Positions 1 to 64,000 of a stretch of DNA of 64,000 nt are shown here, piece after piece. The stretch is from Candidatus Scalindua sp. SCAELEC01. Its GTDB lineage: Bacteria > Planctomycetota > Brocadiia > Brocadiales > Scalinduaceae. A program made the position numbers and the translations under genes. The stretch spans positions 62,001-126,000 of the forward strand of contig SHMT01000013.1 in the NCBI GenBank assembly GCA_004282745.1, in the 5' to 3' direction. Every line of letters starts with the position of its first letter. Positions within the stretch are counted from its first letter, which is position 1. The notes beneath the pieces were generated by a model, which did not search any database, was not told where the DNA came from, and saw nothing but the letters and a program-made list of their open reading frames with translations.

Positions 1-1
1 C

Positions 2-148
2 AAACAGGAAAAGGTCGAAAAAGAACGTAAAGAGCGAGAGGAAAAGATATCGCGGGAAAATAAAGCACTTAGAAAAGCATTGCAGGAAAAAAAGAACGCA
101 TTACAGGAAGAACGGAGCAGGGGGCTTTTTAAAAAGCTTTTCAGCTAG
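2..148 (+). CDS. C-terminal end of a coiled-coil protein (partial)
   Basis: An open frame enters from the left edge and stops with TAG at 146-148. The 48 visible residues are almost all Lys, Glu, Arg, Gln, Ala and Leu in a heptad-like pattern (runs such as EKERKEREEK and ALQEKKNALQEE), and the end is basic and hydrophobic (RGLFKKLFS). This is the tail of a long coiled coil. Such tails occur on relaxases, KfrA-like plasmid proteins, phage proteins and many others, so no function can be assigned. It lies 85 bp before a GC-rich repeat that recurs at 2416. Confidence 0.6.
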   Translation, partial: KQEKVEKERKEREEKISRENKALRKALQEKKNALQEERSRGLFKKLFS

Positions 149-183
149 GGCAGGGAATATTTGTATAGATATATATGCTAATG

Positions 184-202
184 TATTGAATTGTATATAA
201 TA
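184..202. repeat. AT-rich 20-bp motif, copy 1
   Basis: This copy reads TATTGAATTGTATATAATA. Near-identical copies sit at 1186-1205 and 2305-2324, roughly 1 kb apart, all outside genes and all in the same orientation. It may be an operator or iteron-like site; the role is unknown. Confidence 0.5.
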
Positions 203-232
203 CATTTCTGTTAAAATGTATCTTATGGGGTA

Positions 233-338
233 GGGGGCGTTGCAGGGTATCCCCGCTAGAAGGGGGTGCGTCGAAAACGCGAATCGCGGTTGAGACCAGG
301 GGGAAAGCTTTCCCCCACAAAAATATTTTAATTATTTT
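233..338. repeat. GC-rich structured direct repeat, copy A
   Basis: This block of about 105 bp recurs at 2416-2526 in the same orientation. The shared core runs from GGGGCGTTG through GCTAGAAGGGGGTGCG and GAATCGCGGTTGAGACC to a perfect palindrome, GGGGGAAAGCTTTCCCCC, followed by a conserved AT-rich tail. It holds at least two hairpins (CCCC-GCTAGAA-GGGG and the terminal palindrome). Its GC content stands out sharply from the AT-rich surroundings. It could be a structured RNA, a recombination or transfer site, or a terminator. The tail overlaps the 3' end of the neighbouring minus-strand gene. Confidence 0.7.
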
Positions 339-1006
339 GAATCCTTGGTTTCAACATCTTCATCAACAAGCCGTGGCGCAAGATGTTCATTGTAGGCGTC
401 TTGCATGGCTTTGTAGACTTTAACTGCAATATCCTTCTGAGGCATGGTTTCATCTAGTTTCATCTTCACAGGATCGTGATCGTTAGGATCGGTAGCGCCG
501 GATATAGATATCGGGAACACATGCTCCCGTCCATGTGCATAAACGCTAAGGGTGGCAGTTGCGGGATCATCATCTTCGTCATGCAAAATCAGAAAGCTTG
601 CGTCATGAACACGCTTTGCAAACTGTTCAGCGCCAAACGCAACCCCACCTTCTATATGTTTGTTGCTACCAACACGCAGAATAGCAGCTATGCGTTGATT
701 GGAGGCAGCACCAGGCACATCATCTAAAAACAGCTTATCATCTGGGTTGTTTATGTCACGTTTTCTTAAGTCATACCCCTTATAACTCCCTACACTTCTA
801 GGGATGGATCCTGACACGAATTTAGTCTGATTCTCCCCATGACCAAGTATGGCATTACTCGCGGTGGCGACAGGCAAACCGTCCTTCGGCGTATCACCGG
901 CGGCTTTAGCGAAAGTACTCTTGTTAACGCTAAACGACAACGGCACAAGCATCCCAGCCATAAGAGCTGAAACAACAAATTTTGTTCTTAATTTTTTTAA
1001 ATCCAT
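332..1006 (-). CDS. Secreted protein of unknown function
   Basis: The 224-residue product has a clear Sec signal peptide: a basic N-terminus (MDLKKLRTK), a hydrophobic core (residues 10-27) and a likely cut after the AKA near residue 35. The mature part has no motif I recognise. It is Asp-rich (DEDDDPAT near the middle, a LVDEDVETKDSK tail), which may mean Ca2+ binding or just a soluble acidic surface. No Cys is present. A purine-rich stretch lies upstream of the ATG. It sits between two GC-rich direct repeats together with a toxin-antitoxin pair, so it may be cargo of a mobile unit. I do not recognise the family. Confidence 0.65.
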   Translation of the reverse strand: MDLKKLRTKFVVSALMAGMLVPLSFSVNKSTFAKAAGDTPKDGLPVATASNAILGHGENQTKFVSGSIPRSVGSYKGYDLRKRDINNPDDKLFLDDVPGAASNQRIAAILRVGSNKHIEGGVAFGAEQFAKRVHDASFLILHDEDDDPATATLSVYAHGREHVFPISISGATDPNDHDPVKMKLDETMPQKDIAVKVYKAMQDAYNEHLAPRLVDEDVETKDSK

Positions 1007-1185
1007 AACGAAACTACCTCCGTTTCGTTGTTTTTCAACCTGTTAAACTTTTATTATTTATTTTGGAGTTTTATATCATGAAACGAACTTAAGTGCAAAA
1101 AGATTTACATAATACCAATGTTTTATAAAATGGGGCGGGTATGTTATTGTACTGAATGATATCGGGTCCATATTATATAGATTTG

Positions 1186-1205
1186 TATTGAATTGTATGT
1201 AATAT
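1186..1205. repeat. AT-rich 20-bp motif, copy 2
   Basis: This copy reads TATTGAATTGTATGTAATAT and lies about 45 bp before the truncated antitoxin gene at 1249. See the copies at 184 and 2305. Confidence 0.5.
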
Positions 1206-1248
1206 AGAAGAATTGGTAAAAAAGTAGTCTTGATCAAGGTATATAAAA

Positions 1249-1395
1249 ATGAGTGAGTATTTTAAGTCAATAAAAAAAGGCGCAGAAGAAGCCCTGGCTT
1301 GGAAGCAGGGTCAAAAGACAGGTGCACGTGTGCGCCAATATACGGCAAAGGTTGTAGCGAAAATCCGTAAGAACGCCAACAAGACCATAAAATAA
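1249..1395 (+). pseudogene. Truncated XRE (NadS-like) antitoxin gene
   Basis: The 48-codon frame begins MSEYFKSIKKGAEEALAW and continues through GARVRQYTAKVVAKIRKNA, then ends abruptly. This matches the N-terminal arm of NadS-type XRE antitoxins, which normally runs on for about 50 more residues into a helix-turn-helix domain (KIRKNAHMSQ...). Here the sequence switches to NKTIK and a stop exactly where the HTH should begin, so the gene is most likely broken by deletion or recombination. The cognate RelE/HigB-type toxin, normally adjacent, is absent. Confidence 0.55.
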
Positions 1396-1457
1396 TTTTC
1401 AGAGTCTTTCTCAATAACTTTATCAATGCGCAAACAATGGGAGTAGGGGGTTATATA

Positions 1458-1590
1458 TTACGTCCCGAAAGCAACATGTTGATAAGGCTCACCTTGTCTA
1501 TGAGGGCTGATTTGAATTGTCACTTTCTGGTTCATTCGTTTCAGAAAATCGAGCAATTTATCAACTGTAAAGCGGCAAAAGGAAGCTGTA
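1458..1590 (-). pseudogene. C-terminal fragment of an HTH_37-type XRE antitoxin
   Basis: The minus strand encodes FTVDKLLDFLKRMNQKVTI followed by QISPHRQGEPYQHVAFG and a stop. This is the typical C-terminus of XRE antitoxins of the HTH_37 type, where a helix selects the 'period' of the repressor and is followed by a 'V.I.I.P' strand. No helix-turn-helix lies upstream, so only the last 40 or so codons survive. It is a different family from the fragment at 1249 and points to repeated turnover of toxin-antitoxin genes here. Confidence 0.5.
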
Positions 1591-1646
1591 TCCTGACACA
1601 TTACTTTTTCATTGACAATATAAATGTAGTGCGGTAAGCTACAAGG

Positions 1647-1928
1647 ATGATTAAGAGCTTTGCAGATAAGCGAACCGAGCAAATTTTCAATGGAGAGAAG
1701 GTAAAGAGGCTTGATGCGAGGCTACAAAATAAGGTGCTTCGCAGACTGCGCTATATTGATGCCGCAGAACGAATTGAAGATTTGCTTGTTCCTCCTTCCA
1801 ACAAGCTTGAAAAGAAAGAGGGAGATTTAAAAGAATTTTATGCCATATGGGTAAACACGCAGTGGAGGGTTATTTTTAAGTGGATCGATAATGAAGCTCA
1901 CGAGGTGCAATTGGTTGATTATCACTAA
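1647..1928 (+). CDS. higB: HigB-type ribosome-dependent mRNA interferase toxin
   Basis: The 93-residue protein begins MIKSFADKRTEQIFNGEKVK and contains the RLDARLQNKVLRRLRYIDAAE helix, the LEDLLVPPSNKLE-like loop and the C-terminal strands QWRVIFKW and VQLVDYH. These are the features of the HigB/RelE superfamily (plasmid maintenance killer). Such toxins cut mRNA in the ribosomal A site. The cognate antitoxin follows 17 bp downstream, in the toxin-first order usual for higBA. A TTGACA box at 1612 and a weaker TAAGCT 17 bp later could form the promoter, but would put transcription start almost at the ATG. The gene looks intact. Confidence 0.9.
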   Translation: MIKSFADKRTEQIFNGEKVKRLDARLQNKVLRRLRYIDAAERIEDLLVPPSNKLEKKEGDLKEFYAIWVNTQWRVIFKWIDNEAHEVQLVDYH

Positions 1929-1945
1929 AGTAGGAGAACGATAAG

Positions 1946-2254
1946 ATGTCTAAAAAATTTATTGAAATAGAACACCCTGGCGTAATGCTTAAGGAAGATT
2001 TTCTTGATGATCTGGGAATTAAGCCGGGAACATTTGCCAAAGCAATCGGTGTTGACCGTACAGCTATCAAAAACATTATTGATGGGAAACGGGCAATTAC
2101 AGCTGACATGGCGTTGCGCTTTAGCCTGTATTTTAATATGAGTGCAGGATTTTGGTTAAACTTGCAAAAGGATTACGAGCTGCGAACAGCCAAACGCGAA
2201 AGACTTACTGAGCTCAAGAAAGCCATTCAACCCTTTGAGGCAGCACATGCCTGA
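1946..2254 (+). CDS. higA: HigA-type antitoxin, XRE family repressor
   Basis: The 102-residue protein begins MSKKFIEIEHPGVMLKEDFL, the standard HigA opening (HPG..L...FL). It carries one helix-turn-helix (roughly residues 28-65: TFAKAIGVDRTAIKNIIDGK), then MALRFSLYFNMSAGFWLNLQ, the family's dimerisation and toxin-contact region. It neutralises HigB and represses the operon from the upstream promoter. The SD-like GGAGAACG stands 8 bp before the ATG. It appears complete. Confidence 0.92.
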   Translation: MSKKFIEIEHPGVMLKEDFLDDLGIKPGTFAKAIGVDRTAIKNIIDGKRAITADMALRFSLYFNMSAGFWLNLQKDYELRTAKRERLTELKKAIQPFEAAHA

Positions 2255-2304
2255 TTTATTTGAAGCAGGGCAAGGGGAGTAATTTAATACATTGCTTAGA
2301 GTTC

Positions 2305-2324
2305 TATTGAATTGTATGTAATAT
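2305..2324. repeat. AT-rich 20-bp motif, copy 3
   Basis: This copy reads TATTGAATTGTATGTAATAT, identical to the copy at 1186. It lies about 90 bp before the second GC-rich repeat, as copy 1 lies about 30 bp before the first. Confidence 0.5.
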
Positions 2325-2415
2325 AATAATGTTTAATCGAATTATGAGTTATACATAGGGTTAAAGGAAGAATCGCTGTTATAATTGGCTTATATTCTTA
2401 TTTAGGAAAGATAAT

Positions 2416-2526
2416 GGGGCGTTGTGGGGTATCCCCCGCTAGAAGGGGGTGCGTCGAAAACGCGAATCGCGGTTGAGACCAGGGGGAAGGCTTTCCCCCC
2501 TTCACAGAAATATATTAATTATTTTG
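2416..2526. repeat. GC-rich structured direct repeat, copy B
   Basis: This is the second copy of the block at 233-338, in the same orientation, with only a few substitutions and single-base indels and with the same AT-rich tail. The two copies bracket the secreted protein gene and the toxin-antitoxin region (about 2.1 kb). Confidence 0.7.
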
Positions 2527-2673
2527 TGGTTTGGGTTTTTAGTTTCTTCTTTTACCTAAGTTGAGCGCTTTATATTTGTTTAAAAATCTGAAAACCCACT
2601 TAAAAGGTGATAGCAATTTGTTATAATACATTTCCCAAAAAACAAATCCGCAATAGAAAATGGCCCTGATGAG

Positions 2674-3765
2674 ATGGCATCGTCGCATCAGATAAAACGA
2701 TTCTACAAGTCATTCTCGTGGGTATGCGGAGGACAGTTTCGCAAGATACTTCGCAAGATGTTTATTTGGAGGCTAAGGCTTGAAAAGCCTGATGTCATAG
2801 ACTTAACAATAGATACAATGGTAATGGACAACAACGAGGCTCTGAAGCGATACGGAGTACAGCCTACCTACAAGAAAGTAAAGGGATTTCAACCATTACA
2901 GGCAATTTGGAATGGTAAGATAGTAGATGCAATCTTTCGAGGCGGCAAGAAACACAGCAACTATGGAAATTCTGTAGTGAATATGATAAGGGGCCTTGTG
3001 CAAGTGATCCGCAAGGAATACCGTGAGACAGTCACTATAATAGTCAGGCTTGATAGTGGATTTTTTGATGAGAAGATCTTACGAGAATGTGACAAACTGG
3101 GAATAGGGTTTATATGCACTGGTAAGATGTATAAAGGGGTGAAAGAGTATGTTGGTGTACAGTCCCAGAGCCAATGGAAGAGCTATAGTAATAGGAATCA
3201 AGAGTGGGAGTATCTGGAGTTTGGTTACCGATGTGAATCGTGGGAGAAGTTTTATCGTGCTATATACACCCGATTGAGTCATGAGGGAGACCAAATGTTA
3301 ATGGACTTTGCGCGACCAGACAATGTGATTCTCACAAATATAGGGGTTAATCCAAAAGTGTTAGTCAACTGTAACACGAAGGCGGAGGAGAAGAGATTGG
3401 CGAAAACAGAGACTATTATCGAGAGCCATCACATGAGAGGAGCTGACGAATTACCGCATAGAGGAGTAAAGGATTTTGGATTTGAAGAGTTACCATTTAA
3501 GAGATTTGTGTCCAATAGTGTCGTGTATTACTGCATGCTTATATCGTTCTTTTTGTTTGAGACATACAAAGAAGACGTGTTGGAAGAGGTAATACCAGTA
3601 GGTAGCTATGCAACAACGGTGAGGAGGAATGCATTAGACTTTGCTGCGAAGATAATAGGCACGGGTGGGCAACTAATCCTGAAAGTAAACCAGATAGTGA
3701 TGGATACTTTACGATTTGATATTTTATGGTTACGAAGTCAAACACCCATACCAATAGTTATTTAG
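2674..3765 (+). pseudogene. 5'-truncated IS1380-family transposase
   Basis: The 363-residue frame carries the DDE core of IS1380-type transposases: DLTIDTMVMD (first Asp region), IIVRLDSGFFDEKIL (second Asp, a strong family match) and KDFGFEELPFKRFVSN (Glu and C-terminal region). Family members are usually about 420-460 residues with an N-terminal DNA-binding part. Here the frame is open only to a TAA about 50 bp upstream of the ATG, and the residues before the first Asp correspond to the middle of the usual N-terminal region, so roughly 80-100 residues are missing. I found no convincing terminal inverted repeats. It is probably an inactive remnant. Confidence 0.75.
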
Positions 3766-4351
3766 TTGTGACAATCTTGAAGCTGAAAACAAAAAATCTG
3801 TAGGAGTAGTACGTCACTATTTGGTGAAATGCGATCAAACAGGTGCTGTTAAAGAATTTTTTTTAGTATGAGAGGGTTTGCTACCACGTAAAAACAATTT
3901 TTCCTGAGTACAATTGTACCATTGGCACATTTTTTTTTGTCGTAAATTTAATACCGCTCAATTTGGGTAGAACTTATCTGTTTTCCACAATGGTTATTAT
4001 CCGATTACATTCCCTTCTTTGGAAAGTGTATATTACGGAAAAATACGGGTTTATCTAGGAAAAACTGTAGTCCAATCATTAGATGGTTGCCTTATTCAAT
4101 TTCCCGAAAATTATTTAATCCAGCTTCTATATTTTCAATGATCTCTTCTGCCAGTCATCGATCCATTTAGTGTTCGTCTTCATTTGATCTAAGCGCTCCC
4201 ATGCATTTTTATCGATGTTCTGCAACTATCGAAATTTTATGTAATGCCAAATCCGTTGTCAATACTAATAACAGGGAGGTTTCTGTTGAAATACTGAATA
4301 TTGTTCTATAGTATGATTTGTATATTATTAATAGGTGAAATTTTAGTAATT
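3766..4351. other. Gene-free stretch with one degraded coding remnant
   Basis: No complete gene is visible. On the minus strand at about 4092-4230, two overlapping frames read NIDKNAWERLDQMKTNTKW and then, after a one-base shift, AEEIIENIEAGLNNFREIE with a stop. The second part resembles the C-terminal helix of N6-adenine DNA methylases of restriction-modification systems. The match is short and only suggestive. The rest is AT-rich with nothing recognisable. Confidence 0.35.
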
Positions 4352-4498
4352 AGTGTTTGAACGAAAACTACCCATCTACTACGTTGCTGTAACAATTTCG
4401 AAATCCTCAAGTACTATTGTACGTTCCGGTTACGATATTGTTACGTGCCTTGTACCTGGGCACTTTTCATTCAAACACAGGGTTTTCGTTCAGACACT
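4352..4498 (+). mobile_element. 147-bp palindromic MITE, copy 1
   Basis: The element starts AGTGTTTGAACGAAAAC and ends GTTTTCGTTCAGACACT, so the ends are inverted repeats of about 17 bp with one mismatch, continued by imperfect pairing inside. It is flanked on both sides by AATT, a 4-bp target duplication. Copies of exactly the same length stand at 13148 and 51302. It has no coding capacity, as expected for a non-autonomous element moved by a transposase elsewhere. Confidence 0.85.
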
Positions 4499-4633
4499 AA
4501 TTACATTATACTATTATACGTGCAGCTTTCAAACCTGTCGTATACAAAACGCGCTGGTTGAAGAAAAACAGAGCCATTTTTATCTGATCCTCTGAAAGAG
4601 GGTCTCGTTGTCATGGCTGAATGGAACTAATTT

Positions 4634-7600
4634 ATGGAAAGCAAACTGACTCCGTCTCAAGAAAAGGGTGTGAAGATTACGGACAGGGACCTCTGTATGG
4701 TAGCAGGCCCCGGTTCAGGGAAGACAAGTGTCCTGGTGGAGCGTTTTGTCAATCTTGTAGTTACACGAAAGGCTTCAATCAATGAAATCCTGACTCTCAC
4801 CTTTACCGAGAAGGCGGCAAATGAAATGAAGATGAGGGTTGCCAACTCGTTTGAGCAAAAAGGGATGCAGAAAGAGCGCCAGGAGATAGAGTTTGCCTTT
4901 CTCTCCACCATCCACAGCTTCTGCGCCCGATTGTTGAGAGAAAACGCCATAGAAGCGGGTGTTGACCCTCAGTTTTCTGTTATGGATGAACTTGAAGCGA
5001 ATAGAATAAAAGAGTACTCACTGGAAGAGACGCTGGAAAAGTGGGTAGAGAAAGGATCAATAGATACGTTTCTCAACGACATATTCTGGCAACAGACAGA
5101 TTCAAAAAGAGGCAGGATAAAGTCATTCAAGGAGAATCTGATACTCCTTTACGAGAAGATCAGGAATGGTTGTGTTCCCGTTTCTGATGCGGTAATTACG
5201 CCTGATCTGTCACGTGATATTATGCGCTTGTATGAAACGATTCTGGAGTTGATAGGAGAAATCAAAAGAGTCTATTCTGAAAAAAAAATCACGCCGAAGA
5301 GCAGGGAAAAGATAAGACAGGTCTTAAATCAATGGAATGCTGCAGGCCTTCAAAAGAGTATTGATGAACGGTACGGGAAAAACGGAAAACACAACCCCTT
5401 TTCGTCTCCTTTAGAAGGAGGGGGAACCGGGGCGATCAAAGCCACTGGGGATCCAACTGTGGATAACCTCACCCTTCTATTATTAAATGATGTTAAGGCC
5501 ATTCACTCTTCCATAAATTTGAGTGTGTCAAACGAGGTGAAACACCTATTGAGCTCCCTGCGCGAAGAGCTGGAAACCCTGGTAGGATTACTCGTGGAGG
5601 GGTATTCAACAAGAATCAAAATGGTAGTAAGGAAATTCCTTATGGACTTTGAAACTGCTTACGGAGAGAGAAAGCGGTCTGAGAGTTTTGTCGATTTTAC
5701 CGATCTTGAGGAGAAAACGATAGCGTTATTGCAAGGCAACGAATATATAAGAGCTGAAATACAACACAGATTCAAGTTCATATTAGTTGATGAATTTCAA
5801 GATACCAGCAGATTGCAGAAGAGCATAATAGACCTGATAAGGGGTAAGGAGAACCTGTTTGTTGTGGGTGATGCAAAACAATCCATTTATGGGTTTCGAA
5901 ATGCAGATGTTGAGATATTTCAAGATATGCAAAGGGATGTGGTCCCGGGGTCTTTAATCCGTTTGAATGAGAATTTCAGAAGCCGCCCCCAGGTGCTCGA
6001 TTTTATAAACCACCTATTTGGAAAGCTATGGCCGGAGAGTGTACATGGAGAACACGAAGATTGTAACGCACAAAAGGATACGAGTAGTAGCGCCACTCCT
6101 TCCTTACATAATTCACATCAACTAAAGGCGGGGGCACAGTTTTCGGAAAAATCACTGCCCTCAATTGAAATAGTTGTAGTGGATGGGGCAGATAAGATCA
6201 GGGCCAGGAGACGAGAATCTACAGAGATAGCGAACAGGATCAAGGAAATTGTTGAACAGGGTGAGATCAAGATAACGAACCAACGGGAAGAGGGGAGGAA
6301 GGTTTCGTATAGAGATTTTGCTATTCTGTTCCGGAGCACGACGGACATAAAGCTCTATGAACAGAGTCTTTTGCAGTCTGGGATACCGTATTATGTTGTG
6401 AGCGGAAGAGGATTCTTTAATACGACAGAGATAAAGGACCTCATTAACTTTCTCAAGGTCGTCGAATCTCCCCTTGACGAAATAGATCTGGCTGCGGTAT
6501 TAAAGTCACCGTTTGTTGGAATAGATGACGACGCGCTCTTTTGGCTCTCTGATTATGCACATCATAACCATGATGCCCATAAAAACCGGGAGGGAGCTCA
6601 TCGTAAACCGCCGAAGAGACTCCTCTACCAGATCCTGACCGATGTTGAGGCTATTCAAGAGATTGATACCGGTTTAAAAGAGAGGATTGTACAATTTACG
6701 AAACTCCTCCATGAGGTACAGGACCTTAAACCCAGAGTCTCATTGTGGCAATTGATCTCTTTTATCCTCAAGAAGACGGAATTTCAATCAAAGATGCTTC
6801 TCTTCTCAAATGGAAAGAAACGGTATGCAAACCTCCTGAAGCTTGTTGATCTGTGTAAGAGTCAGGAGGATTTTGAACCTTTGGCACTCCGAGATTTTAT
6901 TAGGATTGTAGAAGGGTACAAGTTTCGGGAGATAAGGGAATCAGAGGCGCCGGTGGAATCTGAGGAGGATGATGTGGTTAAATTAATTACTACCCACTCT
7001 GCGAAAGGGTTAGAATTCTCGATCGTTATTGTTGCCGACCTTGATAGAGACAATACGCGACCCTCCGATTATTTTGTTTTTTCAAAAAAGTATGGGATCA
7101 GTTTTAAGACAATGAATCCTTCAACCAGTGAAGCTGAAGTACCCCTGAGTTATGAACAAATTAGAAATGAAATTTCTCAAAAAGAGTTACAGGAATCAAA
7201 ACGGCTGCTCTTTGTTGCAATGACGAGAGCACAGGAACATCTGATACTAACAGGGGGCACAAGTAAGAGTAAGGCGAAAGGAGACAAAGACAGTGGTAAT
7301 TGGCTCAGCTATGTCGTCTCAATCCTTTGCCTCGATAAAGACCACGATGAGACCCTCAAGACTATACGGCTCAATAAAGAGGGGCAGGACCCATCTCAAA
7401 CGCTTGAGATACGATATACATCGATAAATGGAGAAGATGGTGGTGGACTAACAACTTCGAGCGGCCAGCGTGTTTCAGAAGGGGTAAAGGAAACGAAGAG
7501 AGTGAAACTCCTCACGCAATACAAAAGAGAGATTGAAACGGGTAATAAAATTAAAACTCCATCGCCTCAAAAAATAATAGCTGATGCGGGTAAAAATATC

Positions 7601-8401
7601 ATCTCAATGGTGAATTGTACTGTACCCGCCGACCAGAGTCACTATCTTTACACGGTTACCGAGATCCTTACGTTCCACTTTTGCCCGCAACGATACTGTT
7701 TTAATTCCATTCTGGGATTACAAGGGGTGCAAGAGCGAGATTGGTCTGGGGCAGATAGGGAAGGGGACAGGAGTGAGACGAATGATGATGAAATACCCAG
7801 CAACGAACTTGGGAACATTGTGCATCGTGTCTTTAAAAGGTACCATTTTTTAGACAACAGTCGTAAACTCAAAGATTATATAGAGCGAGAGTTGCTGATC
7901 ACGGGACTTGACCCGTGCCAAAAAAGTATAGAGACCATTACAAACTGGGTACTCTCATTTTACCGTAGTTCCGTTGGTGAGGAGATAAAGGCCAGCAAAC
8001 GTCAGAAGAGGGAAATATCATTTATCTTTCATTGTCAAGGATTTCCCATACGAGGCCAGATAGACCTTTTCTATGTGACAGATGAAAACAGCGTAAAGAT
8101 CGTTGATTACAAGGCGAATAATATTACGGTGGATGAAATACCCGACAAGATAAAACACTATAGAATACAGATGCAGCTTTATGCCAGGGCGCTTGAAGCT
8201 GTTTATGGGGAAAGGGTAGATGAAGCCATCCTCTATTTTCTCGTTCCGGATAGATCCGTAATCATTGATACCTCAGTACATGCTAGGAGAGAACTCGATA
8301 CTACGCTGGATAAGTTTTTTTCCGCACATAAGAACGGAAACTTTACAAGGGTGAGTGGGAGAAAATGCAGGTGGTGTGAATTTGAACCTATATGTAAATA
8401 A
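4634..8401 (+). CDS. AddA/RecB-like helicase-nuclease
   Basis: The 1255-residue protein is a UvrD/Rep-superfamily (SF1A) helicase with a C-terminal PD-(D/E)XK nuclease, the layout of AddA and RecB, which process double-strand ends for recombination. Visible motifs are the Q motif and Walker A (GPGSGKTS near residue 25), motif Ia (TLTFTEKAANEMKMR), Walker B (VDEFQDTS near 385), motif III (VVGDAKQSIYGFRNAD), motif V (ITTHSAKGLEFSIVIV) and motif VI (LLFVAMTRAQ). The nuclease core is KIVDYKAN near 1154. Cysteines at about 1016 and in the final C-x2-C-x5-C form a likely iron-sulfur staple, more typical of AddB. No AddB partner is adjacent. Low-complexity insertions occur near residues 255-275 and 480-500. 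Confidence 0.85.
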   Translation: MESKLTPSQEKGVKITDRDLCMVAGPGSGKTSVLVERFVNLVVTRKASINEILTLTFTEKAANEMKMRVANSFEQKGMQKERQEIEFAFLSTIHSFCARLLRENAIEAGVDPQFSVMDELEANRIKEYSLEETLEKWVEKGSIDTFLNDIFWQQTDSKRGRIKSFKENLILLYEKIRNGCVPVSDAVITPDLSRDIMRLYETILELIGEIKRVYSEKKITPKSREKIRQVLNQWNAAGLQKSIDERYGKNGKHNPFSSPLEGGGTGAIKATGDPTVDNLTLLLLNDVKAIHSSINLSVSNEVKHLLSSLREELETLVGLLVEGYSTRIKMVVRKFLMDFETAYGERKRSESFVDFTDLEEKTIALLQGNEYIRAEIQHRFKFILVDEFQDTSRLQKSIIDLIRGKENLFVVGDAKQSIYGFRNADVEIFQDMQRDVVPGSLIRLNENFRSRPQVLDFINHLFGKLWPESVHGEHEDCNAQKDTSSSATPSLHNSHQLKAGAQFSEKSLPSIEIVVVDGADKIRARRRESTEIANRIKEIVEQGEIKITNQREEGRKVSYRDFAILFRSTTDIKLYEQSLLQSGIPYYVVSGRGFFNTTEIKDLINFLKVVESPLDEIDLAAVLKSPFVGIDDDALFWLSDYAHHNHDAHKNREGAHRKPPKRLLYQILTDVEAIQEIDTGLKERIVQFTKLLHEVQDLKPRVSLWQLISFILKKTEFQSKMLLFSNGKKRYANLLKLVDLCKSQEDFEPLALRDFIRIVEGYKFREIRESEAPVESEEDDVVKLITTHSAKGLEFSIVIVADLDRDNTRPSDYFVFSKKYGISFKTMNPSTSEAEVPLSYEQIRNEISQKELQESKRLLFVAMTRAQEHLILTGGTSKSKAKGDKDSGNWLSYVVSILCLDKDHDETLKTIRLNKEGQDPSQTLEIRYTSINGEDGGGLTTSSGQRVSEGVKETKRVKLLTQYKREIETGNKIKTPSPQKIIADAGKNIISMVNCTVPADQSHYLYTVTEILTFHFCPQRYCFNSILGLQGVQERDWSGADREGDRSETNDDEIPSNELGNIVHRVFKRYHFLDNSRKLKDYIERELLITGLDPCQKSIETITNWVLSFYRSSVGEEIKASKRQKREISFIFHCQGFPIRGQIDLFYVTDENSVKIVDYKANNITVDEIPDKIKHYRIQMQLYARALEAVYGERVDEAILYFLVPDRSVIIDTSVHARRELDTTLDKFFSAHKNGNFTRVSGRKCRWCEFEPICK

Positions 8402-8546
8402 CATTTTGATGGAGGAAGGAAAGACTCCATGTCTCACTGCTCGGGAGTTGGAGGAGCTTGGGTTTAAATTAGGTGTATTTGCCTTATCAGGGCTGTTTGC
8501 CGCAACGAAGGCGATTGAGGAGTGCTTTCGATTCCCAGACCCTTAG
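8396..8546 (+). pseudogene. C-terminal remnant of an isocitrate lyase/PEP mutase family gene
   Basis: In a frame different from the helicase, whose end it touches, the sequence reads VNNILMEEGKTPCLTARELEE then LGFKLGVFALSGLFAATKAI before a stop. This matches the conserved 'N..EGGKTP.L...EL..MGF...I.P...LFAA..A' segment near the C-terminus of 2-methylisocitrate lyase and PEP mutase proteins. The catalytic N-terminal barrel is absent. The remnant is only about 50 codons long. Confidence 0.6.
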
Positions 8547-8791
8547 GCGCTTACAGCACCAAAGTTACCAACATGTTTTTGTTCGTTTTATAAGTTGTTA
8601 AATAACTTATATCTAAACAGATGATTTCAGATTAAAATACTCATTCTCACGCCAAGGCGCAAAGTTCGCTAAGAAAAACAAAGTCCAAAAACTAAATCAC
8701 CTTTGTATTCTTTCCTGAGCCTTAAGCTTAGCTTGAGCACAGGAGAACCGCCTGTGAACCGGCAGGCAAAGAGCAGAAAGAGTATCTTTAT

Positions 8792-10474
8792 TTATCTGGT
8801 TAACTGTCTATATTTCATACGGTGTGGTTGGTCCGCCTCCTTTCCTAACCGCTTTTTCCTGTCTGCTTCATACTCTGAGAAGTTGCCTTCAAACCATTTC
8901 ACCGTACCGTCACCCTCAAAAGCGAGGATGTGTGTGGCGATGCGGTCGAGGAACCAGCGATCATGGGTGATGATGACGGCGCAACCCCCAAAATGTTCGA
9001 GGGCCTCTTCAAGGGCTCGCATGGTATTTACGTCCAGATCGTTTGTGGGTTCGTCAAGCAGTAAAACATTGGCACCCTCCTTGAGCATGCATGCGAGGTG
9101 GACGCGATTGCGTTCTCCGCCTGAAAGGACGTCTACTCTCTTCTGTTGGTCAGATCCTGAAAAATTGAAACGGGCGACGTAGGCGCGAGAGTTTACGTCA
9201 TTTGTTCCGAGCTTGATCGCCTCTTTACCTCCGGAAACCACTTCCCATATCGTTTTTTCCGGTTGGAGGGTGTCCCGCTCCTGGTCAACATAGCCAAGTT
9301 TGGCAGAGTCGCCGACTTTAAGTGTGCCCGAATCCGGTTTTTCTGATCCTGTGATCATCTTAAAGAGTGTTGTTTTTCCTGCACCATTCGGTCCGATGAT
9401 GCCGACAATACCTCCCGCCGGCAGTGAGAACGTCATGCCCTCAAAGAGAAGTCGATTGCCGTATGCCTTGCTCACGTTTTCCGCTTTAATCACCACGCTT
9501 CCAAGACGAGGCCCTGCCGGGATAAACAGTTCAAGTGTTTTGTCTTGTTTCTCATTGTCCTGGTTTAAGAGCTTTTCGTAAGAGTTTATGCGTGCCTTTG
9601 CCTTTGCATGACGTCCCTTCGCCGACATATGGATCCACTCTAATTCCCGCTGCAATGTTTTTTGCCGCTCCGTTTCCTGTTTCTCCTCCTGTTTGAGTCG
9701 CATCTGCTTTTGCTCAAGCCAGGAGGAGTAGTTGCCCTTCCAGGGAATACCCATCCCTCGTTCAAGTTCTAAGATCCAGCCTGCTACATTATCCAAAAAA
9801 TAGCGGTCATGGGTAATTGCTATTACCGTACCCGCATACTGCTGTAGATGCCTTTCGAGCCATGCGACGGTTTCTGCATCAAGATGGTTCGTAGGCTCAT
9901 CGAGGAGGAGAATGTCCGGGTTTTGTAACAGAAGCCTGCAGAGAGCCACCCGTCTCTTTTCGCCACCGGAAAGGACCTTGATGGAAGTGTCTCCTGGGGG
10001 ACAACGCAGGGCGTCCATAGCCATCTCTATGCGAGAGTCAATATCCCAGGCATTCAGATTCTCGATCTCTTCCTGTAACTCACCCTGACGTGTGATCAGT
10101 CTGTCCATCTCCTCATCAGGCATGGTGTCACCAAATTTTTCACTGATATCGTTGTACTCATTGACAATATCTACAACCTCCTGCATACCCTCTTCGACAA
10201 CCGTTTTGACCGTTTTGTTTGGGTCGAGGAGTGGCTCTTGCTCAAGGTATCCAACGGTATACCCGGAAGAGAGGACGGCCTCTCCATCGTGCTCCTTGTC
10301 AACACCCGCCATGATACGGAGAAGAGAACTTTTTCCTGAGCCGTTTAGTCCAAGAACTCCTATCTTCGCACCATAATAGTATGAAAGAGATATGTCCTTG
10401 ATCACCGTTCGTTTCTGATAAGATTTACTCACTCTCATCATTGAATATATGATCTTTTCTGAAGTATTGCTCAT
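8792..10474 (-). CDS. ettA: Energy-dependent translational throttle protein EttA (ABC-F ATPase)
   Basis: The 560-residue protein has two ABC ATPase domains and no membrane segments. Motifs are Walker A GLNGSGKSSLL (about 43-53), signature LSGGEKRRVALCRLLL, Walker B DILLLDEPTNHLDAETV, then a basic linker rich in Lys, Gln and Glu (about 245-310, the P-site tRNA interaction motif), and a second set, GPNGAGKTT, LSGGERNRVHL and NVLLLDEPTNDLD. Length and the opening (MSNTSEKIIYSMMRVSKSY) fit EttA, which gates the first peptide bond on the ribosome according to ATP/ADP ratio. An AAGGAAAA site precedes the ATG. It stands alone, with a MITE-like element directly upstream of its promoter region. Confidence 0.93.
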   Translation of the reverse strand: MSNTSEKIIYSMMRVSKSYQKRTVIKDISLSYYYGAKIGVLGLNGSGKSSLLRIMAGVDKEHDGEAVLSSGYTVGYLEQEPLLDPNKTVKTVVEEGMQEVVDIVNEYNDISEKFGDTMPDEEMDRLITRQGELQEEIENLNAWDIDSRIEMAMDALRCPPGDTSIKVLSGGEKRRVALCRLLLQNPDILLLDEPTNHLDAETVAWLERHLQQYAGTVIAITHDRYFLDNVAGWILELERGMGIPWKGNYSSWLEQKQMRLKQEEKQETERQKTLQRELEWIHMSAKGRHAKAKARINSYEKLLNQDNEKQDKTLELFIPAGPRLGSVVIKAENVSKAYGNRLLFEGMTFSLPAGGIVGIIGPNGAGKTTLFKMITGSEKPDSGTLKVGDSAKLGYVDQERDTLQPEKTIWEVVSGGKEAIKLGTNDVNSRAYVARFNFSGSDQQKRVDVLSGGERNRVHLACMLKEGANVLLLDEPTNDLDVNTMRALEEALEHFGGCAVIITHDRWFLDRIATHILAFEGDGTVKWFEGNFSEYEADRKKRLGKEADQPHRMKYRQLTR

Positions 10475-10507
10475 GCGTATTTTCCTTAAAAATTTGAAAT
10501 TGAAATT

Positions 10508-10690
10508 AGGGTCCGCGAAAAAATAACTTTACAATTTATCGCGCTCAGGTTTGGGTCAGATTTGGTCGATCAGATTTCTTCGACCCGGAAGCGCAGCCTT
10601 AGCTGCGTTGAGGATTCGGCGAATGAAGATCGGACAAATATGGCCTGAAAATGAGATGCGAGAATATAAAGTTATTTTTTTGCGGACCCT
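10508..10690. mobile_element. 183-bp MITE-like palindromic element
   Basis: The ends are AGGGTCCGCGAAAAAATAAC and its inverted partner GTTATTTTTTTGCGGACCCT, about 25 bp with one mismatch. Internal pairing continues around a GCGCAGCCTTAGCTGCG hairpin at the centre. There is no coding capacity. The flanks could give a TTA duplication, but that triplet is also part of a longer palindrome, so the true ends are uncertain. Its ends differ from those of the 147-bp family. Confidence 0.7.
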
Positions 10691-10811
10691 TAATAATACC
10701 AATATAAATTTCCGTGTAAATATATTTTTGACTATGGGCCCGATGCAGACCAGAATCATAAATAATATCGAATAACCTAATCAAATTAAACAGAGAGGAG
10801 CTCATTTGCTA

Positions 10812-10943
10812 ATGAACAAAAATGATTTGACAATTGGATATGGATTCTATACGCTGCCCGTATGCTACCGTGCTTCTGAAATAAAGGGGTGTGATCTCTT
10901 TTTGAGAAGTCCGTTCGCAGTAAGGTTGACCGTGAAGAAATGA
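10812..10943 (+). CDS. Possible small protein (43 residues)
   Basis: A frame of 43 codons opens with ATG 12 bp after a good SD site (AGAGAGGAG) and reads MNKNDLTIGYGFYTLPVCYR to a C-terminal AVRLTVKK. I do not recognise it. It could be a genuine small gene or the surviving part of a longer one. Reasons for caution are its length and the absence of a clear promoter. It lies between a MITE-like element and the DoxX gene. Confidence 0.3.
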   Translation: MNKNDLTIGYGFYTLPVCYRASEIKGCDLFLRSPFAVRLTVKK

Positions 10944-11048
10944 GAAATATTTGTGGGAAATAGTGCAAAAATCCTTTTCCAAATTACGATTATTCGTGCA
11001 ACTTTTATAATCCTTATCTTACAATAACTGTTACTAAAGGAGATGGAT

Positions 11049-11474
11049 ATGATTTTTCATAAACTTGACAAATATCGTGATTGGGGTCTTCTCATTTTAA
11101 GGGTTGGCATTGGGGTAATGTTTATGTGCCACGGTTTTCCTAAACTGACAGCAGGGCCGGAAGTATGGCAAAAGCTTGGTGAGGCATTATCAACCATAGG
11201 TATACATTTTGCGCCTACCATTATGGGCCTTATCGCGGCTATCTCTGAATTTGGAGGTGGTTTGTTGCTAGTGCTGGGGCTGTTTACGCGTCCTGCCTGC
11301 CTCTTTTTAGTGAGCACAATGGTTGTCGCCACGCTAATGCATGTGAGAAGTGGCGATCCATTTGTAAAGTATTCTCATGCCCTTGAGTCTGCAATTCTTT
11401 TTTTTAGCCTTCTGTTTATTGGGCCGGGTAAAATTTCATTAGATGAGAAATTGTCTAAAAATAAAGATGGATAA
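11049..11474 (+). CDS. DoxX-family membrane protein
   Basis: The product (about 141 residues) has four hydrophobic segments with the DoxX family signature: LLILRVGIGVMFMCHGFPKL near the start, then a helix around GLIAAISEFGGGLLLVLGLFTRPA and a third and fourth helix with HVRSGDPF between. DoxX-type proteins are inner-membrane proteins linked to redox homeostasis, but the biochemical role is not settled. I prefer the ATG at 11049 over 11043, because the AAAGGAG site ends only a base or so before 11043 and is well spaced for 11049. A bidirectional terminator follows. Confidence 0.8.
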   Translation: MIFHKLDKYRDWGLLILRVGIGVMFMCHGFPKLTAGPEVWQKLGEALSTIGIHFAPTIMGLIAAISEFGGGLLLVLGLFTRPACLFLVSTMVVATLMHVRSGDPFVKYSHALESAILFFSLLFIGPGKISLDEKLSKNKDG

Positions 11475-11477
11475 ATA

Positions 11478-11519
11478 AGGGCTCAGGGAAGAACAACAAG
11501 TTATTCTTTCCTGGGCCCT
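11478..11519. terminator. Bidirectional terminator hairpin between convergent genes
   Basis: AGGGCTCAGGGAAGAA pairs with TTCTTTCCTGGGCCCT (16 bp including two G-U pairs) around a 10-base loop. It sits exactly between the 3' ends of the DoxX gene and pncB. There is no long T-run on either side. Confidence 0.7.
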
Positions 11520-11528
11520 AAGCGAGCT

Positions 11529-12905
11529 CTATACAGTCAAGTTCCTGTTTAACCTCTCTTTAATCTCCCTTAAACTTTTGCTGAAGAGCACCGGATAGGA
11601 AGTCCCACAATCTAATCTCTTAAACTCTCCTGGCAGATGAGAGATGTTTTCTCGTGCAAACTTCTGCGCTTTTTGAACGGTGGGAATAGGGTACAAAAGT
11701 TTTCCACTCCTGATAATCGGTAAGAGAAGAGCTTCTGCGTCGTGTACTTCATCAGTTAACCCGACGATGTCCTTTTTAAACCTTCGGCTCTTATCAAAAA
11801 AGCGGTAAACCTGTTTTTTTGATGGATAGGAGACTTTATCCTCACTGCACTTCATCTTTGGTATCAACCTTCCATCCACTTCCTGCTCTACCAGCTTGTA
11901 TACACCGTTCAGGGCAGGTGAATCTTTTGACGTAACCATCTCTGTCCCAACGCCGAAAGAGTCTATGGGTGCCCTTTTCCTCAACAACTCAGAGATTTTA
12001 TACTCGTTTAGGTCACCGCTTGCCGTAATCTTCACCTGTTGAAGACCCGCACTGTCTAAAATCCTTCGTACCTTTTTACTTAAAAGAGAGATATTACCAC
12101 TGTCGAGCCTGACTCCCTTCAATTTTTTGCCAATCGTTGCTGCCAATTGTGCGCCCTTAATCGAATCATAGGTATCAATCAGGAGGGTGGTATTTTCTGG
12201 AAAAACCTTCTGAAAATCCTCAAAAGATTTAAATTCATTTTCGTAACCCATAATCCACGAGTGGGCTATGGTACCGATAGCGGGTATGCCCAATTCATAT
12301 GCCGTAAGGACATTGGACGTCCCCACGCAACCTCCAATATACGATGCCCGGGCTGCCAATACTCCTGCTTGTGGACTGTGCGCACGTCTCGTACCAAAAT
12401 CGATGACCTCTTTTCCTTGAGCGGAATGTACCACCCTCGATGCCTTTGAGGTTATAAGGGTCTGATAGCATATCATCGATAAAAGATAGGTCTCGATTAT
12501 TTGTGCCTCGATTGCCGGCGCCGTTACTCTTAAGATAGGTTCGTTAGCAAAAAAAGTAGTACCTTCCGGAACGGCAAAGAGGTCCCCTTGAAAACGGAAT
12601 TTGCGAAGATAGGTAAAAAAATCTCCACTTACGTTTTTGAAAAGGGGGAGCTGTTGCAGGTATTGTACATACGTATCCGGAAACGAAAGATTCGTGAGGT
12701 AGTAAATTGCCTGTTCCAGTCCAGCCGCTACCAGGTAGGAGCGGTTTTGTGGTAGTTTTCTGACAAATAGTTCAAAGGTTGAGGTGTGATTTTGTTTACA
12801 GGCAAAATAACCGGCAGCCATTGTTAATTGGTAAAGATCTGTGGCAATGCCCATGTTCTCACTGTTTATAAAGAGTGGTTTTGCTTGTGCAGTTCGATTT
12901 TTCAT
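11529..12905 (-). CDS. pncB: Nicotinate phosphoribosyltransferase
   Basis: The enzyme makes nicotinate mononucleotide from nicotinate and PRPP with ATP (Preiss-Handler NAD salvage). The sequence opens with the family hallmark ATDLYQLTMAAGYF and includes FELFVRKLP.NRSYLVAAG, the EVIDFGTRRAHSPQAGVLAARASYIGG phosphoribosyl region, the IAHSWIM stretch with the catalytic His, and GVRLDSGN and FGVGTEMVTS in the PRPP-binding barrel. About 458 residues matches the usual size. The ATG at 12905 is preferred; a TTG 15 bp upstream (12920) is an alternative. Its 3' end faces the DoxX gene across a terminator. NAD kinase is encoded 6 kb away. Confidence 0.92.
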   Translation of the reverse strand: MKNRTAQAKPLFINSENMGIATDLYQLTMAAGYFACKQNHTSTFELFVRKLPQNRSYLVAAGLEQAIYYLTNLSFPDTYVQYLQQLPLFKNVSGDFFTYLRKFRFQGDLFAVPEGTTFFANEPILRVTAPAIEAQIIETYLLSMICYQTLITSKASRVVHSAQGKEVIDFGTRRAHSPQAGVLAARASYIGGCVGTSNVLTAYELGIPAIGTIAHSWIMGYENEFKSFEDFQKVFPENTTLLIDTYDSIKGAQLAATIGKKLKGVRLDSGNISLLSKKVRRILDSAGLQQVKITASGDLNEYKISELLRKRAPIDSFGVGTEMVTSKDSPALNGVYKLVEQEVDGRLIPKMKCSEDKVSYPSKKQVYRFFDKSRRFKKDIVGLTDEVHDAEALLLPIIRSGKLLYPIPTVQKAQKFARENISHLPGEFKRLDCGTSYPVLFSKSLREIKERLNRNLTV

Positions 12906-12974
12906 GAAAACATTTCTCAAGAGGTGGTTTTATGTTGAAAAATATACTGGCAAAGGGTGAAAATATTTTTGTAG

Positions 12975-13145
12975 GGTTTAAATCGTCATTACGATGGGAT
13001 TACAAGACCAAGCAAATTGGTGTGTATCGTAGAAATTTCCGAAAGTAATGTGCCCGCATTTCTTATCATTGAAGATAAAGAAAATTTCTTTATAAGGGCA
13101 CCAGCCACCTCGCAACCGATGAATCTAAAGGAGGCGATTGAATAG
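12975..13145 (+). pseudogene. C-terminal remnant of an AlbA_2 (Schlafen-like) domain protein
   Basis: The frame, open from a stop at 12972, ends with SKLVCIVEISESNVPAFLII, then EDKENFFIRAPATSQPMNLKEAIE and TAG. This has the pattern of the C-terminal part of AlbA_2-type putative DNA/RNA-binding ATPase proteins ('I.V..S..PVF......FFVR.GN.T.PL...EA.EY'). No start or N-terminal domain is present. The stop lies 2 bp before a MITE, which may have replaced what followed. Confidence 0.4.
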
Positions 13146-13147
13146 AT

Positions 13148-13294
13148 AGTGTTTGAACGAAAACTACCCATCTACTGCGTTGCTGCAATAATTTCGCAAT
13201 CCTCAAGTACAATTGTACGTTCCGGTTACGAAATTATTACGCGCCTTGTACCTAGGCACTTTTCATTCAAACACAGGGTTTTCGTTCAGACACT
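13148..13294 (+). mobile_element. 147-bp palindromic MITE, copy 2
   Basis: The ends are AGTGTTTGAACGAAAAC and GTTTTCGTTCAGACACT, same length and orientation as the copies at 4352 and 51302. Both flanks carry AGAT, a 4-bp target duplication. Confidence 0.87.
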
Positions 13295-13368
13295 AGATAA
13301 ACAGCAAATGGGGTAAAACAGTGTAGCCTGATCACGGCAATTTCTCGTTTTTCTGGGCAGAACGACTC

Positions 13369-14235
13369 TTATTTTCCAAATGGCAATATCTTTTTAAATG
13401 TATCGGTTGCTTTTTCTACTGTCTCCTTCGCCGTATCTCCAATTTTTTTTTCGGCATCTCTACTCGACTCTACTGCCTTTTCGACAGTTGTTTGGACCTC
13501 TTTTTCAGCGCTTTGGCCAATTTCTTTAAGAGTACCGGAAGTTTCTTTGAATTTTTTTGTGACGTCCAAGACCTTCCCGCGCACCTCATCTTGAAATGGT
13601 CCCAAATTGAAATTGGCAAGTTTGGCAATGGTTGTCTTTTTCAGGGCCGTCACGAGTATCAAACTGGAAAGTGCGTAAGGGTCAGAAATATTCTCATACT
13701 GTTCATCAATGTTTACGTTAAATTCACTCACTTTTGGAGGTGTCCCCTTCGTATAATCTTTATAGATCACTTTACCAACCTTTAACTTCATTAGATCAAT
13801 TTGCAACTCAGGCATTTCTGTTTTTTTCTTCGTTTCATCAACTTTTTTCTCTTTCGTGCCCTTAACAACCTTTAATGAGTCGAGATTTATCACTCCATCT
13901 TCGTTCTTTATTACGAAAAATTCCCTGAGGTCTAACCTCACCTCCTGTAGGTGGGCCTTTCCCTTGATAAAGGAACCAAGATCATAATCTACATAAATTT
14001 CCGGCATATCTATCATAAGTTCGTCAACAAAACCTGGGGGATTAAACAACTTCAACTCTTCAAAACCTATTAAGGTGTTGACGAGGCCAACATCCACGCT
14101 TTTTATTTTTAACTTTAAACCCGTTACGGCCTTAATACCTTTCATGAGAGACGTTTTCACGATGAAATTTTTGCAAATGAATAGGGCCGCAAACAGAGCT
14201 ACTATAATAACAATAATCAATACCGCTTTTTTCAT
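13369..14235 (-). CDS. AsmA-like membrane-anchored protein
   Basis: The 288-residue protein has one N-terminal membrane anchor (residues 4-24) and then a periplasmic part of the AsmA/DUF748 type: KAVTGLKLKIKSVDVGLVN, FEELKLFNPPGF and LQEVRLDLREFFVI form the repeated beta strands typical of the AsmA N-terminus. The last 70 residues (from about KKFKETSGTLKEIGQSAEKE) change to amphipathic Ala/Lys/Glu helices resembling LEA-like segments. AsmA-type proteins help move lipids to the outer membrane; this one is much shorter than classical AsmA or TamB, so its role is unclear. AGAGG lies 8 bp before the ATG. It is divergent from the YmdB gene. Confidence 0.65.
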   Translation of the reverse strand: MKKAVLIIVIIVALFAALFICKNFIVKTSLMKGIKAVTGLKLKIKSVDVGLVNTLIGFEELKLFNPPGFVDELMIDMPEIYVDYDLGSFIKGKAHLQEVRLDLREFFVIKNEDGVINLDSLKVVKGTKEKKVDETKKKTEMPELQIDLMKLKVGKVIYKDYTKGTPPKVSEFNVNIDEQYENISDPYALSSLILVTALKKTTIAKLANFNLGPFQDEVRGKVLDVTKKFKETSGTLKEIGQSAEKEVQTTVEKAVESSRDAEKKIGDTAKETVEKATDTFKKILPFGK

Positions 14236-14348
14236 ACGCTAAATCCTCTTCCCACACAACGTAACGATTATTTTTGCTTGAACGTTAGACAACAACAGAT
14301 ATAATACAGAAGTTTTACTAATTTTCAATATCCATATGTTTTCTCTCA

Positions 14349-15140
14349 ATGTACTTAAATATTTTAGCAATCGGTGATACCGTAGGGAAACCGGGTAGAA
14401 AGATCCTTGAACAGGAACTTAAAAACTTTATTTCTCAAGAACAGATAGACTTTTGCCTGGTAAACGCAGAAAATTCTGCAAACGGTTCAGGCATAACCAT
14501 TGATATTGCTAATAAGCTATTTTCATACGGCATAGATGTGATAACAATGGGAGATCATGTCTGGAAGAGAAAAGAGATATATGCCTGGATGAATTCTGAA
14601 AAGAGGATAATCAGACCAGCAAATTATTCACCTTTGGCGCATGGTAGAGGTTATGTCGCACTTGAAATAGCGGGAGGTATCGTAATTGGGGTTATTAACC
14701 TCCTGGGCCGGGTCTTCATGAAACCCATCGACTGTCCGTTTAGGGCAGCCGACAATGCGCTAGTGGAACTTTCAAAGATAACAAAGATAATAATTGTTGA
14801 TATGCATGCGGAAGCCACTTCTGAAAAAGTAGCTATGGGCTGGTATTTAGATGGCAGAGTAAGTGCAGTCGTTGGTACGCACACGCATGTTCAGACTGCG
14901 GATGAACGTATTTTCCCTGGAGGAACCGGTTACATCACGGATCTAGGAATGACAGGCCCTCATGAATCGGTTATCGGGAGACGTGTTGATTGTGTGCTGC
15001 AATCGATTGTCACTCAAGTTCCAGTACGTTACGATATAGCTGATAAAGGAGTTAGGGTTGAAGGCGTTGTCCTTGTCATTAACACAGTAACGGGTAAAGC
15101 TGAAAAAATAAAGAGGATCAAAATTAATGCAGCACCTTAA
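14349..15140 (+). CDS. ymdB: YmdB-type metallophosphoesterase (TIGR00282 family)
   Basis: The 263-residue protein starts MYLNILAIGDTVGKPGRKIL and carries the family's metal-site motifs: GDTVG..GR, LVNAENSANGSGIT, TMGDHVWKRKEI (most members have GNH; here it is GDH), IIVDMHAEATSEKVAMG, VGTHTHVQTAD and GYITDLGMTGP. These enzymes are phosphodiesterases (2',3'-cAMP in Bacillus YmdB) that influence mRNA levels and multicellular behaviour. Length is the usual one. It precedes xseA by 100 bp, in the same direction. Confidence 0.9.
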   Translation: MYLNILAIGDTVGKPGRKILEQELKNFISQEQIDFCLVNAENSANGSGITIDIANKLFSYGIDVITMGDHVWKRKEIYAWMNSEKRIIRPANYSPLAHGRGYVALEIAGGIVIGVINLLGRVFMKPIDCPFRAADNALVELSKITKIIIVDMHAEATSEKVAMGWYLDGRVSAVVGTHTHVQTADERIFPGGTGYITDLGMTGPHESVIGRRVDCVLQSIVTQVPVRYDIADKGVRVEGVVLVINTVTGKAEKIKRIKINAAP

Positions 15141-15240
15141 TGGTTGCTCTTCTCTATCATGTTGGTACGGACGCAAAACTGACCTTTTTTAACCGCTTAA
15201 AGCCAAAAGTTTTCACATAAATTTTGTTGATGACCCTATT

Positions 15241-16527
15241 ATGAGCTTCACAAGAACGTCAAACGATCCCTCAGGTAAGATATTAATGAATGACTCATTC
15301 CAATATCCCCTTTCACAGGGAATCAAAAAATTATTTACGGTATCTGAAATTACAAAAAAAATAAAAAAATCTCTTGAATACGAGTTTCCCTGTGTCGGTA
15401 TTGTGGGAGAAATATCTAACGTTCGAATACCAAGTTCCGGCCACGTTTATTTAACACTCAAAGACAAGACGGCACAACTTCAAGCGGTTATATTTAGAAA
15501 CAGTGCAAGTAAGATAAAGTTTAAGCTGAAAGATGGAATGGAGATACTCTCCTTTGGCGCTCTTACCGTATACGAACCACGAGGCCAGTATCAGTTCATC
15601 ATTGACAATCTTGAGCCCAAAGGTATTGGAGCCTTACAGCTAGCATTTCAGCAACTGAAGGAAAAGCTGGAAAAGGAAGGGCTCTTTGCCCCCTCTCATA
15701 AGAAACCACTACCCTTTATACCACGAAAAATAGGCATTATTACCTCACCCACTGGCGCTGCAATTAAGGATATCTTAAATATCATAGATCGTCGCTTTCC
15801 AAAGGTTGAGATATTGATTTATCCCGTTAAGGTCCAGGGAGAAGGTGCTGCAGAGGAAATTTCTGCGGCAATTGAAGAGATGAATACCCTTTCAGATATA
15901 GATGTCATAGTAGTAGGTAGAGGTGGTGGCAGCCTTGAAGATCTATGGGCCTTTAACGAAGAAATTGTTGCAAGGAGCATTTTCAACGCTACAATACCTA
16001 TAATTTCAGCAGTTGGACACGAGATTGATATTACTATTTCAGATCTTGTTGCAGACAGAAGAGCATTAACACCATCTGAGGCAGGAGAACTGGTTGTTCC
16101 AAGACAAGACCTGCTCATCGATTTAATAGAAAAATGTAAGATGAGGCTTTTTCAAGCCCTGACAAACAAATTAAAGGTTTCAAGAGATAAACTTGCCAGA
16201 GTTCTCGATAACTATGCGATAAAACAGCCATTGGTTAGGTTTCAGAGGTTGCAGCAGAGGCTTGATGATCTTGTAGAAAGGCTTCATCTCCTTACAAAAC
16301 ATACCGTTAGCTCGGAATGGAAAAAACTTTTGGGCCTTTCTGGTAAATTGGAGAGTTTGAGCCCTTTACAAGTTCTGAAAAGGGGCTATACTATTACTAC
16401 CAGCTTAGAGAGTAATCAACCTATTACTGAGATAGGTGTCTTAAAAAAAGGGGACAAGATTGAAACAAAATTTATGGAGGGAAGTGTTGTTTCGGAAATC
16501 CTCTCTTTTAACATGAATGATGGATAG
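15241..16527 (+). CDS. xseA: Exodeoxyribonuclease VII large subunit
   Basis: The 428-residue protein has an N-terminal OB fold (roughly residues 30-125: TVSEITKKIKKSLEYEF, VGEISNVRIPSSGHVYLTLK), the catalytic region with GIITSPTGAAIKDILNI and VIVVGRGGGSLEDLWAFNEE and AVGHEIDITISDLVADRRALTPSEAGE, then a long coiled coil and the C-terminal LQRGYTI-type beta segment (VLKRGYTITT). With XseB it degrades single-stranded DNA. ATG 15241 gives the longest product; ATG 15286 is a possible later start, and neither has a strong SD site. The xseB start lies 7 bp after its stop. Confidence 0.93.
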   Translation: MSFTRTSNDPSGKILMNDSFQYPLSQGIKKLFTVSEITKKIKKSLEYEFPCVGIVGEISNVRIPSSGHVYLTLKDKTAQLQAVIFRNSASKIKFKLKDGMEILSFGALTVYEPRGQYQFIIDNLEPKGIGALQLAFQQLKEKLEKEGLFAPSHKKPLPFIPRKIGIITSPTGAAIKDILNIIDRRFPKVEILIYPVKVQGEGAAEEISAAIEEMNTLSDIDVIVVGRGGGSLEDLWAFNEEIVARSIFNATIPIISAVGHEIDITISDLVADRRALTPSEAGELVVPRQDLLIDLIEKCKMRLFQALTNKLKVSRDKLARVLDNYAIKQPLVRFQRLQQRLDDLVERLHLLTKHTVSSEWKKLLGLSGKLESLSPLQVLKRGYTITTSLESNQPITEIGVLKKGDKIETKFMEGSVVSEILSFNMNDG

Positions 16528-16534
16528 GTAACCG

Positions 16535-16801
16535 TTGAAGAAACCAAATTTTGAAACGTCATTAAAAGAGCTTGAAGAGATAGTAGAACAGTTAGAGAGA
16601 GGTGAGTTAAGCCTAGATCAAACGCTAGCAAAATACGAAAGTGGCATTAAGATGTATGCACAATGTCACAAAATATTAGAGAATACGGAAAAAAAGATTG
16701 CTATATTAGTAAAAAAAACTTCGGGAGAAACCTCTGTTGAAGAGTATAACTTGGAGAAGACCCACGAAGAAAACCAAAATAGACCAGAAAGTAACGATTA
16801 G
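16535..16801 (+). CDS. xseB: Exodeoxyribonuclease VII small subunit
   Basis: The 88-residue protein contains the XseB signature: FETSLKELEEIVEQLERGEL then SLDQTLAKYESGIKMYAQCH, two antiparallel helices that wrap the coiled coil of XseA. It starts with TTG, 7 bp after the xseA stop, so translation is likely coupled. The tail from about residue 60 is polar and not conserved. In many bacteria ispA follows xseB; here it is absent and dxs comes next after 150 bp. Confidence 0.9.
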   Translation: MKKPNFETSLKELEEIVEQLERGELSLDQTLAKYESGIKMYAQCHKILENTEKKIAILVKKTSGETSVEEYNLEKTHEENQNRPESND

Positions 16802-16904
16802 GCGTTTACGAGAAGATGACAACCTGGCAATAACCAACAATTTAAAAGGACCAAATACTATTAGCTTTTCTCATGCTCTAAGCGGCATCGTTAAAATAAC
16901 TGAG

Positions 16905-16957
16905 TCACTAAATCAACAATTTTTTACTTTTTTTACCGAAAATTGTTGATTTAGTGA
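16905..16957 (+). promoter_or_regulatory. Long perfect hairpin overlapping the first possible dxs start codon
   Basis: TCACTAAATCAACAATTTT (16905-16923) pairs perfectly over 19 bp with 16939-16957 around a 15-base loop. The right arm includes the GTG at 16954 proposed as the dxs start. No T-run follows it on either strand, so it does not look like an intrinsic terminator. It may hide a translation start, block readthrough from xseB, or be a protein-binding dyad. Confidence 0.65.
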
Positions 16958-18933
16958 ACCAAGAAGAGAGAAAAGCGATTTATGAAAGGTTTAATTTGAC
17001 AAGTGAACTATTAAAAACAATAAACTGCCCTCAAGATTTGCGGAGATTAAAGATTGAGGAACTACCTGTTTTGGCAAAGGAAATACGGGAGTTTATTGTC
17101 GATACCGTTTCCCGAACCCCTGGCCATTTAGCTTCTAACCTTGGAGTAGTTGAGCTTACGATAGCGTTGCATTATGCATTTGAGTTCCTTACCGATAAGT
17201 TGATATGGGATGTAGGTCACCAGTGTTATGTCCATAAACTCTTAACGGGGCGAAGAGAAGGCTTTTCGACGTTAAGACAGTACAAGGGCCTAAGTGGATT
17301 TCCCAGCAAGAAAGAGAGTGAATACGATCCATTCATTTGCGGTCATGGCGGACATGCAATTTCAACGGCTCTAGGTTTGTCCTGTGCGGATAAAATAAAA
17401 GAGGTAGACCGTAAAATCGTGGCAGTTGTTGGAGACGCATCTATAGGTGAAGGCATGTCGTTTGAGGCCTTAAACCATGCAGGTGATTTAAAAAGAAACT
17501 TGATTGTGATCTTGAATGATAACGAGATGGGAATCTCTAGTACGGTTGGCGCATTTTCAAAATACCTCAATAAGATCCGGACAACCCCGCTTTTTTCTGA
17601 TTTTAAAAAGGAAGTCCACCATTTGCTGAAATATTTTCCTATCGTTGGTAAACGAATGGATCACACACTAGAACACATTACTGAAATTTTAAAACGAGAA
17701 ATTACGCCGGGGCAGATTTTTGTCGACTTGGGATTTAACTATTTCGGACCGATCGATGGCCACGACATAAAAACGCTGATTGAAATTCTAAACGATATCA
17801 AACCCTTGAACGGGCCTCTTCTGCTTCACGTAATTACGGAAAAAGGGAGGGGGTTTGAACCAGCTTCTTCTAATCCTGCACGCTACCATAGCGCGGGGAA
17901 GTTCCAAATGTGTAACGGAAAGGTTGTTGAACACCCGAAAGATCCCAAAAAAATCAGTTATACAAAAGTTTTTAGTGAAACTCTTATCGACCTCGCAAGT
18001 TCTAACAAAGAAATAGTAGCAATTACTGCTGCAATGCCAGAAGGAACAGGGCTTGATGCATTTGGCAAGGTATATCCAGAGAGGTATTTTGATGTTGGGA
18101 TGTGCGAACAGCATGCAATAGGACTAGCAAATGGCATAATCTCTGCCGGACTCAAACCAGTGGCTGCTATCTATTCAACATTTTTGCAACGAGCATACGA
18201 TCAAGTATTTCATGACATTTGCGTGCAAGGCCATAGTATGGTCTTTGCGCTTGATAGAGCTGGCATTGTTGGCAGTGACGGACCTACGCACAATGGGGTT
18301 TTTGACATAGCGTACCTGAGACACTTGCCGGGTATGGTTTTGATGGCCCCGAAGGACGGTTCAGAATTGAAGGCTATGTTAAGAAAAGCGGTGAGCGTCG
18401 ATTCTCCTGTTGCAATCCGTTATCCAAAGGATGATGTGCCGGATGAGGACCTTGGTAAAGTTTGTGATAACATCGAAATAGGGAAGGGTGAAATTGTTAG
18501 GGAAGGCCCGGATGGTGCCATTATCGCATATGGTGCAATGGTACAGACTTCCTTGAAATGTGCGGATATGCTTGCCGAACAAGATATTGAAATTACGGTT
18601 GTTAATGCTCGTTTTGCCAAGCCATTAGATGAAGCACTTATTTTAAAAATTGTGAGTACGAACCAAATCGTACTTACCGTAGAAGATCACACATTGGTTG
18701 ACGGATTTGGTACTGCAGTCTTAGAGTTGTTAAATGATAAAGGCGAAGAGACGAGCAATATTCATAGGCTGGGTATTCCGGATAGATTCATGGAACATGG
18801 TTCCCGTGATATTATATTGAAATCTGTTGGTATTGATGCGGAAGGTATTTGCGAAAGTTTTTTAGCTTGTTGGAACAATCTTGAACCTTCAAATATCAAT
18901 AATAAAGCAGGTTGCAAGCAGACTTTAGTATGA
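16954..18933 (+). CDS. dxs: 1-deoxy-D-xylulose-5-phosphate synthase
   Basis: The enzyme condenses pyruvate and glyceraldehyde 3-phosphate with thiamine diphosphate, the first step of the MEP isoprenoid route. Motifs are SRTPGHLASNLGVVELTIALH, IWDVGHQCYVHKLLTGRR, the TPP motif VVGDASIGEGMSFEALNH...NDNEMGIS, the transketolase-type second half CEQHAIGLANGIISAGLKP and DRAGIVGSDGPTHNGVFDIAYL, and the C-terminal VEDHTLVDGFGTAV. Length (about 650) is normal. The GTG at 16954 lies inside a 19-bp hairpin and lacks an SD site. A TTG at 16996 follows GAAAGG with 6-7 bp spacing, would begin the protein MTSELLKTIN and may be the real start. The stop overlaps the nadK ATG (ATGA). Confidence 0.92.
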   Translation: MNQEERKAIYERFNLTSELLKTINCPQDLRRLKIEELPVLAKEIREFIVDTVSRTPGHLASNLGVVELTIALHYAFEFLTDKLIWDVGHQCYVHKLLTGRREGFSTLRQYKGLSGFPSKKESEYDPFICGHGGHAISTALGLSCADKIKEVDRKIVAVVGDASIGEGMSFEALNHAGDLKRNLIVILNDNEMGISSTVGAFSKYLNKIRTTPLFSDFKKEVHHLLKYFPIVGKRMDHTLEHITEILKREITPGQIFVDLGFNYFGPIDGHDIKTLIEILNDIKPLNGPLLLHVITEKGRGFEPASSNPARYHSAGKFQMCNGKVVEHPKDPKKISYTKVFSETLIDLASSNKEIVAITAAMPEGTGLDAFGKVYPERYFDVGMCEQHAIGLANGIISAGLKPVAAIYSTFLQRAYDQVFHDICVQGHSMVFALDRAGIVGSDGPTHNGVFDIAYLRHLPGMVLMAPKDGSELKAMLRKAVSVDSPVAIRYPKDDVPDEDLGKVCDNIEIGKGEIVREGPDGAIIAYGAMVQTSLKCADMLAEQDIEITVVNARFAKPLDEALILKIVSTNQIVLTVEDHTLVDGFGTAVLELLNDKGEETSNIHRLGIPDRFMEHGSRDIILKSVGIDAEGICESFLACWNNLEPSNINNKAGCKQTLV

Positions 18934-19772
18934 AAAATATTCTTATCTTAGGTGATAATAGAAAGAAGAAGATACGCGACACAATTGCGGAACTGGAACC
19001 ACTGTTTCGGGAGAGGGCGGATCTTACGATAACGGATCTATCAGAAGAGGGTGAAACTGGGGAATTATCCGCTGATATAGCATATGTGTTTGGTGGAGAC
19101 GGTGCCATTTTAGCGGCTAACCGGAAGCTCTTTGGTAAACAGATCCCCATAATCGGCGTACATATGGGAAAATTTGGTTTTTTAGCAGAGCTGACCCCTC
19201 TGACAATCAACGAATCTTTAGAAAAAATTTTTTCCGGGAACTATGTTATTTCACAGAGAATGTTGCTAACGTGCCAGCTACTTCGTGCAAAAAAGATCAT
19301 TCAGAAGACTATCGGCTTAAATGATGCTGTGGTATCTAGGACTTCGTTCTCAAGACTCATTTCTATTAATTTGTATATAAATGGAAAGGAGGCGAATACG
19401 TATAGCTGCGATGGCCTAATCCTTTCCACTCCGGCTGGTTCGACGGCGCACTCTCTATCAGCTGGAGGTCCGATTCTTACCCCAGACCTAGAAGCCTTTG
19501 TTATAACGCCTATATGCCCTCACACCTTAACCAACCGACCGCTCGTTGTTTCCAGTGATTCTAAGATAGAAATGGAACAAGTTTCTCAATCTAAAGGTGT
19601 AGGATTGACCATAGATGGACAGATTCACGTTGATCTTATGGCCGGAGACAAAATTATCGTGGAGAAAGCTGAGGAGCGATTACAGATGGTTAATACCCAA
19701 GCAAGATCATTTTATGATGTTTTGCGAGGAAAATTGAACTGGAGGGGACAACCTACTTACGATGTCAACTAA
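18930..19772 (+). CDS. nadK: NAD kinase
   Basis: The protein of about 280 residues phosphorylates NAD to NADP. It contains the GGDG motif (VFGGDGAILAA, near residue 56), the conserved NDAVV near 133 (GLNDAVVSR), and SCDGLILSTPAGSTAHSLSAGGPI, the NAD-binding and catalytic region. ATG 18930 overlaps the dxs stop as ATGA, so translational coupling is likely; a TTG 18 bp upstream is possible but less attractive. The 3' end overlaps korA by 11 bp. Confidence 0.92.
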   Translation: MKNILILGDNRKKKIRDTIAELEPLFRERADLTITDLSEEGETGELSADIAYVFGGDGAILAANRKLFGKQIPIIGVHMGKFGFLAELTPLTINESLEKIFSGNYVISQRMLLTCQLLRAKKIIQKTIGLNDAVVSRTSFSRLISINLYINGKEANTYSCDGLILSTPAGSTAHSLSAGGPILTPDLEAFVITPICPHTLTNRPLVVSSDSKIEMEQVSQSKGVGLTIDGQIHVDLMAGDKIIVEKAEERLQMVNTQARSFYDVLRGKLNWRGQPTYDVN

Positions 19773-20856
19773 CAAAGATCAGAAATTTCTGTTAACCGGT
19801 AATGAGGCGTCTGCAGAAGCTGCAATACTGGCGGGTTGTAGATATTATTATGGATATCCTATTACGCCTCAAAATGAAATTATGACTCATATGTCAATAC
19901 GGATGCCCCAGGTTGGTGGTACCTTTATCCAGGTGGAAAGCGAATTAGCCGCCATCTATATGGTTTATGGCAGTGCTGCCGCGGGAGGAAGAACCATGAC
20001 ATCTTCCTCTAGCCCTGGCATCAGTCTTAAACAAGAGGGGATCTCCTACCTGGCTGGTAGCGAACTCCCGTGCGTGATTATCAATATGCAACGTGGCGGT
20101 CCTGGATTGGGAGACATCTCTCCTGCACAGTCTGACTACTTTCAGGCGGTTAAAGGGGGAGGACATGGGGACTACCATACAATCGTTTTAGCGCCAAGCT
20201 CAGTTCAGGAGGCAGCCGATCTCGTTTTCGATGCATTTGATCTTGCAGATTGTTATACAAATCCTGTGATGATCCTTGGAGACGCACAACTGGGACAGAT
20301 GATGGAACCCGTTATATTTGATAAAAAGCAGAAAACAGATCTATCTGCGAAGACTTGGGCATTGACTGGTGCCCGTGGGAGAAAAAGAAATATTGTTAAA
20401 TCTTTCTATCCGGTTAAAGGTGAACTTGAAGTGTTTAACACTAAACTGCAAAAGAAGTATCGGGAGGTTGAGGCCGAGGAAGTTCGTTATGAAGAGATAG
20501 ATACCCAAAATGCCGACATCGTTATTGTCGCTTACGGTACCAGCGCCAGGATCTGCAGAGAGGTGCTTAGAGATGCAAAAAAGAAAAACCTGAAAATAGG
20601 CATGATACGTCCCATTACTCTCTGGCCATTCCCAAGCGTTATTATTGGGAGAGTAGCAGAGAGAGTGCAATCGATGCTAACGGTTGAGATGAGTGCCGGT
20701 CAGATGATTGAAGATGTTCGACTCTCGGTGAATGGCAAATGCCCCGTCCATTTTTACGGGAGAACGGGTGGAGGAATCCCTTCGCCTAAAGAGATTCTCA
20801 ATAAAATTATTGAATTGTCAACTATTAAAGAAAAGGTTACTTGTGCCACTTCCTAA
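19762..20856 (+). CDS. korA: 2-oxoacid:ferredoxin oxidoreductase, alpha subunit (KorA/VorB type)
   Basis: The 364-residue subunit belongs to the multi-subunit 2-oxoacid:acceptor oxidoreductases. It opens LLTGNEASAEAAILAGCRYY then YGYPITPQNEI, the pyrimidine-binding domain, and has the family stretch GGRTMTSSSSPGISLKQEGI and NMQRGGPGLGDISPAQSD. The C-terminal part (from about 250, DIVIVAYGTSARICREVLRD) is the transketolase C-terminal-like domain. Sequence features fit the 2-oxoglutarate or branched-chain 2-oxoacid members rather than pyruvate enzymes; the exact substrate cannot be read from sequence. It overlaps nadK by 11 bp and is followed by korB after 23 bp. Confidence 0.88.
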   Translation: MSTNKDQKFLLTGNEASAEAAILAGCRYYYGYPITPQNEIMTHMSIRMPQVGGTFIQVESELAAIYMVYGSAAAGGRTMTSSSSPGISLKQEGISYLAGSELPCVIINMQRGGPGLGDISPAQSDYFQAVKGGGHGDYHTIVLAPSSVQEAADLVFDAFDLADCYTNPVMILGDAQLGQMMEPVIFDKKQKTDLSAKTWALTGARGRKRNIVKSFYPVKGELEVFNTKLQKKYREVEAEEVRYEEIDTQNADIVIVAYGTSARICREVLRDAKKKNLKIGMIRPITLWPFPSVIIGRVAERVQSMLTVEMSAGQMIEDVRLSVNGKCPVHFYGRTGGGIPSPKEILNKIIELSTIKEKVTCATS

Positions 20857-20879
20857 GATTTTGCAGGAGAACGATTAAG

Positions 20880-21626
20880 ATGGAACCCACGTATAAAAAA
20901 CCGGAAACATTGATTGATACGCCCACCCACTATTGCCCGGGATGCGGTCACGGTATTGTTCACCGATTAATTGCCGAAATCATTGATGAGTTGGATATAA
21001 AGGAGAAGACGATAGGGTTGGCACCTGTGGGATGTGCCGTACTTGCATATAATTACCTTGATATCGATATGTGTGAGGCTGCCCATGGACGTCCACCGGC
21101 GGTAGCAACGGGAATAAAACGGGTCCACCCTGACAACGTTGTCTTCTCTTATCAAGGTGATGGTGACTTGGCTGCAATTGGCACTGCAGAGATTATTCAT
21201 ACCGCAAACCGAGGAGAAAATATCACGGTGATATTTGTAAATAACGCAGTCTATGGTATGACAAACGGTCAGATGGCGCCAACCACATTACTTAACCAAA
21301 GGACACTCACCACCCCTCAAGGACGTGATCCAATTGCTGACGGATATCCCTTACGCATGTGCGAAATTCTCTCCATAATTGATGGTAGTCGCTTTATCGC
21401 AAGGACCTCAATTACTTCACCAAAAAACATCAACAAGGCAAAAGAGATGATAAAAAAAGGGTTTCAGACACAAATAGAAAAGAGAGGATTTTCGTTAATA
21501 GAGGTCCTTTCAACCTGTCCCGTATACTGGCATATGACTCCTTGTGAATCAATGAAGTACATAGATGACCAAATGACCAAGACATTCCCCTTGGGTATCT
21601 TCAAGGATTGGGAAATCGATAATTAG
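20880..21626 (+). CDS. korB: 2-oxoacid:ferredoxin oxidoreductase, beta (TPP-binding) subunit
   Basis: The 248-residue subunit carries HYCPGCGHGIVHRLIAEI, whose Cys residues are the usual cluster/TPP-side pair, and the TPP-Mg motif YQGDGDLAAIGTAEIIHTANRGENITVIFVNNAVYGMT. The ATG at 20880 is preceded by a good SD (GCAGGAGAACG); longer readings upstream are less likely. It works with the alpha and gamma subunits to oxidise a 2-oxoacid to acyl-CoA and reduce ferredoxin. Confidence 0.9.
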   Translation: MEPTYKKPETLIDTPTHYCPGCGHGIVHRLIAEIIDELDIKEKTIGLAPVGCAVLAYNYLDIDMCEAAHGRPPAVATGIKRVHPDNVVFSYQGDGDLAAIGTAEIIHTANRGENITVIFVNNAVYGMTNGQMAPTTLLNQRTLTTPQGRDPIADGYPLRMCEILSIIDGSRFIARTSITSPKNINKAKEMIKKGFQTQIEKRGFSLIEVLSTCPVYWHMTPCESMKYIDDQMTKTFPLGIFKDWEIDN

Positions 21627-21652
21627 GGCGTAAATCAAAGAGAGTTTTCAAA

Positions 21653-22201
21653 ATGACAGAAAAGGTAATACTAGCAGGTTTGGGTGGGCAGGGTATGATG
21701 CTTCTTGGAAGATTGATTGCGCAGGCAGTAATGCTTGAAGAGAAAAATGTAACCTTTTTCCCCTCTTATGGTACCGAGGTGCGGGGTGGCACCGCCTATT
21801 ACCATTTAATCGTCTCAAATGAGGAAATTTTCTCACCGGTTATTGAGGAGGCAGATACGCTTATTATGATGAATTTGCCCTCTTATCTTAAATTTAAGGG
21901 TTTCCTCAAACCCAATAGCTCACTCTTTTTAAACTCATCTATGATTGATAAAGTAGACGTCCCTGAGAGTGTTAACATTTTTAGAATTCCCGCTACGGAA
22001 ATTGCAAATGATCTCGGCAATGTTGTAGCATCAAATATGGTTATGCTGGGAGCATACAATGCGGTTAAGAATTTGATTTCTATACCAACCTTCCTCTCAT
22101 GCCTCCAAAATGTGTTACAAGGGAAAAAAGCCCCCTTTTTCAGAGTGAACAAACTGGCTGTTGAACGCGGAATAGACTTTGTCAATCTTTCGAAAAAATA
22201 A
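21653..22201 (+). CDS. korC: 2-oxoacid:ferredoxin oxidoreductase, gamma subunit
   Basis: The 182-residue protein begins MTEKVILAGLGGQGMMLLGR, the family's gamma signature, and continues with the conserved FFPSYGTEVRGGTAYYHLIVS. It binds CoA in the related enzymes. A delta (2[4Fe-4S] ferredoxin-like) subunit, present in many operons of this type, is not found on either side, so electrons must reach a separately encoded ferredoxin. Its end almost touches the convergent anmK (8 bp). Confidence 0.88.
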   Translation: MTEKVILAGLGGQGMMLLGRLIAQAVMLEEKNVTFFPSYGTEVRGGTAYYHLIVSNEEIFSPVIEEADTLIMMNLPSYLKFKGFLKPNSSLFLNSSMIDKVDVPESVNIFRIPATEIANDLGNVVASNMVMLGAYNAVKNLISIPTFLSCLQNVLQGKKAPFFRVNKLAVERGIDFVNLSKK

Positions 22202-22209
22202 AATACTCA

Positions 22210-23412
22210 TCAGCTCCCGAGGATTATCTTTCCCAAAACAACTTTCTCTTTTGCGCCTGTAGAAGAGGGGATATTGGCAGGGGTACCGTAAACGGTTTCG
22301 TTGGCAAGGAGAGCAAATGACATGGCCTCTTTTGCGTCTGCCGGTATCCCGAAATCATCCGTTTGCCTTATTCTCATGCAGGGTAAATAGTCACCCAAGA
22401 ATTTCATTAAGGTACGATTATGCACCCCGCCGCCACCCAAGACCACCTCCTCTATTCTGTGTAACGGTTGGATAAAGTTTCTGTAACTGTCTGATATGGA
22501 CTTTGCCGTAAAAGCGGTAACCGTCGCAATCGCATCTGAGTCGTTCAGCCTCTTTTGCTTCATCTCTTCATACAGATTGTCCGCAAAGTCAATCCCGAAA
22601 TCCTCTCTCCCTGTGGATTTTGGAGGTTGCTTTGTTACAAATGGGTGAGCGCACAATCTGTCCAGGAAATGTTGATCCGGTCTCCCTCTTGAGGCCAATG
22701 CACCATCTTTGTCAAATTTTGCCCTCCCGTTTGTTATCTTTTCAGCAAAACGGTCAATTACCATATTGCCCGGCCCGGAATCAAAGGCGATGACCTTATT
22801 GATATCACAATCACCGGGTAAAAGTGCAACATTTGCAATACCCCCAATGTTCTGAATAGCACGGCAGACACCATCTCTTCCAAGCAGAATAAAATCAGTG
22901 TACGGCACCAGCGGTGCACCGTCTCCCCCAACGGCAATGTCCCGTGTTCTGAAATCGGCAATGGTAGTTATTCCTGTTTCCTGAGCAATAACGGAAGGTT
23001 CACCAATTTGCAGAGTTGACCCTTCATTGATATTTACGATCCCCTTTGATGCCGGAAGATGGTAAACTGTATGCCCATGGGAACCCACCAGATCGATCTC
23101 TGAAAGTGGAATTGATATTTTTTCTGCAATACGTCTTACGCTGTTGGCAAAAAGTTTACCCAGGGTAAAATTCAGCCGGCAGACCAGATCGACAGATCCC
23201 GTCTCTCTTTTCGATGATCGAAGAATCATCTCTCTTATCTCATCCGAATATGGGTAAGTTTCAAACCCTATGAAGTCAACTTTCGTTGTCAAACCGCTCC
23301 CCTCAATCTTAATGAGGCATGCATCGATACCGTCACAAGATGTACCGGACATCAGACCAACAACGGTTCGGCTATTTTTGCTTTGTAAACGAATCAGTTT
23401 TTCAATAGACAT
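22210..23412 (-). CDS. anmK: Anhydro-N-acetylmuramic acid kinase
   Basis: The 400-residue enzyme converts 1,6-anhydro-MurNAc, from recycled peptidoglycan, to MurNAc-6-phosphate. The ATPase phosphate motif is VVGLMSGTSCDGIDACLI (about residues 18-34). Further conserved parts are LVGSHGHTVYHLPA, STLQIGEPSVIAQETGITTIADFR, DFGIDFADN-type catalytic region (GREDFGIDFADN) and VLGGGGVHNRTLM. Length is near the usual 370-400. Its start lies next to the vapC pseudogene, and its 3' end is convergent with korC. Confidence 0.92.
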   Translation of the reverse strand: MSIEKLIRLQSKNSRTVVGLMSGTSCDGIDACLIKIEGSGLTTKVDFIGFETYPYSDEIREMILRSSKRETGSVDLVCRLNFTLGKLFANSVRRIAEKISIPLSEIDLVGSHGHTVYHLPASKGIVNINEGSTLQIGEPSVIAQETGITTIADFRTRDIAVGGDGAPLVPYTDFILLGRDGVCRAIQNIGGIANVALLPGDCDINKVIAFDSGPGNMVIDRFAEKITNGRAKFDKDGALASRGRPDQHFLDRLCAHPFVTKQPPKSTGREDFGIDFADNLYEEMKQKRLNDSDAIATVTAFTAKSISDSYRNFIQPLHRIEEVVLGGGGVHNRTLMKFLGDYLPCMRIRQTDDFGIPADAKEAMSFALLANETVYGTPANIPSSTGAKEKVVLGKIILGS

Positions 23413-23416
23413 CTTG

Positions 23417-23844
23417 TTAAATTAAGGTACGGAAAAAAGTGATAGTATAAATGCATTGCACCTTTAATTTCAAGTACTTATTATAACCGATGAAGTCACT
23501 GTCTACTGTGAAAATACTGAGCTTTTCAAGATTTGAAACAGAGCAAATTAAGAAATCAGTTGTTGATCCTTGAATTCCATTTTTGCGATATAAATTACTT
23601 AATTCTGCTGCTTTAACAAAGTGATCTGTTTTTAAAATAATATCTTCAAAAAAGACAGGGTATGTTTTAGTTTATTAAACTGCGAGGGATTTGAAATACC
23701 AGAAAGAAGTTCCTGTCTGATAGGTCCAATAATAACGATTCTCCCATCATCGATAAAATCTTTTAGTTGATTTGTAAGATTTAAATTTGGAGTCTTTTTT
23801 CTTAATACTTGAGACCAGATGCAAGTATCCATCAGAATTTTCAT
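23417..23844 (-). pseudogene. vapC: VapC-type PIN-domain toxin, frameshifted
   Basis: The frame starts MKILMDTCIWSQVLRKKTP (PIN domain first Asp) and passes IVIIGPIRQELLSGIS, then ends prematurely after LSFLKILF. A one-base shift at the A-run 23648-23653 (T-run on the coding strand) restores the rest: FEDIILKTDHFVKAAELSNL, YRKNGIQGSTTDFLICSV and IFTVDSDFIGYNKYL, including the later acidic residues of the nuclease site. The gene is therefore complete apart from one indel in a homopolymer. It may be a true null allele, a phase-variable state or a sequencing error. The start overlaps the vapB stop (ATGA). Confidence 0.75.
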
Positions 23845-24038
23845 CTTTTTCTGGCCTTTTTATAGTCAAAATTTTTATCAAATTCGATACTACCAAATAA
23901 ATCAAGTACTTCTAATTGTTTTTTGTGAGCAATGTATTCCTTCAGTGCTGTTGTCACCGTTTCTTTTTTTGTTTTATGATGTCCAATTTTTTGAGCTTTA
24001 ATTATTAATTTATCATCTATATCCAAATTTGTTGCCAT
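23841..24038 (-). CDS. vapB: VapB-type antitoxin
   Basis: The 65-residue protein reads MATNLDIDDKLIIKAQKIGH then HKTKKETVTTALKEYIAHKK, the ribbon-helix-helix pattern of VapB antitoxins (DUF2191 type), and ends in a basic toxin-binding tail. The second ATG (24038) is chosen because GGAGGTGG lies directly before it; an ATG 12 bp upstream is part of that site. The stop overlaps the vapC start. A TGTGT/ACACA dyad near 24053-24080 may be its operator. Confidence 0.82.
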   Translation of the reverse strand: MATNLDIDDKLIIKAQKIGHHKTKKETVTTALKEYIAHKKQLEVLDLFGSIEFDKNFDYKKARKR

Positions 24039-24173
24039 AACCACCTCCATTCACACAAATAGTAACACAACTACATGTGTGGGCAAAGGTCTGAATTACA
24101 TCCTCATCACCGTCAGCAAAAAACAGAGCGAGGAACGAGCGGCGCTTTTTGCTGTCCGTGTGTATCTGATTGT

Positions 24174-25005
24174 GTGTGCCCGGCGTGAGCATGATCTTAT
24201 GAGGTGAAAGTTCTCTGTACATTTCCGGTAAGGAGTCATGTAGTGACTATAACAAAAAGTACTATACGAAGGCAAGGGCTAAAGGGTGACCTGAGGTTTG
24301 AAGGAAACCTGCGAGTCAAGCCTGCCCCGGACTTGATCCGGGGGGCAGAAATCGCATATAAGGCCGAACTCCTAGGCGAGGGAGCACAACATTCCGAAGC
24401 CCGTCCGGAGAACATGGGGATGGTAAATGTGACAATTGTGCAGGGAAAGATCATGCAATCAATTGCTAAGATTTTCGAATCCATTTTTAACACAAATTAC
24501 TCGGATTTCAGCTACGTTGACGATCTGGCGGTCTTTGTCAAGTCAGAGCGAGCGGGTAACAGGGTCATAAAAAGTATTACAAATTACCTGGAGAAGAAAC
24601 TCAAGGTAACCGTGAATCGCAAGAAAAGTAAGGTCCGAAAAGTTAGAGAGAGTGCTGTATTGGGTTTCCATATCCATTTCAAGAAACTGAGAACAACTGA
24701 GCCCAAAGTTCGGACAAAGGAGGCTATTAATATGGTTCTCAGTCGGAAGAGCTATTGGCGTCTCTCAAAAACTTTGGCTACCAATTGCGGTTTGTCCAAT
24801 GCGACTTTTGAGAAAGAAGGGCTCATCTCCATTCGAGAGCTATGGTGCAAGGTTCATCATCTGGCTACGGCCCGATAGACACTTGATATGGAATCGGCTT
24901 GTCCGAGGAAATACTCTGTGATAAACAGGCTAGGCGCCAAATACAGACCCGTATGTTTGGTGCTGTGGGAGGGAGCCGCTAGAGCGGATTCCTATCCCGA
25001 TTATG
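24174..25005 (+). mobile_element. Internally deleted group II intron
   Basis: The 5' end resembles the bacterial group II intron start: GTGTGCCCGGCG at 24174, then GAGGTGAAAGTTCTC. The 3' part has the domain V-VI pattern (CCCGTATGTTTGGTGCTGTG, GGAGGGAGCCGC, then CCTATCCCGATT at about 24990-25005). A typical element is 2-2.5 kb; only about 830 bp remains, because most of the reverse transcriptase gene between the 5' domains and the YVDD motif is missing. A CCCCGGACTTGATCCGGGG palindrome sits inside at about 24328. It cannot be mobile by itself. Exact ends are estimates. Confidence 0.65.
24425..24878 (+). pseudogene. Remnant of a group II intron reverse transcriptase/maturase
   Basis: The reading frame (open from about 24204) contains FSYVDDLAVFVKSERAGNRV, the RT active-site motif (YVDD), then the downstream LKVTVNRKKSKVRKVRESAV and LGFHIHFKK region and a maturase-like KSYWRLSKTLATNCGLSNATF...LISIRELW. 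The first RT motifs (fingers, motif A) are absent. The protein is therefore the C-terminal half of an intron-encoded protein inside the deleted intron. It ends at TAG, and the domain V-like sequence follows. Confidence 0.7.
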
Positions 25006-25009
25006 TGTT

Positions 25010-25339
25010 TTATTTGCTTAATTTTGCACTGGCAAGGCGGTTTATACTGACTCCTGCTTCTGCAGCTTGTATCGCAAGCCTTCTATGTTCTTCTGGTGGA
25101 ACTCGCACCATAAACTTACCGCTATAATTTTTATTAGCAATTGGATCTGGTATTTCTTCTCCGCTCTTTTTCATATCAGCTATTACATCAGCAATAACTT
25201 TACGTATACCTCTTAATGCTCCCTCAGGAGTCTTTGAGAGCCAGCTTAAGCTTGGAAATTCTGCACACAACCCTACATATTCGTTGTCTTCTGACGACCA
25301 AGTAACGCGGTAAGTATAGTGATCATTTTTAAGTGCCAT
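25010..25339 (-). CDS. hicB: HicB-type antitoxin
   Basis: The 109-residue protein has the HicB partial RNase H fold at the start (YTYRVTWSSEDNEYVGLCAE, FPSLSWLSKTPEGALRGIRK) and a C-terminal ribbon-helix-helix DNA-binding segment (KFMVRVPPEEHRRLAIQAAE, then SINRLASAKL). It binds HicA and represses the operon. It overlaps hicA by 11 bp in the usual toxin-first order. The 3' end lies just beside the group II intron end. Confidence 0.88.
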   Translation of the reverse strand: MALKNDHYTYRVTWSSEDNEYVGLCAEFPSLSWLSKTPEGALRGIRKVIADVIADMKKSGEEIPDPIANKNYSGKFMVRVPPEEHRRLAIQAAEAGVSINRLASAKLSK

Positions 25340-25583
25340 AATTTATCTCCAATATGTCAATGGCCGTAAGCACTTGTTTCACTTGATATGCTTTAGCCTT
25401 TCCTTTATTATTCTGAATATTTACCCTCGGGTCTCCTTTCCATGGTGTTTTGTATACTCGATGACTGCTCCCTCTCTGACGTGCATTCCCAAAATAATAA
25501 TCACAAACCGTGCAAAGTTCCTTGAATCTTATATTATTAGGACTTCGACGCATTTGTTCGAGAATATCTTTTATCTTGCCCAT
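25329..25583 (-). CDS. hicA: HicA-type mRNA interferase toxin
   Basis: The 84-residue protein has the HicA dsRBD-like fold with the key GSSHRVYKTPWKGDPRVNIQ (the active His in GSSH) and GKAKAYQVKQVLTAID at the end. It is slightly longer than the commonest HicA (about 60) but in the range of this subgroup. HicA cleaves mRNA independently of the ribosome. An operator-like palindrome lies 13 bp upstream. It appears intact. Confidence 0.88.
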   Translation of the reverse strand: MGKIKDILEQMRRSPNNIRFKELCTVCDYYFGNARQRGSSHRVYKTPWKGDPRVNIQNNKGKAKAYQVKQVLTAIDILEINYGT

Positions 25584-25595
25584 GCTTTAATATAG

Positions 25596-25614
25596 TATCA
25601 TTAATGATATCATT
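25596..25614. promoter_or_regulatory. Overlapping palindromes upstream of hicA
   Basis: TATCATTAATGATATCATT contains two overlapping perfect palindromes (TATCATTAATGATA and AATGATATCATT), 13 bp before the hicA start. This is where the ribbon-helix-helix domain of HicB would be expected to bind. Confidence 0.55.
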
Positions 25615-25655
25615 GTCAAGGCTAGAATGTGAATGAATACTTATATTGTTCTGAT

Positions 25656-25780
25656 ACATAACGTCCTGCATAAGCAACCACCGCCTGTGCGCAATGCTTG
25701 TAAGAGAGGCTTAAAGCGGCAGCCTCAATAAATATTGAATCGAGTAGTTTTTGGTGGTTGGCTTAATGCGCTTGTTATGT
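25656..25780 (-). other. Integron attC recombination site
   Basis: Read on the minus strand, the 125-bp site runs from ACATAACAAGCGCATTAAGC to GCTTATGCAGGACGTTATGT. The outer boxes are perfectly inverted (ACATAAC / GTTATGT), the inner boxes are GCATTAAGC and GCTTATGC with one extra unpaired base on one arm, and further pairing (CCAACCACC / GGTGGTTG) continues inside. The unpaired base and the core GTTATG are hallmarks of attC. The stop codon of the gene at 25775 lies in its first box, the normal gene-cassette layout. No integron integrase is in the window. Confidence 0.8.
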
Positions 25781-26065
25781 GCTTTCTTTTACGTGCTGTT
25801 CCCACCACTGTTCGCTTTTTCCCGAAAACTCAACAAAATCGAGTGTATTAGTATAGTAAACTGAATAACCTGGGTCTGTGTTGAGTGTTTGAATCGCACC
25901 AACCAATGGCTGGTTTCTTGTTTTTCTCCATTGCCTCGGACAATCAATAACTACAGGTGTTACTTCGGATAAACCCCCAGGCTTCAGATGTTTTTCATAA
26001 TGCAAAAAGCAATCAGCCCTAAACCCGCCATTATACGGTTCTTCTAAAAGTATTGCATAGTGCAT
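25775..26065 (-). CDS. Gene-cassette protein of unknown function
   Basis: The product reads MHYAILLEEPYNGGFRADCF, with CPRQWRKTRNQPLVGAIQTL and ending WWEQHVKEST. About 96 residues; I do not recognise the family. The start at 26065 is preferred, because upstream codons up to 26086 run into the terminal repeat of a RAYT element. The element may therefore have displaced the original promoter and perhaps the first codons. The gene stops inside the attC site that follows it, so it is a complete, solitary cassette ORF. Confidence 0.65.
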   Translation of the reverse strand: MHYAILLEEPYNGGFRADCFLHYEKHLKPGGLSEVTPVVIDCPRQWRKTRNQPLVGAIQTLNTDPGYSVYYTNTLDFVEFSGKSEQWWEQHVKEST

Positions 26066-26078
26066 GGTGCATGTGCAT

Positions 26079-27103
26079 GGGGTCAAACCTTGATCTGTGA
26101 TTTAATCATTGTTATTCTTTCCTTGATCTTATAATCTTTAGATTTCATGATAGTTACTCGACGACTTATAGATGAATAACAAAGGCCAAATAATTTACCA
26201 ATCTCCTGATTGCTATACCACCCTGTACTCCATAAAAAATAGATTAATATATCACGATTGTATTTATTTTCTTCGCTTATCCTTGAGGATTGTATAAAAT
26301 CATTTGTATTACACTTTAATACCTCTGCCGCTTTCTTCAGAAGTGATTCAGGGTTGGTATTTCTTAATACCTGACGCTTTTGTGGGACTTCAACATCAGT
26401 TTTTTCTGTCAAATATTTAGACCTTATTTGGTCGACAAATTTCTGGGAACCCAAAATAATACCGTGTCGAAAATCTTCCCATATCCTCTTCTCTTCCTTG
26501 GAATAGCTTTGCACTATTTCCCTGTATGCTTTGTGCTTCTCTTTTGTCTCCACACATGAAAAGATAGGCCCCGTACATAACCACTCCGGTGACTTCTTCC
26601 CATAAGCATAAATTGGATAACTGCTCCATGGATAATCTACTAATCTCCTGACAATTCCGACCCGCAACGGATTTCTATGAATATAGCAAGAAAGCCGTAT
26701 TAGGTATTCATCATTTTCGATGAGAAAGTTTTTGAAGCGTCCTTGAAACAAGTGACCGCTTCGCTTATGCTTTACATTGTATCTACGTGTATAAGTAGTG
26801 CCAAACCATTGCATGCTTTTAGAGATATTGGAATTATTGGTTTTTAGTAGCAAATGATGATTATCCATAAGAACGTATGCATAAACCTCAACATCAAACC
26901 TGTCAGCCATACTTCCTAAAGTCTCTAGAAACAAAATACGATCGTCACTATCCTGAAAAATATCCCTTCGCTCATTACCGCGTGATAAGATGTGATAATA
27001 AGCTCCCTTATACTCTATGCGCCATTGTCTTGCCATGGTAGGCAAGGTATCACAAACCACCTTTAATCGTCAAGCATATAATCACATATCAAGGTGTGAC
27101 CCC
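26079..27103 (-). mobile_element. RAYT (IS200-like) element with inverted ends
   Basis: The left end GGGGTCAAACCTTGAT and the right end, inverted, GGGGTCACACCTTGAT flank the transposase gene; together they form terminal inverted repeats of about 22 bp with two mismatches. The unit is 1025 bp. It has inserted between a gene-cassette ORF and a reverse transcriptase fragment. Confidence 0.7.
26083..27036 (-). CDS. REP-associated tyrosine transposase (RAYT, Y1 family)
   Basis: The protein of about 317 residues begins MARQWRIEYKGAYYHILSRG and has the Y1 HUH pattern: NERRDIF, the HUH pair LMDNHHLLLKT, and GHLFQGRFKNFLIENDEYLI. The stretch CYIHRNPLRVGIV and the C-terminal helix-turn-helix (NQEIGKLFGLCYSSISRRVT, DnaA C-terminal-like) are typical of long RAYTs. 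Such proteins act on REP-like hairpins as single-strand transposases. ATG 27036 is chosen because the conserved MARQ(W)RIEY start is there; the frame stays open 24 bp upstream. The catalytic Tyr is likely in the region after the HUH motif. It looks intact. Confidence 0.85.
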   Translation of the reverse strand: MARQWRIEYKGAYYHILSRGNERRDIFQDSDDRILFLETLGSMADRFDVEVYAYVLMDNHHLLLKTNNSNISKSMQWFGTTYTRRYNVKHKRSGHLFQGRFKNFLIENDEYLIRLSCYIHRNPLRVGIVRRLVDYPWSSYPIYAYGKKSPEWLCTGPIFSCVETKEKHKAYREIVQSYSKEEKRIWEDFRHGIILGSQKFVDQIRSKYLTEKTDVEVPQKRQVLRNTNPESLLKKAAEVLKCNTNDFIQSSRISEENKYNRDILIYFLWSTGWYSNQEIGKLFGLCYSSISRRVTIMKSKDYKIKERITMIKSQIKV

Positions 27104-27108
27104 ATTTT

Positions 27109-27342
27109 TATGATGTGTTGATGGAACATGTAGCTCGTAAAGTAAGAAATAAGGGTTTGTTGAAGCTCGTTGGCCGCTTCCTTAGGGCTGGTGTTGAAGT
27201 GGACGGTCGGTTGTGAGAAACCAGAAAAGGGGTGTTTCAGGGAAGCCCTCTTTCATCTATACTCAGTAACATCCTTCTGGATGACCTGGATAAGGATTTG
27301 GAGGCACGCGACCTTAAGTTCATCCGTTACGCTGACGTTCTT
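27109..27342 (+). pseudogene. Fragment of a group II intron reverse transcriptase
   Basis: The sequence reads DVLMEHVARKVRNKGLLKLV then GRFLRAGVEVDGRL, an in-frame TGA, and KGVFQGSPLSSILSNILLDD, LDKDLEARDLKFIRYAD. This is the middle of an intron-encoded RT (motif B QGSPLS, start of motif C YAD). It stops inside motif C where an amidohydrolase fragment begins in the opposite direction, and starts at the right end of the RAYT element. It covers a different part of the protein from the remnant at 24425. Confidence 0.7.
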
Positions 27343-27469
27343 TGTCTATTCCATTAAATACATGAACATTGGTAATGAGTATCTTTTGGACTGATTCATT
27401 GGCGAATGCCGGTGATGTATGCAGGAGCTGGTAAGCCAGACAAACAAAAGTGATAATTGGTATTCTCAT
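27343..27469 (-). pseudogene. 5' fragment of a secreted amidohydrolase
   Basis: On the minus strand, after GAGGAGAG, an ATG opens MRIPIITFVCLAYQLLHTSP (signal peptide ending AFA), then NESVQKILITNVHVFNGIDK. The last part matches the N-terminal 'I.I.NV.VFDG' strand of metal-dependent amidohydrolases. Only about 40 codons remain; the frame is cut where the reverse transcriptase fragment begins. Confidence 0.5.
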
Positions 27470-27803
27470 ATTCTCTCCTCTTCGGGTGTGGTTGGCCTAG
27501 TGATAATTGATTCTGGCGTACAAAATTATTGTATTGTTTCTAGATAGCATCACTATTGTAATGATATCCAGTGTTAGAAACCAAGTAATCTATACTGTTT
27601 TCGTTAATTTTCAGATTTAAAAACTCAAGGACTGTATATGCTGCCTACACACCATAAAACCAGTTTCTTCCTTAAAAGCAGGCTCATTCGACAATCTTTA
27701 TTATTTTAGAGACTAATACCATATACATGTGATAAAGACATTCCCTGTTGACATGAACGGGCAATTGGATATTATTACCGTTGTGGTATTTTGCAGAACT
27801 TTA
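27470..27803. other. Gene-free stretch upstream of the RT operon
   Basis: No coding frame that I can support. It would contain the promoter of the deleted amidohydrolase (minus strand). It is AT-rich. No repeats were recognised. Confidence 0.5.
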
Positions 27804-27913
27804 TAATGCCCAGGATGAGAATCTCTTGGCTATTAATATTTTTAGTTATGCAACGTTCGGCCAACAAGCGGATTGAGCAGTCTCAAAAAATGCGCTCCTC
27901 ATCCTGGGCATTA
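27804..27913 (+). ncRNA. Candidate structured RNA upstream of the RT operon
   Basis: TAATGCCCAGGATGAG (27804-27819) and its perfect inverted copy (27898-27913) enclose 78 bases that contain a small hairpin (TTGAG-CAGT-CTCAA, 27873-27886). A 16-bp perfect closing stem of this size is unlikely by chance. It lies 69 bp before the start of the methyltransferase-fold/RT operon, where several RT defence systems carry their template or guide RNA. The inner part also contains GGCCAACAAGCGGATTGAGC, resembling half of an attC. Transcription is unproven, and it could instead be a MITE-like or cassette relic. Confidence 0.4.
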
Positions 27914-27982
27914 GCTCACCATGAATTCAGAGTTACATGTGTATATTTTTATTTGAAATCGAATATATTTTAAGGTAAAGCA

Positions 27983-28939
27983 TTGACAAAACGGTTCATT
28001 AAATCTAGTGACATTCCATCTAGCTTGTGGTGTAAAAAGTCAGAGAATATTATACTTCCCATAAAGTTGGTTGAGCTATGGAAAGGCTTGTTGGAAAAAA
28101 ATAACTTGTTAGGTTTAGCTGAAAAAATTGCTCCATCAGGCTTTGAGGGTGGAATATCTAAAGAAGACACTGATAAGCACTTAGCTTGGCGCTATAACGG
28201 TTCTTGTGCCAGAGTATTACTGTCTGTTTTAGACCCTAAGCACAAGTTGTCTGATGTTTCTGATGCTTATGCATCAATATTCGCTGGCAATAAAGTTTTT
28301 CTATCAGATCTCCCAAGTGGTTCTGGTGCTGCCATAGTCAGCATACTATGTACATTGTTTGAATTAAGAAAGCACAATGTGCTTCCAAGGCACCCATTAA
28401 ATATAAGCATTATTGCTGGCGAGATTTCTCCTACTGCAAAGATTTACTTAAAAGAGCAATTAGAGAATTTGACACCCTTCCTTGAAGAACAAGCGATTTG
28501 GATTGAATTCGAAATTGTTGAATGGGATACATTAAGCAAAATAAGTACAGTAGATCTCATCAGGAAAATAACAATTTCAAGCCAACATTCTACAGCAAAG
28601 CTGCTGATCTTGAGTAACTTTACAGGGTTTCTTGTTAATTCTGGAAAATGGGAAAAAGCGAAACCTCAGTTTGATGATATCTTTCTCCACAGTAGAGATT
28701 TACTAAGTACATTGATATGGATTGAGCCACAAAGAAAAAATGTTGTCAATTTTTTCAAAAGAGCAATCGAATGGCTTAAAGTTTCTTTCAGTCCTTTATT
28801 AGGTTCAAAATTGACGAGAGATGATAGCAGTTGGTATGCGCAAGCAGATATATTCTGTAAACAACCGATTAAAGATGGATATTTTCTAGTACGGCTTACA
28901 GTAATGAGGTTTGATTTACCGCTGGAGGTACAGAAGTGA
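27983..28939 (+). CDS. Methyltransferase-fold protein paired with a reverse transcriptase
   Basis: The 318-residue protein starts with TTG after an AAGG site. Its middle looks like a class I SAM-dependent Rossmann fold: a glycine-rich motif I (LSDLPSGSGAAIVSIL, residues 107-122), an acidic end of strand 2 (IIAGEIS, Glu147), IEFEIVEWD (174-182) for strand 3, LLILSNFTGFL (207-217) for motif IV, and LIWIEPQRKN (244-253). The last resembles Rsm22-like proteins. Helices at the N-terminus (residues 25-100) are unlike standard methyltransferases. It overlaps the RT by 4 bp (stop TGA and ATG/GTG overlap), so the two are surely co-translated. Function is unknown; a role in modifying RNA or nucleotides for the RT is a guess. 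Confidence 0.7.
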   Translation: MTKRFIKSSDIPSSLWCKKSENIILPIKLVELWKGLLEKNNLLGLAEKIAPSGFEGGISKEDTDKHLAWRYNGSCARVLLSVLDPKHKLSDVSDAYASIFAGNKVFLSDLPSGSGAAIVSILCTLFELRKHNVLPRHPLNISIIAGEISPTAKIYLKEQLENLTPFLEEQAIWIEFEIVEWDTLSKISTVDLIRKITISSQHSTAKLLILSNFTGFLVNSGKWEKAKPQFDDIFLHSRDLLSTLIWIEPQRKNVVNFFKRAIEWLKVSFSPLLGSKLTRDDSSWYAQADIFCKQPIKDGYFLVRLTVMRFDLPLEVQK

Positions 28940-30651
28940 GTAACGAACTTGCAGTGAAAGCTTTAAATCAATATAGAAAAAGGGATATTTTCCCATATTT
29001 AGGTTTGCGCTACTATCTAGAAAGTTCGACTGGGAGACAAAGTCGTTGGATAAAGAACGTTTGCACAAGGTTAACAACCGATGTGGTGCATTCCAGCTAT
29101 TTGAAAACTTACCATTTTAAAGAATTCTCAAATGGTGGTTTTTTACATCGAGACATTTATTTACCTGCGCCCAATGAAATATTGTCCGAAGCTGCGCTAA
29201 TATCAGAGATTTCAAAGTATGATTCTTTCAAACCCAAGCCATATGTCTATAGTTATCGTTTTTCTAAAAAAAACGAGAAAAGTGGTGTTTTTCAACCATA
29301 TTTTAACGGATTTAAGGAGAGGCATAAATCCATTGCAGACGCATGCCGAAGCATTGAAGGTGGAATCGTTTTATATACTGATATTAAGAAATTTTACCCT
29401 AGCATCAAATCGGTAGATGCGTTAACGACGTGGGAGCGCTCGTGCGACAATTCGGATATTGATGATAAATATAAGCGTTTAGGCAGGGAAATACTTAAAA
29501 AGCATGAAAGTGTGAGTCTTTGTGATGGGACTTGTAATGGAGTTCTAACAGGCCCATTATTTAGTCATGTCATTGCCAATCTATTGCTTGACCAAACCGA
29601 CATCCAAATGTATGAAATTTCTAAAGGAAAATATTGGCGATATGTCGATGATGTGGTTTTTGTTGGAACTAATGATGAAGTTGCTAAGTGGCGAGAGCTA
29701 CTTGGGGAGAAATTTTTTAAATTAAACTTAGAACTACATGATGGGGATAAAGATTTTCAAGTCTCTTGTAAGGATTGGCTAGAAGGTGAAGATGACTTCG
29801 ATAATACCTTCGGAATTGAGTGGATTTCTTTAATCAGTGGTGTAAAAAGATTTTTAATAGCGAATCCATCAAAAGCCAAAGAGCTTCAAGAGTCTTTTAA
29901 GGACGATCATATTCGAATCCCGGTTATCGATTATACAAACGCGGTTAAGGAATCAACATACCTACAAAGATTTCAAGATTGGATGGGAAAATATAAATGG
30001 GCAATAAAATCAGTTAAGCCCATTACTATTGAGCGATTGTTAAATCAGGCAAAAAAGTGTGAGAAAGTATTCAAGTTAAAGCTGGATGTTCTTTTAAATA
30101 AGGGAGAACCCGTCTCCATTTATGAAGGAAAAAGGTTTACTCTAAAACTGAGATACCTATCAGGTCGGCTTCTATATTTATTAAGCAGACAAGAATTATC
30201 TAAACTATATCCGAAGCTTGAAGTTCGACCAGAACTCTATTTCATAGCAAAGACTATGGAAGCCGTTGCAACTAGAGATATATCTCTTGTTTTACATATG
30301 GGTGTTGATGCAACTCATGCTGCAGCACAATTATTAAGGGTCGACCAAGGAATAGTCACAATAAGTAAAGATACTAAAACTTCCTCTGTTTTTGAACAAT
30401 CGTTGGCTGTATTGGAAATAAATGGCGTTGAGCATGACTTTAAAGGTTCTGAAACTGAATTAAAGTCTTTTGCGACGGCAGAAAATATTAGTAAATTAAT
30501 GAGTTCTCCAAATGGATTTATCAAAGAAGTTGCTTGTTTGCATGGAATACTGCCTTCGAGACACCAAGAAGCTTTGGATAGCAGTTTTGATAGAGACGAA
30601 GAGCTATCTCTGGATATTCTTAATCAATTACAAAAATCAAGTCATTGTTAA
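28936..30651 (+). CDS. Unassigned reverse transcriptase, likely defence-type (UG/DRT-like)
   Basis: The 571-residue protein has the catalytic RT motifs: motif A YTDIKKFYPSI (residues 147-157, Asp149), motif B region GVLTGPLFSHVIANLLL (202-218, with TGP where QG is commonest) and motif C WRYVDDVVFVG (234-244, Asp238 and Asp239). There is no intron maturase, HNH or retron thumb signature. The last 230 residues (from about 340) are a long alpha-helical region, as in UG/Abi-type RTs implicated in anti-phage defence (DRT systems). The first residues (YRKRDIFPYLGLRYYLE) are also helical. It is intact, unlike the RT scraps nearby, and follows a methyltransferase-fold gene with a 4-bp overlap. I could not assign it to a numbered UG group. 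Confidence 0.85.
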   Translation: MSNELAVKALNQYRKRDIFPYLGLRYYLESSTGRQSRWIKNVCTRLTTDVVHSSYLKTYHFKEFSNGGFLHRDIYLPAPNEILSEAALISEISKYDSFKPKPYVYSYRFSKKNEKSGVFQPYFNGFKERHKSIADACRSIEGGIVLYTDIKKFYPSIKSVDALTTWERSCDNSDIDDKYKRLGREILKKHESVSLCDGTCNGVLTGPLFSHVIANLLLDQTDIQMYEISKGKYWRYVDDVVFVGTNDEVAKWRELLGEKFFKLNLELHDGDKDFQVSCKDWLEGEDDFDNTFGIEWISLISGVKRFLIANPSKAKELQESFKDDHIRIPVIDYTNAVKESTYLQRFQDWMGKYKWAIKSVKPITIERLLNQAKKCEKVFKLKLDVLLNKGEPVSIYEGKRFTLKLRYLSGRLLYLLSRQELSKLYPKLEVRPELYFIAKTMEAVATRDISLVLHMGVDATHAAAQLLRVDQGIVTISKDTKTSSVFEQSLAVLEINGVEHDFKGSETELKSFATAENISKLMSSPNGFIKEVACLHGILPSRHQEALDSSFDRDEELSLDILNQLQKSSHC

Positions 30652-30678
30652 ATGAACTTTCAAATCAATAAATTCTGA

Positions 30679-30701
30679 CTAAAAAAGCAGCGCTTTTTTA
30701 G
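30679..30701 (+). terminator. Terminator hairpin after the RT gene
   Basis: CTAAAAAAGC pairs perfectly with GCTTTTTTAG around a 3-base loop, 28 bp after the RT stop. The T-run inside the right arm can serve as the U-tract. It closes the two-gene operon. Confidence 0.65.
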
Positions 30702-30745
30702 CAGGTTATCTCAAGCATTCGTCGCGCCACAAGCGGAATAAACCC

Positions 30746-31015
30746 ATGGAGCCAAGCAAAGAATTTCAAATAATCCCCGGTGTCGGGAAAAGTCTAAGCA
30801 AAGATTTTGTTGATTTAGGATATCAAAAAGTAAATGAGCTAAAAGGTGAAAATCCGGAGACAATGTATCAAAACCTGATGGCGTTACGAGGGCATCACAT
30901 TGATCGCTGTGTGTTGTATGTTTTCAGGTGTGCCGTTTATTACGCTAGTAATTCTGTCCAAGAACCAGAATTATTGAAATGGTGGAACTGGAAGGATGGA
31001 AAACAAAAAAAATAG
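30746..31015 (+). CDS. Cdd1-type helix-hairpin-helix protein
   Basis: The 89-residue protein is built on IIPGVGKSLSKDFVDLGYQK, a helix-hairpin-helix DNA-binding motif, followed by VNELKGENPETMYQNLMALR and the highly typical HIDRCVLYVFRCAVYYASN and LLKWWNWKDG. This matches the small 'pathogenicity locus' (Cdd1) family. Its biochemical role is not established. Its 3' end overlaps the permease gene by 20 bp, so the two are in one transcript. Confidence 0.82.
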   Translation: MEPSKEFQIIPGVGKSLSKDFVDLGYQKVNELKGENPETMYQNLMALRGHHIDRCVLYVFRCAVYYASNSVQEPELLKWWNWKDGKQKK

Positions 31016-32336
31016 TTTGAAACAAACACCTGTAATGAACAATCATAACACACAACATTTTTCACGCTCTCTCAATCGATACGATGTTGTCTGCATTGGG
31101 ATTAATGGTATTGTTGGAGCGGGAATTTTTCTGTTGCCGGGAAAAATTGCCGCGCTTGCAGGCCCACGTTCCATCTTGGTATACCTTCTTTGCGGGCTGC
31201 TCTGTCTTGCTATTGCCCTCTGCTTTGCAGAGATGGGAGGGAAATATCAACAAACGGGAGGGGCATACCTCTATGCACGCGACACATTCGGCCCGATGAC
31301 AGGATTTCTGGTAGGTTGGATGGTATCGATCTCTGCCATTGTCGGGTGGGCTACCATGGCAAGTGGTTTTCTCCTCTATCTGCGCTATTTCTCTCCTCAC
31401 CTTTCTGAGGGGTGGTGTGGGAACGCCATCATGACGGCCCTCATCATAAGTTTGAGTACGCTGAATTTTCTCGGGGTAAAGATTGGTGCCCGGATCATCA
31501 ATTTCTTCACCATAAGCAAATTAATACCTCTCTTCATCTTTATCCTGTGGGGTTTTTCCCATGTTGAAGTCTCCTCACTGCGTCCAATTTTAGCATTCGA
31601 TGGTAACAGTATTGGGAGCGCCGTCGTCATTGCCCTCTTTGCCTTCACAGGGTTTGAACATCTGGCCGTTCCGGCGGGTGAGATGAGAAATCCCAAAAAA
31701 GATATACCGAAAGCCCTCTTCCTGGTAATTGTTGGCAGTACTCTCATCTATGTATTGGTCCAAACAGTAGCCGTAGGCACCTATCCTCAATTAGCAGGAT
31801 CAAAAAAACCGTTGGCAGATGCAGCAACCTGTTTTTTGGGTCCTTCAGGTGGTCTGCTCATTGCGGTTGGAGCTCTCCTTGCCATTGCAGGCATCAACTC
31901 AGGAATTGCCTTAACGGGACCAAGAAATCTCTATGCCTTATCGAAAGATGGGTTTTTGCCGGAACTCATTTCAAAGATCCATCCACGATTTCATACCCCT
32001 TATATAGCAATCGTTTTCTGCTCTTCCCTGACATTGATCTTAACCCTCACCGGTACATTCGAGTACCTAGTTTTCGCCAGTGTGCTCGTAAGTCTTCTGC
32101 AATACATACCCACATGCCTGGCTGTCATCGTATTGCGGAGGAAAAGCCCTGTGCCTGCAGGGAGTTATAAGGTTCCTGGCGGGTACACTATTCCTTGTTT
32201 GGCTCTTGTGACATGTTTCTGGCTTTTGGTACAGATAAAGATGGTAGTAATTTTGGCAACCCTAGGGTGTATGGCGCTCTCTTTACCCTTTTATTTCCTG
32301 AGAAAAAGGCATCTCTCAAACAGTGAACCAAATTGA
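30996..32336 (+). CDS. APC-family amino acid permease
   Basis: The 446-residue protein has about 12 membrane segments. The first contains the APC substrate-binding motif GINGIVGAGIFLLPGKIA, and a conserved stretch (FAFTGFEHLAVPAGEMRNPKKDIPKAL) marks helix 6 and loop 6-7. The substrate (amino acid or amine) cannot be predicted. The ATG follows GGAAGG closely. It overlaps the preceding HhH gene by 20 bp. The N-terminal 25 residues are polar and cytoplasmic. Confidence 0.87.
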   Translation: MENKKNSLKQTPVMNNHNTQHFSRSLNRYDVVCIGINGIVGAGIFLLPGKIAALAGPRSILVYLLCGLLCLAIALCFAEMGGKYQQTGGAYLYARDTFGPMTGFLVGWMVSISAIVGWATMASGFLLYLRYFSPHLSEGWCGNAIMTALIISLSTLNFLGVKIGARIINFFTISKLIPLFIFILWGFSHVEVSSLRPILAFDGNSIGSAVVIALFAFTGFEHLAVPAGEMRNPKKDIPKALFLVIVGSTLIYVLVQTVAVGTYPQLAGSKKPLADAATCFLGPSGGLLIAVGALLAIAGINSGIALTGPRNLYALSKDGFLPELISKIHPRFHTPYIAIVFCSSLTLILTLTGTFEYLVFASVLVSLLQYIPTCLAVIVLRRKSPVPAGSYKVPGGYTIPCLALVTCFWLLVQIKMVVILATLGCMALSLPFYFLRKRHLSNSEPN

Positions 32337-32507
32337 TTATATTTTCAAAAAATACTTGATATTCATTTGCCATTATTTTATCCTGCGAACTTAAAAAAAG
32401 ATTACCGGGAACTAAACCATTTCAAGTATCATAGAACATCAACAATCGTTTCATTGAAAAGCCTGAAAGTATTTCTGTTTAATGTTACCAGAAATAAAAT
32501 AAATTAT

Positions 32508-35351
32508 ATGTTAACATTGAAAAATATATCGCTCGTATTATCTATCCTTCTTATTGCATCCTGCACCACTTCCCGGGAAAAAGAATTTGGCATTAAATAC
32601 GAAAAATTCACCCTAGAAAATGGCCTTGAGGTTATTCTGCACGAGGATCATTCTGACCCAATTGTTGCCGTTGCCACCTTGATTCATGTCGGTTCCAGTC
32701 GGGAAAAACCCGGAAAGACCGGCTTCGCACATTTCTTTGAGCATATGGCTTTTCATGATTCAGAAAATGTTCCTGTTGGGGCAAATCGAAAACTTATTCC
32801 GGAATGGGGAGGAAAACGAAATGGTGGAACATGGTCTGACGGGACTATTTACTATGAGGTGGTACCGAAAGATGTTTTTGAAAAAATTCTTTGGATAGAC
32901 TCAGATCGACTCGGATTTATGATCAATACGGTGACAGAAGCTACTTTAGAGCGCGAAAAGCAGGTGGTAAAAAACGAAAAGCGTGAAGGTGTGGATAACG
33001 CTCCCTATGGACACACAAATGAGATTATACGTGCAAATCTATACCCTCCGGATCATCCCTATAGCTGGCCCGTCATCGGCTCGTTACCGGATCTACAAGC
33101 GGCGACTATAGATGATGTGAAAGAATTTTATGAAGAGTATTATGGAGCTGGGAATGCTTCATTGGTAATTGCTGGAGATATAGAGATACCTCGCACAAAA
33201 GAGTTAGTGCGGCAATGGTTTGGTGAAATTCGTAAAGGACCGCATGTGGATCCAATAAAACCTATGCCCGTACAACTAGAGAAATCTAAAATACTCTATT
33301 TTGAGGATAATTTTGCAACACTGCCTGAACTTCGTATGATATTTCCAACTGTTGAAGAGTATCATGAAGATACCTACGCACTAGAGATACTGGGCAATTT
33401 ATTAAGCGAAAGTCGGAGGTCTCCTCTCTATAAAATTATCGTGAAAGAGAGAAAATTGGCTCCCACTATAAGCGCATATCAGAGTAGTAGCGAAATTGCA
33501 GGAAAATTTGTTTTCCAAATACGTGCAAACCCGGACAGAGACTTAGATGAGATCAAGGTGGCATTAGATGAAGGTCTGCACCGTTTTGAAGAAGAGGGTT
33601 TTACTGATAACGACTTGATAAAGATTAAGGCAGAGCTTGAAACGGATCTGTTTCAAGGTCTTGAAACGGTTTTAGATAAGGCCTTTACTCTGGTTCAAGA
33701 CAATGAATTTATAGGGGATCCCGGGTATATTGTTGAAGCTGCCAAAAAAACAGAGTCAGTTACCCGCAGGGATATTATGCGGGTTTACAACAAATACATT
33801 AAGGGTAAAAACTACGTTATGACCAATTTTGTCCCCAAAGGAAAGTCTGCATTGGCAATAGAGGGGGCAGAACGCGCTTCTGTTTGGATAGAAGAGGTTA
33901 AATCCGGCTTAGCCCACGAAATAGTGGGTCACGGTGAAGAGGCCCACTATGAAAAGACCCAAACCATTTTTGATCGTTCTGAACCCGGTATTGGAGAATT
34001 ACCACTTTTTACAATGCCTGAGATATGGACTGACACATTAGATAACGGTTTACGAGTGTATGGTATCGAAAATAATGAACTCCCACTCGTAGCATTTACT
34101 ATTGCTCTAAATGGCGGACATTTGTTCGACCCAAAGGGCAAATCGGGTGTTGCAGAATTGACTTCCAAATTAATGATGGAAGGCACGGTAAACCGCACGT
34201 CGGCAGAGCTGGAAGAGGCTATTGGTCTGCTTGGTGCAAAAATAGATATATCAAGTTCATACGAAGAGACCACCATTACCGTAAAATGCTTATCACGCCA
34301 TTTTGAAGCGACATTTGCACTCGTGGAAGAGATTCTCCTTGAACCGCGGTGGGACCAGTCTCAATATAAACGATTGAAGCAGGAGCTGGAGACAAGCTTA
34401 AGAGATCGCGAAGCAGATCCGAGAGCAATTGCCCTGTTAAATTTTGACACTTTAGTCTATGGCGAGAAACACATCTTTAGCAGACCTATTTCAGGGACCC
34501 GAGAATCAGCGGCTCGTATCACGTTAGAAGACTTAAAGAATTACTACAATACATTATCACCTCAGGGGGCCAGTTTTCATATCTCCGGTGCAATAACAAG
34601 AGATAAGGTCTTAAAGACGTTACGCTCTTTAAATGAAGGGTGGGTGGCAAAAACAACTCCCAAGATACCAATATACGAACTCCCACAAGATGCGAACGGA
34701 GGAAAAATATATTTTGTCGATGTTCCCGGATCAAAACAGTCTGTCATCTTTATTGGTAAGCTCACGGTGCCGGGGACTGACCAAAATTTTATCAAACTGA
34801 CGTATGCAAATGAAATCCTTGGTAGCGCCTCCTCTGGCAGGTTAACGCAAACATTACGCCACGAAAAAGGGTATACCTACGGAGCGTACTCTTTTTTACG
34901 AAAAATGGAAGGAGTTGTTCCCTTTATTGCCTACTCAAGTGTGAGAACAAATGCGACATTAGCATCACTCAAAATCTTTAAGCAAATTATAAAAAACTAT
35001 GGTCCAGAATTTTCTGAAAATGATGTTGAGATTACCAAAAATAAAATCTTAAAAAGGAATACGAGGGCCTATGAAAGCCTGTCGGCAAAACTTGATATCC
35101 TTCGTAACATCAGCAAATACCGTCGTTCGCTCTCTTACATAGAAGAAGATCAAAAAGAATTAATGAATATGACACTAGCCGATTTTAAAGAGATAATAGC
35201 GAGATATTTACAAGAGGATGAGATGGTGTATTTGGTAGTTGGTGATGCGGCAACACAGTTAGAAGAGGTGAATAAGCTGGGAGGTAATACTCTTGAACTT
35301 ATACGGAAACCAGAGCAGTCGGAAGTAGCTGGAAATCTTCCGTCTCATTGA
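32508..35351 (+). CDS. M16-family zinc peptidase lipoprotein
   Basis: The protein of about 947 residues begins MLTLKNISLVLSILLIASCT: a lipoprotein signal with the lipidated Cys at 19, so it is anchored to a membrane in the periplasm. The catalytic inverted zinc motif HFFEH is at residues 75-79 (GFAHFFEHMAFHDS), and the downstream Glu lies in TLEREKQVVKNEKRE. It is a two-unit M16 peptidase; the second unit (from about 490, TDTLDNGLRVYGIENNELPL) lacks HxxEH and is the structural half, as in tandem members. The ATG at 32508 is chosen because the signal peptide starts there; the frame is open 141 bp further upstream. Confidence 0.88.
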   Translation: MLTLKNISLVLSILLIASCTTSREKEFGIKYEKFTLENGLEVILHEDHSDPIVAVATLIHVGSSREKPGKTGFAHFFEHMAFHDSENVPVGANRKLIPEWGGKRNGGTWSDGTIYYEVVPKDVFEKILWIDSDRLGFMINTVTEATLEREKQVVKNEKREGVDNAPYGHTNEIIRANLYPPDHPYSWPVIGSLPDLQAATIDDVKEFYEEYYGAGNASLVIAGDIEIPRTKELVRQWFGEIRKGPHVDPIKPMPVQLEKSKILYFEDNFATLPELRMIFPTVEEYHEDTYALEILGNLLSESRRSPLYKIIVKERKLAPTISAYQSSSEIAGKFVFQIRANPDRDLDEIKVALDEGLHRFEEEGFTDNDLIKIKAELETDLFQGLETVLDKAFTLVQDNEFIGDPGYIVEAAKKTESVTRRDIMRVYNKYIKGKNYVMTNFVPKGKSALAIEGAERASVWIEEVKSGLAHEIVGHGEEAHYEKTQTIFDRSEPGIGELPLFTMPEIWTDTLDNGLRVYGIENNELPLVAFTIALNGGHLFDPKGKSGVAELTSKLMMEGTVNRTSAELEEAIGLLGAKIDISSSYEETTITVKCLSRHFEATFALVEEILLEPRWDQSQYKRLKQELETSLRDREADPRAIALLNFDTLVYGEKHIFSRPISGTRESAARITLEDLKNYYNTLSPQGASFHISGAITRDKVLKTLRSLNEGWVAKTTPKIPIYELPQDANGGKIYFVDVPGSKQSVIFIGKLTVPGTDQNFIKLTYANEILGSASSGRLTQTLRHEKGYTYGAYSFLRKMEGVVPFIAYSSVRTNATLASLKIFKQIIKNYGPEFSENDVEITKNKILKRNTRAYESLSAKLDILRNISKYRRSLSYIEEDQKELMNMTLADFKEIIARYLQEDEMVYLVVGDAATQLEEVNKLGGNTLELIRKPEQSEVAGNLPSH

Positions 35352-35453
35352 AAAATAGAGAGATCTTTCCTGTTCTCAATATTGTTGCATCTTCATCCAG
35401 CCTTATTGAAGGAGGAGCGATGACGCTCCCGCTGATCATACACACCTGCATCG

Positions 35454-38400
35454 TTATTCGATAGTGATTAATTTCTTAATCCACATTCCCGCATCATCTA
35501 TCAGGGAATAAATGGTAGGCATAATTACGAGAGTTAAGAAAGTAGCAGAAATCAAACCTGATACAACGACCAGACCTACCGGTGCCCAAATTTTGTCCCT
35601 CCCTTCAAACGGTCCAAATAGCGTCGGTACAAAAATTGGCAGAATCATTGGCAGGAGACCCAGAATAGTAGTAAAAGAGGTCATAAGTATGGGTCGTAAT
35701 CGATCTCTTCCACCCTTAACAATAGCACTATACCTATCCATACCGCTCCTACGCAAACGATTAATAGAATCAATAAGGATAATTGCATTGTTCACAACCA
35801 AGCCACTCAAGAGCAACAGACCGAGACGGGCAAGACTGTCAAGAGGCACATCTGTCAGAAAAAATACCAGTGCAACACCCGTAAATGCAAACGGGATTGT
35901 CAGTACAATTGTGAGTGGATGAACAAAAGATTCAAAGAGTGATGCCATTATCATGTATATTAAGAGTATCGCAAGGATTAAGCCAAACTTCGTTTCAGAT
36001 TTCTCACTTTCAAATTGGCTAAATTCCTCTCCCAAATTCCACTCATAACCGGCAGGCAAGCGAACATTCTCCATCTTTGCCATTATCATGCTCTTGACCT
36101 TTTCAAGCCCCCTTCCTTTATGACTTGCTGAGATTACGACTATGGGTTTTCGGTCCTTTCGCTCAATTGCCTGTGGCCCCCTCCTCCGTTTGAAATCAAC
36201 AACTCTATTCAAAGCAACTCCCTCTTGCTCGACATTTTCAAATTCAAGATTCTTCAACTGGTCCAGATGTTGTCGATCTTCCTCCTTCAGTTGTAAATTA
36301 ATATCAACCTCCTTATCCGCAATCTCAAACTTACTCACGGCCCTGCTCCCTAATGCACCGGCAATACCAAAAGCGATCCTTTGAGAAGTTATAGCGGACA
36401 TCCTGGCCTTATCCTGATCAATTGTTACCAATATTTCGTCCTTTCCTTTTTCTAGATTGGTATTAACATCCTCCAAATCAGGAATTGTCTCAAGCCGCCT
36501 CTTTACATCCTCAGCCAACCTCAAGAGTGTGTTGCTATTCCTCCCCTTGATTTCAATATTGACGTCTCTTCCTCCGTTACTGTGTCGAAATGTCCTTCTG
36601 TATTGAACACCGGGAATGACGGGGAACAGGGGCTTTATTTCTCGTGACAAAACGGTAACTGGTCTTTTCGCCTCATCCTGGCCAACAAAATATATAGCCA
36701 AAGTGCCTCCGCTTCTCTTAAAATAACTTGAAAGTGTTTCAATTTCCAGCTCTTCTTGTTTCGTACGAAGGATCCCTTCCAGCTTTTCAAATAGTATTCT
36801 CGTATCATCTATACTGTAGCTCTCCGGAGCCACCACCTTGAAATGAATCTCTCTATTAATACTACCTGTCGAGAATTCTGTTTCCAGCTGACCATACAAA
36901 TAATAGGCAAATACAATAATGAGTGTTGCGACTCCAGCCGTAATCCACCTGAACCTTAAAGTCAGCTTAATGAGTTTTGTGTAGAGATTGAGTAAAGATT
37001 CCCGTAGTATAGGTTTTTGTCCACGATCAGGGGTCTTACTGTCTCCTTTCGATATATCCGATTCTGGCACTTTCAGAAATCTCGACGCTGCCAGTGGTAT
37101 TAGAGTCAGGGATACGAATAGTGACGCGACTAATGCGGTACAAATGGACAAACCAAAGTCATGCATAAAGGCTCCCATCCTCGATTGTGAAAGAAAGATC
37201 AAAGGTATGAAGACACATATTGTTGTAGCGGTCGCCGCAATAATTGCCACCCCTACCTCATTGCCCCCAATCATGGCAGCATCCTTTAAGTCGAGGTTGT
37301 TTTCCTGCCTATGACGAAAGATATTTTCCAGAACGACAACGGCTGGATCTACAATCATACCTAAGGCCAGCATTAAGCCAGAAACCGATATAACATTGAG
37401 CGTTATCTCTGAACCAACAAATTTCCTTAATAAAAAAATGAAACAAAAGGTGCATAATATTGAAATGGGGATGGCTGCCGTTATAACCAACGCGCTCCTC
37501 ATGTTTCTGAGGAAAAAGAAAAGAACGAATATGACCAGTACCCCTCCAAGCAAACCGGCATTCCTCAGACTCTCAATCCTCTCTATAATAGGTTGAGATC
37601 TATCACGGTAAACATAAATATCCAACTTCTGCATTTCCGACTCTGTCCTAAGCTTATTGAGGCTGCCGATAACGTCCTTTGCAACAGATACCATATTGGC
37701 TTCGGATGATTTCATCACCTTCACTTTCACGGCATCTCTTCCATTGAGTCTCTGGTAGCTCTTTTTTTGCGGAAAGTCATAGCTGATATCAGCCACATCA
37801 GACAGCCTTATACCCTTTTCACTAATCGGTAAATTCTTTATCTCATCTATATTTTGAAACTCCCCAATTGCACGAACAATATATTTCGTTTCCCCTTCAC
37901 TGACATCACCTGCCGAAACATTTACGTTGTTTTCTCTCAGCATCGTTCTCAGTGCAAATGTGTCTATCTTGAGAGACTTAAGACTTTTAAGATCAAGGTC
38001 AATAGAGATCTGTTTTTGTTCAATTCCACCCACATCTACATTTGCTACCCCCTTTATCCTTTGGATCCTCGGTTTAATAACGTTTTCAATAATCGTGTAA
38101 AGTTCATGAGCTTCTCCACGTATCGATACACTAAATTCGACAACGGGCAAGTCGCCCGACTTAAATCGAAAGATTCGTATTCTCTCAATGTCATCGGGTA
38201 GTTTATTCTTTGCTTGCTCTAATTTATCTCTTACCTCCATTGTTGCAAGGTCCATGTCCGTACCTATCTTAAATTGAAGCGTAATGTCTGAACTCACGTC
38301 GGTTGAAGTTGACTCTATCGTCTCAACATTCTTTACTGTTCTGAAAGCATCTTCAACATGAAGTGTTATGAGGTCTTCAATTTCTTGAGGGGAAGATGAC

Positions 38401-38555
38401 TTATAGGGTACTTGCACTCGTAGGGAATTGCCTGAGATCTCAGGGAGATATACGAGAGGGATCCGGCTCAATGATATACCACCAATTACTAAAGCACTCA
38501 AAACAATCATCAATGTCGTTATGGGCCGCTTTACGGCAAGTGCAGAAATATTCAT
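35454..38555 (-). CDS. RND-family efflux permease (first)
   Basis: The 1033-residue protein is an AcrB-like inner-membrane RND pump: a start helix (MNISALAVKRPITTLMIVLS), two large periplasmic loops, and TM4 with the proton-relay segment (GLMLALGMIVDPAVVVLENI; most pumps have D-D here, matching the D of 'IVDPAV'). Repeated halves are visible (second half from about residue 530). The later sequence includes GLVVNNAIILIDSIN and RLRPILMTSFTTILGLLPMI, the typical TM10-12 region. No adaptor gene adjoins it; it may share the adaptor of the second pump or act alone, as HAE-2-like pumps do. Substrate unknown. Confidence 0.88.
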   Translation of the reverse strand: MNISALAVKRPITTLMIVLSALVIGGISLSRIPLVYLPEISGNSLRVQVPYKSSSPQEIEDLITLHVEDAFRTVKNVETIESTSTDVSSDITLQFKIGTDMDLATMEVRDKLEQAKNKLPDDIERIRIFRFKSGDLPVVEFSVSIRGEAHELYTIIENVIKPRIQRIKGVANVDVGGIEQKQISIDLDLKSLKSLKIDTFALRTMLRENNVNVSAGDVSEGETKYIVRAIGEFQNIDEIKNLPISEKGIRLSDVADISYDFPQKKSYQRLNGRDAVKVKVMKSSEANMVSVAKDVIGSLNKLRTESEMQKLDIYVYRDRSQPIIERIESLRNAGLLGGVLVIFVLFFFLRNMRSALVITAAIPISILCTFCFIFLLRKFVGSEITLNVISVSGLMLALGMIVDPAVVVLENIFRHRQENNLDLKDAAMIGGNEVGVAIIAATATTICVFIPLIFLSQSRMGAFMHDFGLSICTALVASLFVSLTLIPLAASRFLKVPESDISKGDSKTPDRGQKPILRESLLNLYTKLIKLTLRFRWITAGVATLIIVFAYYLYGQLETEFSTGSINREIHFKVVAPESYSIDDTRILFEKLEGILRTKQEELEIETLSSYFKRSGGTLAIYFVGQDEAKRPVTVLSREIKPLFPVIPGVQYRRTFRHSNGGRDVNIEIKGRNSNTLLRLAEDVKRRLETIPDLEDVNTNLEKGKDEILVTIDQDKARMSAITSQRIAFGIAGALGSRAVSKFEIADKEVDINLQLKEEDRQHLDQLKNLEFENVEQEGVALNRVVDFKRRRGPQAIERKDRKPIVVISASHKGRGLEKVKSMIMAKMENVRLPAGYEWNLGEEFSQFESEKSETKFGLILAILLIYMIMASLFESFVHPLTIVLTIPFAFTGVALVFFLTDVPLDSLARLGLLLLSGLVVNNAIILIDSINRLRRSGMDRYSAIVKGGRDRLRPILMTSFTTILGLLPMILPIFVPTLFGPFEGRDKIWAPVGLVVVSGLISATFLTLVIMPTIYSLIDDAGMWIKKLITIE

Positions 38556-38749
38556 GGTAATTAATTTTACCCAAAAAACTTGATATAGCTATCGGTTTTT
38601 CTCTCGGAATACGAATGTGATATACTGAAAAATAGCATTCAAAACTCTTGAGACAGATACCAATTCGGATTTTCTGATACCAAGGTATGAGATTTAGAGC
38701 TTGACAATCTATATGAATTGTTATTCAATTTACCCAAGGAGGATTCCTT

Positions 38750-38797
38750 TTGGGCACAGGAACAAAATTAGATTTGATACGAGAGGAGCATTCGTGA
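38750..38797 (+). CDS. Possible 15-residue leader ORF with a strong ribosome site
   Basis: AAGGAGG stands 7 bp before a TTG that opens a 15-codon frame (MGTGTKLDLIREEHS). The stop overlaps the ATG of the next small frame as TGATG. A TTGACA box begins 50 bp upstream at 38701. This looks like a coupled leader peptide, but no attenuator structure is evident and the peptide has no obvious sensing residues. It may be part of a decayed gene. Confidence 0.3.
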   Translation: MGTGTKLDLIREEHS

Positions 38798-38964
38798 TGC
38801 AAATGGCTACTTTTGTTGTTAAGCCACTTCTTATCTCTCTTTTAACTACACTCTCTCCAGAGAGTTTTCAACGTCGCATAATTTGTACCGCGTTACAAGC
38901 GTTTCCGAAACATTCACAATACCATAAATTAGGTTTTCCTTTTGATAGATATTTTTTATTCTAA
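38797..38964 (+). CDS. Small protein of unknown function (55 residues)
   Basis: The frame opens MQMATFVVKPLLISLLTTLS and continues SPESFQRRIICTALQAFPKH to a Phe-rich end. The first 20 residues could be a membrane or signal segment. GAGAGGAG lies 9 bp before the ATG. I do not recognise it; it may be the N-terminal remnant of a longer gene. It precedes the PilZ gene by 40 bp in the same direction. Confidence 0.35.
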   Translation: MQMATFVVKPLLISLLTTLSPESFQRRIICTALQAFPKHSQYHKLGFPFDRYFLF

Positions 38965-39003
38965 ATTTCTGATTGTGAATCAGGTATTGGGGGGTACACT
39001 CTT

Positions 39004-39390
39004 ATGTATGAAGGTATAGAAAAAAGAAAATACGAAAGGGTTGAAAAGCCATTTACGGTAAGTTTTCGGATCATACCGCTTGTAGCAAAGAGGGAGGTTT
39101 CCACTGACTGGGATACGGTAACGATACGAGATTTTGGCGCCGGTGGTGTCTATTTTCAGTATGATGGAGATTTGGAGATTGGCGAACTTCTCGACCTAAA
39201 AATAGGTGACCCCATAATTACGCCTATCATCCATTGTGTTGGAAAGGTAATCCGTGTTGATGAGTCCCCATCATCCTCCCCATTTAGTATCGCCATAGAG
39301 TTTACAGCTATTAATTCCGAAGAAAAAGAGATGATTAAGAGTGCTATCGAAGAAATTTTAGGTCGAAACAGTTGCAACTTCACCTCTTGA
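39004..39390 (+). CDS. PilZ-domain protein
   Basis: The 128-residue protein has KRKYERVEKPFTVSFRI at the start, the RxxxR c-di-GMP-binding motif, and IRDFGAGGVYFQYDGDLEIG, a variant of D/NxSxxG with Gly instead of Ser. Two strands (HCVGKVIRVDE, FSIAIEFTAIN) complete the small beta barrel. It may sense c-di-GMP, though the altered second motif means binding is uncertain. It lies between the two RND pump genes on the opposite strand. A second PilZ protein is at 56871. Confidence 0.82.
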   Translation: MYEGIEKRKYERVEKPFTVSFRIIPLVAKREVSTDWDTVTIRDFGAGGVYFQYDGDLEIGELLDLKIGDPIITPIIHCVGKVIRVDESPSSSPFSIAIEFTAINSEEKEMIKSAIEEILGRNSCNFTS

Positions 39391-39518
39391 GTCGGACGGG
39401 AAGCGCATTTTTACTCATTTTCTTGTGACGAAAGGCTGTAAGCGTTTGTTGTTCTAACACCGTTCATTACTCTAACTCGGCGAGTAACCTTTTTATCAGT
39501 CGCAGCTTTCAAGAAGAG

Positions 39519-42500
39519 TTAGGTCCTGACGGACTCTTTTATCTTTTCCACAATATCGTATGCTACCGGTACTAAAATTAGCGTTAACAAGGTGGAAAAA
39601 AGTAATCCACCAATAACGGTAATTCCCATAGACACTCTCAATTCTGCTCCCTCTCCAAGACCGAGAGCTAGGGGGAGAAGTCCGAGGACTGTGGTGGTGG
39701 TAGTCATCAAGATTGGTCGGAGACGGATCTTGCCGCCCTCAAGAATTGCTTCACGTCTTGACATCCCATCTTTCCGGCGAAGGTTTATGCAATCAATAAG
39801 GACGATTGCATTATTTACGACGATCCCTGCAAGCATAACAACCCCTACCAAAACAAGGATGCTCACGGGTTGAGAAGTTATCCACAAGGCGAAAACTACT
39901 CCTACCAACGCAAAAGGTATTGTAAACAGTATAACAAAAGGGTGAAGCAGTGATTCAAATTGAGATGCCATCACGATATATACTAAAAATATCGCCAAAA
40001 TTATGGCAAAGACCATACTTGAAAATGCAACGAGCATCTCTCGGTTTTGTCCGCTAATGGAAACGATAAAACCGCTTGGTGTTCTGAGGTCCTTAATCAT
40101 TCTCTCTATATCGTTAACTACATTACGCAAGTCTCTTCCCACCAAATTTGCTGAAATTAACACTACCCGTTCCTGGTCTATGCGTCTTATTTCTCCTGGA
40201 CCTTCCTCGATCTTCAATTCCGAGACCGAAGTTAAAGAGACAGGTATCTCCCCTTCAGGATTAATCACAAAGTTTCTCAAATCTTCGATACTGTTAATGT
40301 CACTCTTTCTTACACGAACCCGCACATCAATTTTTCTATCTCTCCTTGAAAATTCTGTACTTACATTCCCCAAAACATTATCACGAATTATCGTAGCAAC
40401 GGTATTTGAATCTAAACCAAGTTGGGTAAGTTTTTGTCTGTTAAAGACAATTTGCACCTCTGGAATCCCACCCTCAATTGTAGATTTTACGTCCGCGATC
40501 CCCTCTATCTCTCTTAACCTATCACTCACCAGTATGGACAGCTTCTTAAGTGTATCAAGATTGTATCCCTTGATTTCTACCTCAATGGGTGTCGCATAGG
40601 TGAAATAAGAAGGTCGTGAAAATTTATACTCAACCGCCGGAAGTAGTTGTAACTTTTCCCTTAAGTCGGCAATAACCTCTCTCTCGACGCTGCGGTCAGA
40701 CTTCTGCCATAAACTGACGTTCACTTCACCAATATTTTCTCTCTCTTCTGCTAAGCCACCTCCAACCTGACCTGAAGAGCCCGTTATCGTGTGCATCGTC
40801 TCTACCCTTGGGTTACTACCAACAATTCTTTCTATCTTCTTAATGGTTTTCAGAGTGTTTGAAAGGGGCGTACCTATTGGCTTTTCAATATTAATAGTAA
40901 ATGAGCCTTGACTCAGCTCTGGAATGAGCTCTCTTCCTAAATTTTCAGAAAGGTACCAAGCTCCAACAAGTGTTATGAATGCGATAGTGATGATGAGTAA
41001 TTTAGATGATAAGGCAAAACTGAGAATTTTTGGGTAAACGTTTGTAATAGCTGAAAACACAGTATCAAACGCAATAAACAGTGGATAGAGTGACAGGTAA
41101 AGAATTTTGGAGGGTTTTGGAATTGGGGAATCAAGGGTCTCAGTCTCTTTCGACTTGATTCCCCAGTTTTTCCTCATCTTAATTGACGATAACATAGGGA
41201 TCAGCGTTATCGCCACAAGTAAGGAGATGGTGAGCGAAAAAGCCACAGTAAGCGCTTGGTCGTTAAAGAGTTGTCCAGCTATCCCTTTAACAAATATTAT
41301 CGGTATAAAAACACACACCGTTGTAAGCGTCGATGCGATAACGGCTCCTCCCACCTCACTGGCACCTCTATTTGCCGAATGAATCTCACTGTATCCTTTC
41401 CTATGATATCTGTCGATACTTTCAAGAACGACTATGGCGTTATCAACAAGCATTCCTACTCCAAGAGCCAATCCACCCAATGACATTACATTCAAAGAGA
41501 CACCGGAGAGAAACATACAGAAAAAGGTGGCCGTAACTGACAGCGGAATCGTCAGGCTGATAATCAATGTGCTCTTCACATTTTTTAGAAACATGAGCAA
41601 TATGATGATGGCTAAGCATCCACCCCAGAGAGCGGTAAAAATCACCTCTCTGATAGACCTTTCAATAAATCTTGATTGATCAAAGATTATCTCTAAATGG
41701 ATTGATTTGGAATACTTACTTAACCTTTTTTCTAATACCTTCAATCGTTCTTTTACCAACCGAGCAACGGTTACGGTATTTGCGTCTGCTTCCTTGTGGA
41801 TCGCGATCTCTACACTTTCTCTTCCATTTACCCGAGTTATCACTTTGCGTTCTCTATGACTTTTTCTTACCGTTCCAATGTCGCTCACCTTTATGGGTAT
41901 CCTGTTTTTTAAATCGACAATAATACCCCTAATATCTTCGACCTTCTGAAACTCATTAAATGTCCTTACTATGTACTCGATCTCACCTTCATTAATGTTG
42001 CCTGCTGTTAAATTAATATTCTCCTCAGCTAACCTCCTAATAACCTTTGAGATTGGTATTCCCAAACTTGCTAATCTCGCTTCTTCTAACTCCACGTGTA
42101 TCTCTTCCTCTAAACCACCACTAATCTCCACTGCGGCAACACCGCTGATGGCTTGAGAACCCATGACGCCTCCTTCAACGGATAAACCTTCAAGAGAGGG
42201 CTTAAGCTCTTCTTCCGCTAAAATACGAAGCGTAATAAGGTCATCATCCCCATAGAGAGATATCCTCATAATAGGATCAAGGGCAGGATCAAATCGCAGC
42301 AGGATTGGTCGTTCCGCGCCATCGGGGAGATCTACAATATCTAATTTCTCGCGTATGTCCATAGACGCAAAATCCATGTTGGTCTTCCAGAGAAATTCAA
42401 CAACAACCTCGGAGACATCGGGGCGTGACCGAGAACTCACCCGAACTACATTTGAAACAACACTTACTGCATTTTCAATGGGTTTAGAGAGTAAATTTTC

Positions 42501-42677
42501 AATTTCACTTGGGGCGGCACCAAGGTATTTGGTCCGAACGGTTAAGGTAGGATAAGAGATATCCGGTAAGAGATTGAGGGGGAGTCGTTTAAAAGATATC
42601 AATCCAAAAACGACCAATGTGGACATGAGCATTACTACGGTAACTCGTCTATTTGTCGCAAATTCAACTATCTTCAA
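39519..42677 (-). CDS. RND-family efflux permease (second)
   Basis: The 1052-residue protein has the RND layout: opening MKIVEFATNRRVTVVMLMST, a TM4 segment with the relay region GVGMLVDNAIVVLESID (Asp-Asn), GGAVIASTLTTVCVFIPIIF and TM10-12 sequence (VNNAIVLIDCINLRRKDGMS, LRPILMTTTTTVLGLLPLAL). It follows the adaptor gene by 3 bp, so the two form an export pair. An outer-membrane channel gene is not adjacent. The family member type (HAE-1-like) and substrate cannot be fixed. Confidence 0.9.
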   Translation of the reverse strand: MKIVEFATNRRVTVVMLMSTLVVFGLISFKRLPLNLLPDISYPTLTVRTKYLGAAPSEIENLLSKPIENAVSVVSNVVRVSSRSRPDVSEVVVEFLWKTNMDFASMDIREKLDIVDLPDGAERPILLRFDPALDPIMRISLYGDDDLITLRILAEEELKPSLEGLSVEGGVMGSQAISGVAAVEISGGLEEEIHVELEEARLASLGIPISKVIRRLAEENINLTAGNINEGEIEYIVRTFNEFQKVEDIRGIIVDLKNRIPIKVSDIGTVRKSHRERKVITRVNGRESVEIAIHKEADANTVTVARLVKERLKVLEKRLSKYSKSIHLEIIFDQSRFIERSIREVIFTALWGGCLAIIILLMFLKNVKSTLIISLTIPLSVTATFFCMFLSGVSLNVMSLGGLALGVGMLVDNAIVVLESIDRYHRKGYSEIHSANRGASEVGGAVIASTLTTVCVFIPIIFVKGIAGQLFNDQALTVAFSLTISLLVAITLIPMLSSIKMRKNWGIKSKETETLDSPIPKPSKILYLSLYPLFIAFDTVFSAITNVYPKILSFALSSKLLIITIAFITLVGAWYLSENLGRELIPELSQGSFTINIEKPIGTPLSNTLKTIKKIERIVGSNPRVETMHTITGSSGQVGGGLAEERENIGEVNVSLWQKSDRSVEREVIADLREKLQLLPAVEYKFSRPSYFTYATPIEVEIKGYNLDTLKKLSILVSDRLREIEGIADVKSTIEGGIPEVQIVFNRQKLTQLGLDSNTVATIIRDNVLGNVSTEFSRRDRKIDVRVRVRKSDINSIEDLRNFVINPEGEIPVSLTSVSELKIEEGPGEIRRIDQERVVLISANLVGRDLRNVVNDIERMIKDLRTPSGFIVSISGQNREMLVAFSSMVFAIILAIFLVYIVMASQFESLLHPFVILFTIPFALVGVVFALWITSQPVSILVLVGVVMLAGIVVNNAIVLIDCINLRRKDGMSRREAILEGGKIRLRPILMTTTTTVLGLLPLALGLGEGAELRVSMGITVIGGLLFSTLLTLILVPVAYDIVEKIKESVRT

Positions 42678-42680
42678 CTC

Positions 42681-44159
42681 TTATAACCTATCATCTTCTT
42701 CATGGTGAATCATCACATTTGCCCCTTGACCGATATCGTTTTGTCCAACAGTAATAATCCTCTCTCCCTCTTTAACCCCGGAGAGTACCTCAACACGATT
42801 CCCTTCCCTAAAGCCGAGGGTTACTTTCGTTTTCATTGCTCTAAGCTCTATACGAAAAAGGAGAGTCTTCAGTTGGCATATCTGTACATCAGGCTCCCGA
42901 TAAAAAGAGACGGTATCAAATTTTCCATTTTCTCCAACACTTCCATCGATAATTTCGATCGTAACAGAAAATTCTCTCTTGGTTTGATGTCTGGAAATAG
43001 CCACAATTTTTCCCCGCACTGAAGATTCGATACCATTTGGAGAGTCCTTATCCAGAGGTTCTCTCCTTGTGCACACAACACTATCACCGACAACCAGTGA
43101 ATTTAACTCACTTTTGTCTGCGTCCATTACGAGAAACTCTCTCACAACAAAAACTTCCTCCGTTTCGGACCCAAGTATCAATGCTTTTTTGGGGATCACA
43201 AGGGCATCATGGTGTTGGCCTACAATTACATAGACGGAAACAAACATCCCGGGTTTGAGAGCGCCGCCTGCATCTGAAATTTCTATAGTGACCTTTACGG
43301 TACCACTTTCAGAGTCAACAACAGGACTAACCTCCTTTACTTTGCCCAAAAATTCTATTCCCGGCAAGAATTCCGATACAATTCTTGCCATTTGCCCCTT
43401 TTTTATCTTACTTAAGTCTTTTTCCGGAATATAAATTTTAGCCAAAATGGGTTCAAAGTCTGCAACCTTAAAAACAATCTGGTCCTTTTTGACTTTGTCG
43501 CCCTCTTCAATGCTCCGCTCAACGATAACACCGGTAATGGGGGATTCAATTGTTGTATATTCATATTCCAACTCCCTTCTTTCGAGTTCTACGGAGGCAA
43601 TCTCAAACTTGAATTTGTTCTCCTCCACTTCATCTCTACTCACAATATTCTCTTTAAAGTTCTCACGGGACCAGGAATAAACTCTCTGTGCATTCTCTTT
43701 TTTTACCTTCGCCTCTTTTAAGGCTAAAAGGGACTCCTCTTCATCGAGTTTCGCAAGTAGTTGATCCAATTCTACCGAATCACCCTCATCTACGTAAATA
43801 TCATCCACAAAACCAGAGATTTGTGCTACGACATCGACCTGTTTTGCAGGTTTTAGCGCACAATTGTTGGTTAAGTAAATCACTATATCATCTTTGCGTA
43901 CATAAGTTACCTCTACAGGTACCGCGTCAAAACTCTTCCGATCTGTTACGGGCAAGACATTAATATTCGCTTCTTTATTTTTATCTTTCTTGCCCAATCT
44001 ACCGCTTCGTGGATCTTTCACGCTATTGTTTCTGTTCTGTCTACTAAAATTTTCTTCTGGTTTACGGCTCCAGAAAGAATTGATTTTTAAGACAAAAAAA
44101 GCTATGGCTGCAAGGATAAAAAATATGAGACAAGCCCTAATAACAATCACATTTTTCAT
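42681..44159 (-). CDS. RND periplasmic adaptor (membrane fusion protein)
   Basis: The 492-residue protein has one N-terminal membrane helix (residues 7-25), then the HlyD-type lipoyl half (VDVVAQISGFVDDIYVDEGD with SVELDQLLAKLDEEESLL), a helical hairpin (about 150-205, charged and Glu-rich), the second lipoyl half (YTTIESPITGVIVERSIEEG) and a beta-barrel domain. It is about 100 residues longer than a typical AcrA-type adaptor: an extra polar segment sits at about residues 345-440 before the final VEVLSGVKEGERIITVGQND. It starts the operon and pairs with the RND permease 3 bp downstream. Confidence 0.85.
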   Translation of the reverse strand: MKNVIVIRACLIFFILAAIAFFVLKINSFWSRKPEENFSRQNRNNSVKDPRSGRLGKKDKNKEANINVLPVTDRKSFDAVPVEVTYVRKDDIVIYLTNNCALKPAKQVDVVAQISGFVDDIYVDEGDSVELDQLLAKLDEEESLLALKEAKVKKENAQRVYSWSRENFKENIVSRDEVEENKFKFEIASVELERRELEYEYTTIESPITGVIVERSIEEGDKVKKDQIVFKVADFEPILAKIYIPEKDLSKIKKGQMARIVSEFLPGIEFLGKVKEVSPVVDSESGTVKVTIEISDAGGALKPGMFVSVYVIVGQHHDALVIPKKALILGSETEEVFVVREFLVMDADKSELNSLVVGDSVVCTRREPLDKDSPNGIESSVRGKIVAISRHQTKREFSVTIEIIDGSVGENGKFDTVSFYREPDVQICQLKTLLFRIELRAMKTKVTLGFREGNRVEVLSGVKEGERIITVGQNDIGQGANVMIHHEEDDRL

Positions 44160-44637
44160 GAGTTTTTTATTGCCTTTATGGTTTTTACCGTTTTTTGAAT
44201 CAGATCCCCATTATAACATAGTCTTTAAGAGACACAACTTATCTTACAAAGAGATTACAAATCCCAAATCGGTTTTAGTATATACCCATCACGGATTGGT
44301 TTCTTACAGAATGGGATGGTACAGGCAAGGTAAAAGAAGAAGAATTAATAGGGAAAAACATTTTGAACTACGAAGAAAAATTTGATGATTCAATCGGTAT
44401 ATATCCGTCTCCTTTGCGGCTTTGTGCGAGAAATCTCTCAATCTTCATGAACCACTTGAGGCTTTACTCTTCACTCGATTTTTGTTATAAGGGAGATCAA
44501 AAACGAAAAAAGCTTACATCTGTTCAGGAAAAGCAGGCACTCTTACAAAAATGAAAGAAAAGAGGGGGTAAGTATATCGGTATTGTGGATTTTTTGCCAT
44601 TTGTTAAATATTTTAGGGAGTGATTAGAGGTGCTTTT
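44160..44637. other. Gene-free stretch upstream of the AmiS/UreI gene
   Basis: This region holds the promoter of the efflux operon (reading left) and of the AmiS/UreI gene (reading right). Short frames exist, but none has coding character. A possible short frame near 44480-44554 ends QALLQK and is not supported. Nothing else recognised. Confidence 0.5.
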
Positions 44638-45141
44638 ATGGGAATGTTAGGGGTCGCACTGGTATATGTTGGTTTTGTCTTGTTTATGAATGGGCTGAAG
44701 ACTCTTGGAAAATTGAAGGCCAGTCACATTATACCCATGAATTTATTTACCGGTACGCTGATTGTTGCCGGGGCAATAAGAACGGTACTGCTCCATGGAG
44801 AGGGTATAACCCCGTACTTTTATGCAATGCAGTCTCTTCTGTTCGGATTCACCTACGTATGGGTAGGCATTAACTCAATATGGAGTCTGGAGGACGATGG
44901 ATTGGGGTGGTATTGCCTGCTGGTTACTGTGGTAGCGGTACCAACGGCATTCACCGCATTGCCTGATGTGGGACTGGTGGTACTCTGGTTAATGTGGGCA
45001 AGTCTGTGGTTTATGTTTTTTCTTCTGCTGAGCCTAAAGATAGAAATAGCAAAGATTACGGGATACTGGACAATGATTAATGCCGTTGTGACAGGTGGGG
45101 CGGGGTATACTATTCTGATTAAAGTATGGCCATGGCTTTAG
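44638..45141 (+). CDS. AmiS/UreI-family channel
   Basis: The protein of about 168 residues has six membrane segments with the family pattern GLGW near the middle (DDGLGWYCLLVTVVAVPTAF), the PMNLFTG.L..AGA loop and a final KITGYWTMINAVVTGGAGY. Family members carry urea (UreI) or short amides (AmiS) across the inner membrane. ATG 44638 is preferred: AGAGG sits 7 bp before it. A GTG at 44620 would add 6 residues. No urease or amidase gene is in the window, so the substrate is open. Confidence 0.82.
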   Translation: MGMLGVALVYVGFVLFMNGLKTLGKLKASHIIPMNLFTGTLIVAGAIRTVLLHGEGITPYFYAMQSLLFGFTYVWVGINSIWSLEDDGLGWYCLLVTVVAVPTAFTALPDVGLVVLWLMWASLWFMFFLLLSLKIEIAKITGYWTMINAVVTGGAGYTILIKVWPWL

Positions 45142-45229
45142 CTGATGGTACCCGATACGTCGTATTAAACTCTTCCCTCCTCATCAATACGTATAACATA
45201 TCTTAGAATGTTATTTTGAAAGGCTTTAC

Positions 45230-46036
45230 ATGACCAAAGAATACGAAGCATATTCTGAGATGCAACATGAATATCGCAGCTTTGTACAGCACAACTATAT
45301 CCCCTTGCATAGTCATCTCTATACCGTAAACCATACTATCTTTATACCGTCATTTTTAGAGGCTATACAGGCTAATACATCAGAGGCATTACAACAGATA
45401 TTACATGAAGAGCATCCGGGTATCTACTCATTTGATATCCTGAAACCGGCTTTTTGTAAGCAATTATTAGAGGAAGTTATGTGGTTTGAAAAGTGGTGTT
45501 CCAAACAACAAGTTACCATACAAAGACCAAACAGTATGAATAACTACGGAGCAATTCTTGACGATTTTGGTTTTGACTCTTTTCTGAACCATCTTATGAC
45601 TGAATACCTCACACCATTATCAACCTTACTATTCAACGATGTTGGAGGTGACTCACTTGACGAGCATCACGGATTTATTGTGGAGTATAAAATGGGAAAA
45701 GATGTCTCTCTCGACTTTCATTCCGACGATAGCGACGTTACCTTCAATGTGTGTCTTGGGAGAGAATTTACCGGTGGAACAATTTATTTTAACGGATTGC
45801 TGTGCCGTATGTGCCAGCAGTCACCATACTCATCATTTTCATCAAGGCAGGGGTATGTAGAAATTACGCACAAGGTGGGGCGTGCCCTTTTACATAGAGG
45901 TCAACACCAACATGGCGCAAACGCAATTACCACTGGTGAGCGTTTTAACCTGATTTTGTGGTGTAGAAGCAACCAATATCGACTACAAGATAACTTCAGC
46001 GAATGTCCAGACTGGTGCGACAGCCAGCATGCATAA
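45230..46036 (+). CDS. 2OG-Fe(II) oxygenase (OGFOD2-like)
   Basis: The 268-residue protein has the Fe(II)-binding HxD...H set: SLDFHSDDSDVTFNVCLG gives His and Asp, and VGRALLHRGQHQHGANAITT then GERFNLILWCR gives the distal His and the Arg that holds 2-oxoglutarate. FTGGTIYFNG is the usual 'F.GG.L.F.G' strand of the prolyl-4-hydroxylase-like family. The N-terminal 90 residues are helical. It may hydroxylate a protein or small molecule; the substrate is unknown. It stands alone, with a MITE fragment after it. Confidence 0.78.
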   Translation: MTKEYEAYSEMQHEYRSFVQHNYIPLHSHLYTVNHTIFIPSFLEAIQANTSEALQQILHEEHPGIYSFDILKPAFCKQLLEEVMWFEKWCSKQQVTIQRPNSMNNYGAILDDFGFDSFLNHLMTEYLTPLSTLLFNDVGGDSLDEHHGFIVEYKMGKDVSLDFHSDDSDVTFNVCLGREFTGGTIYFNGLLCRMCQQSPYSSFSSRQGYVEITHKVGRALLHRGQHQHGANAITTGERFNLILWCRSNQYRLQDNFSECPDWCDSQHA

Positions 46037-46058
46037 GATAATTAGCAGCACAGGAGTG

Positions 46059-46088
46059 CAGTAGATGGGCGGTTTTTATTCAAACACT
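46059..46088 (-). mobile_element. Solo end of the 147-bp MITE
   Basis: CAGTAGATGGGCGGTTTTTA continues to TTCAAACACT, the inverted outer end of the 147-bp element with a few mismatches. Only about 30 bp is left. It is the trace of an element that was cut or decayed. Confidence 0.6.
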
Positions 46089-46090
46089 AG

Positions 46091-46324
46091 CTAAACAGTA
46101 AGTTTAAGAGTAGGGTGCGTGCCATCAATTATCTCTTTGCCTAAATTTATTGCATGCTCATCCGCCTCCTCTTTGGTCCCAAAAGCCTCTTTACAATAAA
46201 AGGGTTGTGCTTTATAGCCATCGGAACTAAGCTGACTAATATGAATGGAGGTCATCCACTCATCTTTTTCATATGATTTTGCTGATGAAGCATCTAAATC
46301 GTAATCTTTATACCGTATAGACAT
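46091..46324 (-). CDS. Small soluble protein of unknown function (DUF6566-like)
   Basis: The 77-residue protein begins MSIRYKDYDLDASSAKSYEK, has WMTSIHISQL, and ends FGTKEEADEHAINLGKEIID. The layout (short strands, then a helix ending in G..IID) resembles small proteins of the HlyU/DUF6566 sort, but this is a weak assignment. AAAGGGATCAAC precedes the ATG at 46324, so the longer reading upstream is not used. It stands alone. Confidence 0.6.
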   Translation of the reverse strand: MSIRYKDYDLDASSAKSYEKDEWMTSIHISQLSSDGYKAQPFYCKEAFGTKEEADEHAINLGKEIIDGTHPTLKLTV

Positions 46325-46596
46325 GTTGATCCCTTTAACAAATTTTATAATAGTGTAACAACTCATGAATCCTACCCTATATAATATTCCTGTCAATGAA
46401 AAACGGAGAGAAGGGCAAGGGAAAGGGCTATCAAGGGTGAGGATGTGAGGAGTGATAATTTACGGGATAGCCGAGATCGATAATCCCGTAAATGTATATC
46501 AGATCAGGTGTCAAACCACGTAGTCTCATGAATCAGAAGGCGGACGTAATCACTTAAAAGGTGTGAGAATAGGGGTAAAAAATTTCTGAGAATATT

Positions 46597-46986
46597 ATGG
46601 ACAATAAAAAGCTGGCGGTTATTCACATTGTTAAGAAAGAGTTATCTTTGGGCGATGAGGAGTATCGTAATATCCTTGAACGAATTGCAGGCGTTCGCTC
46701 TTCCAAGGATTTAACCGACAGCCAGTTCCACAAGCTCATGCGCTATTTTGTTCGTACGCTCCATTATCGTGCAACAAGCACAGGGGTAACCTTACGGCAA
46801 AAATATTATATAAAACAGTTACAAAAGGACCTCGGCTGGGATGACTCCCATTTTCAAAACTATATGAATAAGTATTTTCACAACCGCGATCTCGAATCCT
46901 ATTCCAAACATGACGCCAGCAACCTTATCGTGGCATTAAATAGAATCCTGAAAAGTCACCGTCCTACTACAAGGCAGACTCAGTAA
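46597..46986 (+). CDS. GemA/Gp16-like phage regulatory protein (DUF1018)
   Basis: The 129-residue protein begins MDNKKLAVIHIVKKELSLGD and continues EEYRNILERIAGVRSSKDLT, the characteristic DUF1018 pattern of Mu-like phage GemA/Gp16 proteins. The rest (TLRQKYYIKQLQKDLGWDDS) repeats a similar helix-rich unit. GemA-type proteins act in Mu-like phages. No other phage gene lies near it, so it is an orphan, maybe from a decayed prophage. Its stop codon overlaps the terminal repeat of a MITE-like element. Confidence 0.68.
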   Translation: MDNKKLAVIHIVKKELSLGDEEYRNILERIAGVRSSKDLTDSQFHKLMRYFVRTLHYRATSTGVTLRQKYYIKQLQKDLGWDDSHFQNYMNKYFHNRDLESYSKHDASNLIVALNRILKSHRPTTRQTQ

Positions 46987-47147
46987 CGTCCGGTTAGGTT
47001 TTTGCTTAGGCGGCTTTCGTCATACCCGAACGCCTTTATCGGGTATCCAGAGACTCGTTTCATCTTAGATTCCCGCTAAAAACATGCGGGAATGACAAGT
47101 TTTGGGGCAATAAATTAAATACGCAAAAACCTAACCTGACGCTACTG
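46981..47147. mobile_element. 167-bp MITE-like element with internal REP-like hairpins
   Basis: The ends are inverted repeats of about 25 bp with two mismatches (shared core GGTTAGGTTTTTGC). Inside are two hairpins: ACCCGAACGCCTTTATCGGGT and TTCCCGCTAAAAACATGCGGGAA split by a short stretch; the second is a common dispersed palindrome type. It begins within the last codons of the GemA-like gene, so the element supplies the gene's stop codon. No coding capacity. Confidence 0.65.
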
Positions 47148-47184
47148 AAAAAAAGTAGGAAAGGATATTACTAGCAGGATAAAA

Positions 47185-49773
47185 TCATTTCTTTTCTTTA
47201 TTGTGTGAAGATAACTCCCTCTTCAAATACATCCCCGTATACGATCTTTTACTCGCAGCAACTTCTTCCGGGGTCCCACAGGCAACAACCTTACCGCCTC
47301 TATCTCCTCCTTCCGGCCCCATGTCGATTATGTAGTCAGCCGTCTTGATAACGTCAAGGTTATGTTCGATTACGACAACGGTATTTCCCCTGTCGGTTAA
47401 TCGGTGAAGTATCTTTAAAAGGTTGTGGATGTCGGCGAAGTGAAGGCCCGTCGTTGGTTCGTCCAGTATGTAGAGTGTCTTGCCGGTGCTCTGCTTTGCA
47501 AGTTCGGTAGAGAGCTTCACCCTCTGTGCTTCACCTCCGGAAATGGTAGTACTGGATTGCCCCAACGTAATGTATCCCAATCCAACCTCATGCAGTGTCC
47601 GAAGGATACGTTCGATACTCGGAATATTCTTGAAAAAATCATACGCCTCATCCACACTCAAATCGAGGATATCAGAAATGCTTTTTCCCTTATAGGTTAT
47701 CTCTAACGTTTCCGCGTTGTATCTCTTGCCTCTGCATTGCTCGCACTCGATAAACATATCGGGAAGAAAGTGCATGGATACCCTCTTTGTCCCCTGCCCA
47801 CCACACAGCTCACACCTTCCCCCTTTCACATTAAAACTATAGCGTGCAGGCGTGTACCCTCGCATCTTCGATTCCTTTGTCTGGGCAAGAATATTTCTGA
47901 TATGATTAAATAGATTAGTATAAGTTGCGGGGTTAGAACGCGGTGTGCGTCCAATCGGTGACTGATCTATTTCGATAACCTTATCGATCTTTTCTGCACC
48001 GAGTATCTCCTTAAATTTACCCGGCTTCTGGCGGCTCCCATAGAGTTCTTTCATCAATGCTTTGTGCAGAAGATGATTTACTAATGTGCTCTTGCCTGAT
48101 CCGGAGAGTCCCGTTATGCAACAAAACAGCCTTAAGGGAATCGTTACATCAATGGATTTCAGATTGTTTTCCCGTGCCCCTTTTATCACGATCGAGTTGT
48201 CCATGTCTACTGTTTTTCGAGTCTGCGGAATCTCAATCTTGAGTTTATGGGTGAGGTATTGAGCGGTTAGTGATTCCTTACAGGAGATAATATCTTCAAC
48301 AGAGCCCTCTGCAACAATACTTCCACCATGTTCACCGGCACCAGGTCCCAGATCAACCACATAATCAGCATTGCGAATAGTTGTTTCATCATGTTCCACG
48401 ATAATGACCGTATTTCCTAACGCTTTCATTTTCTTTAATGTATGAATCAATTTGTCATTATCTCTCTGGTGTAGGCCGATCGTTGGTTCATCTAAAACGT
48501 AACATGCTCCCGTTAACCCAGTCCCAACTTGAGTTGACAATCTAATCCTCTGTACCTCACCTCCGGAGAGTGAATTGCTTCTCCTCTCCAAAGTGAGATA
48601 ATAGAGGCCTATATCGAGCATAAATTTTAAGCGTATGAGGATCTCTTTTAGAATGCCTTTTGCGATAATTTCTCGATTGCTCTCAAACTGAACAGATTGA
48701 AAAAAAGAGAATGCTTTTTCTACTGTCATTTCGGTAACCTCATGGATCGATTTTCCCTCAATCTTTACGGCTAGTGCCTCTGGCCGCAAGCGGGCACCAT
48801 TGCAGGCATCGCACATATGATAATCAGCAGTCCCTTCATCCGGACGATCAAGATCTGAGTCATCCTCTGTTATCACACCGAGGCCTTCACACTCTTTGCA
48901 TGCACCGTATGGGCTATTAAAAGAAAACATTCTCGGGGCGGGCTCTTCATACCCCAATCCACATTGCAGGCAGGAATAGCGTTCACTGAAAATGATATCA
49001 TCCCATTTTTTACCCTTCTCCCGGGAGACAATTACTACCCCGTCACCCAATTCCAATCCTGTGATGATAGAATCATAAAGCCTTTTACGAAAATCTTCCT
49101 TGACGATCAACCGGTCAACGACGATTTCAATATTGTGTATCTTGTAACGGCTCAGTTTTATTTCTCTGTTTAGGTCTTCAGTGATGCCGTCAACTCGAAC
49201 GCGGACAAACCCCTTCCGCCTTATCGTCTGAAAGACCTCTTTGTGTTCACCCTTCTTGCTTTTAATGACGGGTGCGAGAATGATAATCTTGGAACCTTCA
49301 GGGATAAGGGTCACCTTTTTCAAGATTTGATCTACGTTTTGCCGGGTAATTGCAATTCCACAATTGAAGCAGTAGGGCGTACCCACTTTCGCAAAGAGGA
49401 GACGTAAATAGTCGTATATCTCGGTTGTTGTGGCGACTGTGGAGCGTGGACCTGAATGGCTTGTACGCTGTTCAATGGCAATGGTTGGTGGGAGCCCCGC
49501 AATGACGTCTACATCCGGTTTTTGCATCTGATCAAGAAATTGACGGGCATACGATGAGAGACTCTCTATATAGCGCCTCTGCCCTTCGGCATAAATGGTA
49601 TCAAATGCCAATGATGATTTTCCTGATCCGCTAACCCCCGTAATTACGACAAGGGCGTCTCTTGGTATATTGAGGTTAATGCTCTTTAGGTTGTGTAATC
49701 TCGCACCTTTTATTGATATACTCGTATCAATAGTCGAACTATTTACCCTGCTTTTTACTCTTTTTGCCGACAT
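47185..49773 (-). CDS. uvrA: UvrA excinuclease subunit lacking the insertion domain
   Basis: The protein (862 residues; the usual length is about 940) carries two ABC-type units: Walker [13 protein letters not shown] (46-57) and [11 protein letters not shown], signatures [14 protein letters not shown] and [14 protein letters not shown]. The UvrB-binding domain is present (about 132-262). The first zinc finger (C268, C271, C292, C295) is intact, but the sequence jumps from [14 protein letters not shown] straight to [10 protein letters not shown], so about 80-95 residues (the insertion domain) are missing. The second zinc finger (CELCGGQG...CEQCRGKRY) is normal. It overlaps pepA by 35 bp. It is a damage-sensing UvrA1, not UvrA2. 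Confidence 0.9.
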
Positions 49774-51274
49774 CCGGTATCGTTTTCCAATTCTGAATTA
49801 ATTGTATGAGTAACCGTACACCTACTCCCGTAGCGCCTATCCGTGCATAGGGAGTATCCTTCTCCACCATAAAAGTTCCTGCAATATCAAGATGTACCCA
49901 AGGGAAGGCCTCTACAAACTTGTTGAGAAAACAGGCAGCCGTAATGGACCCTCCGTATTTCCCTCCTATATTCTTGATATCGGCTATATGACTCTTAATC
50001 AGCTCATGATATTCATCCCAAAGGGGCAGTTCCCACACCCTTTCGTAGCAATTTTCACCCGCTTCTTTAACTCTCTTCTTCAATTCACTATTATTACCAA
50101 ACATACCGGACGCAAAGGTTCCCAGGGCTACAACACAAGAACCGGTTAAGGTGGCAATGTCAACTACCGCATCAGGCTTATACCTTTTTGCATAACTCAA
50201 GGCATCCGCCAAGATCAAACGGCCCTCGGCATCGGTATTGATAACCTCAACGGTCTTCCCTGATAAACATTTTATGATATCACCCGGTTTCAAGGCCTTG
50301 TCATTCGGCATATTTTCAACACACGGAATCAGTCCAACAACATTTACCGCTGGTTTCAGGTTGGATATTGCCATAAAGGCACCAAAAATCGCTGCACCGC
50401 CCGCCATATCACCTTTCATTAAATCCATGCCTTTACCCGGCTTTAAACAAAGACCGCCGGAATCGAAGGTTAAGCCCTTACCGATGATGACTACAGTCTC
50501 GGCTGTTTGCTTTGAAGCCTTATGCTCAAGGACGACAAATTTTGGAGGTTCTGTGCTCCCTCTTGCAACACCCAAGACACCTCCCATGCCAATTTTTATC
50601 AGATCAGGCTTAGATAAAATAGTACATTTGATGTCTGATTTTCTTGCCAACTCTTTTGCTTTATTTGCCAGGTAAGAGGGGGTCGCATCACTTCCTGACA
50701 TATTTACTATATCACGAGTAAAACAGACAGCTTCTGAAACTGTTTGAGCGTTTTTGACTGAAGCCTTGACCGAGGTGAGAATGGCCTTATCCTGTACAAG
50801 CAGGGAAAAACTTTTTATTTTGGTATTTTCCTCCTTTTTTACTGTCTTATACATCGTAAAGTGGTAAAGGGACAAGATCGCGCCCTCTATAATTGAACGA
50901 GCGGCATCTTCCACCGATACGTCTTTCCATTTACAGAGCAGAAGAGAGAAACTAGTAAATTGTTTGGTTTGTATCAGTCTGCTTGCAGTACCATACGCTT
51001 GCCGGATTTTATCAAAAGAGAAATCTTCAAATTTACCCAAACCAACCAATACAATCCGCTTTGGTGAAATCTTTTGATACGTAGGAATCATCATCGTTTC
51101 GTTTAACTTTCCACGGAAATCTCTATTTTGAAGCAGATGAGATATTATTCCCCCGGTTGACTGATTGCAGCTTTCCAATTCAGGCGGTACATTTTTTACG
51201 TTTTCAAACAAACCGAACACCAAAGCCTCTGTTGATTCCATTTCAGGTGCACCAAATTTTGTTACTATTTTCAT
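49739..51274 (-). CDS. pepA: Leucyl aminopeptidase (M17)
   Basis: The 511-residue enzyme removes N-terminal residues from peptides using two metal ions. Motifs are [30 protein letters not shown]-like ([18 protein letters not shown]) and the signature [17 protein letters not shown], followed by [16 protein letters not shown]. The N-terminal domain is divergent, as usual. It starts 28 bp after a MITE copy, which may carry or disturb its promoter. Its 3' end overlaps uvrA by 35 bp, so the two are probably co-transcribed. Confidence 0.92.
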
Positions 51275-51301
51275 CCTGTATGCCCTCTCTTTAAATTATT
51301 T

Positions 51302-51448
51302 AGTGTTTGAACGAAAACTACCCATCTACTGCGTTACTGTAACAATTCCGTAATCCTCAAGTACAAGGGTACGTTCCGGTTACGAAATTGTTACGCGCCT
51401 TGTACCTGGGCAGTTTTGGCTCAAACACAGGGTTTCCGTTCAAGCACT
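51302..51448 (+). mobile_element. 147-bp palindromic MITE, copy 3
   Basis: The element has ends AGTGTTTGAACGAAAAC and CCGTTCAAGCACT with the same length as copies 1 and 2 and ATTT on both sides as target duplication. It lies directly upstream of the pepA start, on the promoter side. It differs from the others at several internal positions (for example GTACAAGGGTACG). Confidence 0.87.
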
Positions 51449-51671
51449 ATTTAAGGTCTTGATAAGACGATATTTTCCAATCTTGTGGCATATGCTCCGG
51501 TAATATACTATAATCTGTACAAAAATTCTACTTATTCTAAGTTGCGACCAATTGAGCATACGCGTGAACATCTTTTGTCTCTTTTTTTTTTGACAATCGT
51601 AATTATTGCATTAGAATGAGTTATTTCCGTATTTATATTTATACTTTACACGTGAGGAATATAGGCATATT

Positions 51672-53081
51672 ATGAAAACTAAAATGATTATTACACTACT
51701 CTCTTTTGGCTTTTTGCTCCCACTTTTAAATGGATGCGGGAAAAGTGATGATGCGGGAGGGCACTCTTCATCTGGCCCTACTAATTTGAATTTTGAACAG
51801 CAGGCGTTGAAAATGGAAGCAGAAGATCTGGCCAAACTAAATAAGAGTAAAGATCCTCATGCTTATGATACATTAAGCGGGAAGTATGATATGGACAAGA
51901 TCCATGCAGGTTTGGATATTGAACACGACCCCAACGAGGTTATAGCGATCGTAAACGGTGAAAACATCCTTCGCCTTGAACTCGATAAGATTGTCGACAA
52001 GGTAAAAGGTAAGATGAGCAGATCAAGATTGCATCAAGTTGAAAATCAAATATTAAAAGACTTAATTACTCAAGTATTGTTGAAACAATTCATCAAAAAA
52101 CAGAATATTACGGTAGATCCGGCTCGAGTTGAAGAGGAGATAAAAATTTACCGAGAAAATCTAAAGAAAAACCCTGAGACTAAAGATAAGACTCTTGAGA
52201 CAGTCCTGGAAGACCAGGGGGGTAGTTTAGACGAGCTGAGGGTTGCACTGGATATCTCCTTCTCGATAGATGACTATTTGAACAAGACCGTTACCGAAGA
52301 TGATTTGAAAAAGCATTTTAATGAGAATTTGAGCACATTCCGTGGCGAATCGGTAACCGTAAGCCATATTTATCTGGATACAAGAAAGATAAATGATGAG
52401 GAGAAGCTGGCTGAGGTAAAAAGGAAGATAGACAGCATTAAGGCTGAGCTTGACAATGGATCTGATTTTGTTGAACTCGTTGGAAAATACTCTGAGTGTC
52501 CTTCGGCACAAAACGGAGGGCAATTGGGGACTATTTCGAGAAAAGAGATGATCAAATCTTTCACCGATGCCGCTTTTGCCATGGACGTTAACACCATAAG
52601 CGACCCGGTAAAAACAGAATATGGCTATCACATTTTAATGGTTACCGATAAGCAAGAGGGAAAAGATGTGACATTTGAAGAGGTGCGGGATAAAGTGAAG
52701 ACAACGCTCTATAATGGTAAAACTATTGAGCTGATCGCAAGTCTGACAAAAAATGCAAATTCAGAAATTTTATTGGAGGGGCCACCGGCAGGTCATGGCA
52801 GTATGAGTATGCAAGGAGGAGCATCTCCTCACGGCGGCCAATATGGAGCATCTCCTCACGGAGGAGATATGCAGTCACCTCACGGCGGAGGCGCTTCACC
52901 ACACGGTGGTATGCAGTCACCACATGGCGGGACTTCTCCTCAGGGAGGTATGCGCAGCGTTGCACCGTCAAGCCCTTCTGTGCACGAGAAATTAGGCGCT
53001 CCCCACAAGGAGGTAAAACCTAAATCGATTGGAAAATCAAAAGAGGAGACTATTGAAGATTCATTTAGTCTGACACACTAA
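51672..53081 (+). CDS. PpiC-type peptidyl-prolyl isomerase lipoprotein with His-Gly repeats
   Basis: The 469-residue protein has a lipoprotein signal (lipobox LNGC, Cys at 22). A SurA-like N-terminal helical domain (about 85-220) is followed by a parvulin/PpiC domain (about 225-335: VSHIYLDTRK, FVELVGKYSECPSAQNGGQL, PVKTEYGYHILMV). It would fold or guard outer-membrane or secreted proteins. From about residue 373 to 430 there is a low-complexity tail of repeated SPHGG units (at least six) with Met and Gln, rich in His and Gly, likely to bind metal ions; the purpose is unknown. A final charged segment closes it. Confidence 0.82.
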   Translation: MKTKMIITLLSFGFLLPLLNGCGKSDDAGGHSSSGPTNLNFEQQALKMEAEDLAKLNKSKDPHAYDTLSGKYDMDKIHAGLDIEHDPNEVIAIVNGENILRLELDKIVDKVKGKMSRSRLHQVENQILKDLITQVLLKQFIKKQNITVDPARVEEEIKIYRENLKKNPETKDKTLETVLEDQGGSLDELRVALDISFSIDDYLNKTVTEDDLKKHFNENLSTFRGESVTVSHIYLDTRKINDEEKLAEVKRKIDSIKAELDNGSDFVELVGKYSECPSAQNGGQLGTISRKEMIKSFTDAAFAMDVNTISDPVKTEYGYHILMVTDKQEGKDVTFEEVRDKVKTTLYNGKTIELIASLTKNANSEILLEGPPAGHGSMSMQGGASPHGGQYGASPHGGDMQSPHGGGASPHGGMQSPHGGTSPQGGMRSVAPSSPSVHEKLGAPHKEVKPKSIGKSKEETIEDSFSLTH

Positions 53082-53343
53082 AGTGCGCGAATCTTAAAAG
53101 GGTGTTATTTTTGGCCTCAGGCTAAATGATACGTGTGAGAGGGGCGGAGAATTATTGAATAGTCTCAATAGTATACATCTCTACGTCATTCATTCCATTA
53201 TCAAGGCGCACAATGGGGTTAATTTGTTGTTTGACGCCGAAACCAGGAAATAAATTTGTTGAAAGGCGAGTTGTGAACCGGTAGTATGCGCGTTTTCCCT
53301 AATCCACCTAGCCGTTATTTTTTACTTATACCTAATAAAATCA

Positions 53344-54105
53344 ATGAATCCACAATTTCTTATTAAATTATCTGTTATCTTTTTCTGGTGTTCACTCTTT
53401 ATCTACACTTCATACTGGATAGTTGGCTTTTTTGGAAAAAGAGTGAGGTTCTTTGTGCTTTTGAGCGGTATAATTCTCCATGCTTCTGCGATTACGTTCA
53501 GAGGATTCGCCATAGAATACTTCCCATTAACAAACAAGTTTGAATCATTTACCGGTTTTGCCCTTGCCACATTCATTGTTCTTTTGTGTAACTCTAAAGT
53601 AGAGAGTTATGTATACAGGATCGCTCTCTTTTGTGTCGGATACTGCTTTTTAGTTGCCGCATCTTTTTTTTCAAAAAATCTCAGCTATGCGCCACCGCTC
53701 ATGTTAACAATATGGTATATCCTTCACGTCCCAATATCTTTCTTCTGTTACGCATTGTGGACAAGTGCATCAGCCGCCGCATTAGCCAAGTGCTTCTCTT
53801 CAAACAACCAGAGGCGATTTGAGCAAATAATAGATTTTGGATTTCAATATGGTTTTATAGCATTTTCAATATCAATGGTATTTGGTGGTCTCTGGGGATA
53901 TGTTGCCTGGGGCTCATACTTTATGTGGGACGCTAAGCTTCTCTGGTCGGTAATTATCTGGTTCTTTTATGCAACGTGTATCCATTTGGATTATTGGGCA
54001 GAAGCGAAAAAATTTAAGACAACTTTGGCCTTAGTTGGCTTTATCATACTGCTCACTACGTATGTCGGCACCGGTTTCCTTGCCCAGAGTTCTCATAGTT
54101 TTTAA
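53344..54105 (+). CDS. ccsA: CcsA-type cytochrome c assembly protein
   Basis: The 253-residue membrane protein has about eight segments and the tryptophan-rich haem-handling motif WGYVAWGSYFMWDAKLLWSV (near residue 187, the WGxxxxWD pattern). It belongs to System II cytochrome c biogenesis, in which CcsA and ResB/Ccs1 carry haem to the outside and attach it to apocytochromes. The ResB-like gene follows 59 bp downstream, in the same direction. Haem-ligand His residues lie near both ends of the motif. Confidence 0.85.
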   Translation: MNPQFLIKLSVIFFWCSLFIYTSYWIVGFFGKRVRFFVLLSGIILHASAITFRGFAIEYFPLTNKFESFTGFALATFIVLLCNSKVESYVYRIALFCVGYCFLVAASFFSKNLSYAPPLMLTIWYILHVPISFFCYALWTSASAAALAKCFSSNNQRRFEQIIDFGFQYGFIAFSISMVFGGLWGYVAWGSYFMWDAKLLWSVIIWFFYATCIHLDYWAEAKKFKTTLALVGFIILLTTYVGTGFLAQSSHSF

Positions 54106-54164
54106 ACTAAACCAGTATTACTAACCTTATCTATTCTTTAATGACGACGCGGTAGAGTAAAAAT

Positions 54165-55130
54165 ATGAAAGTATACGACTTCCTGATATCCCAAAAAACG
54201 GGAATTATAAGCGGATTTACGATTACGGGTCTCCTGATTATTGGCAGCCTGATCATGAACTATTGGCCACAATATTATGTCGGGCTTTCAGGAGAAGATA
54301 TTAATTTTTTCTTTCAAAATGTTAAGCCCATACACATCTGGTTCTATCTAATGTTTTTTGCCTTTATTATGTACGGAATCTTTATTTTTTTCTGTACCCT
54401 AGATTCAATTATCAGGAAGGTGAGAAGCGGAACGCGAAAAGTTGCTTTATATGGGGCCTCCATAGTACATATTGGATTTCTGGTTACCCTTGCCGCACAC
54501 TTAATAGGAGGTATTGGATCAGAATCGAGTAATCCTATTACCGTTGCCGGCACGTGGGTTAAAGCCGATGACTTTGAGATCAGGCTTGAAGACTTTAAAT
54601 CTACCTCGTATCCGAATGGGATGCCTAAAAGAATTTATGCAACTATGAAGTTAAGAAGAGATGGGCAAGAGTTTGAACGCGTCCTTGGGTACAACAACCC
54701 CATACTTTTAGATCATGGAGCAAAAGAGATTCTGCTCAGTAACTATGGAAATATGCCAGAATCAATTACCCTCGATATCGGTGGAGAGGAATTCGATTTG
54801 AGGATAGGTGATACGGTTACCATAGACGGTACAAAAGTGTATCTTGCCGACATATTCCTTCCTCCAAGGGTTCGTCTTCCTGTTATTAGGTTAGTTTCTG
54901 AAGGCGGGGACGAACAGAATAGTCAAATGTACCTTCCCATTGGCAAACAGAATAGACAAAATATTCTTGGGGAGGATTTAGCATTTATTAACATGAACAC
55001 CTCCACCGCAGTAGTTTTTACCGTTAAGGACAATCCAAGTATACCGCTTACTCTGGTAGCAATTGGATGCTTTGGTTCCGGTATGCTCCTTGTCATATTC
55101 AGGACCGCATACAAAATGGTGAGGGTCTAG
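54165..55130 (+). CDS. resB: ResB-like cytochrome c biogenesis protein
   Basis: The 321-residue protein has membrane segments at about 12-35, 60-77, 92-112 and 297-315 with a large periplasmic domain between the third and fourth (GTWVKADDFEIRLEDFKSTS, then GEEFDLRIGDTV). The layout matches ResB (Ccs1), shorter than the classical 500-residue form. With CcsA it forms the haem lyase. The ATG is 59 bp after the ccsA stop, and both run in one operon. Confidence 0.8.
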   Translation: MKVYDFLISQKTGIISGFTITGLLIIGSLIMNYWPQYYVGLSGEDINFFFQNVKPIHIWFYLMFFAFIMYGIFIFFCTLDSIIRKVRSGTRKVALYGASIVHIGFLVTLAAHLIGGIGSESSNPITVAGTWVKADDFEIRLEDFKSTSYPNGMPKRIYATMKLRRDGQEFERVLGYNNPILLDHGAKEILLSNYGNMPESITLDIGGEEFDLRIGDTVTIDGTKVYLADIFLPPRVRLPVIRLVSEGGDEQNSQMYLPIGKQNRQNILGEDLAFINMNTSTAVVFTVKDNPSIPLTLVAIGCFGSGMLLVIFRTAYKMVRV

Positions 55131-55274
55131 GACTTTTCTGTGGATAGAGGAGGAAAAGAGATCGCAGCTTTTGAGAAGTGGGATACTTTTGTAGCGTTCT
55201 AATCAAACAAAAAGCAGATGCACCATGTTGTCCCATTAAGGCCCTTACGAGTAAGTCTATTACCTGTAAGCTTC

Positions 55275-56213
55275 TTATATGTTGAACGACAGGCACGGTT
55301 TCAGTGTGCTTGGCTTTTCTTCTCTCTCCTCCCAGTAGCTGGTGCTCTCAAAGGAAGGTGCATGGATTGGCTTATTGTAAATCATTTCGTTAAAATCATA
55401 CTTGGGGTAGCACTCTTGCAGATACGCTATTTGGGAAGGAGCGGCATCCTTAAAAATGTCCGTTTTTTCTACAAAGAAATATTTTAAATCTTGATAAGTA
55501 AGTTGGTATTTGTTTGAAAAGGTCCCAGGATCGGTTTTTCTCTGGATAAACATACTATAGCGCTCTCTCCTATCATGTTTCTTAAACTCTTTTTCCACGG
55601 TGTTTAAATTAATGTACTTCGCTATTGCGGGAGCATTGTTAACTTCGTCGTACATTTTTAACTCCCCCATGTCTTTAAATAATAAGAAATCATAGGTGAT
55701 TTTATGCTTTGGGTTTATGGTGATGCAGATATAGTCGAGTTTGAGAAATTCTTTTGTATAATCAAGTATGTGCTTAAAGAGGGAAAATACGAGAAAGAGT
55801 TTTTTGGAATTGAGCATCATTGATACCCCATTATTGAACAATTCTGTATCACACGCAAGCATTGATATTTCGCATATTTTTTTGTCGCCTGCTCTTAGTT
55901 GGTTTAGCTCCTGGTGGTAAATTTCATCCATAGGCAGTCCTACAGAAGAATCGAGAATGACGGTGGTGGTGGCAATTACATCTTTTCCTGCTGTAGCAAC
56001 AAAAGTCGTAGTTTGAGGGTGGGCATTATGCATCCCCAGCCTTAACTTTGAATTTGAATTTTTGATGTACCCCTTCTTCGTATATTCTTTGTGGACCAGT
56101 GCTGCGGCACCTTCTAATTCTTCTTTTGTTCTGGCAACCCTAAAATCTATCTTATCAAGAAAATTGTGTAAGCTTTTACGGTCAGAACCATTACAATCTT
56201 TTGTTGATTTCAT
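55275..56213 (-). CDS. FeeM-like N-acyl amino acid synthase (GNAT fold)
   Basis: The 312-residue protein is of the N-acyl amino acid synthase FeeM type, related to autoinducer synthases and acetyltransferases. Matching stretches are FRVARTKEELEGAAALVHKE, AHPQTTTFVATAGKDVIATT, LRAGDKKICEISMLACDTEL and LDYICITINPKHKITYDFLL, near the GNAT acyl-carrier binding site. FeeM joins long-chain acyl groups from acyl carrier protein to amino acids such as tyrosine. The last 60 residues are not conserved. It is divergent from the resB gene. Substrate unknown. Confidence 0.75.
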   Translation of the reverse strand: MKSTKDCNGSDRKSLHNFLDKIDFRVARTKEELEGAAALVHKEYTKKGYIKNSNSKLRLGMHNAHPQTTTFVATAGKDVIATTTVILDSSVGLPMDEIYHQELNQLRAGDKKICEISMLACDTELFNNGVSMMLNSKKLFLVFSLFKHILDYTKEFLKLDYICITINPKHKITYDFLLFKDMGELKMYDEVNNAPAIAKYINLNTVEKEFKKHDRRERYSMFIQRKTDPGTFSNKYQLTYQDLKYFFVEKTDIFKDAAPSQIAYLQECYPKYDFNEMIYNKPIHAPSFESTSYWEEREEKPSTLKPCLSFNI

Positions 56214-56670
56214 AATATCGGTAAAATATACAAAAGGGGGCTTAAGTTAATTGGACGTGTCGTTAAGGTAACAAATAGCATGCCAAGCACAAAAAAACAG
56301 AGATTTCTAACTCATGATATCTCTTCAGAATTGATTGACGTTGTGAAGGAAAAAGCATACAGCAATCAATGCTTTCAGGTACTTAAAAATTAAACAGCTT
56401 TATTTGGGGGGAGTGATTCGAGAGTTAAAAGAGGGAATATTTTCACGTTAGAGGGGTAACAGGGAACGGTTCTAGCAAAACAATTTGGGCTGGTTTGTTT
56501 AAATTATCTACACGTGTCTAAATTTCCAACAGATTTACTTTTATGAGTCGCTAGAAAAGTACAAGGTTATCGTTATTTCCGGTGAAAAGAGTATGTCAAC
56601 TTTTTCCAACAACCGACTGAGACAAATAGTTTTGTAGCGTGCCGAGACTTAAATCTTAACCTTGTGCATT
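56214..56670. other. Gene-free stretch
   Basis: This holds the promoter of the FeeM-like gene. A 37-codon frame at 56280-56393 (MPSTKKQRFLTHDISSELID...) has a weak AAGG site but no recognisable homology, so it is not called a gene. AT-rich, no repeats. Confidence 0.5.
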
Positions 56671-56856
56671 TTAAGCCGTTGTTAACAGGTGAGGTGGGTA
56701 TGCTTGTTCCTGGACCCTAAATTTGTCTTTGTCACAACAGCAACTTTTAGGATTAATGAGGTTTGATTGTCCAAAATTACAACAGGTGTCGGGAAAATAA
56801 ACAGCTACGAGAGGTTCTGCCAATGAAAATAGTAAGGGAATCGAAAAATATTGCAT
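56671..56856 (-). CDS. Possible small cysteine-rich secreted protein
   Basis: The 61-residue frame opens MQYFSIPLLFSLAEPLVAVY, a signal-like hydrophobic start, then FPDTCCNFGQSNLINPKSCC with a CCC cluster. It begins 14 bp after the PilZ gene's stop in the same direction, with a G-rich site (GGGGTGGG) before the ATG. The five Cys in 20 residues could hold a metal or disulfides. I do not recognise it; it may be a real small gene or chance. Confidence 0.4.
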   Translation of the reverse strand: MQYFSIPLLFSLAEPLVAVYFPDTCCNFGQSNLINPKSCCCDKDKFRVQEQAYPPHLLTTA

Positions 56857-56870
56857 AAACCCACCCCTGT

Positions 56871-57326
56871 TTATGGCTCGTCATTAGTGTCTTCTCCCGT
56901 GAGGTATGAAGAGAGTATTTTTCCGCATATGAAATTCACATATCTTTGTCGATCGTTATGCTCCATCTTAAAGAACTTCACTCCTATGCTAAATTTATCC
57001 TCTTTTTTGGCAGTTGGGAGTTGCTCTGAATGTGAGATCTCTTCGCACCTCACAACACTGCATTTAAATATAAGGGGGGTTGGATCTTTAGTTAAATTTA
57101 TTTTAAGTTGCAATTCAGTGTTTTTGGCTATACTGTGCCTATTTTGAAACCGCAAGCCGTCTCCTCCCACATCTTCAACAGATTGAGGTCCGATCCATTC
57201 AGTATCGGGAAGGTATGAATAAAACAGGTATACGGGTACAGATAACCTTTCGCTCCTCCTGCTATCTTGAGACAGAAGCTCTTTTAGTTCATCTTTTTTA
57301 GAACTCATAATCTGACTTGCAGACAT
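56871..57326 (-). CDS. PilZ-domain protein (second)
   Basis: The 151-residue protein has an N-terminal helix, then SRRSERLSVPVYLFYSYLP (the RxxxR motif), VEDVGGDGLRFQNR (a DxGxxG variant of D/NxSxxG) and FKCSVVRCEEIS, KFSIGVKFFKME. These form a PilZ barrel that could bind c-di-GMP. The PilT/PilU genes are 4 kb further on, so a link to twitching motility is possible but not shown. A small cysteine-rich ORF follows. Confidence 0.78.
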   Translation of the reverse strand: MSASQIMSSKKDELKELLSQDSRRSERLSVPVYLFYSYLPDTEWIGPQSVEDVGGDGLRFQNRHSIAKNTELQLKINLTKDPTPLIFKCSVVRCEEISHSEQLPTAKKEDKFSIGVKFFKMEHNDRQRYVNFICGKILSSYLTGEDTNDEP

Positions 57327-57596
57327 TGCCTTGAGAAAAACAGAGTCTTATTAAAGCCTCTCTATAATAATAATAGAAATATGATAACTCATTCTACCTA
57401 TTTATTTCGAAAAAGCAATATTTTATGTACTGTCCCCATCTTATTATCTTTAATTGACAGAGCGAAAGCGGTTTGTATAATAAGCCTTTGGGTAATTCTC
57501 ATCATTAAGCGCTTTCAAGTACATAACGACCAACATAGTGTCAACAATTTAATCGAAATAGATATTTCGACAAACTTCCTTGCAGCATGCTATTAA

Positions 57597-59651
<2,055 letters not shown>

Positions 59652-59761
59652 TTTTGGCATTAAATTTGTGCATAAATACTCAAGCAATCTGACAGGGTAG
59701 AGGCTATTTCTTGTCTGGTAGAATACATCAGGTACATGAGAAAAGAGAAAATAATACAGAA

Positions 59762-61123
59762 ATGGAAAAATTAATTAAAGATGCCTTAAAAAGCGCAAAA
59801 GCTGATTACGTCGAGATTCGAATACAGGAGGGAAGAGGGACTGGAATCGCTTATGTGGGTAAAGAGTTGGAGAGTATCGGTGAAAGTACTGCAATAGGGG
59901 GTAGTGTCCGGGCATTAGTAAAAGGTGGATGGGGATTTGTAGCATTCAATGATATTGAAAACCTGTCCTACTATGTAAAAATGGCGTGCGAACAGGCACA
60001 ACTTGTTGAAAATAAAGACATTCTTCTTGCAGAAACTGACGTAATTCGTGACCATATCAAAACAAAAGTTGATATTGACCCTGCAGATATTTCCCTGACG
60101 GACAAGCATGACTTATGCCATAGATATAATAATATTATCCTCTCTTCAAAAAAAATCCAGACTACAAGTGTCAGATATGTTGATTCTCACAGTACGCAGT
60201 ACTTTGCAAACTTGGAAGGCAGTTTTATTGTAAGTGAGAATATTTTCTGTGGTGTTTCGTTTATGGCAATTGCTAAAGACGGTATGAACGTGCAGCAGGC
60301 ATATGACTCTGTTGGAGATCTCCGGGGATATAAGAACGTTGGAAATCTTGAGATGGTCTGTGAAGAGGTGACAAAGAGGGCCGTAGACTTACTCTCTGCA
60401 AAACCTGTGGAGGGTGGTAAATATACCGTAATCGTAGACCCAAAACTCTGTGGTGTATTTACCCATGAAGCTTTCGGTCATCTGAGCGAAGCTGATTTTA
60501 TTTATGAAAATGAAAAACTTCGCGAGATAATGAAGATTGGAAAACGTTTTGGTTCAGATGATTTAACGATTGTGGACGATGGTACAAGAGAAGGAGAGGC
60601 TGGTTATATTAAATATGATAGTGAAGGCACACCCTCGCAAAAAACATATCTGATAAAGAATGGCATTTTGGAAAGTAGGTTGCATTCGAGAGAAACCGCT
60701 GCGAAAATGGATGAGCGCCCAACAGGAAATTCGCGAGCAATTAGTTATGCTCACGAGCCAATTGTTCGCATGACGAACACCTATATGGAACCTCGCGATT
60801 GGGCATTTGATGATATGTTGGCAAGTACAGACGATGGTATCTATGCAATAGGTTCACTTGGCGGCCAAACGAACACAGAGATGTTTACGTTTAGCGCTGA
60901 AGAGGCGTACCGTATAAAAGGTGGCAAGCTCTGCGAAAATATCCGCGACGTAGTCTTAACGGGGAATGTATTTGAAACTTTGTTAAATATTGATGCAATT
61001 GGTAACGACCTTGTTCTTTTTGGAGGTCTTGGTGGTTGCGGTAAAGGTGGGCAGTCTCCGTTGAGGGTCAGTGACGGAGGCCCCCATATCAGAATACGGA
61101 ATGTAACAATTGGGGGAAGATAA
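59762..61123 (+). CDS. tldD: TldD-type metalloprotease subunit
   Basis: The protein of about 453 residues is a TldD/PmbA (U62) peptidase. The zinc-binding HExxxH is HEAFGH (near residue 237, in CGVFTHEAFGHLSEADF), with YVDSHSTQYF and GNDLVLFGGLGGCGKGGQSP in the later part. With TldE it degrades unfolded peptides. ATG 59762 is the likely start; the frame is open 51 bp upstream from a TTG. The partner tldE lies after the two PilT-type genes and starts at 63472. Confidence 0.85.
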   Translation: MEKLIKDALKSAKADYVEIRIQEGRGTGIAYVGKELESIGESTAIGGSVRALVKGGWGFVAFNDIENLSYYVKMACEQAQLVENKDILLAETDVIRDHIKTKVDIDPADISLTDKHDLCHRYNNIILSSKKIQTTSVRYVDSHSTQYFANLEGSFIVSENIFCGVSFMAIAKDGMNVQQAYDSVGDLRGYKNVGNLEMVCEEVTKRAVDLLSAKPVEGGKYTVIVDPKLCGVFTHEAFGHLSEADFIYENEKLREIMKIGKRFGSDDLTIVDDGTREGEAGYIKYDSEGTPSQKTYLIKNGILESRLHSRETAAKMDERPTGNSRAISYAHEPIVRMTNTYMEPRDWAFDDMLASTDDGIYAIGSLGGQTNTEMFTFSAEEAYRIKGGKLCENIRDVVLTGNVFETLLNIDAIGNDLVLFGGLGGCGKGGQSPLRVSDGGPHIRIRNVTIGGR

Positions 61124-61285
61124 GAGGCTGTAAAACCTCATCTCCCTTTCCTAGTAGAAACGGTAGACGATTCCTCTCTTCGGACTGAAGAATTTAAACC
61201 TATCCTAATGGCTTGGACAGTTGGAAGCCCATGAGAATGACACTTCAGATTCTCACATAAAATTGGAAAGGAGATAATCTGTCAT

Positions 61286-62326
61286 ATGGACATTACCGAA
61301 TTACTCAAATTTACAAAGGAACAGAACGCCTCAGATTTGCATATCAGTGCTGGGGAGCCTCCGGCAGTAAGAAAGGACGGTGATTTGCAAAAATTAGATT
61401 CGCCACCTCTGGATAAGGAAACAGTACATACCATCTTATATGAAATTCTCAATGATAAACAGCGCAAAACTTTTGAAGAAACACTGGAGTTGGATTTTGC
61501 CATATCATTTGGTGAGACCTCACGCTATAGGGTAAATGCCTTTGTGCAAAGTAGGGGGGAAGGAATCGTGTTCAGGACAATTCCAATCAAAATTCCAAGC
61601 TTAAGCCAATTAGGTCTCCCTGAAATCCTTGGGAAAATTGCAAAAAAAGAGAAAGGATTGGTACTCGTAACAGGACCAACGGGTAGCGGTAAATCGACCA
61701 CACTTGCAGGCATGATGGAGCTCATCAATACCGAAGATAAAGTACACATAATCACCGTTGAAGATCCTATTGAGTTTGAATATGAACCAAAAAAAGCCCT
61801 TATAAATCAAAGAGAGCTTGGTCCCCACACCAAGAGCTTTGCAAATGCGTTACGTTCTGCATTAAGAGAAGATCCTGATGTGATTTTGGTTGGGGAGATG
61901 AGAGACTTGGAAACCATCTCCTTGGCAATAACTGCGGCAGAGACAGGCCACCTGGTTTTTGGTACGCTGCATACGTCAAGCGCACCAAAAACAATTGACA
62001 GGATTATAGACGTGTTCCCGGCGGACCAACAGTCACAAATTAGGGCGATGTTTTCAGAATCAATACTCGCCGTTATCAGCCAAAATCTTGTAAAGCGGAA
62101 AGATAGAACAGGCAGGGTTGCGGCTCTAGAGATAATGGTTGTAACCCCTGCCATTAGAAACCTCATTAGAGAGGGGAAGGTGGCCCAAATACACTCCTCC
62201 ATACAGACAGGAAAGCAATTTGGGATGCAGACGATGGATAATGCCTTAAGAGAGCTTTATGAAAATGAGATTGTTGGATTCGATGATATACAAAAACTAT
62301 TGACGAACCCCGATATCATAAGATAG
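61286..62326 (+). CDS. pilT: PilT-type twitching motility ATPase (first)
   Basis: The 346-residue ATPase powers type IV pilus retraction. It has a PAS-like N-terminal domain, Walker A GPTGSGKSTT (near residue 131), Asp box ITVEDPIEF, Walker B DPDVILVGEMRD, the His box LVFGTLHTSSA, and the PilT C-terminal AIRNLIREGKVAQIHSSIQT. GGAAAGGAGA precedes the ATG. It follows tldD by 160 bp, with a small hairpin (TGAGAAT/ATTCTCA) in between. The second PilT follows after 38 bp. Confidence 0.93.
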   Translation: MDITELLKFTKEQNASDLHISAGEPPAVRKDGDLQKLDSPPLDKETVHTILYEILNDKQRKTFEETLELDFAISFGETSRYRVNAFVQSRGEGIVFRTIPIKIPSLSQLGLPEILGKIAKKEKGLVLVTGPTGSGKSTTLAGMMELINTEDKVHIITVEDPIEFEYEPKKALINQRELGPHTKSFANALRSALREDPDVILVGEMRDLETISLAITAAETGHLVFGTLHTSSAPKTIDRIIDVFPADQQSQIRAMFSESILAVISQNLVKRKDRTGRVAALEIMVVTPAIRNLIREGKVAQIHSSIQTGKQFGMQTMDNALRELYENEIVGFDDIQKLLTNPDIIR

Positions 62327-62364
62327 AGAATTTTTGCTCACTGTTTTTGAGGTTGGTATAGTAA

Positions 62365-63471
62365 ATGGACATGAGAGAGATTTTGGAAGAGATGGTAAGG
62401 CTGGATGCTTCAGACGTTTACCTGACGGTACATTTTCCGCCAGCTTATCGTGTAGACGGTAAAATTATACCGAGTGAATGTGCTCCACTGGAGGCTTACG
62501 ATACCGAGAAGTTTGCCTTTGAGGCCATGACGGAGAAGCAAAAGGCAATCTTTATTGAAGAGAAAGAGATGAATCTTGCTCTTGGTATTAAGTCTCTCGG
62601 TCGTTTTCGGGTAAATGTGTTATATCAAAGGAGCAGTATTAGCATCGTTATTCGTCAAATAAAACTTGATATCAAAACAGTTGATGATTTACAGTTGCCT
62701 GAAGTCTTGAAAAGCGTCATAATGGACAAACGAGGACTTGTCCTCGTAGTTGGCGGTACCGGTTCGGGAAAATCTACATCACTCGCAGCGATGATAGACC
62801 ATAGAAATGCAACCTCTCATGGCCATATTATTACGGTTGAAGACCCAATTGAATTTATTCATAAACACAAAAAATCGATAATAACCCAAAGGGAGGTTGG
62901 GATGGACACCCTCTCCTTTGCCGATGCTTTAAAAAACACCTTGAGGCAGGCACCAGATGTTATTCTCATAGGTGAGATTAGGGATACCAATACCATGGAA
63001 TCTGCCATTACCTTTTCTGAAACGGGTCATCTTTGCCTCGGGACCTTACATGCGAACAATGCCAATCAAGCGATTGAACGTGTTATCAATTTCTTCCCGT
63101 CAGAAAGACACGACCAAATATATCTTTTACTCTCGCTAAATCTCAATGCAATCATATCTCAAAGACTGATACCGACAATTGCGGGAGGGAGAGCCGCTGC
63201 TTTTGAGATATTGTTAAGTAGCCCAAGAATAAAAGACTTACTGGTAAAAGGTGAAATAGAGTTGTTGAAGGAAGCCATGTCACAGGGCAACCAGGAAGGC
63301 ATGTTGACATTCGACCAATCAATATTTAATCTATACCGATCAAAAATAATAAGTTATGAAAATGCACTTGCTTATGCGGACAGCACCAATGATGTACGCT
63401 TAAGGATAAAGACTGAAAATTTGGCACCGGAAGAGCATCAATCAAAACCAACCTTTAAAATTAGAGAATAG
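62365..63471 (+). CDS. pilU: PilT/PilU-type ATPase (second)
   Basis: The 368-residue ATPase is a PilT paralogue of the PilU type: Walker A GGTGSGKSTS, ITVEDPIEFIH, Walker B APDVILIGEIRD and LCLGTLHANNANQAIERVIN, with SPRIKDLLVKGEIELLKEAM at the end, where PilT has AIRNLIR. PilU works with PilT in forceful retraction. It starts 38 bp after pilT and its stop is directly followed by the tldE ATG. Confidence 0.88.
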   Translation: MDMREILEEMVRLDASDVYLTVHFPPAYRVDGKIIPSECAPLEAYDTEKFAFEAMTEKQKAIFIEEKEMNLALGIKSLGRFRVNVLYQRSSISIVIRQIKLDIKTVDDLQLPEVLKSVIMDKRGLVLVVGGTGSGKSTSLAAMIDHRNATSHGHIITVEDPIEFIHKHKKSIITQREVGMDTLSFADALKNTLRQAPDVILIGEIRDTNTMESAITFSETGHLCLGTLHANNANQAIERVINFFPSERHDQIYLLLSLNLNAIISQRLIPTIAGGRAAAFEILLSSPRIKDLLVKGEIELLKEAMSQGNQEGMLTFDQSIFNLYRSKIISYENALAYADSTNDVRLRIKTENLAPEEHQSKPTFKIRE

Positions 63472-64000
63472 ATGAAAGACACAATAGAAGAAAAGATATT
63501 AGATCTTGCCTCAAAGAAAGCTGATTCGGTAGAGGTGATTTACGAAGAGGGAGAATCCAGATCTATCAGCTTTGAAAATAATAAGCTGAAGTCCGTTCAC
63601 ACAAAGTCGATTAGGGGTGTTGGCTTACGGGTGATCAGGGAGGGTAAAATAGGTTTCTCTAGTACAACAGATTTCAGACATCCCGAGAAGCTTGTCTCAA
63701 ATGCAATTGAAAGTGCCAAATTTGGCCAGGAAGCACACTTCGCTTTTCAATCAAAAATCCAATACCAGGAGTTAAAACTCTACGATGAAGATGTTGTTAG
63801 TTATCCGATTGAAAAAGGGATCCAAATTGGCAAGGAGACGATCGAAAAAGCCCTTGCCGTTAACCCGGATTATGAATGTGGGGTTGGTATTGCAAAGGGT
63901 GTGGGGAAAGGTCGTTTACTGAGCTCAAATGGCCTTGATGTCAGCACTCAATCTACATCTGTCTGTATGGGTCTTGATATACTTTTAGTGAGGGACAATG
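63472..64000 (+). CDS. pmbA: TldE/PmbA-type peptidase subunit (partial, cut at the window edge)
   Basis: The frame opens MKDTIEEKILDLASKKADSV and continues ISFENNKLKSVHTKSIRGVG, the N-terminal part of PmbA/TldE, which lacks the catalytic His motif of TldD. It runs off the right end after about 176 codons. The ATG lies directly after the pilU stop (GAATAGATG). It forms a heteromer with the TldD product. Confidence 0.82.
   Translation, partial: MKDTIEEKILDLASKKADSVEVIYEEGESRSISFENNKLKSVHTKSIRGVGLRVIREGKIGFSSTTDFRHPEKLVSNAIESAKFGQEAHFAFQSKIQYQELKLYDEDVVSYPIEKGIQIGKETIEKALAVNPDYECGVGIAKGVGKGRLLSSNGLDVSTQSTSVCMGLDILLVRDN

Follow-up and report, generated by a model that had tools for sequence, protein, structure and literature searches.

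The window, meaning the whole 64,000-nt stretch of DNA that was analysed, carries a two-gene operon encoding a UG36 reverse transcriptase (RT) and a companion protein, with a palindrome upstream (Table 1). The RT is covered almost end to end by the PADLOC RT_UG36 profile (residues 1-569 against profile positions 1-556 of 557). The companion protein gives a 17.8-bit match to the UG35 RT profile (residues 75-184), so that UG35 RTs may carry a related domain as a fusion. The genome from which the window derives (G000) encodes a member of the hydrazine synthase alpha family above cut-off, which was found in none of 14 control genomes; we therefore infer an anammox planctomycete as host.

Table 1. 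Features of the window around the UG36 RT operon.
Position	Strand	Feature	Remarks
25010..25583	-	HicB-family gene (55.7 bits) and 84-aa partner	Next cassette after the attC at 25656..25780
25656..25780	-	Classical attC (ACATAAC...GTTATGT) of another cassette unit	Between two cassette-like units
25775..26086	-	103-aa ORF, cassette gene	Stop codon overlaps the attC at 25656..25780
27804..27913	+	attC-type recombination site	Hairpin-less copy of the dispersed gene-less mini-cassette family
27804..27819	+	Left arm, R''-L'' side, core AAT	
27898..27913	+	Right arm, L'-R' side, core ATT	Probable crossover between 27910 and 27911
27911..30651	+	Putative UG36 gene cassette, begins TTAGCTC	3' end not fixed
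27983..28939	+	Companion protein of the UG36 RT, 318 aa	44-72% identical in relatives
28936..30651	+	Reverse transcriptase RT_UG36, 571 aa	691.6 bits
30656..30721	+	Weak match to the classical attC model	13.4 bits, E 0.045-0.08

Further upstream are other cassette-like units with a classical attC between them (Table 1); the 84-aa partner of the HicB-family gene had no Pfam match. The same region contains a 325-aa Y1 (IS200-like) transposase gene (26083-27060, minus strand, 47.1 bits), and group II intron RT fragments flank it, one at 24204-24878 (RVT_1, 28.4 bits) and one, recognised by eye, at about 27100-27340. Group IIC introns target attC sites.

The original prediction described the palindrome as a 110-bp unit closed by a perfect 16-bp inverted repeat around a spacer of about 78 nt, 69 bp before the operon. 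Comparison of the arms (16 nt each, 100% complementary) reproduced this exactly, and the same distance of 69 bases to the operon start at 27983 was obtained. Such arm pairs are expected by chance about 0.0015 times per window (64000 x 100 / 4^16). The 110-nt strand folds, as an attC should, into a long hairpin (-40.5 kcal/mol, z = -5.0), and none of 200 shuffled sequences folded equally well. The inner TTGAG/CTCAA hairpin is present too, though in the window copy alone, as all 13 other aligned copies of the repeat described below lack CTCAA at that place. Double-sided pair changes among the aligned copies occur at 3 of the 22 predicted pairs of the outer stem. A promoter-like TTGACA/TATTAT pair at 27748-27775 is directed into the operon; such sites were rarer than in shuffled sequence (6 vs 12.1). 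A search of positions 26000-32000 against Rfam gave no match at E<=1.

Canonical attC sites have R''/R' cores AAC and GTT, and extrahelical bases in the L arm set the strand choice. The window copy and the other G000 copies have the cores AAT/ATT, while AAC/GTT is seen in the copies of the relative G004 and in one G019 copy. Moreover, the 16 bp of the window arms pair without a bulge and hence without an extrahelical base. Because of these two departures the site is called attC-type rather than a canonical attC.

The original prediction proposed looking for the palindrome elsewhere in the genome, and this search revealed 10 further full-length sites, so that the element is a dispersed repeat. 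Forty-six places were hit at E<=10 in the DNA search of G000, 11 of which, the window included, cover the repeat; a twelfth copy is partial. A covariance model made from 14 copies, with forward-strand matches counted, found the element in 4 of the 59 genomes searched (G000, 11; G004, 2; G006, 3; G019, 2). In nine of the 11 G000 copies the element is longer (127-129 bp), as its left end lies about 22 nt further out and forms a second hairpin. They begin TTGGCCGCC-AGAAAAT-GGCGGCCAAT, the left hairpin itself reading TTGGCCGCC-AGAAAAT-GGCGGCCAATGCCC or a near variant, and terminate in ...GGGCA; the window copy and the copy labelled C28 are devoid of this hairpin. Copies C99 and C18 show no difference across the aligned core, and C10 matches C96 at 99.1%, which indicates that these pairs spread recently, while the nearest family member of the window copy is C9 (92.7%). 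A copy on contig 72 of G019 has the same architecture with unrelated left-hairpin letters (TTTGCTGACG-CTTC-GCGTCAGCAAATGCCC), suggesting that pairing rather than sequence is kept in the left hairpin.

Other dispersed repeats occur in the vicinity of some copies. An unrelated repeat of about 100 nt (TATACTCATCTCATAA...CACCAAGATTTGG) is found at about 1659-1762 of locus L067 and in the right flank of the C88 copy; it is present in at least 30 places in G001 and is 90-96% alike in the sister species. Both flanks of the C28 copy (locus L095) match other dispersed repeats in relatives, which renders the comparison ambiguous; its left flank precedes G↓TT in G006 (the arrow marks a junction or crossover point) and might represent a further type of attI or attC.

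One copy allowed its insertion to be reconstructed. C96 splits an NB-ARC (STAND NTPase) gene, and joining its flanks restores an open frame of 303 codons with the NB-ARC profile spanning the junction. Intact STAND homologues align across this junction free of gaps (49% in G021 and 65% in G037, junction-spanning alignment), and the G037 DNA ATATTGATAAA corresponds to ATATTG↓element↓ATAAA at C96. The element was thus inserted exactly at G↓AT without target duplication. This is the only empty site found; when the joined flanks of 10 copies were compared with eight relatives, none of the other junctions was bridged by a contiguous match outside repeats. All nine hairpin copies in G000 are preceded by a purine and followed by WT (R↓WT). 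The element ends of C10 and C96 agree, whereas the next bases differ (TTA vs ATA), which suggests that the bases following the element belong to the target. The chromosomal attG sites used by integrons have a GWT motif.

The partial copy (38 bp) ties the family to an integron. It lies on contig 22 of G000, at the attI of an intact 443-aa integron integrase, IntI (NCBIfam TIGR02249, 393.9 bits against a cut-off of 265). Next in line are small genes directed away from the integrase, with classical attCs between some of them (e.g., GCCTAAC...GTTAGAT). The first cassette (locus L089, 4036-4674, minus strand) has a weak AbiU2/HEPN match (20.9 bits, below cut-off). The sequence from the integrase to the first cassette, ending AATAACTTG↓TT or AGTAACTTG↓TT, is common to G000, G004, G012, and G019, and its conservation stops directly after the crossover. 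Two G004 copies of the element stand immediately behind this conserved attI flank, which identifies the left edge of the element, G↓TTGGCC, as the integron crossover.

The left boundary is equally exact at an attC. C18 stands immediately behind the classical attC of a HicB/HicA-like cassette, and the homology of this attC to those of relatives stops at its GTT; the matching attCs in relatives occur within about 5 kb of an integrase match on six contigs. C28 is followed by an ORF that has an attC scoring 124.2 bits, and C33 is behind a weak attC (18.6 bits) ending at the junction. These sites were scored with attC covariance models, built because motif searches were either too strict (0 matches) or too loose (69 matches on shuffled sequence); for the seven other full G000 copies the models found no neighbouring attC. 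Copies track close integrases poorly, as G006 has copies with an IntI of only 41% whereas close IntIs are present in G012 (79%) and G009 (69%), neither of which has a copy at E<=0.01.

The operon itself was compared with 11 UG36 loci in named genomes. The closest relatives are in Gilvimarinus, Marinobacter, and Aeromonas (RT 62-66%, companion protein 71-72%). In Marinobacter zhejiangensis, an attC starting at position 3926 of locus L110 ends G↓TTAGCTC, the start of the UG36 unit, and the unit of Aeromonas rivipollensis likewise starts G↓TTAGCTC. Both units have the R'' sequence GAGCTAAC 2 nt after the RT stop codon, in Aeromonas as part of a complete attC which is followed by another cassette. 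In these two clear cassettes the first gene starts after only about 75 nt and the attC follows the RT at a distance of 2 nt, leaving no room for a sizeable adjacent noncoding RNA. Cassettes were recognised at 2 of the 11 loci; boundaries were not seen at the other nine with a boundary finder that is insensitive.

The window shares this start, as the palindrome ends GGGCA↓TTAGCTC, placing A↓TTAGCTC at the beginning of the UG36 unit; the match is short, since TTA follows most copies anyway and the informative GCTC is expected about 1 in 256 times by chance. On the 3' side, GAGCTAAC is not present after the window RT. The weak attC-model match begins 5 nt after the RT stop codon and is either a degenerate attC or chance, so that any 3' attC belonging to the operon is degenerate at best. 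At E<=1e-80, a single genome among 392 of the phylum contained UG36, namely G000, and in the Marinobacter family 4 of 163 genomes did; a search of plasmids gave no match. The window operon is apparently of foreign origin and has the appearance of a mobile integron cassette that gammaproteobacteria carry as well. Judged by its boundary, it is probably an integron cassette in an anammox genome.

Most probably, the palindrome is the attC-type site of a family of gene-less mini-cassettes moved by IntI, and it abuts the UG36 operon cassette. Like attC sites, the window copy and some of the others are at cassette boundaries, with A↓TTAGCTC before the UG36 unit and the attI and attC junctions elsewhere. 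The original prediction had given a relic of a cassette with half an attC-like sequence as an alternative, and this was right in kind. According to the mechanism we propose, a mini-cassette of about 106-129 bp contains little beyond the attC palindrome. IntI, encoded on contig 22, would cleave the single strand in its folded form at R' (R↓TT), and the cut mini-cassette would then be joined to attI, another attC, or a secondary R↓WT site in the chromosome, without duplicating the target. In the window, the mini-cassette site would abut the UG36 RT operon, itself a cassette, at the crossover point. What the sequences show is the dispersal, a left boundary that coincides with the crossover at attI and at an attC, a single insertion free of duplication, and the common cassette start TTAGCTC; that IntI is active and is the mover, that the window copy came in this way, and that UG36 arrived as a cassette is inferred. 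The left edge of the window copy can be read in two ways: the site may be the attC that a lost upstream cassette left behind, or a mini-cassette without hairpin that inserted in front of UG36. No convincing IntI remnant or attI was found upstream of the window copy, the best match (E 0.26) being elsewhere in the window.

The copies might instead be old attC remnants of decayed arrays, left behind by array break-up and never moved as mini-cassettes. C18, C28, C33, and the window copy do adjoin other attCs or cassettes, but copies on different contigs are up to 99-100% alike and one sits within a coding gene with exact ends, which makes this improbable. Movement as mini-cassettes accounts for the family better than movement by a cut-and-paste (DDE) transposon, of which the element would be a MITE with terminal inverted repeats and, e.g., a TA target duplication. 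A MITE had been the second alternative of the original prediction; the miniature size and dispersal hold, while the junctions fit an integron integrase and not a target-duplicating transposase. The terminal arms are perfect, and the window copy can be read as TA↓ATGCCC...GGGCAT↓TA, yet this reading suits the hairpin-less copies only. Matching terminal repeats are missing from the hairpin copies, whose ends are unlike (TTGGCC... vs ...GGGCA) with no TA at the left, the C96 empty site is free of duplication, and the left edge coincides with the attI crossover. We rejected this explanation as quite unlikely.

Less likely again is a REP-like palindrome moved by a Y1 (IS200/RAYT-type) transposase such as the one at 26083-27060. 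Two of the 12 copies (window and C18) are within about 1 kb of a Y1 gene, but a genome-wide PF01797 search returned eight matches and the other copies are near none of them; the attI, attC, and R↓WT junctions would also remain unexplained, and the candidate was rejected. Some DRTs (DRT2/DRT9) and retrons use upstream structured RNAs as RT templates. That the palindrome is such a template or guide RNA of the UG36 RT, as originally predicted from its strong folding and its position 69 bp upstream, is scarcely credible and was dismissed, as ten other full copies are dispersed in a genome with a single UG36 RT, the covariance model found the element beside the homologous RT genes at none of the 11 UG36 loci, the first gene of homologous cassettes is preceded by only about 75 nt, and Rfam gave no match.

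The RT template RNA was therefore a false lead, which is replaced by a testable claim on integron cassettes, namely that a cassette can be stripped down to its recombination site alone and can proliferate away from integrons in the manner of a transposon-derived repeat. We lean slightly towards the broader view that gene-less, attC-only mini-cassettes act as the MITEs of the integron integrase, spreading to attI, attC, and secondary chromosomal sites, interrupting genes and possibly seeding new capture points, and that one of them adjoins a UG36 cassette exchanged between Planctomycetota and Gammaproteobacteria. The two-gene UG36 RT operon is an integron cassette in two gammaproteobacterial genomes, which bears on how putative defence RTs travel. 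The cassette boundaries also argue that UG36 needs no sizeable noncoding RNA beyond its 2.7-kb unit. In a literature search that included few subscription journals, we found no report of UG36 in integrons or of a multi-copy dispersed family of attC-only cassettes.

Likeness to the template RNAs of DRT2, DRT9, and retrons is limited to the position upstream of an RT and strong folding; here the element is not conserved with the RT, and it is a dispersed DNA repeat with recombination-type junctions. Integrons have been described as reservoirs of anti-phage cassettes (Darracq 2025 and Kieffer 2025, via an excerpt of PMC12409362). The window resembles these in that putative defence genes are carried as cassettes and differs in its cargo, a UG36 RT operon with two genes and a length of about 2.7 kb that is a putative defence system. 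Gene-less (ORF-less) cassettes, often with promoter activity, are known in Vibrio superintegrons, according to excerpts of PMC11014356. They share with our family the palindromic site at cassette boundaries and the lack of a gene, whereas the elements described here are about 106-129 bp long and nearly all palindrome, their 11 copies are mostly outside arrays, and their cores in G000 are AAT/ATT. Insertion of cassettes at genomic attG sites has also been reported (Loot et al. 2024, as cited in excerpts of PMC12901181 and PMC11023631). There, as in G000 with its R↓WT targets, cassettes are found at chromosomal sites; what sets the present case apart is that, in an anammox genome, gene-less cassettes form a multi-copy family that occurs naturally.

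Follow-up and report, generated by a model that had tools for sequence, protein, structure and literature searches.

A UG36-group reverse transcriptase and its constant upstream partner as a probable two-gene defence module in Candidatus Scalindua

The two genes and the proteins they encode

The window, by which we mean the whole stretch of 64,000 nt that was analysed (Candidatus Scalindua sp. SCAELEC01, GCA_004282745.1, contig SHMT01000013.1, positions 62,001-126,000 of the forward strand), carries two intact genes that overlap by 4 bp (GTGA), as had originally been described, and a plausible ribosome binding site can be recognized by eye 5' of each (Table 1). The downstream gene encodes a reverse transcriptase (RT) and the upstream gene a protein, referred to here as the partner, for which a methyltransferase fold is predicted.

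Table 1. Features of the pair and its surroundings in the window, and of two cyanobacterial loci
Feature	Position	Strand	Remarks
VapBC-like pair	23632..24050	-	assigned by eye; vapC frame stops at 70 aa
Group II intron remnant	24204..24878	+	Rfam group-II-D1D4-3 at 24280-24457, with overlapping RT fragment
attC-like site	25657..25782	-	at end of the following ORF
103-aa ORF	25775..26086	-	
109-bp element	27805..27913		terminal inverted repeats AATGCCCAGGATGAG/CTCATCCTGGGCATT
Partner gene, methyltransferase-fold protein (predicted)	27983..28939	+	TTG start, 318 aa
Methyltransferase motif I, DLPSGSGA (consensus DxPCGSGA)	28307..28330	+	P111, G113, G115 invariant 17/17
Acidic E147, end of strand beta-2	28421..28423	+	D or E in 17/17 homologues
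W181-D182, conserved acid at strand beta-3 end	28523..28528	+	W 17/17, D 16/17
NFTG (consensus NFSG), motif IV position	28616..28627	+	N 14/17, F 16/17, S 15/17, G 14/17
WIEP strand of partner	28718..28729	+	W246, E248, P249 invariant 17/17
UG36 RT gene	28936..30651	+	GTG start, 571 aa
RT motif A, YTDIKKFYPSI, catalytic D149	29374..29406	+	D149, Y154, P155 invariant 18/18
RT motif B region, TGPLFSHVIANLL	29548..29586	+	H211 invariant 18/18, P207 17/18
RT motif C, YVDD, catalytic D238 and D239	29641..29652	+	invariant 18/18
C-terminal all-helical domain of RT, about residues 294-547	29815..30576	+	AlphaFold2 secondary structure and long Foldseek alignments
Cdd1 protein (PF11731, 'pathogenicity locus')	30746..31015	+	small; directly 3' of the pair
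DnaQ-type 3'-5' exonuclease-like gene	L012:11743-12420		about 15-30 bp 3' of the pair
DnaQ-type 3'-5' exonuclease-like gene	L013:11733-12410		about 15-30 bp 3' of the pair

The RT had been placed among enzymes of the UG/DRT type and left unassigned within them. The placement stands, while the RT can now be assigned to a catalogued group, because the PADLOC profile RT_UG36 (PADLOC-DB, PDLC03775) spans the protein end to end (E 2.3e-208, 691.6 bits, residues 1-569 on profile positions 1-556 of 557) against 60.4 bits for the second-best group, UG35, with lower scores for UG17/DRT10 (50.6 bits) and Drt3a (45.6 bits). The RT is thus a full-length member of UG36, an assignment that we regard, jointly with the obligate pairing described below, as practically certain; divergent homologues match the UG36 profile only (E below 1e-30). 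Motifs A, B and C are intact, as first read, and tyrosines Y21, Y107, Y154, Y233 and Y236 are invariant in the homologue alignment, with Y55 near-invariant. The lack of maturase, HNH and retron features was borne out: Pfam returned RVT_1 below threshold and nothing else, no maturase, HNH, nitrilase or phosphohydrolase domain being found, and the models for retron RTs (36.6 bits against a cut-off of 235) and for group II intron RTs/maturases (32.8 bits against 300) scored far below their cut-offs. The long helical C-terminus, another feature of the original prediction, is seen in the AlphaFold2 model of the RT (pLDDT 88). Class 1 UG/Abi RTs carry an alpha-helical HEAT-like repeat C-terminal domain, and the hallmark of class 3 is a fused nitrilase or phosphohydrolase domain. 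The solved chains nearest to the RT in Foldseek searches were DRT6, DRT4, AbiA, UG15, Abi-P2 and AbiK, and long structural alignments, at 12-15% identity, were obtained with DRT6, DRT4, AbiA, Abi-P2 and AbiK, the helical domain resembling the helical repeats of Abi/DRT polymerases; the best fold matches are class 1 enzymes, with modest TM-scores.

The partner matched no Pfam, NCBIfam or PHROG family, and a profile search of the PDB with it gave no match. An AlphaFold2 model built from 13 natural sequences had a pLDDT of 91.1 and a pTM of 0.92, and the top Foldseek matches of this model against the PDB were mostly class I SAM methyltransferases (E about 1e-5, probability about 1), with modest TM-scores of 0.25-0.5 and no single close family; with scores of this size, any ranking of relatives within each fold is provisional. 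On this modelling the partner is a protein of the class I SAM-dependent methyltransferase fold, Rossmann-like, with GxG in motif I and an acidic residue closing strand beta-2, the latter being the typical contact to the ribose of SAM, and the SAM-type Rossmann pattern first noticed in the upstream gene is thereby upheld. Predicted SAM binding may not be universal in the family, since D109 of motif I (D or E in 14 of the 17 homologues) is replaced by Y in three from Arcobacteraceae. Motif IV of DNA amino-methyltransferases reads DPPY or NPPY, and C5 enzymes carry a PC motif. The partner has neither (D/N)PP(Y/F) nor PC at its motif IV, and none of 13 partners matched a Pfam DNA-methylase family; because these motifs are missing, a protein or RNA target of methylation seems likelier than DNA bases. 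The suspected resemblance to Rsm22 was not sustained: hhalign against a shallow alignment of five Rsm22 homologues, of which one came from this genome and the other four from relatives, gave a probability of 4.5% over 42 columns around motif I, and PF09243 was unmatched in all 13 partners. Kinship with type I HsdM was also considered and set aside, the shared part being a 14-column motif only.

A link between the partner and a second RT group emerged from the PADLOC profile RT_UG35, which has 938 positions. All 13 partners tested match its N-terminal part, the best match being that of locus L022 (E 1.6e-12, residues 10-221 on positions 3-202), and the UG36 RT of the window matches positions 404-594, so that UG35 reads as partner and RT in a single chain. 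Judged from these profile coordinates, UG35 appears to be the two modules naturally fused, with their order matching that of the genes. A search of 392 Planctomycetota genomes found no UG35 homologues, and the controls were silent in that search as well.

Conservation of the pair and its genomic surroundings

UG36 loci were gathered by whole-genome profile searches, one GTDB contig scan and one plasmid search. They came from Planctomycetota, Pseudomonadota, Cyanobacteriota, Verrucomicrobiota, Elusimicrobiota, Campylobacterota and Riflebacteria, together with a Chloroflexota copy cut by a contig end, and the pair is present in at least seven bacterial phyla. Among these loci are L009 of Gilvimarinus sp., L014 of Rhodoferax sp. 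and L016 of Chthoniobacter flavus. The partner lies immediately upstream of the RT on the same strand in every UG36 locus with upstream sequence (18/18; L008 and L018, cut by contig ends, are outside this count). Seventeen of these pairs, that of the window included, are intact and one is frameshifted in a metagenome assembly (L010); the spacing of the two genes ranges from -43 to +5 bp and is mostly -4. Among 398 genomes of one class, five gave a match to the RT profile; the partner profile matched four of these and no other genome, the remaining one being that of L008. Pairwise distances of RT and partner are strongly correlated (Mantel r 0.967, reached by 0 of 10,000 permutations), and the trees of the two proteins agree in their two deep groups and in most of their sub-groups, which cut across phyla. 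The constant upstream partner, the shared genomes, the correlated distances and the matching trees together indicate that the pair travels and evolves as one unit, as had been supposed when the two genes were first read as one system; a lack of joint conservation, named at the time as what would speak against it, is not what these loci display. The nearest relative of the window pair is from a gammaproteobacterium (66% identity for the RT and 71% for the partner), and the identity of the window pair to those of other planctomycetes is 21-26%. One locus, from Aliarcobacter faecis, is plasmid-borne. Viral contigs yielded no relatives of the partner and only weak relatives of the RT; of the two that were profile-scored, one was assigned to UG17 and one matched general RT models only.

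Known defence genes, as recognized by PADLOC profiles, adjoin ten UG36 loci by raw count, and the pair, whose conservation beside defence genes in other genomes had been put forward as a check, often lies in such neighbourhoods. These neighbours are IetA (L003), HsdS with LmuAB of Lamassu (L004), PDC-S68 (L006), HsdM (L007), AbiE (L011), an Argonaute-associated nuclease with a DinG-like helicase (L015), a type I restriction system with AbiE (L017), type I restriction (L019 and L022) and HsdS with OloB (L020). The scan with defence profiles covered loci other than L009, L010, L012-L014, L016 and L021, around which the genes look ordinary. The Arcobacteraceae pairs of L004 and L020 are near-identical and both lie near a type I HsdS, with different intervening defence genes (LmuAB versus OloB). 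The two cyanobacterial pairs are closely followed by a DnaQ-type exonuclease-like gene (Table 1), which is possibly a third component in that lineage.

The surroundings of the pair in the window had been described as an island with vapBC, hicAB, an attC cassette and RAYT, and this description holds in part. Around the pair are found hicAB, a RAYT-type transposase, a truncated vapC-like frame and the remains of a group II intron; Pfam confirmed HicB and the RAYT-type Y1 transposase, and HicA weakly. The vapC toxin is probably broken, given its early stop, and the attC-like site adjoins a different ORF, on the minus strand, and does not mark the methyltransferase-RT pair as a cassette. No restriction genes were found in the stretch of the window examined. 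The integron and toxin-antitoxin context of the window is incidental and partly degraded. Eleven more attC-like stretches occur at scattered positions in the genome, and contig C22 encodes an integron integrase that scores above the NCBIfam cut-off. The Cdd1 gene that follows the pair was not seen beside the other UG36 loci. A hairpin at 27800-27920 (fold z-score -3.5) was considered as an ncRNA or attC and rejected, as it coincides with the 109-bp element, which has about ten further copies elsewhere in the genome (74-94% identity) and resembles a mobile element of the MITE or REP-like kind; being one copy of a genome-wide repeat, the hairpin is placed outside the UG36 system.

Proposed mechanism and alternative explanations

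We favour the explanation that the two genes form an anti-phage module belonging to the UG36 group of UG/Abi RTs, and give this explanation as a whole a probability of roughly 0.6. That the pair serves defence, a conclusion drawn partly from the neighbouring defence genes, appears very likely. Those class 1 and class 3 DRTs that have been studied to date work without a template, and protein priming has been shown in several (PMC13275509, PMC13174585); the class 3 enzyme DRT1 uses a serine primer, and its DNA synthesis controls a fused nitrilase (PMC13275509). By analogy, the UG36 RT, with its palm fold and helical C-terminus, would most likely make single-stranded DNA without a nucleic-acid template, synthesis starting from a priming residue of the protein. 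The upstream subunit, with its predicted class I methyltransferase fold, would bind SAM and be dedicated to the RT. As in class 3 DRT1, the DNA-bearing RT would probably control whether the methyltransferase assembles or is active, and the methyltransferase might then act as effector or regulator during infection. Direct contact of the partner with the RT, and which of the two proteins is the effector, are matters that we infer. This detailed scheme of protein-primed DNA synthesis with a coupled methyltransferase-fold effector or regulator is offered tentatively, our confidence in it falling somewhat short of even. A bolder version, in which UG35 and UG36 would together make up a separate kind of defence RT whose template-free DNA synthesis would switch on a SAM-dependent methyltransferase as a killing or blocking effector, is speculative and in our view rather unlikely; were it true, these would be the first antiviral RTs working through methylation or SAM consumption.

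The closest competitor gives the two proteins other roles: the methyltransferase-fold protein would not be an effector but a permanent regulator that modifies the RT (at a residue used for priming or one on the surface, for example) or its DNA product, silencing the RT until infection, and the DNA itself would be the toxin. DRT4, which together with DRT6 is the nearest solved fold of the RT, acts via random single-stranded DNA without an enzymatic partner (PMC13213688), and the strict pairing and tight overlap of the genes are just as compatible with a role like that of a chaperone or an antitoxin; class 3 DRT1, however, needs its linked enzyme for defence (PMC13275509). No feature of the sequences appears to separate this reading from the one we favour, and we judge it unlikely. 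Class 2 UG/Abi systems carry an ncRNA in cis (PMC13174585, PMC12632851), and the RT might be an ncRNA-templated enzyme of this type (like DRT2, DRT9 and DRT10) whose partner acts on the ncRNA or cDNA. The second-line PADLOC scores, which include UG17/DRT10 and Drt3a, point this way, but the ranking of folds favours class 1 polymerases, and an ncRNA of class 2 type is unlikely because there is no intergenic room for it at L015 and L020, where the pair overlaps the gene before it and another gene begins only about 20-50 bp after it, and because conserved flanking non-coding sequence was found among UG36 loci only between near-identical or sister loci. Moreover, the window stretch has no Rfam match to an ncRNA of this type, and the sole strong hairpin noticed beside the pair is the genome-wide repeat described above. 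An ncRNA template might still lie within a coding sequence or at some other place in the genome; overall we consider a class 2 mode of action improbable.

Could the pair have a housekeeping or mobile-element function instead? The ordinary-looking genes around L009, L012-L014, L016 and L021 would suit such a function, but the pair is rare and patchy (5/398 genomes), its RT tree departs from the phyla, it has no transposition or intron features and ten of its loci adjoin known defence genes, so that this explanation is quite improbable. Several loci lie inside or beside type I restriction operons, as would be expected of a partner that is a DNA methyltransferase or self-mark enzyme serving those systems. 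Against this, 13 members lack the DPPY and PC motifs as well as any match to a Pfam DNA methylase, other loci including the window are without restriction genes in the stretch examined, and pairing with the RT is found in every locus; such a role is hardly credible.

Comparison with known systems

UG36 is already a catalogued group, although no model in PADLOC-DB names a partner gene for it and the partner matches RT_UG35 weakly. The original prediction had stated that it would be undermined if the RT belonged to a known class with this same protein as its usual partner, and this is in part what was found, since the RT falls in UG36, whose constant neighbour is that protein. The RT literature searched does not mention UG36 and contains neither an experiment on it nor the nature of its partner; the UG/Abi survey of Mestre et al. 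(2022), outside that search, may list this neighbour. The interest of the present analysis lies in the partner: UG36 is given an obligate second component, the likely fold of that component and a tie to UG35. As a compact two-gene operon, the pair also offers clear sites for mutation in motif I of the partner and YVDD of the RT.

Unusual modes of DNA synthesis, with an output particular to each group, have been found in several DRT groups, and UG36 can be set beside them. UG35, whose N-terminal region matches the partner and whose RT region is second best for the window RT, appears from its profile to be one fused protein, whereas UG36 consists of two genes. DRT4, DRT6, AbiK, AbiA and Abi-P2 are the nearest solved folds of the UG36 RT with its helical C-terminal domain; DRT4 and DRT6 are, however, described as single-gene systems (PMC13213688), whereas UG36 pairs its RT with a partner gene. 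DRT10/UG17 resembles UG36 in being an operon of RT and partner protein found in defence islands, but it needs an ncRNA and a partner with a SLATT domain (PMC12632851), neither of which was seen in UG36. DRT1 couples an RT and helical repeats to an enzymatic domain, and UG36 appears to do likewise; in DRT1 this domain is a nitrilase fused at the C-terminus and in UG36 a predicted methyltransferase-fold protein supplied by a separate upstream gene.
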